DNA of 64,000 bases. Origin: Ignisphaera aggregans DSM 17230. Lineage in GTDB: Archaea > Thermoproteota > Thermoprotei_A > Sulfolobales > Ignisphaeraceae. The stretch is from positions 62,001-126,000 of the forward strand of contig CP002098.1 of assembly GCA_000145985.1 (NCBI GenBank), in the 5' to 3' direction. Made by a program: the position numbers and the translations under genes. The notes beneath the pieces are model-generated. The model did not search any database, had not been told where the DNA came from, and saw only the letters and a program-made list of their open reading frames with translations. This document shows positions 1 to 64,000 of this stretch, piece by piece (the first letter of the stretch is position 1; the number at the start of each line of letters is the position of its first letter).

Positions 1-53
1 AAAAATAGAGACTAAAGACTTTATAGAGTAGACATAACAATGATTATTAAGAG

Positions 54-60
54 TTATAAA
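54..60 (+). promoter_or_regulatory. TATA box of the tRNA-Phe gene
   Basis: TTATAAA centred about 27-30 bases before the mature tRNA 5' end, the usual archaeal spacing. It probably drives tRNA-Phe and perhaps the tRNA-Cys and tRNA-Val genes that follow on the same strand. Confidence 0.55.
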
Positions 61-86
61 TGCTATACAAAACTACAGATATTGAA

Positions 87-178
87 GCCGCCGTAGCTCA
101 GCTTTGGGAGAGCGCCCGGCTGAAGAATATAAGAATTTAGATACCGGGAGGTCGGGGGTTCAAATCCCCCCGGCGGCA
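87..178 (+). tRNA. tRNA-Phe(GAA) with a 17-base intron
   Basis: The acceptor strands GCCGCCG (87-93) and CGGCGGC (171-177) pair, with discriminator A178 and no encoded CCA. The anticodon stem CCCGG (115-119) pairs with CCGGG (144-148). The loop reads C-T-GAA-G, so the anticodon at 122-124 is GAA. About 17 extra bases (126-142) sit between positions 37 and 38, the canonical archaeal intron site cut by the bulge-helix-bulge endonuclease. First of three tRNA genes in tandem. Confidence 0.95.
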
Positions 179-217
179 TCTAATACATTAAATTAAATAG
201 TTAAAGAAAATATTGGA

Positions 218-321
218 GCCGGGGTGGCCGAGAGGTCTAAGGCGGCGGGCTGCAGTGGTTTCCGGCTAATATCCGCTCGTTGAGACCCGTTAATTCCCGG
301 GTTCGAATCCCGGCCCCGGCT
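218..321 (+). tRNA. tRNA-Cys(GCA) with a 29-base intron
   Basis: The acceptor GCCGGGG (218-224) pairs with CCCCGGC (314-320). The discriminator is T321, as expected for cysteine tRNAs. The anticodon stem GCGGG pairs with CCCGT (286-290), and the anticodon GCA lies at 252-254. An intron of about 29 bases (256-284) interrupts the loop after position 37. A leucine reading was considered because the gene looks long, but the extra length is intron rather than a class II variable arm, and U73 fits Cys. Confidence 0.92.
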
Positions 322-377
322 CTAAGTTTCTAATAACCATTAGAACTTATTAGGCGGAATTATAATGCTCTTATACT

Positions 378-451
378 GGGCCCGTCGTCTAGTCTGGTAG
401 GACGCCGCCCTTACGAGGCGGAGGTCCGGGGTTCAAATCCCCGCGGGCCCA
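378..451 (+). tRNA. tRNA-Val(TAC)
   Basis: The acceptor GGGCCCG (378-384) pairs with CGGGCCC (444-450), with discriminator A451 and no encoded CCA. The anticodon stem CCGCC/GGCGG encloses C-T-TAC-G-A, so the anticodon at 412-414 is TAC. The T arm is CCGGG-TTCAAAT-CCCCG-like. No intron. Confidence 0.95.
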
Positions 452-671
452 TATATCGGCATCCTATTTTCAATTATATGGTCTATAGTTTATAGTTAAT
501 GAGATATAGATTAAGAACTTTATATAGATGTATTTTAAAGATGTTAGAGTATGGTACTGTGTTTAAGGATCATTAACATAATTTTATGAGGTTCTACAAT
601 TAGTTGAAGGCATGGAACTAATTATGAGAAATTTGCAAGGATATTCTGTAGTATTGACCTCTATTCCAATT

Positions 672-1247
672 CTATAGTATGTTAATAGATTTTAATCTAT
701 TTCTTATATATGAAGCTTCATCACCAAATAAATTAATTGTATTGTTTAGAAGTGTTTGATCTAGTTTTAGCTCGTTTCTTTCTATAAGGTCCTTCATCAT
801 TAGTAGTTCATCGATATCTTGATTTGATCCTCTTCTCGCCTTAAGTACAGCCCAACATTCAGGAGCTATGTAGTCTATTTCTTCGTTAGCTATAGTTTTT
901 CTACGTTTACATAGTTCTAGAGCATCATATGGTATATAGAAATCTAGGATATTTTCATATAGCTCAATAGTTATATCTATATCATTTATGTTCATGATTA
1001 TGGATGGAGTTCCAAGTTCTGTTGTTCCAATACTCCATCCATTTTCATATGCTATTCTTCTAATTCTCTCTTCCTCTACTAATGGACTTAGACTTGTTAC
1101 AAAAAGATCTATATCTCCCTCAAGTCTTCTTTCGTTAAGTTCTAGATATATACATGTATTTCCAATTATTACTCCATCTATTCCAATTCTCCTAAGAAGT
1201 TTTATTGCTTTTGCTAAGTGATCTACTGTATACGTAGATATACACCA
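672..1247 (-). CDS. predicted nucleotidyltransferase without a visible start codon
   Basis: Reading back from the stop, the frame stays open to the base next to the L40e stop codon, giving about 191 residues. The N-terminal third contains a nucleotidyltransferase-like core: a helix, then GVIIGNTCIYLELN, then EGDIDLFV with the two metal-binding aspartates. This resembles small archaeal nucleotidyltransferases (COG2413-like, by recollection). The first in-frame ATG (993-995 complement) comes after this core, so it cannot be the true start, and no ATG, GTG or TTG precedes it. The frame is the same as that of L40e and is separated from it only by TAG. Substrate unknown. The frame itself is convincing; the start is not known. 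Confidence 0.6.
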   Translation of the reverse strand, partial: WCISTYTVDHLAKAIKLLRRIGIDGVIIGNTCIYLELNERRLEGDIDLFVTSLSPLVEEERIRRIAYENGWSIGTTELGTPSIIMNINDIDITIELYENILDFYIPYDALELCKRRKTIANEEIDYIAPECWAVLKARRGSNQDIDELLMMKDLIERNELKLDQTLLNNTINLFGDEASYIRNRLKSINIL

Positions 1248-1415
1248 CTACTTCTTCATTGCTAAAGTCTTCTTCTTTGGCCTAAGATTCGAACTTCTAC
1301 ATCTTCTACATCTTGTAGCCGTTGGGGGGTTAAGAGCACCACAGTTTCTACACACTTTCTTGTCGAGCACCCTCCTTTCTACAATTTTCATTAGCTCAGG
1401 GTCTGAGACAGGCAT
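1248..1415 (-). CDS. rpl40e: 50S ribosomal protein L40e
   Basis: A 55-residue basic protein with a CxxC...CxxC zinc ribbon: [18 protein letters not shown] at about residues 22-39, followed by the lysine-rich end of archaeal L40e. It starts MPVSDPELM. It is a small zinc-binding protein of the large subunit. Its TAG stop is followed at once, in the same frame, by the nucleotidyltransferase reading frame. It is transcribed divergently from the NusA-like gene. Confidence 0.93.
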
Positions 1416-1450
1416 AGCATAATACCTAACTATCTGTCTGAAGCATAGGC

Positions 1451-1486
1451 TTTATAAGCTAAAAAGAAATCTTAAATTTATAAGCT
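1451..1486. promoter_or_regulatory. divergent promoter region with a repeated TATA-like element
   Basis: The decamer TTTATAAGCT occurs twice, at 1451-1460 and 1477-1486, between the divergent L40e and NusA-like genes. The right copy is a good TATA box for the plus-strand gene. The left copy may serve L40e or be a regulator site. Confidence 0.4.
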
Positions 1487-1558
1487 GAACGGCTTAGTTA
1501 TATTCACGAAAGAGATACTCAGCTATTCATGGCCAGAGTGCTGAGGAGGATTATAACA

Positions 1559-2068
1559 ATGAAGATACCCCTAGACACCATTTGTGTAAGGAGCGGAATA
1601 CTATGTCCGAGGTGTAAAAGACTAGTTGATAGTGGAACATATACAACAATAGATGTTGAGATAATGAAGGTTCTTTTAGAGCTAGAGGAGGATCCTAATA
1701 ACAAGTTTCTAAGAGAAGCTACATATATAAAGAGCTATTCAGTAGATTCTATGGTAATAGTTTTACTTGAACTAAGTAATACAGTACCACAATCTTTTCT
1801 TATAAGAATAGCAAGGATGATTAGTGAGAAAATGGGTATGAAAATAAGAGTTGTCAGATATTCACAAGATCAGAAGAGTATGATAGCACAACTCTTTGCA
1901 CCCGCGCGCATACAAGGAATTGACAGTGTTTGGCTACCTGATGGAGATGTCCAGTATATTATTAGAGTCTCTAGATACGATGCAAAATATCTACCACTAA
2001 AGATAAACGAACTTGAAACTCTACTATCAAAAATGTTTAACGAATCATATAGAATAAAGGTAATCTAG
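1559..2068 (+). CDS. NusA-like KH-domain protein with N-terminal Cys motif
   Basis: About 169 residues. The N-terminus carries CVRSGILCPRC, a short cysteine motif, followed by a KH-like alpha/beta region ending in the conserved-looking stretch ARIQGIDSVWLPDG and YIIRVSRYD. Crenarchaeal proteins of this type are usually annotated as NusA-like transcription elongation factors. The role is probably RNA binding during transcription or ribosome synthesis; this is by family, not by direct evidence. An ATG exists 30 bases upstream, but GAGGAGGA at 1543-1550 lies 8 bases before the ATG at 1559, which I take as the start. Confidence 0.75.
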   Translation: MKIPLDTICVRSGILCPRCKRLVDSGTYTTIDVEIMKVLLELEEDPNNKFLREATYIKSYSVDSMVIVLLELSNTVPQSFLIRIARMISEKMGMKIRVVRYSQDQKSMIAQLFAPARIQGIDSVWLPDGDVQYIIRVSRYDAKYLPLKINELETLLSKMFNESYRIKVI

Positions 2069-2314
2069 TTCTAATTATTGTCTACATCCCTTTATTAGAA
2101 TTCATTATAATTCTCTAGTTTTAGTAAAATGATGTTTCCTATTTGGTTATTACATCAAGTTGAATAAGTCGTCAAATCACTCTATGATAAGATTTTATGA
2201 TAGTTATATCATAATCTTAAAATTAGGTAGTATACCAATATTTTCTCTGTACAAGTTTTAAGATTGTCTAAAATATCTAGTTATATAGCTAAGCTATAAA
2301 GAAGGCGACATATT

Positions 2315-3622
2315 ATGAGGACAAGCTATAAAACAGTTCAATGTAAGGATATAGTAAAGGATATGGTAGGAAGTAGTGTAGTGTTAGCTGGATGGGTTCA
2401 CCAAATAAGGGATCTTGGAGGAAAGAAATTCATAATATTAAGAGATGGGAGTGGTTTTGTACAAATAACAATTTCAAAAGATAGTGTTAATGAGGAGGTA
2501 TTGAAGATAAGTGAAGAGCTTACTTATGAATCTGTAGTTCAGGTAAAGGGGGTGGTGAAAGAAGATCCAAGAGCTCCTAGAGGTGTGGAAATAGTTCCTT
2601 CAGAAATAAGAATATTAAACTTAGCTAGTAAGCCATTGCCACTAGATGTTAGTGGTAAGGTTAGTGCTGATCTAGATACAAGACTCAGGGAAAGAGTATT
2701 GGATTTGAGGAGAAATGAGATGAGAGCTATAGTTAGAATTGCTGATACTACACTTAGGGTCATAAGAGATACATTAAGGTCTATGGGTTTTATTGAGGTA
2801 TTTACACCAAAAATTATTGCTACAGCAACAGAAGGTGGAGCAAATCTATTTCCAGTAATATACTTCGGTAGAGAGGCTTTTCTTGCACAAAGTCCACAAC
2901 TATACAAGGAGCTATTGGCAGCATCACTAGAAAGGGTATTTGAAATAGGACCGGCATGGAGGGCTGAAGAAAGTGATACACCATATCATCTAGCTGAATT
3001 TATTAGTGTGGATATAGAGGCTGCATTTATGGATTATGAAGATGTTATGAAAATATTAGAGAAATTAATAGAACAAATCCTAACTACATTAAGGAAGGAA
3101 CATGAAGATGATCTAAAGATATTAAAACACGAGTTACCATCAATAAGCATTCCATTACCACGAATTAAGTATACAGAAGCTATAGAGATACTTCAAAACG
3201 AGGGATTCAACATTAAATTTGGTGATGATCTAGGTACTCCAGAGCTAAGAGCATTATCTCTTAAAATAGGTCATGAGCTATATTTCATTACAGAATTTCC
3301 AACAAAAATAAGGGCATTCTATACAAAACCTATGGATAGTAATCCTGAGCTTAGTGAAAGTTTTGACTTGGTATGGAGACATATAGAGCTTGCTTCAGGA
3401 AGTTCTAGAATACATAAGAAAGATATGCTCATAGAAGCTCTTAAAAGTAGAGGTCTAAATGTAGAGAATTTCCAGTACTTTATAAAGTGGTTTGACTATG
3501 GAATGCCTCCACATGCTGGATGGGGATTAGGTTTCTCTAGGTTGCTATTAATGTTAACAGGTAGAAGCAATGTGAAAGAGGTAACCTTATTCCCTAGAGA
3601 TAAGAAGAGATTAACGCCATAG
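2315..3622 (+). CDS. aspS: aspartyl-tRNA synthetase (archaeal type)
   Basis: 435 residues, typical for the archaeal/eukaryotic short AspRS. Residues 1-110 are the OB-fold anticodon-binding domain ([15 protein letters not shown]). The class II catalytic core follows, with motif 2 [17 protein letters not shown] near residue 210 and motif 3 [13 protein letters not shown] near residue 410. It charges tRNA-Asp with aspartate. Whether it also charges tRNA-Asn cannot be settled here because no asnS or gatCAB lies in the window. It has its own 246-base upstream region. Confidence 0.96.
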
Positions 3623-3648
3623 ATATAACATTAATTTCATAGTCATTG

Positions 3649-4899
3649 TTATGTGTATAGTATAGGGTTACAGTGAGCTATATCTCTAAGAACTATAGTG
3701 GCATAAGAGCCAGGTGGTAGAGTAAAACTTAGCTTTATATATTCATTTGTATCACTATAGGAAATATCATATATCTTTGTTAAACTTTCTCTATAGCTAC
3801 CATTTTCACATATATTTAGAGCATTAATACAAAAGAATTCTTGATCAATATCTTCTATCTCCAAAATTTCCTCTATAATTTCTCTTATCTCTGGTTTAAA
3901 ATACCTTGTTCGATATCCTATGATAGGTAAATAACGATAGTCTCTATAAAGAATTTCCAATGCTTTTGAGAGATTATAATCAGAGATAAGCCTTATCCAT
4001 AGTTTAGATAATAATGTGTTGAATAAATATGATTGATATGCATTGATAAAGAAAGTAATAATTTTTTTTGGGAGCCGCTTAATAGCATTAAAAGGATCTT
4101 CATATCTATATACACATATATCCTCTATATTAGGAATACTATGACCACTATGAACACGATCATTATATGTCCATACAATTCGTCTCCTTATAGTTATATC
4201 ATTTTCTGTTGGAAATGGATAATTACATATTAGGTTAAAGGCTTTTTCTCAATCATTCTTAACTATCTGTTTTCCTATAAGGTGGGAAACAGGTCTTCTA
4301 CTCCCAAACCGTTGATATCCAAAGAAATTAAGTAATAGATTACCATATTTCTCAATGAATTTCAGTCTTTGGTGAAAAACATCTTTATAACTATATTCAA
4401 TATGTATCAATAGCTCAAACTTATTAGCACTATGTATAAGAGATATATTATCATTTATATCCCATAGCAATGCTTCTATAGATATTTCATCTATCTCTAG
4501 CTTCAAATACCTCTCTATATTTTTACATGAGTATAAGATGACAGTTTGATAAGCTATAGCATTAGAGTCTTTTAAACCGAGAATTTCACATCTACTACAG
4601 TAAAGAATTTTCTTTAGGATTTGACATAGTTTAAATGAATCAATACCTATCTTTTTAGCTATATAGATATATCTATTGTTATTATATCTTATAGTAACAT
4701 TGTTATTACTTTTTTCTATAATATTCCTAACGTCTATACCGTTAACTATTTCTGAAACAATAAATCCTTTGGGTCTATCTATAGAAATATCTATAGAATT
4801 TTTGAATGGATAGGTGTATACCCACATACCTAATAATATATCGAGAAAGTTATTTGTTAAATAGTTATGTTCTTCAGATTTCTGGTTATTATTTAACAT
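3649..4899 (-). pseudogene. truD: tRNA pseudouridine synthase D interrupted by one in-frame TGA
   Basis: One continuous frame of 416 codons encodes a TruD-family protein (pseudouridine-13 synthase), except for a TGA at 4249-4251 (codon 217). Before it come RPKGFIVSEI, the catalytic-Asp motif GLKDSNA and GYQRFGSRRPVSHLIGKQIV. After it come EKAFNLI, the TRUD insertion domain with INAYQSYLFN, and the C-terminal LSFTLPPGSYATIVLRDI. Both halves are fully family-like and no frame change is needed. At this site related proteins commonly have an aromatic residue, so a TGG-to-TGA change is the simplest explanation. It may be a recent nonsense mutation, a sequencing error or a recoding event. It lies 22 bases downstream of pth2, a common archaeal pairing. 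Confidence 0.85.
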
Positions 4900-4921
4900 G
4901 GTTTATTCTACACTATTACAT

Positions 4922-5284
4922 CTATAAAAGTTTTAGTGTTCCTGTAACCTTATCTATTATATTACTTGGTGCAGGACCTATTCCTAAGGCTGTAATAGTG
5001 CCTGGAGGCAATTCTGTAAGACCTGCATCAGCTATAAGAGCTACAGGTAGTGAAAGCTTCTCACACTCTTCCTTTATTCTTAATAACTCCTCAACACTAT
5101 TAACCTTAACCACAATCTTTTTCTGACCTGTTAAACGCCAGGAATCTAGCCATATACGACAATTACTATTTTCAAGACATTTAAATACTGCTTCTACTGC
5201 AGCATGTGCTACCTGTACAGCTAGTTTCCCCTTGCTCATCTTAATATCAGTTCTAACAACAATAACTTGTTTAAACTCTAGCAT
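4922..5284 (-). CDS. pth2: peptidyl-tRNA hydrolase, Pth2 type
   Basis: 120 residues, full length for archaeal/eukaryotic Pth2. The N-terminal [20 protein letters not shown] and VAHAAVEA carry the conserved lysine and histidine, followed by [18 protein letters not shown] and the ALGIGPAP end. It releases peptides from prematurely dropped peptidyl-tRNAs in the cytoplasm. First gene of a minus-strand pth2-truD pair. Confidence 0.96.
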
Positions 5285-5391
5285 CTCTATATAACCCTTG
5301 TTAGCATCACACTAATAATATTTTTGACATACGCTTTTTAATTAGTCTAGTGAAACCTTATATAGTTACATCTTAAATGAAGGTGTAGAAA

Positions 5392-5604
5392 ATGGCATCA
5401 GCTATAGCAACACAATTTCCACCAGTACATGAAGCTGCTCCAATACGTATATGCTCAAGCTGTAAGAAACCTATTGTACCTGGCGAAAAGGCTGTAAGTT
5501 TTAGATGTCCAAATTGTGGAGCTGTAATGTTTTGGAGATGCCAGAAATGTAGATCTATGGTTATAATATATAAATGTCCAAATTGTGGATTTGAAGGTCC
5601 TTAG
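5392..5604 (+). CDS. zinc-ribbon protein upstream of aEF1B
   Basis: 70 residues with four CxxC knuckles: CSSC, CPNC, CQKC and CPNC, making two zinc ribbons. It matches the small archaeal Zn-ribbon RNA-binding family found beside elongation factor 1-beta (COG2888-like, by recollection). GGTG six bases before the ATG supports the start. It overlaps or abuts aEF1B and probably heads the operon continuing to fen. Role in translation is inferred from context. Confidence 0.85.
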   Translation: MASAIATQFPPVHEAAPIRICSSCKKPIVPGEKAVSFRCPNCGAVMFWRCQKCRSMVIIYKCPNCGFEGP

Positions 5605-5614
5605 GGTGTATGAA

Positions 5615-5896
5615 ATGCCTGGATATGTAGTTGTAGTGCTTAGAGCATATCCGAAGGAGGTTAGAGAGGATCTCGAAAATATTGTAGAAAAGATAAAACA
5701 GAAAATTGGGGACAAAGCCTATAATATAATGAAATGGGAACCTGTAGATATAGCGTTTGGATATAGAGCAATAGATCTTTACATATCTATGCCTGAAGAT
5801 ATGGAGAGTGGTACTGAAGAGATAGAAGAGATTATAAGAAGTGTTGAAGATATAGAGAATGTTGATGTAGTTTACCTTACAAGAATTGGTGCCTAA
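5615..5896 (+). CDS. ef1b: elongation factor 1-beta (aEF1B)
   Basis: About 93 residues from the ATG at 5615. The pattern is that of the archaeal aEF1B guanine nucleotide exchange factor: an N-terminal strand YVVVVLRAYP, acidic helix, then EPVDIAFGYRAIDLYISMPE and the acidic C-terminal helix. It recharges aEF1A with GTP. GTG codons at 5585 and 5606 would extend it, but the ATG gives the normal family length. The upstream zinc-ribbon gene ends 10 bases before this start. Confidence 0.92.
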   Translation: MPGYVVVVLRAYPKEVREDLENIVEKIKQKIGDKAYNIMKWEPVDIAFGYRAIDLYISMPEDMESGTEEIEEIIRSVEDIENVDVVYLTRIGA

Positions 5897-5912
5897 TAGG
5901 ATTGTTAGAGCC

Positions 5913-6143
5913 ATGTTCATACGAAGAAAGCTTCAATTCATGATATTAGAGTATGTTAAGGAGAAGGGCAAGGCAACAAGTAGAGAGATATACGAAGTAG
6001 TTAGAAAAACCTATGATATATCATATCAACAATTCTTGTCAATATTAATGCAATTAGAAATAGAGGGCTTTATAGAAATACATCAAGTTAGAGATAATAG
6101 TATAGTAGTTTTGAAGACTCGGCAGAGAATGGCGATAGAATAA
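5913..6143 (+). CDS. small winged-helix-like protein
   Basis: About 76 residues from the ATG at 5913 (a TTG at 5886 and a GTG at 5889 are alternatives). The predicted pattern is helix-helix-recognition helix with a short wing: YVKEKGKATSREIYEVV, then QQFLSILMQLEIEGFIEIHQV and a beta end. This fits a one-domain winged helix. It sits in the aEF1B-fen gene run and overlaps or abuts aEF1B. No specific target can be proposed. Confidence 0.65.
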   Translation: MFIRRKLQFMILEYVKEKGKATSREIYEVVRKTYDISYQQFLSILMQLEIEGFIEIHQVRDNSIVVLKTRQRMAIE

Positions 6144-6198
6144 TTAAATAATAAGGATATTAGCTTTTTTACACAATAGATAGATAGGTCTTTATAAT

Positions 6199-7263
6199 AT
6201 GGGAGTTAATCTAAAGGATCTTATAACCCCTGAGTGTAAATTAGAAATAGATGATTTAAGACAGCTATCGGGACGTATAATAGCTTTTGATGCATATAAT
6301 GCACTTTACCAATTCTTAGCTGCTATACGACAGACAGATGGAACTCCTCTTATGGATAGTAAGGGTAGGATAACAAGTCATTTAAGCGGTCTCTTTTACA
6401 GAACAATAAACTTTCTTGAAAATGGTATAAAACCTATATACGTATTTGATGGAAAACCACCTGAAATTAAGAGAAAAGAGCTTGAGCAAAGACGTATAAG
6501 AAAGGAAAGAGCTGCTAAAATGGCAGAGAAAGCTTATAGTGAAGGTAATATTGAAGAAGCATCAAAATATGTTGTACAAGCAATTTTCTTAACAGATGAA
6601 ATGGTTAAAGAAGCAAAAGAACTACTTGATGCTATGGGTATACCAGTTATCCAAGCAGCTGAAGAGGGAGAGGCAGAGGCAGCATATATAGCTAAAAAAG
6701 GCTTAGCATGGGCTACAGCAAGTCAAGACTATGACTCTCTTCTATTTGGTGCTCCAAGACTTGTTAGAAATCTAACTATAACTGGTAAAAGAAAGTTACC
6801 TGGTAAGGATATATACATAGAGATTAAACCTGAGATTATAGAGCTAGAAAAACTTTTAAAAACTCTTGGAATTACCCATGAACAGCTTATCGATATAGCA
6901 ATTCTTATAGGAACAGATTATAATCCTGATGGTGTTGAGGGTATAGGTCCTAAAACAGCTTATCAATTGATAAAGGCATATGGTTCTTTAGAAAAGATCA
7001 TTAAATCACCACATGGTTCACATATTTCAGAAGATTTAATAAAGATAAAGAATTATTTTCTTAACCCTGTTGTAGTTGATGTAGAACGAATAGAGTGGAA
7101 GGAACCTGATACAAATAGAATAAAGGATCTTCTTGTTAGAGAACATGATTTCTCTATAGACAGAGTTGAAAATGCATTAAAGAGATTGGAGAAAGCATAT
7201 AGGGAGTATATAAAGGGAAGGCCTTCAAGTTTAGATCAATGGTTTAAATATGGAAAGAAATAA
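6199..7263 (+). CDS. fen: flap endonuclease 1
   Basis: 354 residues, normal FEN-1 length. The N domain contains AFDAYNALYQFL and VFDGKPPE. The internal domain has EEGEAEAAYIAKKG, SQDYDSLLFG and IGTDYNPDGVEGIGPKTA, giving the acidic metal-binding residues and the H3TH DNA-binding motif. The last residues SSLDQWFKYGKK look like the PCNA-interacting box (QxxLxxFF-like) of archaeal FEN-1. It removes 5' flaps in Okazaki fragment maturation and repair. Confidence 0.97.
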   Translation: MGVNLKDLITPECKLEIDDLRQLSGRIIAFDAYNALYQFLAAIRQTDGTPLMDSKGRITSHLSGLFYRTINFLENGIKPIYVFDGKPPEIKRKELEQRRIRKERAAKMAEKAYSEGNIEEASKYVVQAIFLTDEMVKEAKELLDAMGIPVIQAAEEGEAEAAYIAKKGLAWATASQDYDSLLFGAPRLVRNLTITGKRKLPGKDIYIEIKPEIIELEKLLKTLGITHEQLIDIAILIGTDYNPDGVEGIGPKTAYQLIKAYGSLEKIIKSPHGSHISEDLIKIKNYFLNPVVVDVERIEWKEPDTNRIKDLLVREHDFSIDRVENALKRLEKAYREYIKGRPSSLDQWFKYGKK

Positions 7264-7510
7264 TCTGTTAAAATAATTCATAAACCCTAATATCTATAGA
7301 TACTATATCTTTAATGGATAAAACATTTTAAGCCCCTTAAATTATAATGCATACTGATGCTATATATCTAAAGGTTAATTCTAAACTAATAAATATTCTT
7401 ATTCTAACGAATTTAGATTCTTTAAGATTCAGATTTGGATATATAGTAGTAGAATTCAAAGAATGCTTTATTAGTTCTAGAGAATGATAAGCTAATAATA
7501 ACTTAATAAA

Positions 7511-7537
7511 TCACCTATACACCTAATTCCTAGGTGA
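7511..7537 (+). promoter_or_regulatory. inverted repeats overlapping the argF Shine-Dalgarno
   Basis: TCACCTA (7511-7517) and CACCTA (7520-7525) are each complementary to TAGGTGA (7531-7537). The right arm contains GGTGA, the probable ribosome binding site for the ATG at 7548. Either left arm could pair with it, so a hairpin masking the site, or a protein operator, is possible. Confidence 0.4.
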
Positions 7538-7547
7538 ATAGTTGAAA

Positions 7548-8492
7548 ATGTTTATAGAAAGTCTTAGGGGCAGAGATTTAATTTCAATATCAGATTTAAC
7601 TATAGAGGAGCTAAGATCATTAATAGAGATAAGCATGGAGCTTAAGAGAAAATACTATAGCGGGGAGCGGATGCTTAATATAATATCGGGTAAGATTCTT
7701 GCCCTCATATTTGAAAAACATAGTACACGTACGAGAGTGAGTTTAGAGGTAGCAATGAGACAACTCGGAGGCACATCGATTTATCTATCATCACAGGAGC
7801 TTCAATTAGCACGAGGAGAACCAATAAAGGATACTGCAAGAGTTTTAGAAAGATATGTTGATGGTGTAGCTGCGAGGGTATATAGACATAGTTTTCTCAT
7901 AGAATTTGCAGAGTATGCTAAAATTCCAGTTATAAATGCTTTAAGTGATATTGAGCATCCTCTTCAAGCATTGGCAGATATTGTTACTATATTAGAGTTT
8001 AAGAAATCTTTATCGGGAATAAAAATAGGATTCTTTGGTGATGGTAGAGATAATGTTTTGCATAGTCTAATGTTGGCAGTAGCAATGCTTGGAGGTACTC
8101 TATATATAGCAACACCTCAAGGTTATGAACCTTTAGGTGACATATGGAAAAAAGCGCAAGAATATTCTAGAGAAACAGGTGCAGAAATACATATAGTTAG
8201 AGATCCTGTGGAAGCTGCGATGAATGCCGATGTTATATATACGGACGTATGGGTTAGTATGGGTCAGGAAAAAGAGGCTGAAAAAAGAATTAGAGACTTA
8301 AGACCTTATCAAGTTAACAATGAGTTAATATCCTATGCTAAGAAGGATTACATATTTATGCATTGTCTTCCAGCTCATAGAGGAGAAGAAGTTACAGATG
8401 ATGTAATCGAATCTAGAAATTCTGTTGTATGGATTCAAGCAGAAAATAGACTACATACAGCTAAAGCTGTATTAGCATCTATTCTAAGATGA
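7548..8492 (+). CDS. argF: ornithine carbamoyltransferase
   Basis: About 314 residues. Carbamoyl phosphate site STRTR near residue 58, HPLQALAD in the middle, and the ornithine-binding HCLPAHRGEEV near residue 271, which marks OTC rather than aspartate carbamoyltransferase. It converts ornithine and carbamoyl phosphate to citrulline in arginine synthesis. The usual GDGNN-type loop reads GDGRDNV. A TTG lies 6 bases upstream; the ATG at 7548 fits GGTGA at 7533 better. No other arginine gene is adjacent. The 284-base leader carries inverted repeats. Confidence 0.96.
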   Translation: MFIESLRGRDLISISDLTIEELRSLIEISMELKRKYYSGERMLNIISGKILALIFEKHSTRTRVSLEVAMRQLGGTSIYLSSQELQLARGEPIKDTARVLERYVDGVAARVYRHSFLIEFAEYAKIPVINALSDIEHPLQALADIVTILEFKKSLSGIKIGFFGDGRDNVLHSLMLAVAMLGGTLYIATPQGYEPLGDIWKKAQEYSRETGAEIHIVRDPVEAAMNADVIYTDVWVSMGQEKEAEKRIRDLRPYQVNNELISYAKKDYIFMHCLPAHRGEEVTDDVIESRNSVVWIQAENRLHTAKAVLASILR

Positions 8493-9110
8493 TTTCTTCT
8501 TTTTACTCTTTCTCTTTTTCCCCTTTTTCTTTCTCTTCCTCCTCTTTTTCTCAGTTTTGCTACGCTGTTTCTTAACCTCTTTATGTTTGTTGATGTATTC
8601 TTTTATATCAAAGAAACATATAGAATCTTGAAGCTCTATAACTATTGCATATAGATCTTTTGGATCTATAATTTTTATCGGATTTTCATATACGTAGTAC
8701 TCTTGGGTACTTAGGTCATAGGTAACTATATTGCTATTAGAATTAGGAAATCTTAATATGACTTCACTAATATTCTCAGAGCTATGTGTATCATATAATA
8801 GATATATTTTTCTGGCTTTAGATAGGGACGGACTGTTAATTATCATATCACTCGGAGGAAGAGATTTTATATATAGTCCTTCTAACATCATTCCATTATA
8901 TAGAACTGTTGCTTTAATCATATTTGAAGAATTATTGGTATTTGAGATCCATGAAATGAACTGATCTTCATCATATATAAACTTAGACAACTCTTCCTGA
9001 GGTATATTAGTTTCGATACTATCAATCTTTTTATATAGACCAATTGAAAGTTTATCTAAATTGATTTCCTCTAATGTGTAGTACTCTAATATCACCTTGC
9101 CATAACTCAT
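8484..9110 (-). CDS. unknown protein with a long lysine/arginine tail
   Basis: 208 residues, not recognised. The first 170 residues alternate strands and helices with no signal peptide or membrane segment. The last 30 or so are almost only Lys, Arg and Ser, which suggests RNA, DNA or ribosome binding, or simply an unstructured basic tail. Its stop overlaps the end of argF by 9 bases on the opposite strand. Its ATG overlaps the stop of the adenosine-kinase-like gene by 4 bases, so the two are translationally coupled. Confidence 0.7.
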
Positions 9111-9604
9111 TTCTTATACCCTATCTTCCTTAAAAATAAATGTCTTTCATTTTTATCTTCATCAGTTTCTACACCTAGTGGGGTATATCCATCAACCACG
9201 CCTATTATGCCTCTACCTTGAGGAGTTTCAGCAACGAGAACCTGAAGAGGATTGGCAGTAGCTGCAATTAGTTGTACAACTTCTTGAATATTCTTAAGAA
9301 CATTTAGGATGTTGATAGGCCATGCATTCCTTATATAGAGAACAAATATATGTCCTGCACCAATCCTTCTAGCAACATCTATTGAAAGCTTTACTAATTC
9401 TTCGTCATTTCCCTCATACCTTATAAGTCTTTTACCACTCGCTTCATTGAATGCCAAACCAAATTTTATATTAGGAACATGTGTAACTAATGCTTCATAT
9501 ATATCTTCTACAGTCTTAATGAAATGACTACGACCTATAATAACATTTGCTCCAGGAGGTATAGGGACATCAATAACCTCAAATTTTATTATTGAGGAAC
9601 ACAT
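9107..9604 (-). CDS. adenosine-specific kinase-like protein (DUF355 family)
   Basis: About 165 residues, the usual length for this family (COG1839/PF04008 by recollection). Diagnostic stretches are [64 protein letters not shown] and the end [12 protein letters not shown]. The family is annotated as adenosine-specific kinase; the true substrate in crenarchaea is unproven. GGTG precedes the ATG at 9604, so I prefer it over the ATG 12 bases upstream. First gene of a two-gene operon. Confidence 0.88.
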
Positions 9605-9840
9605 ATTATACACCATCTATATTCATATAATTATAACAGAACTTTAATATGCTTTACTTTAGCACTCATTTGTAAAACAATGGCTAGGATATCCTCTAGG
9701 GACATAAGGTAGCATATCCAGATAAATTATAAAACATACTATCTTTCTCATATCCCACTATGCTATAGAGATTTATATTCGATATTCTCATTATATCTTA
9801 GATTTATTCAAGATATTAAAATACAATATGGTGTATTATA

Positions 9841-10077
9841 GTGATAGTAAAAATATGCATTAATTATGTCTCTAAAGGAATACATCTTGAATTTATAGAT
9901 GAAAAGAATGGAAAGAGTGTAGAAGAGCAAAGTTATAATGATATGAAAGCTATTGAAATTCATGGTATTACAAGAATATTTCTAGAGAGAGTTACCTCAG
10001 ATTATAGAATTATGTGTATATTTGCTGAAACAAAGGGCAAAGCAATTAATAAAGGTAATATGATTATACTAGAATAA
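9841..10077 (+). CDS. small unknown protein
   Basis: 78 residues from a GTG, not recognised. It looks like a compact alpha/beta protein without cysteines or membrane segments. It lies 15 bases before a second small gene in the same direction, and the two probably form an operon. No clear ribosome site precedes the GTG, so translation may be leaderless. Confidence 0.5.
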   Translation: MIVKICINYVSKGIHLEFIDEKNGKSVEEQSYNDMKAIEIHGITRIFLERVTSDYRIMCIFAETKGKAINKGNMIILE

Positions 10078-10092
10078 AATAGACTTAGTGTG

Positions 10093-10410
10093 ATGAGAGT
10101 GACAGAGGAATTCATAGATACTAAGACATTAGCAAAAGTGTTAGAATTTTATGGATTTTTAATTATTGAGAGTACTAAGGAATCAAAAATTTTAAATATA
10201 CTTAGAGATAACGGTATAATACATTTATTCCAAGTTCATAGAATAAAAGGTTATACTATAATAGAATTAAATAGAGCCTCATGTGAGAGAGAATGTAATT
10301 CACAGTGTAGATATTTAAATGGAATAAAGGATTATGAATGTCTCTCTGTATGTCTTGACAATTGTATAAGGGATAGAATATCAATAATAAATTCCAAATT
10401 ACTTAGATAA
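10093..10410 (+). CDS. small unknown protein with paired CX3CX3C motifs
   Basis: About 105 residues from the ATG at 10093 (a GTG lies just before it). The first 60 residues form a helix-strand domain. The C-terminal third carries Cys64, Cys68, Cys72 and Cys83, Cys87, Cys91: two CX3CX3C triplets separated by ten residues. Such spacing on helices can hold metal or form a disulfide-linked helical hairpin. I do not know a named family with this arrangement here. It follows the small gene at 9841. Confidence 0.6.
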   Translation: MRVTEEFIDTKTLAKVLEFYGFLIIESTKESKILNILRDNGIIHLFQVHRIKGYTIIELNRASCERECNSQCRYLNGIKDYECLSVCLDNCIRDRISIINSKLLR

Positions 10411-10512
10411 ATGTTATATCAAAAAATTTCATATTCATAAATATCATCATAATTTAAAACTCTCTCAATATGTTTTTACAATACTACGTATTTCAACTTT
10501 CTATTCTGTTTA

Positions 10513-10824
10513 CTAAGAATAAGACTTCCCTTTAATTTGTTTTATAATAATTTTTACTAGAATTTCACGCAATCTTTTTGCTAAATTGTAACATCCATAT
10601 CCCTGTTCCAGGAGACCAAGGTCTATAAGCTTTCTAATTATATCTTTAGGATTTTCAATACCATAGAAAGCTTTAAGCTCTCTTTGAGCTATTATACTAC
10701 CTACAGATATATTTTGTAGAAAATATTCAAGTACTTTCTTCTCTTCAGGGTTAAGTCCATCAATAAGCTTAATCAATTTCTCATCTAAGAACTCTCTAAT
10801 TTTATTGAGCATCTTATATTCCAT
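10513..10824 (-). CDS. winged-helix transcriptional regulator-like protein
   Basis: 103 residues. The central part reads as a helix-turn-helix (NPEEKKVLEYFLQ, then SIIAQRELKAFYGIENPKDIIRKLIDLGLLEQ) with a short wing and basic C-terminus. It is transcribed divergently from SAM decarboxylase, with a palindrome in the shared 200-base region, so it may regulate itself or speH. The function is inferred. Confidence 0.6.
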   Translation of the reverse strand: MEYKMLNKIREFLDEKLIKLIDGLNPEEKKVLEYFLQNISVGSIIAQRELKAFYGIENPKDIIRKLIDLGLLEQGYGCYNLAKRLREILVKIIIKQIKGKSYS

Positions 10825-10937
10825 GGCTTCTCAAAAGAGTTAACATACTAAGAAGATTAAATGTTTTGCTACTCATTATCTAAATATGCCAATAGTTTAT
10901 TAAGGGGGTACAATTAGAGGCAAATAACTTCTAAACT

Positions 10938-10960
10938 GGTTTAAATAGGGCTTTTAAACC
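10938..10960. promoter_or_regulatory. palindrome upstream of speH
   Basis: GGTTTAAA (10938-10945) and TTTAAACC (10953-10960) form a perfect inverted repeat with a 7-base spacer. It lies between a winged-helix gene and speH, about 30 bases before the speH TATA box. This is typical of an operator position. Confidence 0.4.
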
Positions 10961-10987
10961 CTGTCAATTCATTATTTATAGAAAAGC

Positions 10988-10996
10988 TTATAAATA
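10988..10996 (+). promoter_or_regulatory. TATA box of speH
   Basis: TTATAAATA about 30 bases before the speH start codon, so the transcript would have a very short leader. Confidence 0.55.
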
Positions 10997-11026
10997 TACT
11001 TCTCTTATGCCTACCAGTGAGTGAAA

Positions 11027-11401
11027 ATGTGGCCCCTACAGCGCAATATTGTAGTATTTGGAAAGCATATAGTAGGAAACTTATATGAGTGTGACGTAGA
11101 TAAACTAACAGATCTATCATATTTAGTAAATGTTGTTAAAGAAGCAGCAAAAATAGGCAATATGACTCTTCTCGATATAAAGTCGTGGAAGATAGGAAAA
11201 GGTGTTAGTATTATTGGAATAGTACTTGAGAGCCACATATCAATCCATACATGGCCAGAATATGGTTTTGCAACTGTAGATGTGTATAGTTGTGGCAGTC
11301 ATACAGATCCAGAAGAAGCATTTAACTATATTGTAAAGAGTTTGAATGCTAAGAGAATTGAGAAGAAAGTTTTTCTGAGAAATTACGAAGTAGAAATTTA
11401 A
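11027..11401 (+). CDS. speH: S-adenosylmethionine decarboxylase proenzyme
   Basis: About 124 residues, the size of the small prokaryotic class. The self-cleavage site [12 protein letters not shown] is intact: cleavage before Ser69 generates the pyruvoyl cofactor. [11 protein letters not shown] and the end region also fit. It decarboxylates SAM for the aminopropyl transfer steps of spermidine (or, in some crenarchaea, agmatine-derived) polyamine synthesis. The ATG at 11027 is chosen over a GTG two codons upstream. Confidence 0.96.
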
Positions 11402-11704
11402 CTCAGTAGTTCTATATAATTATTTTATTGAATTCATGATATTCTATGTTGATTACTACAATAGCTTTTAAGTTCTCTTAAAGATGTATAGTGTTTAAAA
11501 TATCTATGTTTTGATAGTGATAAATGTTATGAAAGGCTATACTATGAATATCATGGAAGTAGTTTACATAGCTATCTTTAGAATTTGTATGTTCTTTACT
11601 AAAGCATCTATATATAAACTGATAAAGAATATAATATGTAGAGGATGGTTATAGGTTAAGTTTGATATGAAACAGTATATTTATATGGATTATGGTGGTA
11701 AGAT
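11402..11704 (+). other. 303-base intergenic region
   Basis: AT-rich and without a confident gene. A 41-codon frame (11529-11654) starts at an ATG but has no recognisable sequence and only a weak ribosome site. A promoter for the PINA-hjc genes must lie here. Confidence 0.3.
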
Positions 11705-13255
11705 ATGCATATAGCTTTTGAGGATGTATATATACCTGATACTACGGTCATAGTCGAGAGAACATTATCAAAAATAATAGATAGGGGGTTAATTCGAGGA
11801 CGTATACTAATTCCTAAGGAATATATTCAATTCTTTGAGTCTAGGGCACGTAGAGGTAGTGCTATTGGTATATTGGGTCTAGAGGAATTAGTTTCTATTA
11901 GGAATAAAGCTGTTGAGAGAGGTGTTATTATAGATATAATTGATTCAGGATATAGAGAAACATATAGTGATATCGATCAGGAACGTCTTGATAGTATAGC
12001 TATGGAGTTAGCTAGAAAACTTGGTGCTAAATTATTAACCCATGATAGATTCAGACAACTGGCATGCAAAGCATTTGGAGTAGAAGCTATGGTTTTAGAA
12101 TATTATAGGGATAGTTCTTTGTGGTTTGAGAAATATTTTGATAAAGAAACACTAAGCTTACATATTAAGGAGGGAGCTCCTATATTAGCTAAAAAGGGTG
12201 TGCCTGGAAATTGGAGACTTGTTGTAGTGGAGGAGAAGATACAGAGGCGTGAGGATCTAGAAATATTGCTTGAAGAGATTGTAAGACGTGTTAGAGCTGG
12301 TGAAGGTATTGTAGAGATAGAGAGACAAGGTCTTTTAATGATACAATTAAAGGATTATAGAATAATAATTGTATCTCCACCCATTGGGATAGCATATGAA
12401 ATAACCATAACAAGGCCTATAGTTAGGCTTAAATTAGAAGACTATGAACTTCCTTCAAAACTCATAAAGAGACTTGAGGAAAGAGCTGAAGGTATATTAA
12501 TTGCTGGAGCACCTGGAATGGGCAAAACAACTTTTGCTCAAGCTCTTGCAGAATATTATGATAGAAAGGGAAAGATAGTGAAGACAATAGAGTCTCCAAG
12601 AGATATGAAGCTTCCTCCAACAGTATCACAATATTCAAAAAGCTATGCTTCTTCAAGAGAATTACATGATATTTTACTTCTCAGTAGACCAGACTATACA
12701 GTATTTGATGAAATGCGTGATGATGAGGACTTTAAAATCTATGTTGATTTAAGATTAGCTGGTATTGGGATGATAGGTGTTGTACATGCAACTTCTCCAA
12801 TAGATGCTATTCAGCGTTTTATTGGACGAATAGATATAGGGATGATTCCAAGTGTCATAGATACTGTAATCTTTATAGATAAAGGGAGGGTGGCAAAAGT
12901 TTATGAGATTTCCTTAACTGTTAAGCTTCCCACAGGGTTGAGGGAGGCCGATCTTGCACGTCCTGTAGTAGAGGTTAGAGATTTCTTATCAGGAGAATTA
13001 GAATATGAAATTTATGTATTTGGTGAACAGACAGTTGTTGTACCAGTAAAAAGGATTAAAGGTGAAATAGCAAGTGATAGAGTTATGAATATAGTCAAAA
13101 AGATTATTCCCTATGCTGATGTCGCCTTAGAGAATGATACGATAATAATAACGTTACCTAGAACCCTATATACCAATTCAACTATGAAGCTCATAAGAAA
13201 GGTAAAGAAAAGACTTGATAGACTAGGCTATAACATTGATATAAAACTTACATAG
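11705..13255 (+). CDS. pina: PINA: PIN-domain/PilT-like ATPase for Holliday junction processing
   Basis: 516 residues. The N-terminal PIN domain (residues 1-140) has PDTTVIVE and LLTHDRF acidic residues. A PilT/VirB11-like ATPase follows with Walker A GAPGMGKTTFAQ near residue 267 and a DEMRDDEDF acidic box. A KH-like domain ends the protein. This domain order defines PINA (COG1855). In Sulfolobus islandicus PINA is a hexameric ATPase reported to promote branch migration and to interact with Hjc. Here hjc follows 17 bases downstream, which supports that role. Confidence 0.93.
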   Translation: MHIAFEDVYIPDTTVIVERTLSKIIDRGLIRGRILIPKEYIQFFESRARRGSAIGILGLEELVSIRNKAVERGVIIDIIDSGYRETYSDIDQERLDSIAMELARKLGAKLLTHDRFRQLACKAFGVEAMVLEYYRDSSLWFEKYFDKETLSLHIKEGAPILAKKGVPGNWRLVVVEEKIQRREDLEILLEEIVRRVRAGEGIVEIERQGLLMIQLKDYRIIIVSPPIGIAYEITITRPIVRLKLEDYELPSKLIKRLEERAEGILIAGAPGMGKTTFAQALAEYYDRKGKIVKTIESPRDMKLPPTVSQYSKSYASSRELHDILLLSRPDYTVFDEMRDDEDFKIYVDLRLAGIGMIGVVHATSPIDAIQRFIGRIDIGMIPSVIDTVIFIDKGRVAKVYEISLTVKLPTGLREADLARPVVEVRDFLSGELEYEIYVFGEQTVVVPVKRIKGEIASDRVMNIVKKIIPYADVALENDTIIITLPRTLYTNSTMKLIRKVKKRLDRLGYNIDIKLT

Positions 13256-13272
13256 GATGAGGAAAAGATTAT

Positions 13273-13725
13273 ATGGCTGGAAATAGTATTAAAGGTAGGA
13301 GAAGGGGTTTTCACGCTGAGAGAGAATTAGTGCAAAAGCTATGGAAAATGGGATTCGCTGTTATTAGAGGACCTGCAAGTGGTGCTAAAATCAAGTCTGG
13401 TATATATCCTGATGTTGTTGCAATAAAGGATGGAAAGATATTTGTATTTGAAGTTAAGGAGAGGAAAGATATAGCATCAATATATGTTGATAAAAGACAA
13501 GTAGAGAAAATAAAAGAGTTTGCTATTAGAGCTGGAGGTGAGGCATTAATAGCAGTTAAAATTGCTTCAGTAAAGAGTTGGAAGGTCATAAACATTGACA
13601 GTTTAGTCGACTTCAATGGGTCTAAATTCAAAATACCTAAGGATGCTATAGAATCAGCTGAAGATCTTTTTAATTATCTAACCAAGAAGATTACTAAGAC
13701 TCTAGATAACTATGTAATTAGATAG
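13273..13725 (+). CDS. hjc: Holliday junction resolvase Hjc
   Basis: 150 residues, Hjc length. Catalytic residues of the archaeal nuclease fold are visible: Glu16 in HAERELVQKL, Asp47 in YPDVVAI, and the FEVKER motif with Glu60 and Lys62. RGPASGAKIKSG matches the basic DNA-contact segment. It cuts four-way junctions symmetrically. Second gene of the PINA-hjc operon. Confidence 0.96.
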   Translation: MAGNSIKGRRRGFHAERELVQKLWKMGFAVIRGPASGAKIKSGIYPDVVAIKDGKIFVFEVKERKDIASIYVDKRQVEKIKEFAIRAGGEALIAVKIASVKSWKVINIDSLVDFNGSKFKIPKDAIESAEDLFNYLTKKITKTLDNYVIR

Positions 13726-13798
13726 TGATTATGATGATATCTTATAAGTATCAGGTTTGAGAATATTTAAAGAAAATATAGTGTGATGAGGTATCCAT

Positions 13799-14107
13799 AT
13801 GGATGAAGGATGTTGTATAAATATTGAGATACCAGGTCCTATTGTAAAGAAGCCTAGGTTAATAAAATTTAGAGGTATTGATACAGGTACTAGGATAGGA
13901 AGAGGTTATAGTATAGGAGAGCTTAAGGCAGCAAATATAAGTTTATCATTAGCAAAACAATTAAATATACCTCTAGATCCAAGAAGGAAAAGCGTTCATG
14001 AAGAAAATGTTGAAAATCTTAAAAAGGTTTTAGAGCAATTAAGTGAGGTAATAAGAGCTAAAAAGACAAAACCTGCTAGGTTAGTTGTCAAGGCTAAAAC
14101 CTCGTAG
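13799..14107 (+). CDS. rpl13e: 50S ribosomal protein L13e
   Basis: 102 residues. GRGYSIGELKAANISLSLAK and IPLDPRRKSVHEENVENLKK are the hallmark of crenarchaeal L13e. The N-terminal 25 residues are longer and less basic than usual. A large-subunit protein found in crenarchaea and eukaryotes but absent from most euryarchaea. Confidence 0.9.
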   Translation: MDEGCCINIEIPGPIVKKPRLIKFRGIDTGTRIGRGYSIGELKAANISLSLAKQLNIPLDPRRKSVHEENVENLKKVLEQLSEVIRAKKTKPARLVVKAKTS

Positions 14108-14184
14108 TTAATGCTGTATTAATGTCAATGCATTTTATATTAATTCTTAATAATTATTTACAATGATTAGGATATTGTTTAGAT

Positions 14185-15174
14185 CTATGGTAGTTTTATA
14201 GTTTTTTCATCATAGTATATTTTAAATGCTTTATACCATATCAATCTTAGAACAACATTTTTATATCTACCAATAGCTTTAGTATCTACAGTTATATCAC
14301 TTTTCTCTCCAGGTTTTATTGGTTCTATATCAATTTTTTGGAGTGGAACACCATATCTTAATATTACTAGTTCAGATTTATCTGGTAGTGAATCGCCTAT
14401 ATTGGATATTGTTAGAAGGAGTTTATCTTCATTTATATCTATTTTATTTATGAAGAGTCTAGGTTGCTGTTCATATGATAGAAATGTACAGGTAAATATA
14501 TGTCTTGTAAGTTCATCTTTGCTACCTATATTTATTATAGCTGGAATCTTTTCTGGAGAAATATTCAGTTCAACTATATTGAATCCTGGCACTAATTTAT
14601 AGGTAGTAATATTTTCAGAATTTGAGGTACTTACTGATAATTCTGTAATTCTTTCTGCTACAAGACCAGTATTAATTCTTATATTGTTAGGATTAAAACT
14701 TCTTGCAAGATTCTCCACAGATTTTTGAATATTTTCTGCTTTACATATATCTACAATACAATCTAGATACACATGAAATCCTTTATATCTATATATTGAA
14801 AGAAGAGTTGCTGTGTCAATTCTGATATGGTTCTTACCTTCATATGAAATTTTTAGATAGGAATCATTCCTAAGTATTTTAGAAATATCGTATATAAATA
14901 CTGATTGTATATATTTATTGTTTATACTTATATCGATATGAGGCTTAAATTCTCTTGTCAGAATCACTCTATCAATCGATATTTTCCATTTTATAATATC
15001 AGTATTATTAGGCCTTGTAATAACTAAGATTAGATATGCATTCTCTACAGGAGCATTAAGTGAAGATATCTTTGTTACTATATTATTATTTATTGGGCTA
15101 AGTATTTGACTTTCTAGAATAGGTGTAACAATATAGGTAGAATCAGTAAATTCATTGCTAAATTTTATCTCCAT
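14185..15174 (-). CDS. unknown beta-rich protein
   Basis: 329 residues, not recognised. It is dominated by beta-strand patterns and has no signal peptide or membrane span. The C-terminal 90 residues (ISNIGDSLPDKSELVILRYG, then IEPIKPGEKSDITV) resemble an Ig-like/CARDB-type sandwich. It stands alone, convergent with L13e. No function is offered. Confidence 0.65.
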   Translation of the reverse strand: MEIKFSNEFTDSTYIVTPILESQILSPINNNIVTKISSLNAPVENAYLILVITRPNNTDIIKWKISIDRVILTREFKPHIDISINNKYIQSVFIYDISKILRNDSYLKISYEGKNHIRIDTATLLSIYRYKGFHVYLDCIVDICKAENIQKSVENLARSFNPNNIRINTGLVAERITELSVSTSNSENITTYKLVPGFNIVELNISPEKIPAIINIGSKDELTRHIFTCTFLSYEQQPRLFINKIDINEDKLLLTISNIGDSLPDKSELVILRYGVPLQKIDIEPIKPGEKSDITVDTKAIGRYKNVVLRLIWYKAFKIYYDEKTIKLP

Positions 15175-15272
15175 CTATATAACACCACTTGATTATAGAT
15201 TATATCTATATCTATATATAGTTTTAGATTATTTAAGTATTGATAGTGAGAATCTGATAACAATAATATGAT

Positions 15273-16232
15273 TCATCTATTATCTTTTAATAGATTCATC
15301 AATTCACATAGCTTACAGAGTAGTCTATTAGGAGAAGTCGGTTCACCACAATTTATACATCTAGGCAACTCTATATTTCTATATCTTGATGAAATTACAT
15401 AGGGTTCTAAGATCTTATCTATATACTCTATAAACCTAAGCTGAATACCAGGATATCTATTCTCTAACGAATACAGCAATTCTCTAACTCTAACTCTAAG
15501 TGTAGGCTCTTCACTAATATATGGACATTCTGTCTCCTGAAAGTGATAATGTTCTAAATACGCAAAAAATGCTGTCTCATACTCATAGATAATACGAAGA
15601 GGCTTTATCCTCTTAACAAGTGAAACACTATGGACTTCACTAAGTGGGTGAAGTTGTACAAGTCTCATTATGTCACCTCTAAGGATATTTATGATATATG
15701 TTTGAACTTCATCATCTAGATTATGACCTGTAGCAACTTTATCAACATTATATATGCGAGCATAGTAGTTAAGGACTCGTCTTCTAGCAATACCACAATA
15801 TGTGCATGCTGAAAATTTAAGGGACTTTCTATGTTGAAGATACATAAAGTCGTCGACACTATATCCTAGTTCTCTTTTTAAGTCGGTCTTTATACAATCA
15901 ACGTTGAATTCCTTACAAATATTTTTAATGAATACATATTGTTCTTCTCTATTATATCCATTAATTCCCTCTTCAATCATTAGACCTATTATTTTTGCAG
16001 GGTCGTGGATTTCTAACAATATCTTAAACAATGTATAACTATCTTTACCTCCTGAAAGCCCTACTAATATTTTATCATTATGATTTAGGAGACTATATTT
16101 TCTAATGTAATTAACAACTCTATTTTTTAAATCATTTATAAAACATTCCTTACACAATCTTCTACCTGTGTGGAGTTGTAGGAAAACTGCAGGTTTATTT
16201 CCACAAACGTCACAAAGTCTATATAATTTCAT
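15273..16232 (-). CDS. ttuA: TtuA/Ncs6-family tRNA 2-thiolation enzyme
   Basis: About 319 residues. N-terminal zinc finger CDVC...CKEC, PP-loop ATPase motif GLSGGKDSYTL near residue 60, central ACTYCG cysteines, GHNLDDEVQT, and a second C-terminal zinc finger CINCG...CKLC. This is the layout of TtuA (2-thio-T54) and Ncs6/Ctu1 (wobble U34) enzymes; which target applies cannot be told by eye. The sulfur donor is usually a MoaD/ubiquitin-like thiocarboxylate, and such a protein is encoded at 39965. The ATG at 16232 is preferred to a GTG four codons upstream. Confidence 0.9.
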   Translation of the reverse strand: MKLYRLCDVCGNKPAVFLQLHTGRRLCKECFINDLKNRVVNYIRKYSLLNHNDKILVGLSGGKDSYTLFKILLEIHDPAKIIGLMIEEGINGYNREEQYVFIKNICKEFNVDCIKTDLKRELGYSVDDFMYLQHRKSLKFSACTYCGIARRRVLNYYARIYNVDKVATGHNLDDEVQTYIINILRGDIMRLVQLHPLSEVHSVSLVKRIKPLRIIYEYETAFFAYLEHYHFQETECPYISEEPTLRVRVRELLYSLENRYPGIQLRFIEYIDKILEPYVISSRYRNIELPRCINCGEPTSPNRLLCKLCELMNLLKDNR

Positions 16233-16277
16233 GAAGATTCTCACTAAATAAAATAGTAATAGGATAACAAAACAAAG

Positions 16278-16535
16278 TTATTCCTTTGTTGCTGTAACTT
16301 CATCGACACTATGGATAACTCCTCCTAAATCCTCAATAACATTCTTAATTGTATTGAAATCTATATCTGTACCTTCAATAGTTATGGTTAGTGTCAAGGT
16401 TTCAACATCTATTTCGTTTACCTTTATATTAACACTTTTAATTCCATCTATCTCAAGTAGCCTTCTTGCAACATCTATGATTGTAGGCCCCTTTAACATT
16501 TTTAGTACATCTAAAACTATTTTCTTTATTCCCAT
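16278..16535 (-). CDS. DUF211-family protein
   Basis: About 85 residues, ferredoxin-like alpha/beta fold pattern. GIKKIVLDVLKMLKGPTIID, VNEIDVETLTLTITIEGTDID and EDLGGVIHSVDEV are typical of DUF211 (COG1888). The biochemical role is unknown. The ATG at 16535 is chosen over a GTG three codons upstream. Confidence 0.88.
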   Translation of the reverse strand: MGIKKIVLDVLKMLKGPTIIDVARRLLEIDGIKSVNIKVNEIDVETLTLTITIEGTDIDFNTIKNVIEDLGGVIHSVDEVTATKE

Positions 16536-16615
16536 GGAATTCACTACCTATATCCCTATCTATTTTATCTATAAAATTAATGTTTAAATTTTTATATTCT
16601 GGAATCTTTATATTA

Positions 16616-16675
16616 GGAGATGATGAATTACTCCCGTAATGATAAAATATGATTAAAACTTACCCAACTGAAAAT
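16616..16675 (+). ncRNA. candidate C/D box sRNA
   Basis: Box C ATGATGA (16620-16626), a D'-like ATGA (16639-16642), a C'-like ATGATTA (16649-16655) and box D CTGA (16668-16671), with 12-base guide segments before D' and D. A T/A-rich TATA-like element lies about 25 bases upstream. Length and spacing fit an archaeal 2'-O-methylation guide. D' is not the consensus CTGA, so this is a candidate. The rest of the 350-base gap (16536-16885) shows no gene. Confidence 0.5.
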
Positions 16676-16885
16676 GACTATCTATGTCCATCCTCTAGAT
16701 TCTCCAGTCTAGATAACCTAGCGGAGATGCTTTAGAAATATTATTCTCTAAATTAAAAATCTTTGAACTGTAATATCTCTTTATTACTTTAGCTATAGTT
16801 AAAATGTTAATAACTATTGTAGGTAGGGCTCTTACGTTAGGAAGTCAATATATAATGTAGTACGAAATTAGGTGTCTCTATAATC

Positions 16886-17563
16886 ATGGATGCTTTAAAA
16901 TCTATACTTCTAGACATAATTCAGCGTTATGGACAAAAAGCTGTAATAATACTCAAAACAGCTATTAATATAGCTAAATCAAATAGATTGAAGGGTTTAG
17001 AAACACCTGGAGATTTTGATTACAAAAGCCTTGTAGAAGCACTTGCTGCCTCTGGTATTACATATAATCCATCGTTATTTCTTCGAGCACTTGAAAGAGA
17101 ATACAATCTCATTGAAACAAGTTATAAGAGTTCAACACAGCGTTGGTATGTCTTTAAAGATTTAGAAGCAATTGAAAAAATACTTAATATGATTACGGGT
17201 TCTGAATACTTAGATGAGGATCCCGAGATCATAATGATAAAAATACAGATTAAGAGCATAAGACCTAGATTCTGGCTTAATAAGTTAAGATACTTAAGTG
17301 TAAAGGATAGATTAACAAAAACAGATTTAAAGATATTTGAAGACTTTGCATTTAGGGTTCTTCCAAAGTTAATTAGAATATTGAGAAAGGCTGAAGAATA
17401 TGAAGAACAGCTATATGCAGAAATAAACATGATGAAGGAGATAATAAGTTTAGCTCAAAGCGTTTCTGAACGTTTGGATATAGTAATAAACATGCCTTTA
17501 GATGATGAGAATAGCATTAATACCTTAAATCTTAAGGAGGCGCCAGAAAAACTCCGTCCTTAG
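16886..17563 (+). CDS. unknown crenarchaeal protein, winged-helix-like N-terminus
   Basis: 225 residues. Residues 1-100 are helical and end in EREYNLIETSYKSSTQRWYVF, a winged-helix-like finish. Residues 160-210 form a long charged helix, probably coiled coil. No catalytic motif or membrane span. It could be a DNA-binding or scaffold protein. It lies alone and I do not recognise the family. Confidence 0.65.
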   Translation: MDALKSILLDIIQRYGQKAVIILKTAINIAKSNRLKGLETPGDFDYKSLVEALAASGITYNPSLFLRALEREYNLIETSYKSSTQRWYVFKDLEAIEKILNMITGSEYLDEDPEIIMIKIQIKSIRPRFWLNKLRYLSVKDRLTKTDLKIFEDFAFRVLPKLIRILRKAEEYEEQLYAEINMMKEIISLAQSVSERLDIVINMPLDDENSINTLNLKEAPEKLRP

Positions 17564-17645
17564 GCAAATGATACTATTGTTATAGCTATTTATTTATTAC
17601 CACCATCTCTAATTAGCTGATGAATAGCATAATATTAAATTTTAT

Positions 17646-18671
17646 CTAGATATACTGTTCAAGGGAACGATCAACTAATATTTCACTTATCTCAAGATCT
17701 TTCCAAAGAGCACAACGACCATATAGTATAAGGTTTTTCTCTAATAGGTATTCTCTTAACTCAGTAATTTTTCTATTATCAACTTTATTTAGTAGTGCAT
17801 ATGTAATTACTATATCATGTCTCTTTACTATTCTTTTAACATCTATTAATCTATATCTTCTGGCTTCAGAAAGAAGTTTTTCACCAATACCAGCGATTAA
17901 TGTATAATCCTTAGAAAAACTTGTTATTAGATATAGGATTGAATGATTATAGAATGGAAATTTAACTGCTGTATGAAATTTAGATGCCTTAGTACCATGT
18001 TGATATATAACCAGATTTTGTCCCTCTATATTCGAGGAATAAACAAATAATGATATATACATTGAGATATTCTTTAATAGTAAGTCTCTAATTTTCTCCC
18101 TTACAGTCCTCTTAATATCTTCCTTAGTAGAAAATATGTATGTATCTATAATATCTAAAGGCCATGTATATATGAGTTTCTTATATTTGACTAGAAGGCC
18201 ATTAGATAAAGCTATTAGTTGTCTATCAATATTTATTCCCCTTATATTTGAAATAAGATATAAGCCCTTTTCTGAAATACCAAGGTATTTCTTAATAGAA
18301 CTGTATATATTGGGTGAATAACATTGATTATCTCTAGATAACCATTTATCAATCCATGTTTTCTCAACAGCTATATTACTATATCCAAGTATCTTTGCCA
18401 TAATATTTCCTTCCTTTAATATAATTCTTTCAACATTAAAACATCTAGCTTCATCTATATTAATTTTTTGTACTAGATCTTGATCTATGAGTATAGGAAC
18501 TTTAGTTAATTTGAGTCCTCCATTAATGCTCTGGAGTACTCCTCCTTCACTGGTTTGAGAATCTATCATAATGATTTTCTTACCTAAGTTATAAAATATC
18601 GAGACGGCTTTTATTGCTGATAGACCTGATCCTATTACGGCTATATCTACTTCTATGATAAGCTTCACCAT
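17646..18671 (-). CDS. FAD/NAD(P)-binding Rossmann-fold protein
   Basis: 341 residues. The N-terminal dinucleotide fold has DIAVIGSGLSAIKAVSIF followed by the acidic strand end MIDSQTSEGGVLQS. The C-terminal KNLILYGRCALWKDLEISE resembles the second FAD contact of amine-oxidase or UDP-galactopyranose-mutase-like proteins. The substrate is unknown. It is slightly short for those families and lacks neighbours that would hint at a pathway. Confidence 0.7.
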   Translation of the reverse strand: MVKLIIEVDIAVIGSGLSAIKAVSIFYNLGKKIIMIDSQTSEGGVLQSINGGLKLTKVPILIDQDLVQKINIDEARCFNVERIILKEGNIMAKILGYSNIAVEKTWIDKWLSRDNQCYSPNIYSSIKKYLGISEKGLYLISNIRGINIDRQLIALSNGLLVKYKKLIYTWPLDIIDTYIFSTKEDIKRTVREKIRDLLLKNISMYISLFVYSSNIEGQNLVIYQHGTKASKFHTAVKFPFYNHSILYLITSFSKDYTLIAGIGEKLLSEARRYRLIDVKRIVKRHDIVITYALLNKVDNRKITELREYLLEKNLILYGRCALWKDLEISEILVDRSLEQYI

Positions 18672-18790
18672 GAATTATATATCATGCTCTAACTATATAA
18701 CAGTATCATTAGTATACGTTAGTTATTTTCAACCATAAGAGTTATTAAAATATTATTGAAAATCTATCGTATTGTAGAATAGAAAATTCA

Positions 18791-19132
18791 TTATGTAATC
18801 ACAGATCCGTACATCTTATTATCATATATTAAACCCGCGGGCAAAACCATATCTACTTTTTCATCTCTATGAAAGACAATGTGCCTAAGAATGAAATTTT
18901 TAATTTCATCAATCGATGGTGCATATCCAGAAAATGCTTTTAATCCGTTTATTATGATTAGTGGAAGCGATTTTATTGAGGAATTGATTGGATCTTGCCA
19001 CGTATTTAAAGGTATAATGATAAGCTTAATTCTTCTTTCATTAAATAGTAATTCAGAAGCTTTTCTAAGATTCTCCAATGCTTGTTCACTAGTCTCATCA
19101 AGTCCCATGAAAATTATTGATTCTATAATCAT
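18791..19132 (-). CDS. small thioredoxin-fold-like protein without CxxC
   Basis: 113 residues. Strand-helix order and SLPLIIINGLKAFSGYAPSIDEIKNFI resemble the cis-Pro half of thioredoxin-like proteins, but no CxxC is present, so redox activity is unlikely. Not recognised as a named family. It lies between the flavoprotein and a divergent small gene. Confidence 0.5.
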   Translation of the reverse strand: MIIESIIFMGLDETSEQALENLRKASELLFNERRIKLIIIPLNTWQDPINSSIKSLPLIIINGLKAFSGYAPSIDEIKNFILRHIVFHRDEKVDMVLPAGLIYDNKMYGSVIT

Positions 19133-19217
19133 TTAATAACTACCAAATTAAATATTTATGTTGTAATAGATATCGTAAAAACTGTGAGACTTATAAATAA
19201 ATTACATGGTAGGAAAT

Positions 19218-19475
19218 ATGTGGTTTACATACAGAAAATCGCCATTAGGATCAGCCGTTAGGGATACAGGTAGTGCTATCCTAGATTTTTGTTTATCATA
19301 TGAGGATGCAATTTCACTAGTTAGAGAACTTGAGGTAAATGCTTCTGCAAAACTTAAAGTCATTAACATTAGGAATGAGCATGAATTATATGAGGTCTTA
19401 ACTATAGATCCCGATATTATAGATATATTGAGTTCCTGTGATAATACCTATATAGTTATGATCACATGGAAGTAG
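19218..19475 (+). CDS. small unknown protein
   Basis: About 85 residues from the ATG at 19218, with a GGTAGGAA ribosome site just before it (an ATG also exists 12 bases upstream). Alpha/beta pattern, no motif recognised. It lies 54 bases before hsp20 in the same direction. Confidence 0.5.
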   Translation: MWFTYRKSPLGSAVRDTGSAILDFCLSYEDAISLVRELEVNASAKLKVINIRNEHELYEVLTIDPDIIDILSSCDNTYIVMITWK

Positions 19476-19529
19476 ATAATTAATATTTATTAGCTCTGAA
19501 AACATAGTCTAGTTCATGGTCGGTGAAAT

Positions 19530-20090
19530 ATGGGCGATAGGGAGTCAGAAAGAAAGAGAAGAAGTATATTCGATATAATCAATGATCTCTTTGAGGAACT
19601 ATGGGAGGAGATGGAACATTTTGAAAGAGATTTTATGAGAATGTTTCCTAGGGAGGAGCTAAGAGAGGGAGAAATCATTAGAAAGCCTATTGTCTATGGG
19701 TTCAGACTAGAGATAGGGCCTGATGGAGTTCCAAGAATATATGAATTTGGAAATGTGCGAAGAGGTGGAAGAGTAGGTCCTAGAATAATGGTATCGGAGG
19801 AGAGAGAGCCTCTTGTTGATATATATGAGGAGGCAGATAGGATTAGAATAGTTGCAGAGTTACCTGGAGTTGATGAGAATAAGATAAAAGTTGAAGCAAT
19901 AGATGATAGAAGAATTCTTATAGAGGCATCTAATCATGATAGAAAATACAGAAAGGAGGTTGAGCTTCCTACAGAGATAGATATAGATACAGCAGAAGCT
20001 GTTTATAAGAACGGTGTTTTAGAGATTAGGATAAGGAAGAAAGGAAAGGAAGAAAGAAGGGGCAAAATTATACAAGTTAAGAAGGAATAG
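19530..20090 (+). CDS. hsp20: Hsp20 small heat shock protein
   Basis: 186 residues. A charged helical N-terminal arm of about 90 residues precedes the alpha-crystallin domain: PLVDIYEEADRIRIVAELPG, IEASNHDRKYRKEVELP and YKNGVLEIRIRKK. The C-terminal GKIIQVKKE carries the I-x-V anchoring motif. An ATP-independent chaperone that forms large oligomers. GGTGA lies just before the ATG. Confidence 0.94.
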   Translation: MGDRESERKRRSIFDIINDLFEELWEEMEHFERDFMRMFPREELREGEIIRKPIVYGFRLEIGPDGVPRIYEFGNVRRGGRVGPRIMVSEEREPLVDIYEEADRIRIVAELPGVDENKIKVEAIDDRRILIEASNHDRKYRKEVELPTEIDIDTAEAVYKNGVLEIRIRKKGKEERRGKIIQVKKE

Positions 20091-20094
20091 AGCC

Positions 20095-20643
20095 TTAGCA
20101 AAAACTATAGTTACTCTCTCTATAGGTTTTTAAAATTCTTGTTACTCCCTTAGGATCTCTAAGAACTATTGATATACTCTTTTTACTTTTAATGACATCA
20201 TTAAGAGCTTCAATAATGTGTGCACAGGTATTATCTTGAGAACCTATACATGTATTTTCAATAACATCTATTATATGAAGAATAAGTGCCTCTGTTGTAA
20301 CTATATGTCCAATATCGAGCTGATATATTTCTATAGATATTCCAAGATCGCGTAGTTCTACCATTGTACCGGGATTTATATATATCAATGTATTAAGATC
20401 TACATCGTTTTCGACCTTTAATTCTATGCACATATTATATTCTTTAGATCCTTCGCTAAAAATTTCATTATCTTTATATCCACAGTTAGGACATTTAATA
20501 GTCATAATAACTATACTTTCATCTAAGGACAAATGATATTCATACAATGAAAGTATTGCATCCTTCTTACATAGGGGGCACGTTATATTGATTTCTCCTA
20601 CTAATAAATCTTTTGTTAAATCCATATCTATATTGTTACTCAT
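20095..20643 (-). CDS. ZPR1-type zinc finger protein
   Basis: 182 residues, one ZPR1 module. CPLC near residue 22 and CPNCGYKDNEIF near residue 51 form the zinc finger, followed by the beta-rich domain with INPGTMVELRDLGISIEIYQLDIG. Eukaryotic ZPR1 binds EF1A and assists its folding; the archaeal single-module form is presumed related. Convergent with hsp20. Confidence 0.88.
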   Translation of the reverse strand: MSNNIDMDLTKDLLVGEINITCPLCKKDAILSLYEYHLSLDESIVIMTIKCPNCGYKDNEIFSEGSKEYNMCIELKVENDVDLNTLIYINPGTMVELRDLGISIEIYQLDIGHIVTTEALILHIIDVIENTCIGSQDNTCAHIIEALNDVIKSKKSISIVLRDPKGVTRILKTYRESNYSFC

Positions 20644-20828
20644 TAATTATTTCACCAAACCTTCTATTCCATATGCTAATCTAATATATGTTGCTAATGT
20701 ATATGTAGGATTAAGTGGAATAAGAATTTTTCTCTGCATATGGATAGAAATGACATATTCATTATAGCTTAAAATATGTGTTTTGGTTCATATAGTTAAG
20801 AGTTATTGCGTAGAATATGGTGTAATTT

Positions 20829-23219
20829 ATGAATATGAGTACTATTATTGGATATATAGATCGTATATGGAGTAGACATTCAAAAATAATTGTATGTATT
20901 TTCGTGATAATAGCTTCTACCTTAGCTTTCTGGCTAAGAATGCAACAATATTTCAATGTAATTAATTCTGGAATAGGCATAGTTTATCCTGAAGCAAAGT
21001 TAGATGAGCTTGATACCTTTATTAACTATTGGATAGTTAATTATCTTGATTCTCATGGATTTTTATCATGGGGAAGCTTAACATCTTCAAACCCCACTAC
21101 ATGTTTGTTTTGGTTCCCATCGTGTAGAAGTATCAGTACCTCTGAGCTTCCTGGACATATATACACGATATATATACTGTATCAGATGGTTAAACCTCTT
21201 GGTGTTGATTTATGGGATTTAATGGCTATAATACCACCACTTCTATCAGCAATATCAGTAATATTTGTTGCACTTATCGTATATGAGGTTACAAAGAGCG
21301 GTCTTGGTTCTATTGTTGCAGCATTCTCTTATGCATTACTATTTATAAGTAGACAGGTAGCAGGATTTACTGTAAAGTATACCTTTGGAATATGTGTTGC
21401 ACCTATAGCGATATGGCTCCATATTAAGGCATTGAAAAGTAATAATTTACTGCTCTATATAGTTAGTGGACTTTTCTATGCTTATACAGCTAGCGTTTGG
21501 ACTGGAATAGGTCTTACAGCAATACCTCTATACATAACCTTACTATTTTTGCCCTTAGTTGCAGACCTCTCTAAGAAAGAGAGTTTCTCGAGATATACCA
21601 TGGGATTAGGAATCGAATCAATAATACCGCCAATAATTATGTGGTTTATGGCTTCATATCATGGTGGAAGAACAGTTTTAGTAATAGCATTTGTAGTTGC
21701 ATACGCTATCTACCTTTATGGAGCTATGTTACAAAAATATTTTGGGAGGAAAAGAGGATCAAAATACTATGCTATATCTATAGGAATAGTAATACTCGTA
21801 GGTATAGTATTTCTAGGTATACTTAGAGCGTATCCAGAACTTATTGACAAAATATCTCGAGTTATTCCAATTGCAGGTAAGATTCTCTTAGGTATAGGCA
21901 TAAGACCTAGTGGTGTAGCAGAAACTGTTGCTGAATATCAACCATTAACACAACTACCCGAAACCATGGTTCTCTTACTACTCTTACTCATCTTTATAAA
22001 AATTCCAATAGCAATATATCAATTCATTAAGATACACGATATATATGTATTATCCTTAGTTATATGGGCATTCTTCTCATGGTTTGCAGCATACAATACC
22101 TCTTACTTTATTGACTATGCAGATATAGCGTTAGTTACCATAGTAGGTCTCTCAACAGGACATCTATTGCAGTTCTCTAAACCAACTATAACAAAGTTGG
22201 GGAAGATTGTCAGAATAAAGATGAGTTTTACACAGGTTATAACATTATTATTAGCTGTAGCGATTGCTATACCCTCTTTATGGATATCCTATGGAGAATC
22301 TCCAATATATAAATCCTCATATACAATGATTGCAAGAGCTGAAGGTTCGGTTGATCCCACAACAGTATGGTTAGATACATTAAACTATATTCGTAGAAAT
22401 ACATCACCAAATTCTCTTATCATAAGTTGGTGGGATTATGGCTATTGGCTATCAGTTATAGGGAATAGATCTACAGTTGCAGATGGAGCAACTATTAATG
22501 GAACAAGAATACATATATTGGCAAAATTCTTTACAGAGAATATAAATAGCTCTTTGAAGTATTTAAGGGAATTAGGAGCATGTAGAAAGGATGAAACATA
22601 TATAGTTATATTCAGTCCTATTGACCTATATGTAGATGTTAATTCCTCTACAATATATTTCTCACCTACAATTTCACCTCTAGGCTTTGGAGATATGCCA
22701 AAGTTTTTAAGTGCAATAGTATATCTTGCAACAGGTATATCTGCATCTTCAGGAAACTACACAATACTATATAATGATCCCACTGGTCAATTCAATATAA
22801 GGGGTAATGATTGGATGATTGTAGGATCCATGTTAATTAATAATTATTATTGGGCTACTAGTTTTGTAGGCTTAAATCTAAATTCAGAAAAGGCATTGAA
22901 TGCAACGATGCCAAGGCTATTTCTATGGACAGCTTTTGAGACATTGAAAAGGTTATATCCTACGTATGAAATATATGCAATTCCATCGGTAATAGTTTAT
23001 GATAACCAGGGGAGATTAGTACCGTGGCCAATATCTATCTATGGAGGAATACTAACAGCTGATAGGGTAAATCAAACAATGTATAGTATTGCATATGTAG
23101 GCTTATCACAACCTATACGTCTGGGGGGTTCGCCAGAATCATCTGTAGAGATATATAGGTATATCCTTATAGCAGTTTTAAGATTAAACAAAACAGTTTT
23201 AGAGAGTATCTGTATCTAG
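20829..23219 (+). CDS. aglB: dolichyl-phosphooligosaccharide-protein glycosyltransferase AglB/STT3
   Basis: 796 residues. About thirteen hydrophobic segments fill residues 20-500, with an early acidic loop (DELDTFINYW). The catalytic motif WWDYG lies near residue 535 (LIISWWDYGYWLSV), followed by an extracytoplasmic globular domain. It transfers lipid-linked glycans to asparagine on the outer face of the membrane, giving N-glycosylated S-layer, pilin and surface proteins; the island protein at 48577 has many possible sites. Its last 21 bases overlap the opposite gene. Confidence 0.95.
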   Translation: MNMSTIIGYIDRIWSRHSKIIVCIFVIIASTLAFWLRMQQYFNVINSGIGIVYPEAKLDELDTFINYWIVNYLDSHGFLSWGSLTSSNPTTCLFWFPSCRSISTSELPGHIYTIYILYQMVKPLGVDLWDLMAIIPPLLSAISVIFVALIVYEVTKSGLGSIVAAFSYALLFISRQVAGFTVKYTFGICVAPIAIWLHIKALKSNNLLLYIVSGLFYAYTASVWTGIGLTAIPLYITLLFLPLVADLSKKESFSRYTMGLGIESIIPPIIMWFMASYHGGRTVLVIAFVVAYAIYLYGAMLQKYFGRKRGSKYYAISIGIVILVGIVFLGILRAYPELIDKISRVIPIAGKILLGIGIRPSGVAETVAEYQPLTQLPETMVLLLLLLIFIKIPIAIYQFIKIHDIYVLSLVIWAFFSWFAAYNTSYFIDYADIALVTIVGLSTGHLLQFSKPTITKLGKIVRIKMSFTQVITLLLAVAIAIPSLWISYGESPIYKSSYTMIARAEGSVDPTTVWLDTLNYIRRNTSPNSLIISWWDYGYWLSVIGNRSTVADGATINGTRIHILAKFFTENINSSLKYLRELGACRKDETYIVIFSPIDLYVDVNSSTIYFSPTISPLGFGDMPKFLSAIVYLATGISASSGNYTILYNDPTGQFNIRGNDWMIVGSMLINNYYWATSFVGLNLNSEKALNATMPRLFLWTAFETLKRLYPTYEIYAIPSVIVYDNQGRLVPWPISIYGGILTADRVNQTMYSIAYVGLSQPIRLGGSPESSVEIYRYILIAVLRLNKTVLESICI

Positions 23220-23525
23220 TTCCTCCTCTTCCTCTTCATCTCCTTCTTCACCCTCCTCCTCACCAACAGTAACATATTTTCCCCATTCACTAGCTCTAGT
23301 ATGAGCTATCATATGTCTATATAAATCTTCTATTGAAAAGAAATATACTCCTTTCGATACAGGTGTTGAAGAAGGTTCTGTAGGACTAGGACAAATTTTT
23401 GAAATATCAGTACATAGTGGACATAGAATAAGTCCTGTAGATAAGTCCTGACATGTCTCAACTTCAAGCCCTCCTACAACCTTAAACTTCTTCTTTATCC
23501 ACTTAGCCTCCCAACCATAAGACAT
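23199..23525 (-). CDS. small C2H2-like zinc finger protein with acidic tail
   Basis: About 108 residues from the ATG at 23525 (a GTG lies four codons upstream). LCPLC near residue 39 and RHMIAH near residue 74 could form a zinc site. The last 25 residues are almost all Glu, Asp and Gly. Not a named family. Convergent overlap with aglB. Confidence 0.6.
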   Translation of the reverse strand: MSYGWEAKWIKKKFKVVGGLEVETCQDLSTGLILCPLCTDISKICPSPTEPSSTPVSKGVYFFSIEDLYRHMIAHTRASEWGKYVTVGEEEGEEGDEEEEEELDTDTL

Positions 23526-23774
23526 AAAGATCTTCACCCCATCTTTAGCTACATTATACTTATTATAGTTAACATATTTTAAATTATAATGGTATTTTAG
23601 CGCCTCATTTCATATCTCATAAATATTAAGTAACATGGAATAACATTAAAACAGTTATTTCATCTGTAATACAAGAATTCAAAAGATTCGCTAAATTAAA
23701 ACCATCTTAATTTTCTAACAACTAGTTATGAATTTATTGTTTATAGAATACGAAATTGCAATATTATTGGTATT

Positions 23775-24137
23775 TCAATCTTTTGCTATCTTCAGATATA
23801 TTTTATCCATATAGTTTAAACTTTTATCAAGATCTCTATTTGTAGTACTGAGTATTACTAAGAATCCCCATAGACTTATATATATGTTTATTTTATTGTC
23901 AAGCTGTCTTTTTGTTATAACATATCCATGTCCAACAAAATCTTTTCCCTCTATATATTTGGGCAATTCTTTTGATAGTTCTATATATACCTTATCATTT
24001 ACTTTAACTATGTTTATATTTCTATGGATATCCATTTTTATTTCTGTGTTATTATTACAGATGAAGTCTATTATATCTATATCTGGTAGACGTGATTTAC
24101 TAATATTGTTGACTCTACACTCAAATGTTATACTCAT
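23775..24137 (-). CDS. rpo8: RNA polymerase subunit Rpo8/RpoG-like
   Basis: About 120 residues from the ATG at 24137, preceded by GGTG. It is beta-rich throughout, with GKDFVGHGYVITKRQ and ISLWGFLVIL, which match my recollection of the crenarchaeal Rpb8 homologue Rpo8 (RpoG). That subunit has an OB-like fold at the periphery of the polymerase. The family is divergent, so the call is moderate. Confidence 0.65.
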   Translation of the reverse strand: MSITFECRVNNISKSRLPDIDIIDFICNNNTEIKMDIHRNINIVKVNDKVYIELSKELPKYIEGKDFVGHGYVITKRQLDNKINIYISLWGFLVILSTTNRDLDKSLNYMDKIYLKIAKD

Positions 24138-24303
24138 AATATACACCAATTAGTTCTTTCAATAGATGTGTTAGTTTGATTTAAAAGTATTTAACATAAT
24201 TAGAGAGGGGTGTTCAAATGGTATCATTATTGATATTGATGCTAAAAATACTTATTATCTAAAGTCTCAGAAATAATTTGCAGTATAAAAGTAGGTGAAT
24301 ATT

Positions 24304-24744
24304 ATGAGCTATGGTATTAGAAGTGTAGCTGGTGAATTAACAAAGCTTATTGATAAAAAGGTTATAGTTAGGCTAGTTGATGGTAAATCATATAGTGGTA
24401 AGTTAATTTCCTTTGATCCAACTTCTCTGCATATAGTATTGGGCGATGCTGAAAGTAGTGATGGATTAAGATTACATAGGGTTATTATAAGCGGTTCTAG
24501 AGTTTCAGAGTTATTGGTTCAAGAACAACCAATATTTAATGCAGAGGAATTTGCTTCATTAGTTATATCAAAACTTGGATTACGTCCCGATGTAGTAAAG
24601 GTGCTTTCTGATACCAACTCTGTAATAATCTATGATAGGATTAAGGTTACAGAAGCAGGTGTAGAGGGTACTGGTAGCTTTGCCCAAAGGATTTATGAGA
24701 TTTATACAGAGTATATAGAGAGTAAGAAAAGAGGTGGAAGATAG
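24304..24744 (+). CDS. Sm-like protein with C-terminal extension (SmAP3-like)
   Basis: About 146 residues. The Sm fold occupies residues 1-75: GELTKLIDKKVIVRLVDGKS with Sm1 glycine-rich turn, then RLHRVIISGSRVSELLV for Sm2. A further 70-residue alpha/beta domain follows, as in the crenarchaeal SmAP3 type. It probably forms ring oligomers that bind RNA. GGTGA at 24293 supports the ATG at 24304. Its TAG stop is followed without a gap, in the same frame, by the archaeosine TGT sequence. Confidence 0.9.
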   Translation: MSYGIRSVAGELTKLIDKKVIVRLVDGKSYSGKLISFDPTSLHIVLGDAESSDGLRLHRVIISGSRVSELLVQEQPIFNAEEFASLVISKLGLRPDVVKVLSDTNSVIIYDRIKVTEAGVEGTGSFAQRIYEIYTEYIESKKRGGR

Positions 24745-26325
24745 GTTTGTTTCGAAATAAAAGAGCAAGATCTTGCAGGTAGAATAGGTAGGTTAAAGAC
24801 AAAGTATGGAGTTATTGAAACCCCCTATCTTTTTCCTGTTATAGATCCATTGCTTAGAAATCAATACATTAGTCTTGAAGAAATACTAAATATGGGATTT
24901 AATGCAATAATTACTAATGCCTATATTCTTAAGAAGAATAGAAATATTGATGACGATATTCATAATATACTAAAGTTTCCTAATACTATAATGACAGACT
25001 CTGGAGCATATCAAATTCTTCAGTATGGAGATGTTGAGGTATCAAATATTGATATAGTGACATATCAATGTAAAATCAAGAGCGACATAGGGGTGATACT
25101 TGATATACCTACGAGGTATGATGCCAGCAGAGAGGAAGCTTTTAGGAGTGCTCAGGAGACTTTAAAGAGAGCTCTTGAGGTAAAAGAAATTATTCAAGAA
25201 TGTAGGGATACACTTTGGGTTTTACCAATACAAGGTGGTGTATATCTCGATATACTTAGGGATGCAGCTAAAAGAGCTGTAGAAATTGCAGGGTATGGTT
25301 ATAGCATATTTGCTCTTGGAAGTCCTACAACTCTCTTAGAGAGCTATATGTTTGATAAATTGATTGAAATGATATATACTGTTAGAAGTGTCATACCATC
25401 TTCCTATCCATTACATCTCTTTGGTGCAGGCCATCCAATTATAATTCCCTTAGTTGTAGCCTTAGGGGTTGATTTTATGGATTCTGCTAGTTACATTTTA
25501 TATGCAGAGGATTTTAGGTACATGACCCGCAGATCTACATATAGATTAGAAGAACTTAAATATTTTCCATGTGAATGCCCTGTATGTTCTAGATATAGTC
25601 CTGAAGAACTTATGAAAATGCCTAAGAATGATAAAATTAGGATGTTGGCTCTTCATAATTTATATACCATAGCTAGAGAAATTAGAGAAACAAAACAAGC
25701 AATAAGAGAGGGAAGGTTATGGGAATATATCGAGGAACGTATAAATAGTCATCCAGCAGTTAAAAAAGCGTTTAATAGCATAAAAAAGTATCTAGAATAT
25801 ATCTATCGTAAAACTCCAATTAATAGATCAAATGTGAAGGCATTATTTATATTATCAACAGACTCTCTATATAATCCTAAGCTAGTATTATCAAGAAGAA
25901 AAGTTTTAGATAATATGCCTAGAGATACTAACTGTATAATATTTCTGCCTTACAATATAAAGGCAGACTATGAGAAACATTATTTACATGTATTTGAATA
26001 TCAATATGAGAACTACTGTGACATCTATCTATATAAACCAGTTGTTGGATTAATACCATATAATTTGATATCACGATATCCTTTCTCTCAGCATGAGATT
26101 GGCATAGAATTTTCAAGAGAGATTATCAATGATTTAACTTATTTTGCTTTAGAGGTCTTAATTAGATATATGAATCTTAGCCATGATATACTTAATTTAA
26201 AGGTATATATATGTAGTAAGGATAGATGGACTATGGACTTTGCAACAGAATTGCATCTATTATTAAAACATCTTGCTAATAAAATAAGTATGAATGTAGT
26301 GGATATCTGTCGCAATGATGCATAG
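24745..26325 (+). CDS. tgtA: archaeosine tRNA-guanine transglycosylase, no canonical start codon seen
   Basis: About 526 residues if read from directly after the Lsm stop. FEIKEQDLAGRIGRLKTKYG is the true N-terminus of the family, yet none of its codons is ATG, GTG or TTG; the first TTG (24850) falls after it. The catalytic domain has the nucleophile in MTDSGAYQILQYG, GAGHPI and DFMDSASYILYA, and the zinc site CECPVC...H. The enzyme swaps guanine-15 for preQ0 in tRNA. The C-terminal PUA domain of the longer archaeal TGTs is missing; a separate PUA protein lies at 27086. Confidence 0.88.
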   Translation, partial: VCFEIKEQDLAGRIGRLKTKYGVIETPYLFPVIDPLLRNQYISLEEILNMGFNAIITNAYILKKNRNIDDDIHNILKFPNTIMTDSGAYQILQYGDVEVSNIDIVTYQCKIKSDIGVILDIPTRYDASREEAFRSAQETLKRALEVKEIIQECRDTLWVLPIQGGVYLDILRDAAKRAVEIAGYGYSIFALGSPTTLLESYMFDKLIEMIYTVRSVIPSSYPLHLFGAGHPIIIPLVVALGVDFMDSASYILYAEDFRYMTRRSTYRLEELKYFPCECPVCSRYSPEELMKMPKNDKIRMLALHNLYTIAREIRETKQAIREGRLWEYIEERINSHPAVKKAFNSIKKYLEYIYRKTPINRSNVKALFILSTDSLYNPKLVLSRRKVLDNMPRDTNCIIFLPYNIKADYEKHYLHVFEYQYENYCDIYLYKPVVGLIPYNLISRYPFSQHEIGIEFSREIINDLTYFALEVLIRYMNLSHDILNLKVYICSKDRWTMDFATELHLLLKHLANKISMNVVDICRNDA

Positions 26326-26364
26326 CAGTGTTTGTTATAATACACTGTGTAAATATATGGTATT

Positions 26365-27099
26365 TCATGTATGCATTATACTCTCTCTTCGCTCATCCTG
26401 TTGCAAGTACATTTTTTGAAGTATTCTCTCAAGCTCCTCTACCTTTTCTGCATAGCCCAATAGCTCATCTACATCTATATCAAAGTTCAAGAGCTTAGAT
26501 ATAACCTTTATTGCTATAGCTGCTGCCTTGTGGTCTATGCTCTCTGGCTCTGTATATGGCAATAATACTGTTGCTGGAATTTTAAGATTCTCCAAATAGA
26601 GTAGCAGTGAAGCAAGAGGTCCTACTATATATGCTCCTTTCATAAAATATGGAGCTTCTATATTACGTGGGTTATTACTAGTTTTAAACCATCTATATTC
26701 CTCTTCTCTTTCTCTAAATCTTGAATCTAGACCACCTATTAAAAATACTTCCTCTATATTTAGGTCCGATATTATTTTGACTATAGAATTTAGGTAGCTA
26801 TTCATATACTTTCTATCCGGATTAACTCTATTCAATAGCACAACTATATCTCTATCATCCAAGCTTTTAATAAATATTTCATGGGGCATGCTAAATCCAT
26901 AATCTTCTATAGATGTGAAATCTGGGAATATAGGAGGTTCTATATATCCAATCAATTCCATCGATAGTTTTGAAACCATATATCTTGGTGCTAAATATCC
27001 CACAGCTCCAAATCCTTGGAATCCTGTTATCATAACTCTATTCTTTTTCATTGTAACAGTTTTTATATACTTAATGGTATATCTTTTAACTCTTTTCAT
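26365..27099 (-). CDS. PAC2-family proteasome-assembly-chaperone-like protein
   Basis: About 244 residues. RVMITGFQGFGAVGYLAPRY at the N-terminus, EVFLIGGLDSRF, and ESIDHKAAAIAIKVISKLL near the end are PAC2-family signatures (COG1938/2047). Related archaeal PbaA/PbaB proteins assist 20S proteasome assembly. It is the third gene of a minus-strand operon headed by PAN and overlaps the PUA gene, which supports a proteasome link. The ATG at 27099 has GGTTGA in front. Confidence 0.88.
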   Translation of the reverse strand: MKRVKRYTIKYIKTVTMKKNRVMITGFQGFGAVGYLAPRYMVSKLSMELIGYIEPPIFPDFTSIEDYGFSMPHEIFIKSLDDRDIVVLLNRVNPDRKYMNSYLNSIVKIISDLNIEEVFLIGGLDSRFREREEEYRWFKTSNNPRNIEAPYFMKGAYIVGPLASLLLYLENLKIPATVLLPYTEPESIDHKAAAIAIKVISKLLNFDIDVDELLGYAEKVEELERILQKMYLQQDERRESIMHT

Positions 27100-27598
27100 A
27101 TTTATCAACCTTTTCTCTTATCTGTACTGCACCACCATATATTGATGTTATCATGGTCTCATAATCTACTAAAGCTCTACCCACAGCTATAAGCTCATCA
27201 TCTTCATCAACTACTAGTATTTCATCATAAGCTCTTATCCTTGGATCTCCGTCAATAATGTGGCGAGAAAATACTGTATATCCTTCATTCAATAGATCCT
27301 CTACAATCTCATTAATAATTACTATTCGCCATTTTGGATAGGGAAGTACTTTATGTAGCAATACCCCTAAAGATAGATGGGGTACCAGAGTAAAATCAGA
27401 TGCACGTATTGTTGCAAGAATTTTATCATCATATATTATACCTCTCAATCTTCCTGTATTAACAGAATAACACATCTTCATCCTTGATACATCTAGATGA
27501 TCAAATATTTTAATAGATTCAGTACCATATTGATATAATATTAGATCCCTTAGAACTCTAATATCAGCTTTATTTACCTCTCTACATTTTACCATCAT
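27086..27598 (-). CDS. PUA-domain RNA-binding protein
   Basis: 170 residues. The C-terminal half is a PUA domain: [36 protein letters not shown]. The N-terminal half resembles the C2 region that precedes PUA in archaeosine TGTs. It may be the detached RNA-binding part of the nearby short TGT; that is an inference. It overlaps PAN by 4 bases (ATGA) and the PAC2 gene by about 14. Confidence 0.82.
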
Positions 27599-28818
27599 TG
27601 ATACATCATCACAGCAGTAATATTATTTGAAAGTATCTGTGCATAGGGACGATATCTGTTTTTAATCACCTTTTTAATAGCATAGTTAAAGTCCTCCATA
27701 GACACAATAAATCTATTCTCTCGTAGTGCTTTAAGTGCCGCTTCTACACATATAGCTTTAAGATCTGCTCCAGTGGCTCCCTCTGTTATTTGTGCTATTT
27801 TAACTAGATCAACATCTTCTGCTAGAGGCATTTTTCTAGTATGTATTTTTAATATTTCATAACGTCCTCTCGTGTTTGGTAGAGGAATTTCTATAATTTT
27901 ATCAAATCTTCCTGGTCTTAATATTGCTGGATCCAGAATATCTAATCTATTTGTTGTTGCAATAATCTTTACATTGTCAAGAGGATTGAATCCATCCATC
28001 TCAGCAAGTAATTGCGTCAAAGTTCTATGTATTTCTCTTTCTCCACTTGTCCCAACATCTATTCTTCGAGCAGCAATAGCATCTATTTCATCAATTAGGA
28101 TTATCGATGGTGCTTTTTTCCTAGCTAGTTCAAAAACCTCTCTAACTATTCTTGCACCTTCACCAATGAATTTTTGGGCTAGTTCGGAAGCCACTAAACG
28201 TATAAATGTAGCATTTGTTTCATGTGCAATTGCTTTTGCGAGAAGTGTTTTTCCACATCCTGGTGGACCATATAGTAATACTCCTTTTGGGGGCTCTATA
28301 CCAAGAATTTTAAATATATGAGGATTTTTTAGTGGGAGTTCTATAGCTTCACGCAGTTCCTGTATTTGTTGTTCTAATCCACCAATATCATCATAAGATA
28401 TGTTAGGCTTTTCTATTACTTCAAATGCTTGAACATATGGATCTTCAGATCTAGGTAGAATTTCAACAATAGTGGAACCTCTTTGATTTAAAGCAACAGA
28501 GGTACCTGGTTTAAGCTTAGATTTATCAATAGTCTCAAGAATACGAACTATTAGAGTAGGGCCAGAAGAACTTTTTACTAAGGCTCTTTCATCATCTAAT
28601 ACCTCTATAACAGTAGCTTCTATTAATGGTGGTGCCATCAATTTTTCTACTTGAGACTTATAGTATTCTAGTTCTTCTCTATATTTAGCTATAATCTCCT
28701 TAAGCATTGATAGCTCTATTTCTAACTCTCTAACTCTATTCTCTAAATTCTTCTCATAATTTATATTACTAACATCTTTTATAAATCCACTATCTTCTAG
28801 TGCCATCCTACTCGCCAT
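27595..28818 (-). CDS. pan: proteasome-activating nucleotidase PAN
   Basis: 407 residues. N-terminal coiled coil (about 21-62), OB domain (65-125), then one AAA module with Walker A GPPGCGKT at 184-191, Walker [15 protein letters not shown] and the second region of homology. The extreme C-terminus MMYQ fits the HbYX pattern that docks into and opens the 20S gate. It unfolds substrates for the proteasome using ATP. First gene of the PAN-PUA-PAC2 operon. Confidence 0.96.
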
Positions 28819-28901
28819 CTATACATATTAAATATCTTAAAGCTAAAAATAGTTTACCAGATAAATAATGTTGGTGAAAAATCCTGAAAACAAATAAATC
28901 T

Positions 28902-29456
28902 ATGAGATACTGTGAAATGTGTGGTATGGAAGTAGAGGAAAGTAATATGTATAAGGTAAACATAGAAGGTACAATTCTAAATGTCTGTAGTTCTTGCTAT
29001 TCTCGCTTAGCATCTAAAGGTAAACTATTACATCAGACTCAACAAGTTCCAGATATAGCTAAAACTAAGGAATCTTCACTCAGAAAGCCTACTTCTTCTT
29101 CTAAACCTACTCAAAATACTTCAGTAAGCACTATATCTAGAAATAAGGGGACAATACAGCCTAAAATGTATGAAAATTATGAACTAGTAGAGGATTATGC
29201 TGAGAAAATCCGAAAAGCAAGAGAAAGTCTTGGATGGAGCCAAGCCATATTAGCTGAGAAGGTCAAAACTAGTGAAAATATAATAAAGAGAATAGAGAGT
29301 GGTAAGCTAAGACCTACGTATGATTTGGCAAAGAGATTAGAAGATGTATTGAAGATAAAGCTTTTGGTTCCTTCTGTAGAAGAGGATGTATCTAAACAAA
29401 AGATACAAAAATATATAACCTTAGGAGAAATTGTTAATATTAGAGAATCGAAGTAA
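28902..29456 (+). CDS. mbf1: multiprotein bridging factor aMBF1
   Basis: 184 residues. N-terminal zinc ribbon CEMCGMEV...CSSC, a Ser/Thr-rich linker of about 55 residues, and a C-terminal HTH domain (YAEKIRKARESLGWSQAILAEKV, then IKRIESGKLRPTYDLAKRL). Archaeal MBF1 associates with the small ribosomal subunit. It is divergent from PAN and probably heads the run to HflX, Trm56, TFE and the methyltransferase. Confidence 0.93.
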   Translation: MRYCEMCGMEVEESNMYKVNIEGTILNVCSSCYSRLASKGKLLHQTQQVPDIAKTKESSLRKPTSSSKPTQNTSVSTISRNKGTIQPKMYENYELVEDYAEKIRKARESLGWSQAILAEKVKTSENIIKRIESGKLRPTYDLAKRLEDVLKIKLLVPSVEEDVSKQKIQKYITLGEIVNIRESK

Positions 29457-29483
29457 TAATTATGTCATACTCAGGTATATTTA

Positions 29484-30563
29484 ATGAAGGAACCAGCAAT
29501 ATTGATATTAAGATATGATGACTTGGAATACATTGATGAGATTTTATCTATAGCCTCCGAAGCTGGATTAGAAGTCAAAGAGACATTAACCATAAAAAAG
29601 ATTGATAGTAGATGTTTCTTAACACCGGGTAAGATTCTTAGGCTCAAATATCTCATAAATAATAATGGTATAAAGAAACTATGTATATATGATGATTTAA
29701 AGCCAAGACAAGTAAGCTGTCTTCTAAAAGAATTGGGTATAGATATAATTGACAGGGTTATGCTCATACTGTCTGTTTTTCAGAGACATGCAGGGTCTAA
29801 AGAAGCTTTAATGCAGATAGAGATAGCTAGACTTAAGCACGAGATTCCATTAATTAGAGACTGGATTAAAAGAGCTAAGACAGGTGAGCTACCAGGTTTT
29901 CTTAGCCTTGGTAGATATGCTATAGATGTCTATTATAGACATATAAAGAGAAGAATATCTAAGCTAAATAAAGAATTGGCACAGATGAGAATAAAGAGAG
30001 AAAGTGAAAGAGCTAAGAGAAAGGATCTAGGATTTATCCATGTTTCAATAGTAGGATATACAAATGCTGGAAAAACAACGTTATTCAATGTGTTATCAAA
30101 CTTAGATAAACCTACAGGAACAGAAATGTTTACAACACTATCAACAAAAATAAGTACATTGAAAATATGTGGAAAGACTTTTGCTTTAATAGACACTGTT
30201 GGTTTTATACGAAAAATACCCGTAACAATTATAGAGTCATTTAAGGCAGTCCTAGAGGAGATAAGTTACTCAGATTTAATTCTCTTAGTTGTAGATATAA
30301 GTAAAGATGAAGAGAAGCTTCTCGATGAAATTCATACATCTATCGAAATTCTAAGAACTATTGGTGCCATAGGTAAACCCATAGTACTTATTTTAAATAA
30401 GATTGATTTAGTAAATGATAATAGTATTGATAAAAAGATTTATAGTGTTCTTAAGAATGTTAAAGATAAAGATATAAACATTATAGATTATGTTCCTATA
30501 TCGGCTCTTAATAGAACTAATATAGATAGGGTAAAGGAGGTATTATGCAAATATGCAGAATAA
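29484..30563 (+). CDS. hflX: GTPase HflX
   Basis: 359 residues. N-terminal HflX domain (LTPGKILRLKYL), glycine-rich linker, then a G domain with G1 GYTNAGKT near residue 190, G3 DTVGFI, and G4 NKID. HflX binds ribosomes and, in bacteria, splits stalled ones. Its end overlaps trm56 by 19 bases. Confidence 0.95.
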   Translation: MKEPAILILRYDDLEYIDEILSIASEAGLEVKETLTIKKIDSRCFLTPGKILRLKYLINNNGIKKLCIYDDLKPRQVSCLLKELGIDIIDRVMLILSVFQRHAGSKEALMQIEIARLKHEIPLIRDWIKRAKTGELPGFLSLGRYAIDVYYRHIKRRISKLNKELAQMRIKRESERAKRKDLGFIHVSIVGYTNAGKTTLFNVLSNLDKPTGTEMFTTLSTKISTLKICGKTFALIDTVGFIRKIPVTIIESFKAVLEEISYSDLILLVVDISKDEEKLLDEIHTSIEILRTIGAIGKPIVLILNKIDLVNDNSIDKKIYSVLKNVKDKDINIIDYVPISALNRTNIDRVKEVLCKYAE

Positions 30564-31120
30564 CACCAGAAGAACTATTAATGGATAAGGAGATATACAT
30601 CCTTAGACTAGGTCATAGACCAAAAAGAGATCGCAGAGTTACAACACATGTAATTCTAGTGGCTAGAGCCTTTGGTGCAAAAGGAGTATATATATCTGAT
30701 ATTATTGATCCAGTACTTTCTCAAACACTATCTAAGGTAGTGAAACGTTGGGGTGGGAAATACTTTGAGCTCATCATGGGTGTAAAGCCTCTTGAAATAA
30801 TCTATAAACTTAAATCTGAAGGTTTTTGCATAGTACATTTAACGATGTATGGACTACATATAGATTCAATAATTGATAATATAAGGCATCAATGTAAAAA
30901 GATTCTTGTTGTAATTGGAGCAGAAAAAGTTGAAAGGATATACTATGAGATATCTGATTATAACATTGCTATAGGTAATCAACCTCATTCTGAAGTAGCA
31001 GCATTAGCAATATTCTTAGATAGACTTTGGAAGGGTGCAGAATTAGGTTTATGTTTTTCAGATGCACAATACTATATTATCCCTAGTGAGAAAAATAAGG
31101 TGGTGAAAAAAGTTGAGTGA
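30545..31120 (+). CDS. trm56: tRNA (cytidine-56 2'-O) methyltransferase
   Basis: 191 residues. ILRLGHRPKRDRRVTTHVILVARAFGA is the signature of aTrm56, a SPOUT methyltransferase. The knotted C-terminal part has LVVIGAEKVERIYYEISDY and IGNQPHSEVAALAIFLDRL. It methylates C56 in the tRNA T loop using SAM. It overlaps TFE by 8 bases. Confidence 0.95.
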   Translation: MQICRITPEELLMDKEIYILRLGHRPKRDRRVTTHVILVARAFGAKGVYISDIIDPVLSQTLSKVVKRWGGKYFELIMGVKPLEIIYKLKSEGFCIVHLTMYGLHIDSIIDNIRHQCKKILVVIGAEKVERIYYEISDYNIAIGNQPHSEVAALAIFLDRLWKGAELGLCFSDAQYYIIPSEKNKVVKKVE

Positions 31121-31634
31121 TGAGTACATACTTAGAGCTGTAGAGATTATAGCAGGGGAAAATGGAAGGAAAATAATGGAGAGATTATTATTGGCACATC
31201 AAGGAAAAAGTGATGAAGAATTAGCTCAAGAACTAAATATGAAGGTAAATGATGTTAGAAGAATACTATATGAATTAGCAAAATATGGATTTGTTTCATA
31301 TATAAGGACAACTAAAGGTGATAGTAGATGGTATAATTTCTATTGGTATACCGATAAATCTATGAGTAATAAAGCGATAATACAAAGAATAAAAGAGATT
31401 ATTAGAATATTACAAGAAAGGTTAGAATACGAAAAATCAGAAGCTTTTTACCTATGTCCTAACGATAATACAAGATATACATTTGAAGAAGCATTTGAAA
31501 ATAATTTCAGATGTCTAAGTTGTGGTGGTGAGCTTATAGAAGTTGATAATAATAAGATTGTGTCACATCTCCTAGAATTAATAAGAAGATTACAGACAAT
31601 TGTGAATGAATATGAGCAGTCTAAGCATAGTTGA
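31113..31634 (+). CDS. tfe: transcription factor E, alpha subunit
   Basis: 173 residues from a TTG with GGTGGTGA in front. The extended winged helix (residues 1-85: KSDEELAQELNMKVNDVRRILYELAKYGFVSY) is followed by a helix and a zinc ribbon. The first knuckle reads CPND instead of CxxC, while the second CLSC is intact, so three cysteines remain and zinc binding may be altered. TFE stabilises the open promoter complex with RNA polymerase, TBP and TFB. Confidence 0.93.
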   Translation: MSDEYILRAVEIIAGENGRKIMERLLLAHQGKSDEELAQELNMKVNDVRRILYELAKYGFVSYIRTTKGDSRWYNFYWYTDKSMSNKAIIQRIKEIIRILQERLEYEKSEAFYLCPNDNTRYTFEEAFENNFRCLSCGGELIEVDNNKIVSHLLELIRRLQTIVNEYEQSKHS

Positions 31635-32568
31635 TATATTCTGTGGTGGTGGAGGATTCTCTTGTGGATTTAAGAGAGGAGGTTTTAAGATACTAGTAGC
31701 AATTGATAACGATCCAGCCTGTGCCAAAACCTATAAATCAAATTTTCCAGAGGCAACTGTTGTCGTTGAAGATATTAGAAATATTAATGGTAACGACATT
31801 ATACATTTAGCAAAACAAAAACCCCTCATCGTAATAGGAAGCCCTCCTTGTGAACCATTTACAGGGGCCAATCCTAATAGAATGAAAGATCCTATTGATA
31901 GATTATATAAAGATCACATGGGTCAACTAACCATTGAATATATAAGGATTGTTGGCGAATTAAAGCCAAAGATCTTCATTATGGAGAATGTCCCTGCAAT
32001 AATTGAGGGGGATCTTAAAGAGGCTTTAATAGGAGAATTTAAAAGCATAGGATATCCAAATATCTATTTTAACTTTCTAAAGGCTGAAGATTTTGGTACT
32101 CCAAGTCATAGGTTAAGAGTATTTATCTCCAATATTCCATTAAGACCTACAGCCTTAAAAGAGAGAATTACAGTAAAGGAAGCTTTACGTGATTTACCTC
32201 CACCACAATTCTCTAATATTCCTAATCATGAATTTGTACCACTTTCAGATAAAAAAGCTAGAAAAATCGCTAAGATTAAACATGGAAAAGCTATGTATTT
32301 TTATCAAGGATATTCACGTAGATTACCTAATTATATCAGGCTTAATCCTGATGATATTGCACCTACTGTCTTAGGTAGTTCAAGATTTATACATCCTTTT
32401 GAAGATAGATTATTAACAGTTAGAGAACAAGCAAGATTAATGGGATATTCAGACCATCATATATTTTATGGAGGTAGAGACCAGCAATTTAATCAAGTTG
32501 GAGAATCTGTGCCACCCCCATTATCATTTGCTATAGCAGAATTTATAAAGAATATCATAGTATATTAG
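31606..32568 (+). CDS. DNA (cytosine-5) methyltransferase
   Basis: 320 residues. Motif I VDIFCGGGGFSCGF, motif IV GSPPCEPFTGAN with the catalytic cysteine near residue 82, motif VI MENVPA, motif VIII SHRLRVF, and motif X QVGESVPPPLSFAIAEFI are all present. The target recognition region between VIII and IX is short. The usual PCQPF reads PCEPF. No restriction endonuclease gene is adjacent. Its start overlaps the TFE gene by 29 bases, so it is embedded in a housekeeping operon. The substrate may be DNA or possibly RNA. Confidence 0.9.
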   Translation: MNMSSLSIVDIFCGGGGFSCGFKRGGFKILVAIDNDPACAKTYKSNFPEATVVVEDIRNINGNDIIHLAKQKPLIVIGSPPCEPFTGANPNRMKDPIDRLYKDHMGQLTIEYIRIVGELKPKIFIMENVPAIIEGDLKEALIGEFKSIGYPNIYFNFLKAEDFGTPSHRLRVFISNIPLRPTALKERITVKEALRDLPPPQFSNIPNHEFVPLSDKKARKIAKIKHGKAMYFYQGYSRRLPNYIRLNPDDIAPTVLGSSRFIHPFEDRLLTVREQARLMGYSDHHIFYGGRDQQFNQVGESVPPPLSFAIAEFIKNIIVY

Positions 32569-32648
32569 AATAACTAATATCAGGATATATCGTTTTAGAT
32601 CTTAAAGTTTTTTACACTAGATAATAATAGTATTTACATTATAAGAAC

Positions 32649-33143
32649 ATGAGTAAGTGTGTGATGATGTATATGGAATACCATATATATCTCACAGTTT
32701 ATGCTCCATCAAGTCCGCAACGATTAATTGATATAGCAAGATTAGCTTTCTATAGCAATATAATTAGCGGATTAATAATAGTAAAGCCTATTGGTATGGC
32801 TGCACAGTCAGGTATTCCTGAAGTTAGTAAAGTTGCATATAAATTAGATAAAAAGTTAATTATTCTACCTAGTATAAAGGATCTAAGAGAGACCTTAATA
32901 ATTAATGATATAATCTTTATTGTAGATAGCTCACATAATGTTCCGGATTTGGAGGAGCTTCAAATAGATTTCAATAATGTTATAGCAATAGTTATTCAGG
33001 GGGGTGAAGCAACTTTTACAAAAGAAGATTTAGCATTAGGTCGATGTGCAAAGATATCAGAATTTCTACCAGGTCTTTCTAGTGCTGTTGCTGAGGCTAC
33101 AGCTGCTATTCTAAAAATATATAGAAAAGTTAAGTATAAATAA
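32649..33143 (+). CDS. SPOUT-like protein (COG4080-type)
   Basis: 164 residues; the ATG at 32673 (MEYHIYLTVY) may be the better start. SPQRLIDIARLAFYSNIISG, IVKPIGMAAQSGIPEV, and VIVIQGGEATFTKEDLALG resemble an archaeal family annotated variously as SpoU-like or RecB-like; the knot-like C-terminus favours a SPOUT methyltransferase fold. The activity is unknown. It lies just before the radical SAM gene. Confidence 0.6.
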   Translation: MSKCVMMYMEYHIYLTVYAPSSPQRLIDIARLAFYSNIISGLIIVKPIGMAAQSGIPEVSKVAYKLDKKLIILPSIKDLRETLIINDIIFIVDSSHNVPDLEELQIDFNNVIAIVIQGGEATFTKEDLALGRCAKISEFLPGLSSAVAEATAAILKIYRKVKYK

Positions 33144-33165
33144 TATTTTGATTATGCTGATATCT

Positions 33166-34803
33166 ATGGAGAAAATACTAGTTTTAGATGCAAATGCGAG
33201 AGGTAAAGGAATAAGATATGCTACACTGGATGTTATAGGTATTGGGCCAAGGATCATTGTGTCTATATTAAAGAGCTTTGGATTCTATGTACAGTTAGAA
33301 CCTTATGAAAAAATAACTCACAATAAATCCATATTAAATGAATTCGATGTACTAGCAATTTCTTTTATGGTAAGCGATTTTCCCGCTGTTAGAAAGATAA
33401 TAAACATCTGGAGATCTATGAATAACGGATTAGTAGTTCTTGGAGGTCCTGGAACTCTAGATACAAATAGATTATCAACGCTGAATTTTGATATTGCATT
33501 TAAGGGAGAGGCAGAAATAACTCTATTGAAGATACTTAAAGAATACAAAAGCCTTAATGAATTCTATCTAGCTCAAATAAAAAATCCGAATACTATAAAT
33601 GGCTTAGCATTGAAAATAGGTGATAAGTTAATAGATGGTGGTATTAGTCCGTGGACTCCAAAGGAGGTAATCAACAATATTATGCCTGATATTGAGAGTA
33701 TCAGAAATTATCCCTTCTACTGGGCTTCTCGTATATATGTTGAAACCGTTAGAGGGTGTAGCAATTTTTATAGACCGCAGGCTATTAGTGAGTTTTGTAG
33801 GGTGTGTAACATATGTAGATCTGGAGATCTTGGGGCCAGGATTAAGTGTCCAAGTAATATTCCTCCTGGTTGTGGGTATTGCAATGTGCCTATGATTCAT
33901 GGATTTCCACGATCTAGAGACCCATATAAGATTGTAAGTGAAGTTGAAGCTTTACTAAAACTTGGGGCAACCAGAATAGTACTTAGCGCACCCGATTTCC
34001 TGGATTATGGAAGGGAGCTTCTTGTTAATGGGCCTTTGACGGATCCCTGCTATCCACCACCAAATATTGATATGATTGAACATTTATTACAAATGATAAC
34101 AAAAATTCCGAAGATTATGAAAGGTGAAGCTACAGTATCTATAGAGAACGTAAAGGCATGTCTAATAGACGAATATGTAGCAGAAATACTTGGCAAATAT
34201 CTTAGGGATACAGCTATCTATATTGGATTAGAGAGCTGTAGCGATAAGTTGTTAGAACTTATCGGAAGACCTTCAAAATGTAGGGACACACTAAGAGCTA
34301 TAGAGTTATTAAGTAAATATGGTCTAAGACCATATGTATATCTAATGTATGGAATTCCCCTTGAAACAAGAGAAGATATAGATATTACTATAAAGATGTT
34401 AGACGACCCTATTTTTTCATATGTTGAAAGAATAGTTTTATATAAATTTAGACCCTTGCCTTATACACCCCTAGAAAAAATCTTGAATGTAAATACTTAT
34501 ACAAATAATGGAATTATTAAACAACTATATGAGAAAGTTAAAGAATTCAATACACAGAAAAAGAGACATATGCTATATAGAAAAATAGACGTTATAATTG
34601 CATCTACATATAATAGAGATCCAAGATATTTAGTAGCATATCCATTAAAACACGGTCCTGTTACGTTAATAAAAACAGCAAAGAGATTTATAGGCTATAT
34701 TGCAACAGTGAGGATTACTAAAATAATTAGTGATAGAATGGTGCTAGGAGAAATTATTAGATTAGGTAAACGTGTAGTTAATCATAGAATATATGAAAGA
34801 TAG
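33166..34803 (+). CDS. B12-binding/radical SAM protein with CX7CX2C cluster motif
   Basis: About 545 residues. Residues 1-140 form a B12-binding-like Rossmann domain (VLGGPGTLDTNRL, FDIAFKGEAE). Next comes a cysteine-rich segment (FCRVCNICRSGD), then Cys228, Cys236 and Cys239 in KCPSNIPPGCGYCNVP, which replaces the common CX3CX2C. The TIM-barrel region has IYIGLESCSDKLLELIGRP and YLMYGIPLETREDI. The last 70 residues resemble a TRAM-like beta barrel, which suggests an RNA substrate. The reaction is unknown. The ATG at 33166 is chosen over an ATG six codons upstream. Confidence 0.82.
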   Translation: MEKILVLDANARGKGIRYATLDVIGIGPRIIVSILKSFGFYVQLEPYEKITHNKSILNEFDVLAISFMVSDFPAVRKIINIWRSMNNGLVVLGGPGTLDTNRLSTLNFDIAFKGEAEITLLKILKEYKSLNEFYLAQIKNPNTINGLALKIGDKLIDGGISPWTPKEVINNIMPDIESIRNYPFYWASRIYVETVRGCSNFYRPQAISEFCRVCNICRSGDLGARIKCPSNIPPGCGYCNVPMIHGFPRSRDPYKIVSEVEALLKLGATRIVLSAPDFLDYGRELLVNGPLTDPCYPPPNIDMIEHLLQMITKIPKIMKGEATVSIENVKACLIDEYVAEILGKYLRDTAIYIGLESCSDKLLELIGRPSKCRDTLRAIELLSKYGLRPYVYLMYGIPLETREDIDITIKMLDDPIFSYVERIVLYKFRPLPYTPLEKILNVNTYTNNGIIKQLYEKVKEFNTQKKRHMLYRKIDVIIASTYNRDPRYLVAYPLKHGPVTLIKTAKRFIGYIATVRITKIISDRMVLGEIIRLGKRVVNHRIYER

Positions 34804-34867
34804 AAATATTTGTTCTAAACATACTTATAAAGCTTATAAATATTAAATGTTTAAACAGGGTTTAGAC

Positions 34868-35185
34868 ATGGCAAAGATATCCATAATTGAGCTAGAAAAA
34901 TTTGAAGATATGATACTTTTTCTACATTCGAGAATGACTGCTGTAAGCATGACATCATCCCTATTATGTAGCGAGAAAAATTGTTTTACAATAATTAGTG
35001 CAAGCGATGAACAAATATTTATAATATCATCACCTCCTCCTGAAACAAAATGTCGATATGCTCACGTAGATGAAAATGGTAAAATAAAGTGTACTGAAAT
35101 ACCACCTATAGGAAAACCTATAGTATTCATAATAACAGTGAAAAGTATTAGGGAAGCAGATAGCATTGTAAGTGCTATAACATAA
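34868..35185 (+). CDS. small unknown protein
   Basis: 105 residues from the ATG at 34868; an ATG also lies seven codons upstream. The alpha/beta pattern contains three cysteines and a SSPPPETKCRYAHVDENGKIKC segment. A TATA-like TTATAAATATT lies just upstream. Not recognised. Confidence 0.55.
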   Translation: MAKISIIELEKFEDMILFLHSRMTAVSMTSSLLCSEKNCFTIISASDEQIFIISSPPPETKCRYAHVDENGKIKCTEIPPIGKPIVFIITVKSIREADSIVSAIT

Positions 35186-36010
35186 TAATCTATTCATTAT
35201 ACTATATTACCTAAACATCTATAAAATATATGTATTGCAATACATTGAACGCTTACCTCATTTTTATTAAAGTCAAAAGATGTAATTACAAAATAGTCTA
35301 GTTGCTCTGCCCTCTATACAACTCCTCAGCATTCTCAAATACTCTTAATAACTTTCTCTACGCTCTCAAGTTTTGTATCCTGTGTAAACAAATATTCATT
35401 CCCGGAACTGATGAAGAGGTTTATCCATCTCAGAATTGATGAATTCCTAGGGAATAACGTAGAAATAAAGAACAAAAATAATGGGGAAAGAGCATGCGGG
35501 GTACCTGGACAGCTCTTAAGTGCCCATACTGTGAAGAGTGAAGCGAGATAGAGTAGGGGAATGAGGGATGAGAAGATGGAGAAAAATAATTAAAAGTATT
35601 TGAGAAATATTAAAAGCATCGTTCAGACCCGAACCCTTCATCTCAATACTAAAAGACAAGTTCTCCGCTGTAACAGCCCTTCAATGAATTATTGAATCAT
35701 ATAATGTAGCTAAGGAAGGGTTATCTAGAGATCTCTATAGCTCCTCCTTAGAGAATTCGAAAGTTACTAAGGGTTCAAAGTTCTCTAGGAGTTGATAAGT
35801 TGATAGATATATAAAATTAGCATAAGTGGCTATTAAATGCACAGAAAGATATAGATTGTTGCAGAAGCTATAATCTAATGTTTTTCATCAATTAATCTAA
35901 GGTGCTAGCAAACATAGAATAGATTTAGAACATTAAAATCGATTATTTTATAGCATATAAACGCTTTTTAGACCAGAACAAAATACAGTTATTTTGTAGA
36001 AAAATTTGTT
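35186..36010. other. 825-base stretch without an intact gene; possible decayed sequence
   Basis: Its middle (about 35400-35580) is richer in G and C than the surroundings. An open frame ending at TAG 35549-35551, with an ATG at 35411, reads ELMKRFIHLRIDEF and ends GQLLSAHTVKSEAR, which looks like the tail of a larger protein. I cannot name it. The flanks are AT-rich without features. It may be a remnant of a mobile gene next to tRNA-Leu. Confidence 0.35.
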
Positions 36011-36095
36011 GCGGGGGTGCCCGAGCCAGGTCAAAGGGGTCGGGCTGAGGACCCGATGGCGAAGGCCTGCGTGGGTTCAAATCCCACCCCCCGCA
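36011..36095 (+). tRNA. tRNA-Leu(GAG)
   Basis: The acceptor GCGGGGG (36011-36017) pairs with CCCCCGC, with discriminator A36095 and no CCA. The anticodon stem TCGGG/CCCGA encloses C-T-GAG-G-A, so the anticodon at 36047-36049 is GAG. A class II variable arm (TGGCGAAGGCCTGC region) is present. No intron. Confidence 0.95.
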
Positions 36096-36336
36096 CTAAC
36101 AATTATTATCCAAACTATTCAAAACCTTAAATTCATAGTGATTTACGATATTGCGTTGTTTCTTGTTTAAAAATTGTATTATCTTTAATCTCTTTTCTTT
36201 AACATAGATTCATATCTATGGAAAGCATTTCTAAATTTTCATAATCATTTTGCCAACTGTATTAGGATTTATATCATAATTCTTGAATTAGTTTATTTGT
36301 AACACTATATATGCTTAGATGTTAATTTAGGGAGTG

Positions 36337-37911
36337 ATGAAATATCTTCATAGTAGTAAGACTATTGGCTTTATCTTTGACTGTATAGATAGAGAACTAG
36401 TTAAGCTTCAGATAATTCCATCTAATAAAATATTTTACTTAAGATTATCAGAATTAGTACTGACTAAAGAATATGATACGGATAAAGAGTATGTTATGAA
36501 GATTAGTGAAGGTGTAAATCTAATAGAATCGAGGGGAGAATTATCTAAGGTTAGTTATATTTTATTATCCTGTATTAATACCAATAGATTGTGCACATAT
36601 ATAGCTACTATAGGCGAAGATAATGATTTTGTTTTAAAAGAATTAGATGTATTATGCTCAGTAATAGAAACACTTAGTCAGAATAGCATTAAATGTCTCT
36701 ACAAATCTGCTGAGGAAGCAATAAGGATATTAGGGAATTGTTTTTCATATAGTAAATATGGATCATTAGTAGAATCATTATTTAGGATCTTAAGAAAAGA
36801 TAATAATAACTCAATCATATTAAATCCATTAGCATATCAACCCCTATATAAACTTAATTCTGCTGAAGAATACTCTTATATATCAAGTATATTTAGCCAG
36901 GGAAAAATCAAGATAGGATATCTTTATTCTAATCCAAGTATAATAGTATCTTTAAATGATGATCATATGTTAAGACATATAGCCATAGTTGGCTCTACAG
37001 GTAGTGGTAAATCAACAACAGCTTCAATTATAGCTGAAGAGGCTTCAAAAAATGGTTATGCGGTTATCATAATTGATTGGCATGGAGAATATAAGTCTTT
37101 ACTAGGTGTGCTAGGAAATGTTATTTATACAAATCCATATGACGGTTCTATACCAGAGCCTCTTAACTTAGAGGAACTTATAAAAACGGAGCCCCTAGCC
37201 TTCATAGAGGTCATAGAAAGTGCACTTGAACTAACACCAGCTCAAGCACACATACTTGAAGATGCCGTCAATATGTTGGCTCAAAGGAAAGTAATAGGTA
37301 ATTATAGTATTGATTTAATTATAGATATAGTTAAAAATAGTTCAACATCGTCGAGATGGTTTACCGAATCAAGAGAGGCATTACTTAGAAAACTTAAGCC
37401 TTTATCATCTCAATATTTAAGGATTAAATGGAATGATATGAAAATGTTTCCTATTGAGAAAGGTAATATAATTATATTTGATATTTCTCAGATACCAAAT
37501 ATAAGAATTAAAAAAGTAATTGCATCATTACTTATCAGATCAATAGTATTAAAAGCACAATACAATACTATATCAAAGCCGCTCCTTATAGTAGTAGATG
37601 AGGCACACAATGTTCTATCAAGTGAAAACCCTGTTTCAAACTTAATAGCTGAGGTTAGAAAATGGGGTGTAGGATTCATTGTTGCTACTCAAGCACCTTC
37701 AATGTTAGCACCTATGGTTTTAAAGAATTCTAATACGAAAATTATTCATGCTCTAAAAATGTATAGCGATATTGAAACAATTCTTGTATCTACATTAATA
37801 AGAAATGAATACAAAAAAGTTATTACATCTCTAATGCCTGGTGAAGCATTACTAGTAATACCAGAGCTCTCAGAACCATTGATGATTAAAATAACTAAAT
37901 TTAGTAGTTAA
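36337..37911 (+). CDS. HerA-like ATPase (DUF87 type)
   Basis: About 524 residues. A divergent N-terminal 200 residues precedes the motor: Walker A GSTGSGKSTTAS near residue 218, VIIIDWHGEYKS, Walker B PLLIVVDEAHNVL, and the sensor VATQAPSMLAP. These are HerA/VirB4-superfamily features. It could be a DNA-pumping helicase for repair, but no nurA, rad50 or mre11 is adjacent. It could also be a CedB-like motor for the membrane operon at 59-61 kb. The distinction is not possible by eye. Confidence 0.85.
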   Translation: MKYLHSSKTIGFIFDCIDRELVKLQIIPSNKIFYLRLSELVLTKEYDTDKEYVMKISEGVNLIESRGELSKVSYILLSCINTNRLCTYIATIGEDNDFVLKELDVLCSVIETLSQNSIKCLYKSAEEAIRILGNCFSYSKYGSLVESLFRILRKDNNNSIILNPLAYQPLYKLNSAEEYSYISSIFSQGKIKIGYLYSNPSIIVSLNDDHMLRHIAIVGSTGSGKSTTASIIAEEASKNGYAVIIIDWHGEYKSLLGVLGNVIYTNPYDGSIPEPLNLEELIKTEPLAFIEVIESALELTPAQAHILEDAVNMLAQRKVIGNYSIDLIIDIVKNSSTSSRWFTESREALLRKLKPLSSQYLRIKWNDMKMFPIEKGNIIIFDISQIPNIRIKKVIASLLIRSIVLKAQYNTISKPLLIVVDEAHNVLSSENPVSNLIAEVRKWGVGFIVATQAPSMLAPMVLKNSNTKIIHALKMYSDIETILVSTLIRNEYKKVITSLMPGEALLVIPELSEPLMIKITKFSS

Positions 37912-37925
37912 AAATTATTTTATGC

Positions 37926-39587
37926 TTATTCTTCTTCCTTTTCTTTCTTTTCTTCCTTCTTCTCTTCTTCTTTCCTCCTAGATGCGGCTATTACATCGTC
38001 AATTCTTAATATTAGTGTTGCAGCTTCAGTACCAGCTTTTAGTGCAGAAACTTTTACTAGTAATGGTTCTATAATACCAAGTACCTTGCTATCTGTCAAC
38101 TTTCCACTGAATACATCTATGCCTATCCATTTACCCTCTGGCTTCATATGTTCTGCTCTAAGCTTCATAAGCATGTCAACAGGGTCTAAACCTGCATTGG
38201 TTATGAGTGTTTCAACAATTCCTTCAATAGCTCTTGCAAAAGCTTCTACAGCTAGACCTTCTTTTCCACCAATCTTATTAGCATAGTCTCTTACATACTT
38301 TGCAAGCTCCATTTCAAAGGCACCTGCACCATATATTATCTTTGGCACTCTAAATACATCTGCTACAGCACTTAGTGCATCTCTAATGCTTCTTTCAGCC
38401 TCATCAACAAGTCTTTCAAGACCTGCTCTCAATACTATTGAAACAGCTCTTGGATTCTTGCATCTCTCTACAAATACCATCTTATCTTCTCCAACCTTTC
38501 TCTCCTCAACAAGTTCACAGGATCCTATATCCTTCTCCGATAAATCTTCAATATTACTTACAATTCTTCCTCCAGTAGCTCTCTCTAATTTCTCCATATC
38601 ACTTCTCTTAACTCTTCTAACAGCCATAATACCCTTCTTAGCTAGATAATGCTGAGCAACATCATCAATACCCTTCTGACAAATAACAACATTAGCACCA
38701 ACAGAACTAATCTTCTCAACCATATCCCTTAATATGTTCTCCTTTTCTTCTAGGAATTTACGCATTTGTAGGGGATCACTAATTCTTATCTCTGCATCAA
38801 TTTCAGGCTTCTCTATCTCTAATGGAGCATCTAGTAATACTATCTTAGCATTTTCAACTCTCCTAGGCATAGCAGGATGGACAACCTCTTTGTCAAGTAC
38901 TACACCATAGACTAACTGACTATCTAAGATACTACCGCCCTTCTTTTTGATTATTTGTACATTATCTATATCTACATACCATCTATCTCCTCTCTTCTCA
39001 GCTATTTGTCTAACCGCTTTAACAACAATATCTGCGAGATATTCACGAGCACCATGAACAGCCTTACTAGTTAATGCTGATATTGCTACTTTTCTTAGTA
39101 ATTCATCTGAAGCTTTATCCTCTACATTAACATCTTCTGCTATTTGATAGGCCATCTGTATAGCGTATTCTAATGCTTTCTTGTATCCTGAAACTATTGT
39201 AGTAGGATGCAACCCTTTATCTAAGAGTTCCTCAGCTCTCTTAAGGAGCTCTCCAGCAAATATAACAGCAGTTTTAGTTCCATCACCTGCCTCCTCATCT
39301 TGACCCTTTGCTATCTGTACTAACATTTTGGCTGCTGGATGCTGTACATCCATCTTATCTAATATTGTTGCACCATCATTTGTTATGGTAACATCACCTA
39401 ATGCATCAACAAGCATTTTATCCATGCCTTTTGGACCATATGTTGTTTTAATTATCTCTGCTATTGTCATAGCAGCCATCATATTAGCTCTTAGTGCATC
39501 TCTACCAGCAGTTCTTGATGTACCTTCTTTTAATATTATTACAGGTATTCCTGTAGGTTCATAAGCACCTGGTTGAACTGTTGCCAT
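37926..39587 (-). CDS. thsA: thermosome subunit (group II chaperonin)
   Basis: 553 residues. [11 protein letters not shown], the ATPase motif [15 protein letters not shown] near residue 98, [15 protein letters not shown] and [11 protein letters not shown] are classical. The C-terminus is a Lys/Glu-rich tail ([11 protein letters not shown]) rather than a GGM repeat. It folds proteins in a double ring driven by ATP. Divergent from S17e. Confidence 0.98.
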
Positions 39588-39744
39588 ATATCATACACCC
39601 GTATTCAGACCATTTGCAGAGGTTCTATATAAGTTTTTATGAGAATCAGATTATTAGGCTGTTTGTTGTCAGTTGTAAATAACCTTATATACTCTTCAAT
39701 AAAAGCTATATCACTTAGCAGAAAAGTAGATAAAGGTGCAAGAA

Positions 39745-39957
39745 GTGGGCAAAGTAAGAATAGGTATCGTAAAAAGAACTGCTCGTAAGTTATTATCTAC
39801 ATATCCAGATTTATTCAATGAAGATTTTCAGCACAATAAAGAAGTTGTAAGAAAACTTGTAAATACACCATCTAAAAAACTTTTAAATCAGATAGCGGGT
39901 TATATCACACATCTAGTTTCAATTAAAAAGAATGTACAGGAGACACAACAGGAATAG
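39745..39957 (+). CDS. rps17e: 30S ribosomal protein S17e
   Basis: 70 residues from a GTG. GKVRIGIVKRTARKLLSTYP, then SKKLLNQIAGYITHLV, are diagnostic for S17e. GGTG six bases before the GTG at 39745 supports this start over the GTG three codons upstream. First gene of a plus-strand run with the ubiquitin-like and Cgi121-like genes. Confidence 0.93.
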   Translation: MGKVRIGIVKRTARKLLSTYPDLFNEDFQHNKEVVRKLVNTPSKKLLNQIAGYITHLVSIKKNVQETQQE

Positions 39958-39964
39958 ATCTTGG

Positions 39965-40300
39965 GTGTTACACATAGTAAAAATAAGGGTCTATGGACAT
40001 TTAAAGTCACACATAGGTCAAGGTAGTATAGATATTGATCTTGGAACTGAAAAGAAGAACTTAAAAGTAGTTTTAAAAATGATAAATGAATTATTTCCAA
40101 CAATTTCACTATTATCTGAGGAAAATAGAAACATTATATCACAAGATTACTTAATATTAGTAAATGGTATTGATGTAAGAGTGTTTGATGATATTAGTGA
40201 AATTTATATTGAAAATGATGACGAAATTGATATAATACCAATAACACATGGAGGTATATATAATAATGATCATTTTAACACAGATACTATGCGACTATGA
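39965..40300 (+). CDS. MoaD/Urm1-type ubiquitin-like protein with a C-terminal extension
   Basis: About 111 residues from a GTG 7 bases after the S17e stop. The beta-grasp pattern is clear: VKIRVYGHLKSHIG, LKVVLKMINELFP, YLILVNGIDVRVFDD, DEIDIIPITHGG. The diglycine (residues 96-97) would normally end the protein, but the frame runs on for 14 more residues (IYNNDHFNTDTMRL). So it either needs trimming to expose Gly-Gly or is not conjugated. The likely role is a sulfur carrier for TtuA-type thiolation or a protein modifier. It overlaps the Cgi121-like gene by 35 bases. Confidence 0.8.
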   Translation: MLHIVKIRVYGHLKSHIGQGSIDIDLGTEKKNLKVVLKMINELFPTISLLSEENRNIISQDYLILVNGIDVRVFDDISEIYIENDDEIDIIPITHGGIYNNDHFNTDTMRL

Positions 40301-40742
40301 AAGCATACTAAAGTTAAGAGACGAACTATCCAAATTATTTGATAATAGATGTGTAATGATTATTACCCATAAATATCAAATGCCTTGGGAAAGTCATATA
40401 TTAGCATTTATTAATACATTAAAGTCCTTTAGAACTAATACAAATATTGCAAGAAAGTTTGATGTAGAATACCTAATAAGGCTTTTTAATGAGAGACAGA
40501 TTAATCATATTATGGATAAGATAGCTAAGCTATCATTAAATCACGGTAATATGCTATTAATGTATTGTAGCGATGATGTTTCAGATGAATCAATATATCA
40601 CAATATATTGAAAAACGGCTGTACTATTATAAATCCTCTTGATGATATTAATATTGGTCTATCTAATAGTGAGATAAGCAGTATAAAAAGAAAGAGATAT
40701 ATGCTAATAGGGACTTCTGGTTGTAGTACTATACTATCATAG
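40266..40742 (+). CDS. cgi121: Cgi121-like KEOPS subunit
   Basis: About 158 residues. The segment RKFDVEYLIRLFNERQINHIMDKIAKL matches the core of Cgi121, which binds the tRNA CCA end for the KEOPS complex that makes t6A37. The C-terminal part is divergent. The ribosome site GGAGGT (40250-40255) is formed by the diglycine codons of the upstream gene, with 10 bases to the ATG at 40266. No other KEOPS gene is in the window. Confidence 0.75.
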   Translation: MIILTQILCDYESILKLRDELSKLFDNRCVMIITHKYQMPWESHILAFINTLKSFRTNTNIARKFDVEYLIRLFNERQINHIMDKIAKLSLNHGNMLLMYCSDDVSDESIYHNILKNGCTIINPLDDINIGLSNSEISSIKRKRYMLIGTSGCSTILS

Positions 40743-40780
40743 AAAATATATTTAATAATTGAACTGCTAGACAGAGATAA

Positions 40781-40790
40781 TATTTATATA
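40781..40790 (+). promoter_or_regulatory. TATA box before the Glu/Trp micropeptide gene
   Basis: TATTTATATA about 40 bases before the ATG of the short acidic peptide. It would start transcription near 40810 and leave a short leader holding the GAGGTG ribosome site. Confidence 0.5.
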
Positions 40791-40830
40791 TCTCGCTACA
40801 TGTGAAGTGATAATGTAAGAGGTGCAATAA

Positions 40831-40914
40831 ATGTTATTTGAGGAAGAATGGGAAGAGGAAGAAGAAGAGGAATGGTGGGAAGAAGAAGAAGAATGGGAAG
40901 AAGAGGAATGGTAG
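40831..40914 (+). CDS. 27-residue Glu/Trp-only micropeptide
   Basis: ATG...TAG frame of 27 codons. After Met-Leu-Phe every residue is Glu or Trp: 19 Glu and 5 Trp in total, with pattern EEEW, E7, WW, E5, W, E4, W. GAGGTG at 40819-40824 lies 6 bases before the ATG, and a TATA box lies upstream, so it has all signals of a real gene. Both GAA and GAG codons are used, but a purine-rich run could also arise by repeat slippage. It precedes ABCE1 by 81 bases. No function is known to me; a strongly acidic, aromatic peptide could bind a basic partner such as a ribosomal surface. Confidence 0.6.
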   Translation: MLFEEEWEEEEEEEWWEEEEEWEEEEW

Positions 40915-40995
40915 GAAGAAGACTTTATAAGTAAGTCAAGAAATTTTTTAGATTATTGTAATCCATATTTCTACACCAAGGTTGGGTTGTATAAA

Positions 40996-42813
40996 ATGGT
41001 TAGAGTAGCTGTAATCGACTATGAGCTTTGTCATCCAGATAAATGTGGTATACCTTGTATTCGTTTTTGCCCTATAAATAAAACAAAGCCATACAAAGCT
41101 ATAGAGATTAGTAGTGAGAAAAAAGGAAAACCCATTATATATGAAGATAAATGTATAGCTTGTGGAATATGTATAAAAAAATGTCCATTTAAAGCTATAA
41201 GAATTGTTAATCTACCAGAAGAGATAGAGGAAAACCTTATACATAGATATGCTCAAAATGGTTTTAAGTTATATGGACTTCCAGTACCAATAAAAGGAAA
41301 GATAGTTGGTGTTCTAGGACCTAATGGTGCTGGAAAAACTACTGCTATGAAAATTCTCTCTGGAGGTATTATACCGAATTTAGGAGATTATACATCTGCT
41401 CCGAGTATTGATAGAGTATTAGATAAGTTTAGAGGAACAATATTTTATGACTATTTTAAGAAGTTATATGCTAAAGAATTAAAGGTTGTACATAAAATTC
41501 AGTATATAGAACTAATTCCATCATATATTCGCAAGGGTACTGTTAGAGAAATTCTAGATAAAGTTGATGAAAGAAAAATGAAGAAGGATGTTATAGAGTT
41601 TCTTAATATGGAGTTGATGTTAGATAAGGATGTATCAATATTGAGTGGAGGTGAGTTACAAAAACTCGCTATTGCTGTGGCACTACTTAGAGATGGTAAT
41701 ATCTATATATTTGACGAACCTTCTAGCTATTTGGATTTAAAGGAAAGATTGAATATGGCAATAACATTAAGAGAACTTCTACCTATGGATTCGTACATAT
41801 TTGTAGTAGATCATGATTTAATGCTTCTTGATTACTTAGCAGATCAAATAGTTATTACGTACGGTGTTCCCGGTGTTTATGGAATTTTTTCAAAGGTCTA
41901 TTCTACAAATAGTGGAATAGATTATTACTTAAATGGGTATCTTCCATCAGAGAATATGAAGATAAGAGATGAAGCCGTATCATTCAAATTTCATGAAACT
42001 CGCGAGGAATTTACATACATTGAGAAAACAGGTGAAGTTCTATGTTCTTGGAGTGATCTTGTGAAGAAACTAGATAATTTTGTTTTAACTGTTGAACATG
42101 GAGAAGTACACAGAGGTGAGGTTATAGGTATCGTGGGTCCTAATGCCATTGGAAAAACAACTTTTATAAGGATATTGGTAGGAGAGTTAACACCTGATGA
42201 GGGATTCACAACCTCAACAGCTTTAAAACTTAGCTATAAGCCTCAATACTTAAAGAGGAAAATTGATAGTTGTATAACTGTAGAGGAGTGTCTGAAAGAT
42301 ATTAATAGGGAAGCTCTTAATGAGGATCACTGGTTATATCAAGAGGTTATTAAGAGATTAGGAGTTGATAGATTATTTAAAAAGGAGATTGAAAATCTGA
42401 GTGGAGGAGAACTTCAGAAATTTTATGTAGCTCAAACATTGATAAGAGACGCAGATATTTATCTATTGGATGAACCTTCATCACATATTGATGTAGAGGA
42501 TCAACTTTCAGTGGCTAGAGCTATAAAAAAGATTGCTAGACTAAGGAAAGCAGCGATATTTGTTGTAGATCACAATTTCTTATTGATAGACTATGCAGTA
42601 GATAGATTAATGACATTTATTGGTATACCAACTAAGAAAGGCTATGGCAAGTCTCCTACAACTGTAGGAAAGGCATTCAATGAACTTTTAAAAGAACTAG
42701 GTTTGACTGTAAGACGAGATAAGGAGAGTGGTAGACCTAGAATAAATAAACCTGGTAGTTATCTTGATAGATATCAGAGAGAACTAGGTATGTTTTTCTA
42801 TTATGAGAAATAA
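40996..42813 (+). CDS. abce1: ABCE1/Rli1 ribosome recycling ATPase
   Basis: About 605 residues. N-terminal Fe-S domain with two cysteine groups (CHPDKCGIPCIRFCP and CIACGICIKKCP). NBD1 has Walker A GPNGAGKTT near residue 108 and LSGGELQKLAI. NBD2 has GPNAIGKTT near residue 381 and LSGGELQKFYV, each with a D-loop DEPSS. It splits ribosomes after termination together with aRF1/aPelota. The ATG at 40996 begins the family-typical VRVAVIDYELC; an earlier in-frame start is unlikely. Confidence 0.98.
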   Translation: MVRVAVIDYELCHPDKCGIPCIRFCPINKTKPYKAIEISSEKKGKPIIYEDKCIACGICIKKCPFKAIRIVNLPEEIEENLIHRYAQNGFKLYGLPVPIKGKIVGVLGPNGAGKTTAMKILSGGIIPNLGDYTSAPSIDRVLDKFRGTIFYDYFKKLYAKELKVVHKIQYIELIPSYIRKGTVREILDKVDERKMKKDVIEFLNMELMLDKDVSILSGGELQKLAIAVALLRDGNIYIFDEPSSYLDLKERLNMAITLRELLPMDSYIFVVDHDLMLLDYLADQIVITYGVPGVYGIFSKVYSTNSGIDYYLNGYLPSENMKIRDEAVSFKFHETREEFTYIEKTGEVLCSWSDLVKKLDNFVLTVEHGEVHRGEVIGIVGPNAIGKTTFIRILVGELTPDEGFTTSTALKLSYKPQYLKRKIDSCITVEECLKDINREALNEDHWLYQEVIKRLGVDRLFKKEIENLSGGELQKFYVAQTLIRDADIYLLDEPSSHIDVEDQLSVARAIKKIARLRKAAIFVVDHNFLLIDYAVDRLMTFIGIPTKKGYGKSPTTVGKAFNELLKELGLTVRRDKESGRPRINKPGSYLDRYQRELGMFFYYEK

Positions 42814-42935
42814 TGAGTGGTTTAATAATAACTATATAGTCTTAATAGTATAAACGTTATGTAAAAAAATAATGAGTATACCTGTTAACTTTATTTTTGT
42901 TCTTAAACAAGATTATCTTTTGTGGGAAGAATACT

Positions 42936-44093
<1,158 letters not shown>

Positions 44094-44148
44094 GATATAA
44101 TCCAATATTTTTATTTCTACATCATTTTAGATCTGGATTTTAGATCTG

Positions 44149-44841
44149 GTGAAGCATTTGAAGGTACCTGTCTTAGCTATAAACTTCAAAGCCTATCCTA
44201 CATCATTTGGAGTAAAAGCTCTTGAAATAGCTAAAGCTGCAGAAAAAGTGGCGCAAGAATATGGTGTAGAGGTTATAGTTATTCCACCAGCAACAGAACT
44301 TAGGAAAATAGTTGAAAGCGTTAGCATACCAGTTTATGCTCAGCATGCAGATCCTTATGAATATGGTGCTTATACTGGTTGGCTACCTGTGGTAGCATTG
44401 AAGGATATAGGTGTAAGAGGAATATTGGTAAATCATAGTGAACATAGACTTAGACTAGATGAGATAGTAGCTATAGTTGAAGCTGCAAAAAAATATGGGC
44501 TAGAGACACTAGTATGTGCAGATACACCAATAGCTGCTGCAGCAATAGCAGCAATAAAACCTGTCGCACTTGCAGTTGAACCCCCAGAACTTATAGGAAC
44601 AGGTATAGCAGTTTCAAAAGCAAAACCCGAAGTAATAACTAACACTGTACAGAGGGTTAGAGAAGTGAATAAGGAAGTAATAATTTTAACTGGCGCAGGC
44701 ATCTCAACAGCAGAAGATGTTGAGGCCGCAATTAGACTAGGAACAGCAGGGGTACTAGTGGCATCAGCTATAATGAAAGCACAAAATCCAGAAAAAGTAA
44801 TTAAAGATATGGCTGCAGTAGCAAAAGCAGCATATAAATAA
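44149..44841 (+). CDS. tpiA: triosephosphate isomerase (archaeal short form)
   Basis: 230 residues from a GTG, the short tetrameric archaeal form. Catalytic residues: Lys14 in INFKAY, His in LVNHSEHRL, and Glu in LAVEPPELIGTG. The phosphate-binding loop is TGAGIST. It interconverts DHAP and GAP and feeds the upstream FBP aldolase/phosphatase. Confidence 0.97.
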   Translation: MKHLKVPVLAINFKAYPTSFGVKALEIAKAAEKVAQEYGVEVIVIPPATELRKIVESVSIPVYAQHADPYEYGAYTGWLPVVALKDIGVRGILVNHSEHRLRLDEIVAIVEAAKKYGLETLVCADTPIAAAAIAAIKPVALAVEPPELIGTGIAVSKAKPEVITNTVQRVREVNKEVIILTGAGISTAEDVEAAIRLGTAGVLVASAIMKAQNPEKVIKDMAAVAKAAYK

Positions 44842-45096
44842 TACTAATTGATTATTCATATTTTTATTACCTCATCATCTAATACCATTATCTCTAGTAA
44901 TTATCCATACCCATTATTTCAAGTTCTCCAGCTATAACCAACGAACTATAGATGTATATTCTTATCCTCTCCAAGACTTATTGATGCTGATAAACATATA
45001 AACATGCCACCTCACAAACATAAAAAACTTAACCAGCATAAACTATTCAATAGTCCTCCACAACACTAAAATTTCATGCCTATTAGAACATATAGA

Positions 45097-45174
45097 GGGC
45101 CCGTAGCTTAGCTTGGATAGAGCGCCGGCCTCCGGAGCCGGTGGTCCGGGGTTCAAGTCCCCGCGGGCCCGCCA
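45097..45174 (+). tRNA. tRNA-Arg(CCG) with encoded CCA; probable integration target
   Basis: The acceptor GGGCCCG (45097-45103) pairs with CGGGCCC (45164-45170), with discriminator G45171 followed by CCA at 45172-45174. The anticodon stem CCGGC/GCCGG encloses C-T-CCG-G-A (anticodon 45132-45134). The broken integrase gene begins about 80 bases downstream in the same direction, the usual layout at an attL site. I found no copy of the 3' half elsewhere in the island. Confidence 0.93.
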
Positions 45175-45253
45175 CAAACTCTTCAAATAATTGATTTGTG
45201 ATGGATGTAAGCTTTTTATACTCTTTTATCTGTCCCAGGTTTTATGTGTGAGC

Positions 45254-46586
45254 ATGGGACAGAGCATATGTGTGTTAAGCGATGATCAGGCTGTTGAGAT
45301 CCTCCGTAATTTGCATCAGAGGGGTTATAGTATCAGGGATTTAGAGAAGCTTCTAGGTGTGGTAGGAGTACTATTCACCGCGTTCTTAAAGGTTTGCAGA
45401 AGCCTCCAGCGATTCTACGAATCAAGCTATGCGAAGTCGTTTCGGAGGAGGAGCTCCTCAAGATTCTTAAAGGTAGAGACATTCTGATGAGGTACGGCTT
45501 AATAGACGCTGAGGGCAGGCTGAATAAAGCCGTTGTACTGGCACTAATCGATGCGTTGATGCAGGATGAAGCTCTTAAGGATGAGGTTTTGAACTATATT
45601 CTGAAGTACTATAAGAAGGATGTTCAGGAGAGGTTATCTGAGGCACTTCCAAAGATTGAGCTCAGGTGGAGTGAAGACTTTGAGAAGTGGCTGACCGAGA
45701 AGAAGTCTAAGCCGATTTCGGAACGCACACTGAGGGATTACAGGAGTATCTGGTTCAAATGTCTTGAAGGTAAGGCTTTGGGATGGCATTTATTGAAGCA
45801 GCTAGAAGGTAAACAGATGCTCTGTAGCGATGGTGTGTACCACCCAACTTCGTGGCCTAGGCAGATATTTAGACACTACATAAGGTATCTATATGCTGTT
45901 GGAAAGTTGGATTATGATACATATACAAGACTTCTACTTGCAATACCTGGAAGGCGTTATGGGCGTAGGCTCAGCCAAAAAGCTATAGAGGTCGGAGATA
46001 TTGTTGGGAGCCTCCAGGTGTTAAAGGATAGGAGGCCCGATATCTACATACTCTACCTCTTCATGCTCTACTCATCTGTGAGGTTTGAGCACGCCCTGAG
46101 GCTCTTCGATGAGTGGAACCCCGATGAAAAGCTCTACATCTCATACCTCAATAGGAATGTTAAGAGGCTTGAATGCTTCGATATGTTCTGCAGGTACTAC
46201 ATGGGTAAGGAAACAGATAAGAAGCCCACAGGCTTCGCCTACTTCCCTAAACAGCTGCTTGCACTAATAGAGAGGTATAGGGAGAAGCTACCTAATAAGA
46301 GGAGGATTGAGAGAATAGTATCAAACCTCAGCATTCTGAAGCCTAAGATGATTAGAGTATCTGCTTTGAGGGAGATGAAAGCTGTTTTCGGTGATACAGA
46401 TGTGTGGAGATTCATAACAAGTAAATTTGGAGAGCTATATCAGTATCCGCAAGACACTACCTAGACCTACTGCAGGAAGCAGACAGGCTATATCCATCAT
46501 ACATAGAGCACATAGAGAAGAAGCTGGGATCTACACTACTAAACATGTGCAGCATCGGAACCAATAACAAAGCAGAATGCATCTGA
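45254..46586 (+). pseudogene. int: tyrosine integrase broken by two frameshifts
   Basis: Three frames together make one protein of about 440 residues. Frame one (ATG 45254) gives MGQSICVLSDDQAVEILRNL and the first part of an HTH. Near 45360 one base is missing (restoring G gives LGVGRSTIHRVLKGL). The middle frame carries the core, with HPTSWPRQIFRHYIRYLYAV and SSVRFEHALRLF (catalytic Arg). Near 46438 two extra bases (TA) shift the frame; removing them gives FGELSVSARHYLDLLQEADR, with the HxxY-like nucleophile Tyr, up to TGA 46584-46586. It resembles archaeal tRNA-targeting integrases and should be inactive as written. Confidence 0.85.
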
Positions 46587-47061
46587 GCTACATTAATAGC
46601 TATAATGAGGGGATCAAGTACTCTATACGTTCACGCAGTATTCATAAACGCATCAAGTCTGCTATAGCCTAATAAAGCGTTCGGAATAGCTTTACATCCT
46701 CCTGGTATGTCTTCCTCCAGATGCCCTGAAAGTTCATAGTACCCGGCTTAAGGCTAAACAGTTGTACAGCGATAAACAACGATTACTGTGTTTTCACGAA
46801 TATAGCTTAAGAGAGTTACAATAAATTTTGATAGTGGAACGCGATGAAGGCAAATCATACGATATGCTCTATAGATATTACGTCAAAACGCTGCCTGCGG
46901 AGATCCGTCTACACATTAAATGGTGAGAGAAGAATTCGACAAATTGCATAAAATCGCGTTTCACTTCTGATTTCAAACCAGCATATGAGCTTTGCTCCTC
47001 ATTGCGTAGCAATGTTTAAATACTGAATATCGATGTTATCGTAGACAGAGATGATAGTTTA
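46587..47061 (+). other. 475-base gap after the integrase
   Basis: No credible gene. A TATA-like TTTAAATA near 47012 may serve the membrane protein gene that follows. The rest looks like decayed element DNA. Confidence 0.4.
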
Positions 47062-47937
47062 ATGGGCTTCGTAAAAGTGAACTTGAAGAATGTGCCTATC
47101 ACGTTCTTCATATCCGCATTAATTTTAGTTTTACTATTGAACATCATAGGAAGGCTTCTTCCTCCCTTTGTGGAGCTCTGTTACGTCGTAATACTTACGA
47201 TAATTGTAGCTTGTTGTTTCGCCTTATTATTCCTACTTCCAATTATATTTCCAAACCGCAGCGATAAGCGTTATCGCGTCAACTATTTAATTGCGTACAT
47301 GACGTCTCTCTTGACGTCTTGGCTTTTAGCTATATATTCCTCTAGTGTTCAATCATTTCTTATGCACCTCCTTTCATTCTTAGCGTTACTGATATTCGTA
47401 TTGACTTCTTCGCTTTTACCTGTTATGGAATGCTACGAGAAGTACGTACTATCTTGGAGAGACCTCTTAATAGGTCTAAGGCTCGTTGTAACCACTTCTG
47501 AAAGGAGTGTTAGCTACATTCTTGGAAAGCTAACATTCTGGTTCATCTTTTCAATGCCAGCTTCAATAATAATTTCTTACCTACTCACAGAAGCACACCT
47601 TATCAATATTCGACAGATCCCGTTTAACACGTTGGTCTACCTGATTTTGAATATTATCGTAGTAATAGCAGTTTTTATGGAGACGATTTTTGAATTTCCT
47701 AAATTGTTTCCAAGAATTAGCAAAATGTTAGGAAGAGGATTCTATGTACTAGCCACAATCATCTTCATTATTTCTGCTATATATTTGTATGAACTGCTCA
47801 CCTCAAATAATCAGAAATTGCTGGAATACAGTCCGAGCACATTCTATAGTGCAATAGCCTTGCTAAGTTATATATTTTTCTTCATAGCGATGGTGGCATC
47901 AACCACGTGTAGAAATGAGGTAGCTACATCAGTGTAA
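47062..47937 (+). CDS. unknown eight-TM membrane protein
   Basis: 291 residues with about eight hydrophobic segments (near 8-30, 35-58, 75-92, 98-122, 150-175, 190-212, 225-245 and 262-282) joined by short basic loops. No transporter or enzyme motif is recognised. It lies alone in the island between the integrase remnant and the surface protein. A cargo gene of the element is the simplest view. Confidence 0.65.
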   Translation: MGFVKVNLKNVPITFFISALILVLLLNIIGRLLPPFVELCYVVILTIIVACCFALLFLLPIIFPNRSDKRYRVNYLIAYMTSLLTSWLLAIYSSSVQSFLMHLLSFLALLIFVLTSSLLPVMECYEKYVLSWRDLLIGLRLVVTTSERSVSYILGKLTFWFIFSMPASIIISYLLTEAHLINIRQIPFNTLVYLILNIIVVIAVFMETIFEFPKLFPRISKMLGRGFYVLATIIFIISAIYLYELLTSNNQKLLEYSPSTFYSAIALLSYIFFFIAMVASTTCRNEVATSV

Positions 47938-48576
47938 AGGCATCATCTAAAGAAAATAAAGAGGTGGGGGTACATGGTGAGATAAGCTAGTAGTTTTGGC
48001 TCAGACTTGCAGTAGACCATGTAGTCGAAGCCGATAAAATGATGAGAAATAGTTCAAAAATCCAAAGAAGTCGATATTATGTAAGCCTTTCTTCAATCTT
48101 GGTGAAGCTAGTATTTGAGGAGCTGAAAGATTATTGAAACGGAAGATGCAGCGAGAGTGCTTGAGCAAATTCTGCTATGCTTGCCGAAACCTAAAACACA
48201 AAACTGGTGGCTATACAACAGACTCATGGATATTAATGGGGGCAGAGATGTAGACGAGGTATCCGAACCTGTCTGTGTGCGTAGACCGTATGTGACATTC
48301 GCTCTCGGAGGGTACCAGGGCATGCTACGGGGGTTCACGCCGGGCTCCAAAGTGATGGTGCTAGCTTAAAAGCATTGTATGGCCGATAGACATCGACGGC
48401 TTAACTCTCCTTACTCTCTGAGGTAAGTTACGGTAGGCTAATCTTTAAAAGAAATTTAATTTGGAAGAAATTTGGGGGTGAAGCAGGCTTTTATAGATTG
48501 CATTTATTCTGGCGACTAGTAGTCGAACAGAATCTTGGTCCTTCGCTCAAATTTCTTCAGTATGCGCAAAAACCAT
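47938..48576. other. 639-base gap with a possible gene remnant
   Basis: A frame at 48157-48369 (from GTG, about 70 codons) reads VLEQILLCLPKPKTQNWW and ends MLRGFTPGSKVMVLA. The frame is open further upstream to a TGA at 48124-48126 without another start, so it may be the end of a broken gene. Not recognised. The rest contains no credible gene. Confidence 0.3.
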
Positions 48577-51500
48577 TTATTTTTCTTCCTGTTTTTCTTC
48601 TCTTTTCTTGGACTTTCTGCACTGCTTACGGCAGGCGATGATGCATATCATTAAAGCTATCAGAAGTATTATTATGAGTATCCAGCTCCATAAGGACTCC
48701 GTAGTTATTATAGCTGTAGATGTAGTTATCGTAGTGATTGTTGTTGGTGATTCAATTGTTACAGTAGTTGTATAGCTTGATGTATACGTCATCGTCGTGG
48801 TAATTGTTTTCTCGACAGTCGTAGTTGTAGTTGTTATTGCGGTTGTTGTTATAGTTGTTGTTACGGTTGCTCTAATAGCAGTGGTCGTGGTGAGCGTGAC
48901 TGTTGTAGCTGGACACATTTCTAATGGGCATGTAGCAGGTATTTCAAAGGTCATCGCTGGAACACCATTGTTGTACAGTGTCGCATTGCTGGGCTTGTAG
49001 TAGGAGTAGCTATAGTTATCGCATATGAAGTTGACCGAGTGGAAGCTCTCCCCATGATCGTAGAGTAGATAGATGTAGATTCTGGATCTTGTGAAAGCTA
49101 TGTAGAGCTCTAAATCTGGATACGGATCTTCGGCAGAGCCATCATCTATGGCCACAAAATATGTGACGATGTTTCTGCTTTGAGGTAGAGGAACCCTGTA
49201 TGTTCTAACGCCATATGTAGGCGAATGAACCGTAAACGTATCTGGAACATCTTTAACGATCAGAACGCTGTAGTTGCTGTATTCCGAGTAATCTACGCCA
49301 TCACCATAATCTACGGTGAGAAGCGTTGCATTGCCAGATACTGCCGCACCTCCTTTGAGTTGCACATATGCTTGCAGATATTGACTAGAGAACACTATGT
49401 TCAGGCAGTTTATACATGGAGCAGCCACACTCTCCATATAGCATGGCACACATGAGGGGCAATTGTATGTAAATGATAGTACTGGGACAAAATCCTCATT
49501 CTCTTTGCTGTATATTTCAGCCCCCGGCTCTTTCCTATACATATATTCCCGATCTAAGAACACGAATCTATATTCATGCCTATAATTGCCAGACCCGTAG
49601 AGATAGTATACATAGAGGCTGTTATTTACATATGCTATATACAGCTCGAAGTTTGAGTAGCGTGGGTCTCGGTTCAAGTCGTCAGATGTTATGAAGTATG
49701 TTAATGCGTTTGGCGGTACAGATATCGGCACCTTATACCTTCGGTAACCGTACTCAGCTGAAGATACTGAGAACTCTGGCGGAGTATTCCTTACGATAAG
49801 TGTTATAGCTCCTTCAAATTTCCTGAAGTCTATGGTATCATTGGGGTGATCGATGAGGAGGAATGTCTCCGTACTGTATATCCTCTCCTTCTCTACTGTA
49901 ATCTTCATTATGCCGGCATCGCTTTTCAGCTCAAATGTGAAGCCACATCCGTATCTGTATCTGTTCAACGCTACTATCATTTTGGAGCCCCCGCCTGCAG
50001 ATGGAGCTACAGCTACGTAGATTGTGAGGAGGTCGCTCAGCATGGGACCTGCTCCTACCAGATAGCCGTTTTGATCAGTAACATACAATACGCTTGTTCC
50101 GTCATATAGTGCTAGCAGGTGTGTTTTGTGATCAGCACTATAGATACCTATGTATAGGTCAGCGGCATAGTGTAGGAAGCAGACGTCTTTATCTATGAGC
50201 TTGGTTATACGTCCCGATGTGTCTATTCTTATTAAACCTCTGGATCCGGCTACATATACATCTCCATCATCGCTATGTGTAACAGCCTTTGGAGTACCTA
50301 TGAAAAGCCCATCTGTAGACGGAATTCGTATTACGTTGATTGGATTGAGGTCTTTGTCAAGTACAACTATGATATTCTCCGTTTGATCTGCGTTGATAGT
50401 CGCGATCCAGATGCTGTTAGATACGTAGTTTACTTCGATTGTGCCTACGCCTAGATAAGAATTGCCGTAGCTGTACGATGTGACGAGGTTTAAGCTTGCT
50501 CCGCTGATGCCGTACTTGAGGACTTTTAGGATGGTGTTACTGCTTTGCTCCCACCCCATCACGTACAGGTAGTATCCGTCGAAAACTATATGGGAATCCG
50601 TTGACGACTCAGGGAATGTTAAACCCGTCCAAACCTCATTCACTTTGGTGAGCTGGAGGTCAAATACCACTATGGCTCCGCTGCTGGAGAGTACGTAGAT
50701 GTAGCCGCTTGCATAGATACATTCGATAAAGCCGTAAGGACTATACTCATCCCCTGTGTATTGATGGTATGCCAGTTTGATGTTGACGGGGTCACCCGAG
50801 GTCTTATTCAACACTGCGATAACATCGTGATTGGCAGTATGCCCAACAGCGATAAGGTAGTCTCCAGCTATGCAGATTCCGTAGAGTGCATCTATATCGA
50901 TAGTGAAGTTCCACCGCACTCCAAGGGTTACCGCGGAAGAATCCACAGGTTTATAAAGAGGTATTTGTGGCGTGTATGAGGATATGTATATCTTCAGATC
51001 GTCTATCCAGCAATCGTTGCCGGACGTGCCACCACCAACTCTGCCACCAATAACCAGATAGCCCTTAGTTATACTGAAGTTGTGCACAGCGATAGCTACG
51101 AGTTCTCCATCAATGTAGATATAGATGATGGGGGTTCTAATCTTTATGCTGACTGTACTTGGACTAGAGGTGTTGAATAGGTAAGAGGTTGCTTCTCGTC
51201 CATCAATTTTAATCCTGTTTTCATATACATCGAATCCTATTGTGAGGATTCTTCTATCTGAGTAGTCTTCCCATGCACAGCTAGGGCATCTATTGATCAA
51301 ATCGTCTACCGGATACGGCGATAAAAACACGTATATGCCATCTGGATTAGCGAAGTGCGCTGTGAAGTTTATCTCCATGTACTTGTCGATACGTACCGGA
51401 ATCTCTATAGCTCCACCTCTATCACTAGCACCGGCAGAATAAAGCAGCAACACATAGTTGCCGGTATCAATTTCAGCGATACTTGCATGAGCTAGGAGAG

Positions 51501-51669
51501 TGGCATTGATATCACTAACGTTTTGATCATCGAAATTCTCATATATGATGATATGCTCTGCACTATTGACGTTAAAGCCGTAACCATTAGGAGCAACATT
51601 AAATACCGTTGACAAGAGCATTACTGCGATTAGTACATACACAACGACTCTACTACTGAATAGACTCAA
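48577..51669 (-). CDS. large membrane-anchored surface protein with Thr-rich stalk
   Basis: 1030 residues. A signal peptide (residues 1-30) is followed by a LamG-like beta domain (about 45-232, ending GGTSGNDCWIDDLKIYIS), then a long region of beta blades suggesting a propeller (about 240-600). Two tandem copies of a 110-residue module follow (YRRYKVPISVPPNALTYF and VRTYRVPLPQSRNIVTYF), each ending in a CPxxCxxC-like cluster. A stalk of about 70 residues, mostly Thr, leads to a TM helix near 993-1012 and a charged cytoplasmic tail. The topology is extracellular. Function is unknown: adhesion, sensing or sugar binding are options. Many NxS/T sites fit AglB glycosylation. Confidence 0.85.
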   Translation of the reverse strand: MSLFSSRVVVYVLIAVMLLSTVFNVAPNGYGFNVNSAEHIIIYENFDDQNVSDINATLLAHASIAEIDTGNYVLLLYSAGASDRGGAIEIPVRIDKYMEINFTAHFANPDGIYVFLSPYPVDDLINRCPSCAWEDYSDRRILTIGFDVYENRIKIDGREATSYLFNTSSPSTVSIKIRTPIIYIYIDGELVAIAVHNFSITKGYLVIGGRVGGGTSGNDCWIDDLKIYISSYTPQIPLYKPVDSSAVTLGVRWNFTIDIDALYGICIAGDYLIAVGHTANHDVIAVLNKTSGDPVNIKLAYHQYTGDEYSPYGFIECIYASGYIYVLSSSGAIVVFDLQLTKVNEVWTGLTFPESSTDSHIVFDGYYLYVMGWEQSSNTILKVLKYGISGASLNLVTSYSYGNSYLGVGTIEVNYVSNSIWIATINADQTENIIVVLDKDLNPINVIRIPSTDGLFIGTPKAVTHSDDGDVYVAGSRGLIRIDTSGRITKLIDKDVCFLHYAADLYIGIYSADHKTHLLALYDGTSVLYVTDQNGYLVGAGPMLSDLLTIYVAVAPSAGGGSKMIVALNRYRYGCGFTFELKSDAGIMKITVEKERIYSTETFLLIDHPNDTIDFRKFEGAITLIVRNTPPEFSVSSAEYGYRRYKVPISVPPNALTYFITSDDLNRDPRYSNFELYIAYVNNSLYVYYLYGSGNYRHEYRFVFLDREYMYRKEPGAEIYSKENEDFVPVLSFTYNCPSCVPCYMESVAAPCINCLNIVFSSQYLQAYVQLKGGAAVSGNATLLTVDYGDGVDYSEYSNYSVLIVKDVPDTFTVHSPTYGVRTYRVPLPQSRNIVTYFVAIDDGSAEDPYPDLELYIAFTRSRIYIYLLYDHGESFHSVNFICDNYSYSYYKPSNATLYNNGVPAMTFEIPATCPLEMCPATTVTLTTTTAIRATVTTTITTTAITTTTTTVEKTITTTMTYTSSYTTTVTIESPTTITTITTSTAIITTESLWSWILIIILLIALMICIIACRKQCRKSKKREEKQEEK

Positions 51670-52145
51670 AACTATTCACCCACCGGCTTTACACTTTCAG
51701 AATCTAGAACCAGAGCCTGTATAATATAAACTTATTAATTCTACACAAGAATTACATTACATAATAACTTATGTATTTGGTCGTATTCATTGAAAATATC
51801 CTTCACAATGTCTATGTCTAGGAGACTCATAATATTAATTGTTCATACCAAAACATCTACTATCTCATCCTCACTACTGTTTTTATCACTGCTCAACAGA
51901 GCCTCGGCGAACCCAAACTTCTTCAACGAGCCATGTAAATACTGTGAACAGATCTCTATTACTATCTCTCAAGTATTTGGATCTTATACACTCTTGCAAA
52001 CACCTCAAATCCGCCATATACATCTCTAACGTAATCGTTTTTGTCCTGGGAGAATTTAGGGATATAGAGATGATGTTACCGACATTACCAGGTTCTGAGA
52101 CTCATTGATAGATAGATTTATATTTCCATATCATCAGTAATTATA
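51670..52145. other. 476-base gap
   Basis: Short open frames exist on both strands (the plus one near 51790-52029, a minus one of about 35 codons near 51880-51990) but none has a good start signal or recognisable sequence. It must hold the promoter of the large surface protein on its left side. Confidence 0.35.
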
Positions 52146-52166
52146 TTGAATATCTATGGTGCTAAC

Positions 52167-52904
52167 ATGAATCGGAACCATATCATTGCACTAACCATAC
52201 TTGGTATTGTTCTTATTTCAGTTGGCTGGTGTCTACAGTTAAACGGAGTAAGGTTTAAGGTCTGTAGCAATTTAATAACTATATATGATAGATTTGGGGG
52301 AGAGGCCCGAACATCTAATGTTACAACTGTTGCCAAGGTTGCGACACCTCTAAACATCACGAATATCGATATAGAGCCAAATACCATCAAAAGCTTTGGA
52401 TTTGCAGTCAAGTCCACTATAAATCTAGCTACAATAAGACTTTTGGGAACACCTTCAGAGCCGAGCTATAGGGGTATAATAAGAATAGTCACAGAGGATG
52501 GAACTAGGCTATGGAATGCCAGCTTCACATCTGCAGATAGCTTTGAAAGAAATAGAATCAGCATGGGATGGATATACGAATATGTTATTCCACCAGGCAA
52601 TTACATGCTAGAGCTTTACCTCAACACCTCTGCTCACATAGATCTCCTACAGATACAAGGAATATCATCAGAAGAGATTCAGATACCCCCACTAACGCTT
52701 ACAGTAACACCATCATCCTCTAGGACGTATAGTATCGACTATATATGTGGAGTAGACTTTACATATATGGTTATAGCAACAGTACTTATGTCATTAGGGA
52801 TACTCGCAATGGTTATATCTTTAGTATTAGCCCTAAGATTTGTACCAAAACCATCTCCAAAACCTGTAACCAGCGTTGGAAAAAGTGCTAAGAAGCGTAA
52901 GTAG
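52167..52904 (+). CDS. unknown membrane protein with an extracellular beta domain
   Basis: About 245 residues from the ATG at 52167, which has GGTG five bases upstream (a TTG lies seven codons earlier). TM helices near residues 6-25 and 200-223 flank a beta-rich domain of about 170 residues. The C-terminal tail is basic (KPSPKPVTSVGKSAKKRK). The bulk is probably outside the cell. Not recognised. Confidence 0.6.
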   Translation: MNRNHIIALTILGIVLISVGWCLQLNGVRFKVCSNLITIYDRFGGEARTSNVTTVAKVATPLNITNIDIEPNTIKSFGFAVKSTINLATIRLLGTPSEPSYRGIIRIVTEDGTRLWNASFTSADSFERNRISMGWIYEYVIPPGNYMLELYLNTSAHIDLLQIQGISSEEIQIPPLTLTVTPSSSRTYSIDYICGVDFTYMVIATVLMSLGILAMVISLVLALRFVPKPSPKPVTSVGKSAKKRK

Positions 52905-53076
52905 AATATCTTGGGACACAATATTGGATGTAAATCACATACCTCTGGCCACGGTATTCATAACATCATTTCTACTTATATCAGAGGTCGGGGAGCATAC
53001 TACCACTAGTATTCCTTATGCCAATTTAATATTATCATCAATAGGAAACCTTGCAATAACATTTGCAGTTCTATAG
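52876..53076 (+). CDS. possible small membrane protein
   Basis: 66 codons from a TTG, overlapping the previous gene by 29 bases. Two hydrophobic stretches (PLATVFITSFLLISEV and ILSSIGNLAITFAVL). No ATG or clear ribosome site, so expression is doubtful. Listed because a similar small membrane gene follows. Confidence 0.25.
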   Translation: MEKVLRSVSRISWDTILDVNHIPLATVFITSFLLISEVGEHTTTSIPYANLILSSIGNLAITFAVL

Positions 53077-53180
53077 CGGCTCCCTATGTTCGAAACAATA
53101 TTGAAAGCATAATATACTTCTGGTAAACTCAAAGAGATTTATTTATGGCTTGTTGATAAAGTCAGAAAAAGAATAAGGGA

Positions 53181-53345
53181 TTGAAAATATGGTTTTCAGA
53201 CCTAATGTTATTTGCTGTAATACTTCTTTCTGTAACGGTTGTATGGACAACTCAATTAATAACACAAATCGGTATTAAGAGGCTAAGGGTTACGATATTT
53301 ATAGGGCTCATAGTGTTTATAGCCTGGATAATAAGCTGTTCATGA
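53181..53345 (+). CDS. possible 54-residue two-TM protein
   Basis: From TTG 53181: two hydrophobic helices (LMLFAVILLSVTVVW and VTIFIGLIVFIAWIIS) joined by a basic loop KRLR. A TATA-like TTTATTTATGG lies about 35 bases upstream and AGGGA directly precedes the TTG. An unannotated small membrane protein is plausible but unproven. Confidence 0.35.
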   Translation: MKIWFSDLMLFAVILLSVTVVWTTQLITQIGIKRLRVTIFIGLIVFIAWIISCS

Positions 53346-53447
53346 TGGGATAAGATAGGTGATTCAAAGTAAATATGAATAAGGCCTTGATACACGGTGG
53401 ATAATTTCAGTAAACCTTTTTAGTCCTCTATAACTTAAGGTAGTAAT

Positions 53448-53523
53448 AGCCGGGTCGTCTAGCGGCCAAGGATGCGGGGCTTTGGCCCCCGTGACCGGGG
53501 TTCGAATCCCCGCCCGGCTACCA
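53448..53523 (+). tRNA. tRNA-Gln(TTG) with encoded CCA
   Basis: The acceptor AGCCGGG (53448-53454) pairs with CCCGGCT (53513-53519), with discriminator A53520 and CCA encoded at 53521-53523. The anticodon stem CGGGG/CCCCG encloses C-T-TTG-G-C (anticodon 53482-53484). A candidate C/D sRNA follows about 15 bases downstream. Confidence 0.93.
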
Positions 53524-53535
53524 CATAAGTATTGC

Positions 53536-53597
53536 TGTGAATGATGAGCAGAGGGTCTCATGAGTATACGATGAAGAGAGCCGGAAATTCTGATGAA
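53536..53597 (+). ncRNA. candidate C/D box sRNA downstream of tRNA-Gln
   Basis: Box C ATGATGA (53541-53547), 12-base guide, D'-like ATGA (53560-53563), C' GATGAAG (53570-53576), 13-base guide, box D CTGA (53590-53593). Spacing between boxes is ideal for an archaeal 2'-O-methylation guide. D' departs from CTGA. It is so close to the tRNA that a shared transcript cut by tRNA processing enzymes is likely. Confidence 0.6.
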
Positions 53598-53695
53598 ATT
53601 ATATATCAATGGGACTAAAGTATTAGATTCTCATATCGGTTATAGTAATGGATTTGTATGTGACATTTTATTAGCTTTCTATTTCTTGGGGTTTT

Positions 53696-55141
53696 ATGGA
53701 TTTTAAAGAGATTTTTCGATTTTATAGAAAGGTTCGTGGAGATAACATTATTGTGAAAAGAAGATTGAAGAGTCTATATTTAGATAATATTGATGATATT
53801 TGTGTTGAGATATTAAGGAGATACAATGTAGATAAAAGTGAGATTGTCATATGTATTGATAAAAGTGGTCTAGCTAGATATATTGTCAATGAGCCTAAGA
53901 TCAACAGAGAAGTTTCTAAACTTTATGAGACTTTCATGGAATATCTCTATACATCTGTCTTAGATATAAATGATATAGATGATTTGAAGTATGCTATTGA
54001 GAAGATAGCTATGCAGTTAAAGCTTGAAGAAAGTCTTATTAGGAATTATGACACTCTATTGTATTACATAGTTAGGGATACATTTGGATATGGCATTTTA
54101 GATACAGTTATAAGAGATAGGAATATTGAGGATATAGAGTTATCGGATTGGCAGAAACCTGTAACGGTTGTTCATAGTGATTTTCTTGGTTATGAAGCTT
54201 TAGTAACAAATATAGTATTTGATAGTGAAGAGGAGGTTAGAAGCTATATTGAGAGAATTTCTTTAAAGAGTGGAAAGGCAATATCATTGGTAAAGCCAGA
54301 GATTCATACTGTATTACCAGAGGGATATAGGGTTGCAGCTACTATAGGTGAACCAGTAAGTGTAAGTCCTACTATAGATATAAGAAAACTGCCGTCAATT
54401 CCCATTGATATAGTTAGACTGATAAAAAGTGATTTTATAGATGCAAAGGTAGCAGCTCTCCTATGGTTAGTTAATGACGCTAAACTCTTCTATGCTATTA
54501 TAGGTGGAAGTGGTACAGGAAAAACAACACTTCTCAATGCATTGATACAGCTGTCAAATCCTAATTGGAAGATTATAGTTGTTCAAGATATACCCGAAAT
54601 TAAGTTGCCATTAAGACCTAGATTTATACAGTTTTTTGGAGAGTCAAGCGAAGAACTTTTACAAAGATGTTTTACAGCTCTTAGATATAGACCCGATATG
54701 TTAGTTGTTGGAGAAGTGAGAGGTAGGGAGATATCAGCTCTTGTTAGAGCTGTTGCCTCAGGTTCGGGATCTATAACATCATTTCACGCATCAACACCAG
54801 AAGAATATGAAATGGCTATACGTAACCTATTACCTCAGGATCTTTACTCATTATTGACTTTAAATACAGCTCTCCTTGTATTTGTCACAAGGTTTCGTAG
54901 TGGTGGAAAAACTGAAAGAAAAGTATGGAGGGTATATGAAAATATTTCAGACGAATGGAGAGAAATTTATGGACCGGAAATAGATAGAATAGAAAATAGT
55001 TATATAATTAAGAGATTAGCGAAAAGATTGCTTATAAACGATATTGAAGCAGAATGGGAAAATAGATATAAGATACTACTTAGCATAGATGAAGGATATG
55101 AATCTGTTGAAAGAATGCTTAGAAAATTCTATGGAGTTTAG
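53696..55141 (+). CDS. type II/IV secretion-family ATPase (GspE/TadA-like)
   Basis: 481 residues. N-terminal helical domain of about 130 residues, then the ATPase: DTFGYGILDTVIRDRNIEDIELS, Walker A GGSGTGKTTLLNAL near residue 269, Asp box VVQDIPEIKLP, Walker B DMLVVGEVRGRE and the His box TSFHASTP. It energises assembly or retraction of archaeal type IV pili or related machines. The usual TadC-like membrane partner is not next to it. Its TAG overlaps the L2 stop on the other strand by 4 bases. Confidence 0.92.
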   Translation: MDFKEIFRFYRKVRGDNIIVKRRLKSLYLDNIDDICVEILRRYNVDKSEIVICIDKSGLARYIVNEPKINREVSKLYETFMEYLYTSVLDINDIDDLKYAIEKIAMQLKLEESLIRNYDTLLYYIVRDTFGYGILDTVIRDRNIEDIELSDWQKPVTVVHSDFLGYEALVTNIVFDSEEEVRSYIERISLKSGKAISLVKPEIHTVLPEGYRVAATIGEPVSVSPTIDIRKLPSIPIDIVRLIKSDFIDAKVAALLWLVNDAKLFYAIIGGSGTGKTTLLNALIQLSNPNWKIIVVQDIPEIKLPLRPRFIQFFGESSEELLQRCFTALRYRPDMLVVGEVRGREISALVRAVASGSGSITSFHASTPEEYEMAIRNLLPQDLYSLLTLNTALLVFVTRFRSGGKTERKVWRVYENISDEWREIYGPEIDRIENSYIIKRLAKRLLINDIEAEWENRYKILLSIDEGYESVERMLRKFYGV

Positions 55142-55860
55142 TGTGCCCCCTTCTTTCTTCCAGTTCTCCTTGCAGCTATATGTCCAACCTTTCTCCCAGG
55201 TGGTGCTCTTCTCGATACTGTAGTTGGTTTAGACTCGCTTTGGTGTGAGCCTCCACCATGGGGATGATCTACAGCATTCATAGCAACTCCACGTACCCTA
55301 GGCCATTTCCTCGCTCTAACTTTCCACTTATAATATGCATTACCAGCTTTTAGTAGGGGTTTTTCTAATCTTCCACCTCCAGCAACAACACCTATAGTTG
55401 CACGTGAATCTAAGGGAATGAGTTTTTGTTTTCCACTTGGGAGTGTTATAATTGCATGTGTCGTAGTCTTTCCTATTAATATTCCATAGGAACCACCAGC
55501 TCTAATCAACTTTCCGCCATCGCCAGGTCTAATTTCTATATTGCATATATACATTCCTTCTGGAATATTTCTTAAGGGTAATATATTTCCAGTATTTGGA
55601 CTTGCCTCAGAACCTATCTCTATTATCTGTCCTACTCTTATCCCCTCTACAGCTATGTTATAGAAGATTTCGCCATTTTCTAGTTTAATTAGTGCTATAG
55701 GAGCACTTCTCCCAGCCTCATGTAATATCTCAGTTACAATACCCTTCATAGTTTTACTAGTTGGTTGAGGGTATCTAACTGGAGCAATTTTTAGATGGGA
55801 TGGACTTCTAAAGGTTGAAGTTCCTCTACCCATTCTTTGTACAAGAATACGTTTACCCAT
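55138..55860 (-). CDS. rpl2: 50S ribosomal protein L2
   Basis: 240 residues. KRILVQRMGRGTSTFRSPSH at the N-terminus, PGDGGKLIRAGGSYG, RKWPRVRGVAMNAVDHPHGG and the basic C-terminus are classical L2, including the histidine region near the peptidyl transferase centre. Here it is the last gene of the cluster and comes after S19, the reverse of the usual order. Confidence 0.98.
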   Translation of the reverse strand: MGKRILVQRMGRGTSTFRSPSHLKIAPVRYPQPTSKTMKGIVTEILHEAGRSAPIALIKLENGEIFYNIAVEGIRVGQIIEIGSEASPNTGNILPLRNIPEGMYICNIEIRPGDGGKLIRAGGSYGILIGKTTTHAIITLPSGKQKLIPLDSRATIGVVAGGGRLEKPLLKAGNAYYKWKVRARKWPRVRGVAMNAVDHPHGGGSHQSESKPTTVSRRAPPGRKVGHIAARRTGRKKGAH

Positions 55861-55872
55861 TTTATTTCCACC

Positions 55873-56310
55873 TTATTTCAATGCTACAAACAATGTACTT
55901 CTTGTAGCTTTAAGTCCTGGTTCACCATGTTTAACTTGTTTTGTTGTTATAGCAAACTCCCCAAGGTAGTGACCTATCATTTCAGGGACTATTCTAACAG
56001 GAATATATTCCTTGCCATTAAATACAGCTATTGTTAAACCAACCATAATTGGCAATATTATCATATCTCTCACATGGGTCTTTATCACAACCTCCTTACA
56101 CTCATTGATAAGCTTTTGTCTAGCTTCAATGATTTTCTCAAGCAATCTTCTATGTCTAGGAGAAAATCCTCTCATCAATGTTCTTCTAGCTCTTGAAGGT
56201 AAAAGCTTTACTAATTCATCCATAGACATCTCTAACAATTCTTCAAATGTTTTTCCTCTATATCTAAATTTCTTCCATTCAATAGGAATTTCAAAACATT
56301 GCTTACTCAT
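55873..56310 (-). CDS. rps19: 30S ribosomal protein S19
   Basis: 145 residues, archaeal size. [20 protein letters not shown] and the C-terminal [20 protein letters not shown] are diagnostic. It is located in the head of the small subunit. It lies 12 bases before L2 and 92 bases after L23; the latter gap is AT-rich and may hold a promoter. Confidence 0.98.
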
Positions 56311-56402
56311 TCTTTACACCATAATAAATGTACTTAATGATTTTAATTCATATATATTCTTAAGCTTTTTATTAATACTAATCAAGTTTATAAGCATTGA
56401 TT

Positions 56403-56675
56403 TCACCTAGACGCTCTTTCAAGTATATCTAAAGCTCTATACTCTGGAGCTAACTTAACATAGGCTTTCTTATTTCCATCTCTATCAATACAAGTATTTA
56501 CTTTTAATACTCTTACATTGTATTGTTTCTCTATGAGTTGTTTAATTTGTTTTTTATTAGCATTACGCACTACTTTCAATATAATGTAATTCTGTCTTTC
56601 TGCCAAAATATATGCTTTTTCTGTTGTCACAAAACTAATAACAATATTTTCTTGAGGACTTATCTCAGAACTCAT
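56403..56675 (-). CDS. rpl23: 50S ribosomal protein L23
   Basis: 90 residues. TEKAYILAERQNYIILKV, ANKKQIKQLIEKQYNVRVLKVN and KAYVKLAPEYRALDI mark L23, part of the SRP docking site at the exit tunnel. Its ATG overlaps the L4 stop by 4 bases. Confidence 0.96.
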   Translation of the reverse strand: MSSEISPQENIVISFVTTEKAYILAERQNYIILKVVRNANKKQIKQLIEKQYNVRVLKVNTCIDRDGNKKAYVKLAPEYRALDILERASR

Positions 56676-57493
56676 GGCTTTACGACCATATATTTTTGAT
56701 CAATTAACTCTAAAGCTTTTTGTGAGATTATTGCTAGTCGTCCAGGCATTCCTCCAGGAGCTAACGTAAGTATGTTAAGGTTATCTGGTGTTGAATAATC
56801 AACACCTGGTAGATTACGAATAGCTTTTATAATTGGAGCTCTTGTGTTGGATACTATAAACAATAGGCTCTTAGGTGTTACATATCTACGCCCCCTTCGT
56901 TTTCCCTTACCTGCACGTATCCTTGTTCTTTGTTGAGCTCTTTCTATGTTTTTCCAAAGCCCTATTTTTTCTAAGAGGTCTCTTAGTTCTTTCGTTGACG
57001 ATATTTCTTCAAAACTATTCACAATGACTATTGGTAATAGTTCTATGTTCGGGGGCAGTTCGTATCCCCGTCTTAGCACAAACTCTTTGCTTGCTAAGGC
57101 AGAGAGTGCAGACATTATTGCAAATCTCATTTCTTTTTTATTGATTTCCTCATGAATTTTCTTTAGTATTGTTGGTGCAAATTGTCTTCTCCCACCTACT
57201 ACATTAGGTGCAAATACAGCTCTTCCATTATCAAGTCTAGGCACTCGTGCTACACTATAACCTATGCCCCAGGATTCTCCAACACGTCTTTTCCCAGCTA
57301 AAGGATCTCTAGCTTTTACCTGTATTCTAGCAGTGAGAGCAGAGTGAACAGCTCTTCTTATAACATCTACTCTTATTGGTAAACTAAAAACTAGAGGAAG
57401 GTCTATCACTCCCACAAGATTTCCATCAATATCAAATAACGGAGCTCGTTTTCTTTCTATGGGATAAATATTTATATAGATAAATCTAGACAT
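56672..57493 (-). CDS. rpl4: 50S ribosomal protein L4
   Basis: 273 residues. LPLVFSLPIRVDVIRRAVHS, GKRRVGESWGIGYSVARVPR and the RAGKGKRRGRRYVTPKSLLF loop are typical of archaeal L4, which lines the exit tunnel. It lies 6 bases after L3. Confidence 0.97.
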   Translation of the reverse strand: MSRFIYINIYPIERKRAPLFDIDGNLVGVIDLPLVFSLPIRVDVIRRAVHSALTARIQVKARDPLAGKRRVGESWGIGYSVARVPRLDNGRAVFAPNVVGGRRQFAPTILKKIHEEINKKEMRFAIMSALSALASKEFVLRRGYELPPNIELLPIVIVNSFEEISSTKELRDLLEKIGLWKNIERAQQRTRIRAGKGKRRGRRYVTPKSLLFIVSNTRAPIIKAIRNLPGVDYSTPDNLNILTLAPGGMPGRLAIISQKALELIDQKYMVVKP

Positions 57494-57499
57494 AGATTA

Positions 57500-58522
57500 T
57501 CAACCAATTTTACTCTCAAGACTTATATATCTAATTAGAGGAGCACCCTTTGGAATCCAACTAGGTGGTCTTATAGGCCATCTGAGAATTAAAGGTCTTT
57601 TTGGAACTCCTATTGTACTTCCTTGTACCATTATCCACATAGACTTTACTATTCCATAATGTGGGAATCCTCCTGATGGAGTTATTTCTTCACCTTTGTC
57701 TCCCATTGCCAAAATTCGTTTGTTATACTCAGTTCTTCTATGAAATCCCATCTGACCTGCTTGAGGAGTTTCTGACATAGCACCTATTGTAGGACTTCTA
57801 CTTCCAATCCTTCTACTTCCCTTTCTATGTTTATGCCATCTTGGCAACTCCTTTACTCCAAACCTCTTTATAACGCCTTGGAAACCTTTACCCTTTGTAA
57901 CACCAATTATATCAATAAACTGTCCTACATTAAATACCTGGTTTATATGGATAGGCTTCCCTAAAACTTCATAAGCATATTTAAATCGTTCATTAATAGA
58001 ACTACCACCAATAGCTATTTCTGCAATGTCTGGAACCTTCTTACTTAATCCTCCTACATTCTTAGGATTTGTAGCTACAATAATGCTAACACGTTTAATT
58101 ATATCTATGTTTCGCTCTATCATTTCAATTCTCTTTTCAATATCCCTTGTAGGATTATATGTTACAACTCTTCTCCAAATTTCTAACTCTTTTGGAGGTT
58201 CAATCCATATATCTGTAAATACTTTTAGATAGCCTAGAGAATCTTTAGTATATGTGCGAAGAGCTATGGGTATAATTGGAGGGGTTTCTATTATTGTTAC
58301 TGGCATAAATATTTCTTTTCCTTCGGTAGGACTTCCAGGTCTATCATCAATCATTATTACATGAGTCATACCAACCTTGTATCCTATGAAACCCAGTGGT
58401 AAAGGTTTGTCAAGGGAAATCTCAGGCCAACTTTTAACCGTCGGTATAATCTCACTTGCTCTTTTTCTAGGTCTTAAACCAAGGCTGCCCCTTTTAGGGG
58501 CATGAGTTTTTCTATGAGCCAT
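57500..58522 (-). CDS. rpl3: 50S ribosomal protein L3
   Basis: 340 residues. N-terminal AHRKTHAPKRGSLGLRPRKR, GVTKGKGFQGVIKRFGVKELP, and the W-finger region HRKGSRRIGSRSPTIGAMSE are typical. GGAGGTTGA lies in front of the ATG. First confident gene of the ribosomal cluster L3-L4-L23-S19-L2. Confidence 0.98.
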   Translation of the reverse strand: MAHRKTHAPKRGSLGLRPRKRASEIIPTVKSWPEISLDKPLPLGFIGYKVGMTHVIMIDDRPGSPTEGKEIFMPVTIIETPPIIPIALRTYTKDSLGYLKVFTDIWIEPPKELEIWRRVVTYNPTRDIEKRIEMIERNIDIIKRVSIIVATNPKNVGGLSKKVPDIAEIAIGGSSINERFKYAYEVLGKPIHINQVFNVGQFIDIIGVTKGKGFQGVIKRFGVKELPRWHKHRKGSRRIGSRSPTIGAMSETPQAGQMGFHRRTEYNKRILAMGDKGEEITPSGGFPHYGIVKSMWIMVQGSTIGVPKRPLILRWPIRPPSWIPKGAPLIRYISLESKIG

Positions 58523-58572
58523 GATTAATCAACCTCCGAACATTTTAGCGTATGGTTCATGGATTACCCATT

Positions 58573-58671
58573 TTATTTCTTCTCAGTTTTTTGGGCTTTT
58601 CGAGTCTTGCCTCTTTCTTCCTCTGCACTACTTTTTATCATGAAAAGAGTTGTTTTTTGCCTACCACCCAT
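58573..58671 (-). CDS. 32-residue basic ORF, S25e N-terminus-like
   Basis: Starts MGGRQKTTLFMIK and ends KTRKAQKTEKK. The MGG start followed by Thr/Leu and a charged Lys/Glu helix is like the N-terminal arm of crenarchaeal S25e, but the winged-helix body is absent. It may be a leader peptide, a remnant, or chance. It is 50 bases upstream of L3 on the same strand. Confidence 0.25.
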   Translation of the reverse strand: MGGRQKTTLFMIKSSAEEERGKTRKAQKTEKK

Positions 58672-58915
58672 TTCTATTGTACCTCATAATTGTATATATT
58701 TAGATGCTGTGGAATTGTAATTTATTGCTAAAAGTAGTGTAATGTAAGAGCTTAAAAGCATATTACATAATAGTTCTATTCGCCTCGAAGCATTCATGTA
58801 AAATTATTCAGCATGTTTATCACCTATAGTAGATAAAATATTTATTAGCACGAGATTGAGTTATCTGTGGTTAGCACTACTACAGTATTAATTCGTTAAC
58901 CAGCTGTGAGAATCT

Positions 58916-59191
58916 ATGTCTAGAACATTACGTCAAAAGTATATCAATGTATTTATAATGTTGGGAGATAGTTCATATCTAAGTGATATAAGGGAAATAC
59001 TTGATAACATCTGTAGTACTGTTTCATGTAATTATGAAATAAAACAAAGTATTGTCATTGATAGATTTTATTACATTAGGATAAAGGTCGATAATAGTAT
59101 CCATGATATAAAACAGAAAATAGAGAAAAGCTTAGGTGAATTTTCAGATAAAGTCTCCTGGTTTAAAGTAGAGCTAATTGAGGTCAAATAA
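58916..59191 (+). CDS. small unknown protein
   Basis: 91 residues. Ferredoxin-like alternation of strands and helices (INVFIMLGDSSYLSDIREIL, then YYIRIKVDNSIHDIKQKIE). No motif recognised. It is convergent with the Ced-like operon. Confidence 0.5.
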   Translation: MSRTLRQKYINVFIMLGDSSYLSDIREILDNICSTVSCNYEIKQSIVIDRFYYIRIKVDNSIHDIKQKIEKSLGEFSDKVSWFKVELIEVK

Positions 59192-59240
59192 TAGTTATTT
59201 GTTATAGAGCTAAAATTTAGATAAGCTAAGTAATATAATA

Positions 59241-59426
59241 CTATGACTCAGGGATTGATTCAATAATTCTCCTTTTAATAATTATGTATGTTAATATGAC
59301 GGAGAAAATTAATGAGGCTATGATGGAAGCTGTATATTCAGATTTATAGTATATAATCAATGTTAATGCTATGCACAAGAGAACTATATTGTATATTACT
59401 AACCTGTATTTTAATGGAATATACAT
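59241..59426 (-). CDS. small two-TM protein, third gene of the Ced-like operon
   Basis: 61 residues with two hydrophobic helices (VIYNIVLLCIALTLIIYY and IIASLIFSVILTYIII) and a short charged tail. It starts one base after the cedA-like stop, so it is surely co-transcribed. Its position and size fit CedA2, a small membrane subunit of the crenarchaeal DNA import system; sequence alone is too simple to prove it. Confidence 0.55.
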   Translation of the reverse strand: MYIPLKYRLVIYNIVLLCIALTLIIYYKSEYTASIIASLIFSVILTYIIIKRRIIESIPES

Positions 59427-59427
59427 T

Positions 59428-60813
59428 CTATATTATCACCCTCAACCTACTACTTCCACCTATAAGTTTTGATAAACCTAAAGATATTGATAGGAGTAAG
59501 GATAAGTATAAGGGAGCACCTATTATATCTATGTATAGAATTCTTGAGAACTCATCAAAAATGTTTAGAAATGAGTTATCATATAGATGCATACTGTTCA
59601 TTATACTATAATAAATTATGGAATCACTAGGTTCAACCTTTTTCGATGAATCATAATTTAGCTCTATATCTATAGTATGAGTTCCTGGAGCTAAATTAAC
59701 TACATATGTATTGCCAAATACATCATACCATTTCCATTGGTACTTAAGGTAATCAGAAATTTTGTTCAGAATACTATTATCTATTACCATCTTTGTAATA
59801 GAATATGCTTCTGAGATAGAGATATATATTTCTAGATCTATATCCGTATCAACTTTCATACTAATTCTGTTATTAGTAAATGAGTATATATCAACATTAT
59901 TTGGTTTTGGATATACATGTAATGTTATTCCATCTCTATATGCAAGAACTCCATATGCCTTTGTCTTAATAGTACATATGCCAAATGTCGAAGAAGAGTC
60001 TTGACATAGCAGTGAAATGGACGTATTAGAAATATTGGTATAGAATTGATGTCCAGATGCATCAAAATATAGCGATATCGTATCATTCAATGTATTTGGA
60101 AATAAGTTAATTAATGAATAACCATAGGTTAATGGGATAGGACCTATATATGTTCCATCCTTTAACTCTATACCAATATACCCATCTAGGATAGGCTCAT
60201 CAAAAGCATTGACGATATAAACCTGTGTAATTGGTGAAGTAAATCTAAGTTGGTATGGGGAGAAAAGTATGGATAAGAATGAATAGTATAGTGGTAGACC
60301 TATATAGAATACTAATGCAAAAGAGAGGAGAAAGGCACCACCATTTCTAGCAATTCTAAATGGTATAGACATAAATGCTATACCTAATGATGTTAGAAGC
60401 CAAAGGCTTTTATAAATAAATACAGAGAGTATATATATAGCAATTAGGGCGTAGAGAGATATTGATAATACATTTACACTCATTCTAATGATTCTAGCAA
60501 CACCAGGGAGTACTAATCTTATATATGAGGCTAGGCTATCTAAACCTATAATTATAATTGATCTAAGAGCTATATTGCTCCTAACTGTATCAATAAATAT
60601 ACTCCAATTTCCTCCCAACATGTACTGTATAAATTTAGCTATATTTATTATTACATCTATTGAAAGTGCTAATGAAGCTATAAAGAATGCATCTACAATT
60701 AATTTAGGAGCCCATCGCTTTAAACCTGTTAATGGTATTGGCAATGCATATATGAGAGCTCCTAAATAGAAGTTTAGTATAGAGAGATAGTAGGCTATTA
60801 GTAATAGATACAC
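59428..60813 (-). CDS. CedA-like polytopic membrane protein
   Basis: 461 residues from a GTG with GGTG 8 bases before it. TM helices cluster in residues 1-190; LKRWAPKLIVDAFFIASLAL and LGIAFMSIPFRIARNGGAFL are conserved-looking and recall VirB6-type channel proteins. A beta-rich domain of about 230 residues outside the membrane follows, then a final TM helix (GAPLYLSLLLSISLGLSKLI). Crenarchaeal CedA, the pore of the Ced DNA import system, has this general plan, but its usual form is shorter. Identification is by operon layout and topology. Confidence 0.55.
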   Translation of the reverse strand: MYLLLIAYYLSILNFYLGALIYALPIPLTGLKRWAPKLIVDAFFIASLALSIDVIINIAKFIQYMLGGNWSIFIDTVRSNIALRSIIIIGLDSLASYIRLVLPGVARIIRMSVNVLSISLYALIAIYILSVFIYKSLWLLTSLGIAFMSIPFRIARNGGAFLLSFALVFYIGLPLYYSFLSILFSPYQLRFTSPITQVYIVNAFDEPILDGYIGIELKDGTYIGPIPLTYGYSLINLFPNTLNDTISLYFDASGHQFYTNISNTSISLLCQDSSSTFGICTIKTKAYGVLAYRDGITLHVYPKPNNVDIYSFTNNRISMKVDTDIDLEIYISISEAYSITKMVIDNSILNKISDYLKYQWKWYDVFGNTYVVNLAPGTHTIDIELNYDSSKKVEPSDSIIYYSIMNSMHLYDNSFLNIFDEFSRILYIDIIGAPLYLSLLLSISLGLSKLIGGSSRLRVII

Positions 60814-60834
60814 TTATCATACACCAGTGATATG

Positions 60835-61107
60835 CTATGGTAGTTGTGGTATTGGGGGTTGTGGATAGACATTACCTAAAAATGATGAAATATAGGTTAT
60901 TAACCAGAATATAGAGGTTCCAATTGCAAGCCAAAAAGCCCCCCATACAGCATCTTCAACTAGGCTTTGTCCTACTCTTCTAGCTTTACCCATTGGTATA
61001 GGTGATCCCTTGATAGCCCATCCTATGATCCATGTAAGTAAGAAGAGTAGCCAAGAGATAATTACAGTTTTTGTTATAAGATCCTTTATCAAGTCAACTA
61101 TATCCAT
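60835..61107 (-). CDS. CedA1-like small two-TM pilin candidate
   Basis: 90 residues. Two hydrophobic helices (VIISWLLFLLTWIIGWAIKG and WGAFWLAIGTSIFWLITYIS) are joined by a short basic loop (PMGKARRVGQ), and the tail is proline-rich. This matches the helix-loop-helix plan of CedA1, the VirB2/TrbC-like pilin of the Ced DNA import pilus. GGTGG lies before the ATG. First gene of the three-gene run. Confidence 0.55.
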   Translation of the reverse strand: MDIVDLIKDLITKTVIISWLLFLLTWIIGWAIKGSPIPMGKARRVGQSLVEDAVWGAFWLAIGTSIFWLITYISSFLGNVYPQPPIPQLP

Positions 61108-61257
61108 AACTTTTCCACCAAAATATATTCGGCTTAAAAAATGTTGTAAACAAAATAACTATCACCAATTATATATTATTTGTTATAAGCAAAATTCAAG
61201 ATAAACTAAATGTTATTCTATTGACTCTTTCCTATATAAATTGGTAATTAAAATGTT

Positions 61258-64000
61258 TTATGTCCAGTATTGCGATGTTCTAAGATATATTTTCTCTTGC
61301 TCTACTATATTCATTATTAAATCATTTAGATCTTTTGATCTTGCTAAAATCTTCTTTGCATACTCTATCCCTATTCCTCTTCCTTGTAATGCAATTATAA
61401 AGGCAAGCCCATTTTCCATAATCATATTTATTATCTTACGATGTTTTTCAACTATATGTCTTTCTTCCTCCTTTAGTTCTAAACCTTTTTTAATCTTATT
61501 TAGTATTTCTTTAATCTTATTTGGCTTTTCTTCTTCATTAACTATTGTTATTGCCCTTGATCCACACTGTGGACATGTAATGTAACATTTAAATACATCG
61601 CTACACTTACTTAAGGTATCTTTTATATTTATCTCCCATATGTTATAACACAGAGAGCACATTAGCTTGACATTTCTTTCAAGTAGTCTCCTTCTTGCTA
61701 ATTCTATTAATACATCTTTAGGTAATAATGAAGACTTTATAATACTACCAAATGTTCCGAGTGATGAAAGCTCTACTAGATATGGTGATGGATTTAAAGA
61801 TTTGATTATTCTTATTCTCTTCCCTATTAAGCTTTTCAGATATTTGATTACTTCATCAATGTCTATATTATCTGTTAGTATTTCTCTAAGGGTTTCTTCG
61901 ACAACTAAATCTATATGCATAAGTCCTTCAAACATTCTTTTAATTTCACTAGCATCAGCATCTTTACTGATTATACCAAATTTTCTTGCAACTTCAATTA
62001 ATTTCCATTTGAAGATATGGGTGTTCTTAATTTCTTTGAATAAGATTTCTTTTATTATATCTTCATTTTTTGCTAAATATATTAGTTTTTTCAGCATAGC
62101 TGATAATGATTCTGATGTTAAAATACCATTTATGAGAATTATAGATCCAAGTTGATGTGATTTATATGAGGTAGAAAGACCTAGAAGCTGTTTTATTATT
62201 GCTGAAACTAGTAGTGAAAAAGCTTCTGAGGCTCTGGTTCCTAGGCAATGGTAGAAACCTATTATTGTCTGATTTAATGAATTTATATATGAGATTTCTA
62301 CTGTTAGTTGAGAATCTGATGGATGAATTCTACATATTTTATCCCTGTATTTCTCTAAAAAAGTTCTAACTTCATTATTAATAGAATAGAAATTATATAG
62401 ATTATCAAGACATTTATCATTAATGCAATTACAAAATCTTCTAATAAATGCACAAGTTTCTCTTGCTACATTTCTATAAACAGGAATATTTTCGCCTACC
62501 CATTTTGGTAAGGTTATAGATTCTGAAGATTCTGGAGGTGAGAGCCATACTATTCTTCTCTCTAGATCAATATTAGCGATATTCCATACCTTTCCGCCTA
62601 AAACAATAGTATCACCTATATTACATGTAACTACAAAATCCTCATCAAGTGTCCCAATAATTTTGTCATCAATTATTGATTTTGCATGGAAATGGGTAGT
62701 ATCTGGTATCATATTAGTTGTCAAATAGTATATATAACCCTTTTTAGTAACCTCACAATAATTCTCACTGCATTTTAACATACCTATGCTGTTTAGAAGA
62801 TTTATAATCTTCTCTATCTTTTCTATCTCTATATTGTTGTAAGGCTGTACTGATGAAATTATATTCCATATCTCTATAGGATTTATCTTCTCATATTCTA
62901 TTGCTATACCGATTATTTGATGGGCTAATACATCAAGAGAATTATAGTGAAGATCTAAAGGTTCTAATATTCTATTTCTAGTTCTTCGAGCAATAACAAT
63001 GGATTCTAAGAGTTCTGTAACTATTGGAGGAACAACTATAATGCCTTTGGATACTAGGTCTTCTCTATGACCAGATCTTCCAACTCTTTGTATTAATTTT
63101 ATAGCTTGTCGAGGAGATAGATACTGAATTACAAGGTCTACAGTTCCTATATCTATGCCTAGCTCTAGACTCGATGTTGATACGACTAATTTTATATCTC
63201 CATGTTTAAACTTCTCTTCAATTAACTCTCTTATATTCCTTGATAAAGATCCATGATGTAATCCAATTTTATTCATAGAGTTGCTTTGCTGTGAAGCTAG
63301 ATAAAATCCTAATTCTTCGGCACTGACCCTAGTATTTGTGAATACCAGTATCTGTCTATACATATTACTATTTGCAATATTATTTATAACATTGGCAACA
63401 TCTGTTATATCAAAAATACCATTTTCATATGTTGTAGAACTCATTTTCACATCTATATCGTATACCTTACTTGAGGCTCTAGCAATTATAATTTCATATT
63501 TATGATTTCCAAAGAAATATCTTGAAATTCTATCTAGAGCTTCTAAAGGTGAAGATATTGCTATTCTTCTTACATGTCTATTTAATTTTTTATCAATTCT
63601 TTCCAATAGCAGAATGAGCTCAACACCACGCTCTGATGATATAATCTCTTGTAGTTCATCTACTATTATCGTCTTTAAATTTTTTAAAAAATCAGTGAAT
63701 TCTTGACGTACTAGCAACACTTGTAAGCTTTCAGGAGTTGTAACTAAGATATTTGGAGGTGATTTAAGAATCTTTTTTCTATTACTTTGTGAGGTATCTC
63801 CATGCCATACATCAACATATAATTTCAATATTTCTCCAATACTAGCCAATCTTCTAGTTATATCTCTATTCAATGCACGGAGTGGTGTTATATATAAAAT
63901 TGATATAGGTGCAAGATTATCAATAAACTTTGCAATAGATGGTATAACAGCTGCTTCAGTTTTTCCACTACCTGTGGGAGCTGAAATCAATATATCATTA
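61258..64000 (-). CDS. lhr: Lhr-type superfamily 2 helicase, 5' end outside the window
   Basis: At least 914 residues; the frame is still open at the window edge, just before Walker A (LISAPTGSGKTEAA). DEAD-like box reads DELQEI in place of DEVH/DELH. Other motifs are TPLRALNRD, TTPESLQVLL, FTNTRVSAEELGFYL and QRVGRSGHR. The C-terminal part has zinc-binding CSLC...CPQC cysteines and a helix-hairpin-like end (LQGRGIGIEYAKKIL). Lhr proteins unwind DNA and RNA-DNA duplexes in repair. The gap to the Ced-like operon is 150 bases. Confidence 0.92.
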   Translation of the reverse strand, partial: NDILISAPTGSGKTEAAVIPSIAKFIDNLAPISILYITPLRALNRDITRRLASIGEILKLYVDVWHGDTSQSNRKKILKSPPNILVTTPESLQVLLVRQEFTDFLKNLKTIIVDELQEIISSERGVELILLLERIDKKLNRHVRRIAISSPLEALDRISRYFFGNHKYEIIIARASSKVYDIDVKMSSTTYENGIFDITDVANVINNIANSNMYRQILVFTNTRVSAEELGFYLASQQSNSMNKIGLHHGSLSRNIRELIEEKFKHGDIKLVVSTSSLELGIDIGTVDLVIQYLSPRQAIKLIQRVGRSGHREDLVSKGIIVVPPIVTELLESIVIARRTRNRILEPLDLHYNSLDVLAHQIIGIAIEYEKINPIEIWNIISSVQPYNNIEIEKIEKIINLLNSIGMLKCSENYCEVTKKGYIYYLTTNMIPDTTHFHAKSIIDDKIIGTLDEDFVVTCNIGDTIVLGGKVWNIANIDLERRIVWLSPPESSESITLPKWVGENIPVYRNVARETCAFIRRFCNCINDKCLDNLYNFYSINNEVRTFLEKYRDKICRIHPSDSQLTVEISYINSLNQTIIGFYHCLGTRASEAFSLLVSAIIKQLLGLSTSYKSHQLGSIILINGILTSESLSAMLKKLIYLAKNEDIIKEILFKEIKNTHIFKWKLIEVARKFGIISKDADASEIKRMFEGLMHIDLVVEETLREILTDNIDIDEVIKYLKSLIGKRIRIIKSLNPSPYLVELSSLGTFGSIIKSSLLPKDVLIELARRRLLERNVKLMCSLCYNIWEINIKDTLSKCSDVFKCYITCPQCGSRAITIVNEEEKPNKIKEILNKIKKGLELKEEERHIVEKHRKIINMIMENGLAFIIALQGRGIGIEYAKKILARSKDLNDLIMNIVEQEKIYLRTSQYWT

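Follow-up and report, generated by a model that had tools for sequence, protein, structure and literature searches.

A conserved archaeal microprotein composed largely of glutamate and tryptophan, often encoded next to the ribosome recycling ATPase ABCE1

Immediately upstream of the ABCE1 gene of Ignisphaera aggregans DSM 17230 we found a 27-codon open reading frame in which the codons for Met-Leu-Phe are followed by an unbroken series of 24 glutamate or tryptophan codons. The pattern of codon substitutions in related genomes indicates that this ORF, hereafter EW, is almost certainly a real, conserved gene, and codon selection together with the relocation of the gene in some genomes suggests that its product is very probably translated and acts in trans. 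The peptide is probably a helper of protein synthesis; more tentatively, we propose that it serves ABCE1, or the ABCE1-bound small ribosomal subunit, as a small accessory factor. The ORF lies in a stretch of 64,000 nt (the window; positions 62,001 to 126,000 of contig CP002098.1), in a genome that consists of a single contig of 1,875,953 bp. The features relevant here are:

40248..40742, + strand: upstream gene, KEOPS Cgi121-like (a weak assignment), a conserved neighbour in 14 families
40783..40790, + strand: TATA-box-like TTTATATA, about 40 nt 5' of the EW start codon, read from the sequence
40819..40824, + strand: Shine-Dalgarno site GAGGTG, 6 nt 5' of the EW ATG, read from the sequence
40831..40914, + strand: EW microprotein gene, ATG start, 27 codons, TAG stop at 40912-40914, peptide MLFEEEWEEEEEEEWWEEEEEWEEEEW
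40944..40949, + strand: T6 run between the EW stop codon and abce1, a possible U-rich terminator
40996..42813, + strand: ABCE1, ribosome recycling ATPase, the next gene 3' of EW; a TTG-started frame begins at 40987

An initial annotation of this DNA had described the 27-codon ATG frame with its TAG stop, TATA box, GAGGTG site and composition of 19 Glu and 5 Trp, and had placed it ahead of ABCE1; all of this was confirmed in the sequence, with the ATG of ABCE1 at 40996 on the same strand. The peptide MLFEEEWEEEEEEEWWEEEEEWEEEEW contains, besides these 24 residues, one each of Met, Leu and Phe. Its 24-residue stretch is the sole Glu/Trp run of at least 8 residues in any frame of the window, whereas the longest such run was 3-5 residues in 30 windows simulated with a second-order Markov model. 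The EW loci of relatives carry a comparable T/A-rich box 40-60 nt upstream, often AGAAATGCTTTTAT, and the gene is predicted to be expressed.

Sequence of this kind could in principle have arisen by slippage of a purine repeat and be open by accident, the alternative raised in the initial annotation, and a tandem repeat finder indeed reported GA-rich arrays across the ORF. Comparison among relatives argues decisively against such an origin. In an ABCE1-anchored examination, an EW peptide was present upstream of abce1 in 16/16 family loci for which upstream DNA was available, including those of ten genus relatives. Across 19 aligned C-terminal codons of ten genus members, pairwise differences comprised 289 synonymous and 16 nonsynonymous changes, and all 16 of the latter were confined to one column, where the Glu stretch and with it the peptide length varies. 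With the exception of this length-variable column, both GAA and GAG occur in each Glu column; TGG is invariant in every Trp column, and the stop position is fixed while the stop codon itself may be TAA, TAG or TGA. The ORF thus displays the properties of a protein-coding sequence, namely a synonymous excess, a conserved start and stop, and a ribosome site. The synonymous excess, the fixed TGG codons and the fixed stop position point to purifying selection on the peptide, which excludes a drifting purine repeat, and both the short runs in the Markov windows and the recurrence of the ORF across the phylum, beside the same gene and preceded by a Shine-Dalgarno site, speak against chance as well; we consider this explanation refuted. 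The comparison proposed in the initial annotation, that of the intergenic DNA preceding abce1 in relatives, therefore bore out its central claim of a real, expressed-looking Glu/Trp micropeptide, the frame being kept and the changes being synonymous outside the one length-variable column.

A strict DNA pattern for EEWWEEE matched 89 of the 214 genomes of the order and, reversed as a control, none; a looser W-EEE-EW pattern matched 181/398 sampled genomes of the phylum, with few matches to the reversed control. These counts are lower bounds, as strict patterns miss versions containing Asp, Phe, Leu or Ile. Such versions occur in S. acidocaldarius-like, Acidianus-like and Aeropyrum-like genomes (these and other such names of relatives, e.g., Saccharolobus, are tentative assignments), and in two families (f19 and f31) the peptide was detected solely by the ABCE1-anchored search. 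We collected 149 distinct EW peptides of 21-67 residues, with 67% Glu and 15% Trp, composition figures that are biased by the search pattern; length and order vary across the set and composition is kept. Properties outside this selection are the location of the gene, its Shine-Dalgarno-like site (present in 123/149 distinct genes, compared with a mean of 60 after shuffling) and the C-terminal residue, which is Trp in 116 of the 149 peptides, the usual ending being ...EEEEW. In 147/149 there is no basic residue beyond position 10, and the peptide, with a core free of basic residues, is presumably disordered.

The gene was probably present in the phylum from early on. In families f18 and f54, which do have ABCE1, and in f6 no EW gene was seen near ABCE1, and pattern searches found none in the genomes checked; we take f18 and f54 to be probably ammonia oxidisers and f6 to be Ignicoccus-like, and in any of the three a strongly diverged or relocated form may have escaped detection. 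The family libraries searched contain no entry for EW: Pfam and NCBIfam gave no family match, although such searches are weak for two-letter, low-complexity sequence owing to composition-bias filters, and a PDB sequence search with EW peptides, which is uninformative for this composition, gave no match either. No mention of the ORF was found in the open papers searched, which covered small proteins of archaea and the RNA atlas of S. acidocaldarius, and a prior description elsewhere is possible. Among viral sequences in IMG/VR, 16 contigs matched EW patterns and 11 E/W-rich frames were found. Ten of these lie inside longer, apparently unrelated proteins (L294-L299, L301 and L303-L305), and the eleventh (L300) is a 34-codon frame at a contig end, unlike the EW family; a viral or mobile-element origin was rejected on this basis.

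The most persistent neighbour of EW is ABCE1. A genuine ABCE1, called at >=38% identity to the protein of the window, lies within 1.5 kb of the EW gene in 25/43 mapped families, a count based on one to few loci per family and on families that are not independent, because gene order can be inherited. It is commonly the next gene, 40-240 nt 3' of EW, sometimes with a zinc-ribbon gene in between. By comparison, Cgi121 was a neighbour in 14 families, the zinc ribbon in 13 and THUMP in 10; the Cgi121 assignment is tentative, a homologue of the upstream gene scoring 28.4 bits to NF011465 (cut-off 40). ABCE1 stays in place even when the upstream side has been exchanged: in f17 and f48 that side is now occupied by what we read from the sequence as an asparaginase-like gene. 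An ABCE1-anchored search, which does not depend on the peptide pattern, placed an EW peptide upstream in 40/72 loci. In an S. acidocaldarius-like genome of 2,225,959 bp, the EW gene occupies about 534834-534926 of the minus strand, 49 nt ahead of abce1. We infer an ancestral order S17e / MoaD-like / Cgi121 / (THUMP) / EW / (zinc ribbon) / ABCE1 / FBPase. Raw sequence also revealed that several ABCE1 proteins from the wider order (L014-L017) carry an acidic C-terminal tail that lacks Trp.

In other genomes the EW gene is oriented or placed differently. Desulfurococcaceae-like genomes carry an intact copy on the opposite strand, pointing away from ABCE1; in one such family (f9; L057 and 28 further loci) EW converges, across 5-110 nt, with a gene whose 172-aa product matches nothing in Pfam or NCBIfam. 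In Saccharolobus-like genomes most copies are solitary, away from abce1 and followed by a long T run, and an Rfam search of three loci of this type found no known RNA, while in Aeropyrum-like genomes EW adjoins a methyltransferase gene and is unlinked to abce1.

These relocations bear on whether EW is a cis-acting leader peptide, whose translation would control read-through into abce1 in response to Trp or Glu supply, or through destabilisation of the ribosome by the acidic nascent chain. In leader peptides of the trpL type, a short ORF with tandem Trp codons lies upstream of a gene, and EW is likewise a short ORF with Trp-Trp 5' of a gene. It further has a promoter-like box of its own, and a run of T6 or longer separates EW from abce1 in 12/17 loci, including all 11 genus members, where shuffling expects 1.0. 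Unlike in trpL-type leaders, however, the amino-acid sequence of EW is conserved and there is often no attenuable gene downstream. A general leader of abce1 would have to lie always directly upstream and co-directional, whereas EW is divergent or unlinked in several families; since the peptide stays intact at such loci, from which abce1 cannot be controlled in cis, an effect of this kind cannot be its general role. We therefore hold the leader explanation to be very unlikely, though a local cis effect on abce1 is possible within the genus of the window.

The initial annotation had offered ribosome, histone-like or nucleic-acid mimicry as candidate functions; the conserved linkage to ABCE1 favours a role in translation. 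The Trp residues, with their fixed spacing and their place at the C-terminus, look like anchoring points, and the Glu runs would suit a basic surface on a partner; taken with the linkage, this makes ABCE1 or its 30S complex the favoured putative partner. The gene product would be a disordered, polyanionic and aromatic microprotein, its Glu runs broken by Trp, that acts in trans: the Trp side chains may anchor in hydrophobic pockets of the partner, while the Glu runs may contact basic surfaces or keep RNA away from them. Splitting could thereby be promoted, the post-splitting state held, or ABCE1 released. Several observations weigh against this accessory role. ABCE1 belongs to an old conserved cluster (S17e, MoaD-like, Cgi121, FBPase), so that proximity may reflect inherited order. 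The linkage is missing from about 40% of mapped families, and f18 and f54 possess ABCE1 with no EW seen nearby. The zinc-finger fusions described below also lie away from ABCE1.

The main and serious rival is that EW is a general polyanionic chaperone or nucleic-acid mimic, in which Glu would mimic phosphates and Trp stacked bases; such a peptide would shield or exchange basic ribosomal or nucleoid proteins, and its proximity to ABCE1 would be inherited gene order. The variation of length and order under a kept composition is what a composition-driven disordered chain would show, and many families lose the linkage yet keep the peptide. Acidic-aromatic segments of histone chaperones are disordered acidic chains whose aromatic anchors bind basic proteins; the likeness to EW is one of description, and these segments belong to large eukaryotic proteins. 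A precedent is the acidic tail of PBP1 in the Sulfolobus PolB1 holoenzyme, proposed to be a DNA competitor and demonstrated to help the enzyme recycle (PMC5418573). PBP1, too, is a small crenarchaeal protein whose Glu-rich part modulates and helps to recycle a nucleic-acid enzyme, but the tail is attached to a folded domain and works in DNA replication (PMC5418573). On the other hand, a generic polyanion needs no fixed Trp, whereas 116/149 EW peptides end in Trp and the Trp columns of the genus are invariant, and the linkage to ABCE1 is the most persistent one. On balance we judge the mimic or chaperone role somewhat unlikely.

A transcription role, with EW as the partner of a small RPB9-type zinc-ribbon protein and hence an accessory of a transcription factor, appears improbable. 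Between EW and ABCE1 there is repeatedly a gene for a protein of about 96 aa whose N-terminus is a zinc ribbon of the RPB9/TFS type (L053 plus 45 loci, e.g., L093, L161 and L170); this gene adjoins EW in 13 families, often directly, and the protein matches PF02150. It nevertheless reaches only 38.4 bits against a TFS cut-off of 64.75, and most families, that of the window included, have no such gene beside EW. Two families (f52 and f69), which can be cited in favour of this association, fuse a different, treble-clef-like zinc finger (CxxC...CxxC...CxxC...CxxC) to an E/W-rich tail, away from ABCE1:

L189, about 4981-5238, - strand: zinc-finger/E-W fusion, no family above cut-off
L190, about 4920-5174, - strand: zinc-finger/E-W fusion, no family above cut-off

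AlphaFold modelled the finger of the fusion with confidence and the tail at a pLDDT of about 50, i.e., with no reliable structure, and a fold search with the fusion gave no PDB match at E <= 0.001, with weak resemblances to FYVE/PHD/RIM-type fingers only.

For the ABCE1-accessory role, a loose analogy is offered by the N-terminal acidic motif (NTA) of eIF3j/Hcr1, in which, as in the 149 distinct EW peptides, Trp is set amid an acidic run. The single core Trp of the eIF3j motif occupies a hydrophobic pocket that has been characterised in eIF3b, and the yeast mutant V33A, Q35A, W37A, D38R, EEEE40-43RRRR loses binding (PMC2824034). The analogy is loose because this known pocket belongs to eIF3b rather than ABCE1, which also counts against an ABCE1 partner for EW, and EW has several Trp residues. 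In yeast, Rli1/ABCE1 binds Hcr1 directly and extra RLI1 suppresses an hcr1 deletion (PMC3836723); the protein carrying the eIF3j/Hcr1 motif is a binding partner and helper of ABCE1/Rli1, whereas for EW the connection is one of gene linkage. According to a study of archaeal ABCE1 on the 30S subunit, eIF3j assists ABCE1, possibly via the ABCE1 ATPase, and the role of ABCE1 in initiation needs elucidation (PMC7196836). The eIF3j/Hcr1 motif forms part of a longer eukaryotic protein that also has a C-terminal half, while EW has only 27 residues here and 21-67 in the family; with the larger protein missing, EW was rejected as an eIF3j member, and the likeness is one of mechanistic analogy, homology being beyond the reach of low-complexity sequence. 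By this analogy, EW might be a dedicated, ancient archaeal recycling cofactor of ABCE1, a functional counterpart of the Trp-containing acidic segment of eIF3j/Hcr1, and would, with two residues, have one of the simplest conserved functional alphabets known among proteins, a specific form of the accessory role that we regard as speculative and somewhat unlikely.

EW represents a protein family made largely of Glu and Trp that selection has maintained across a phylum of archaea; it apparently escaped notice because gene callers and homology filters pass over sequences this short and of such low complexity. The family indicates that a conserved function can reside in composition and spacing instead of in a fold, and it makes the question of accessory factors of archaeal ABCE1 directly testable in the tractable S. 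acidocaldarius.
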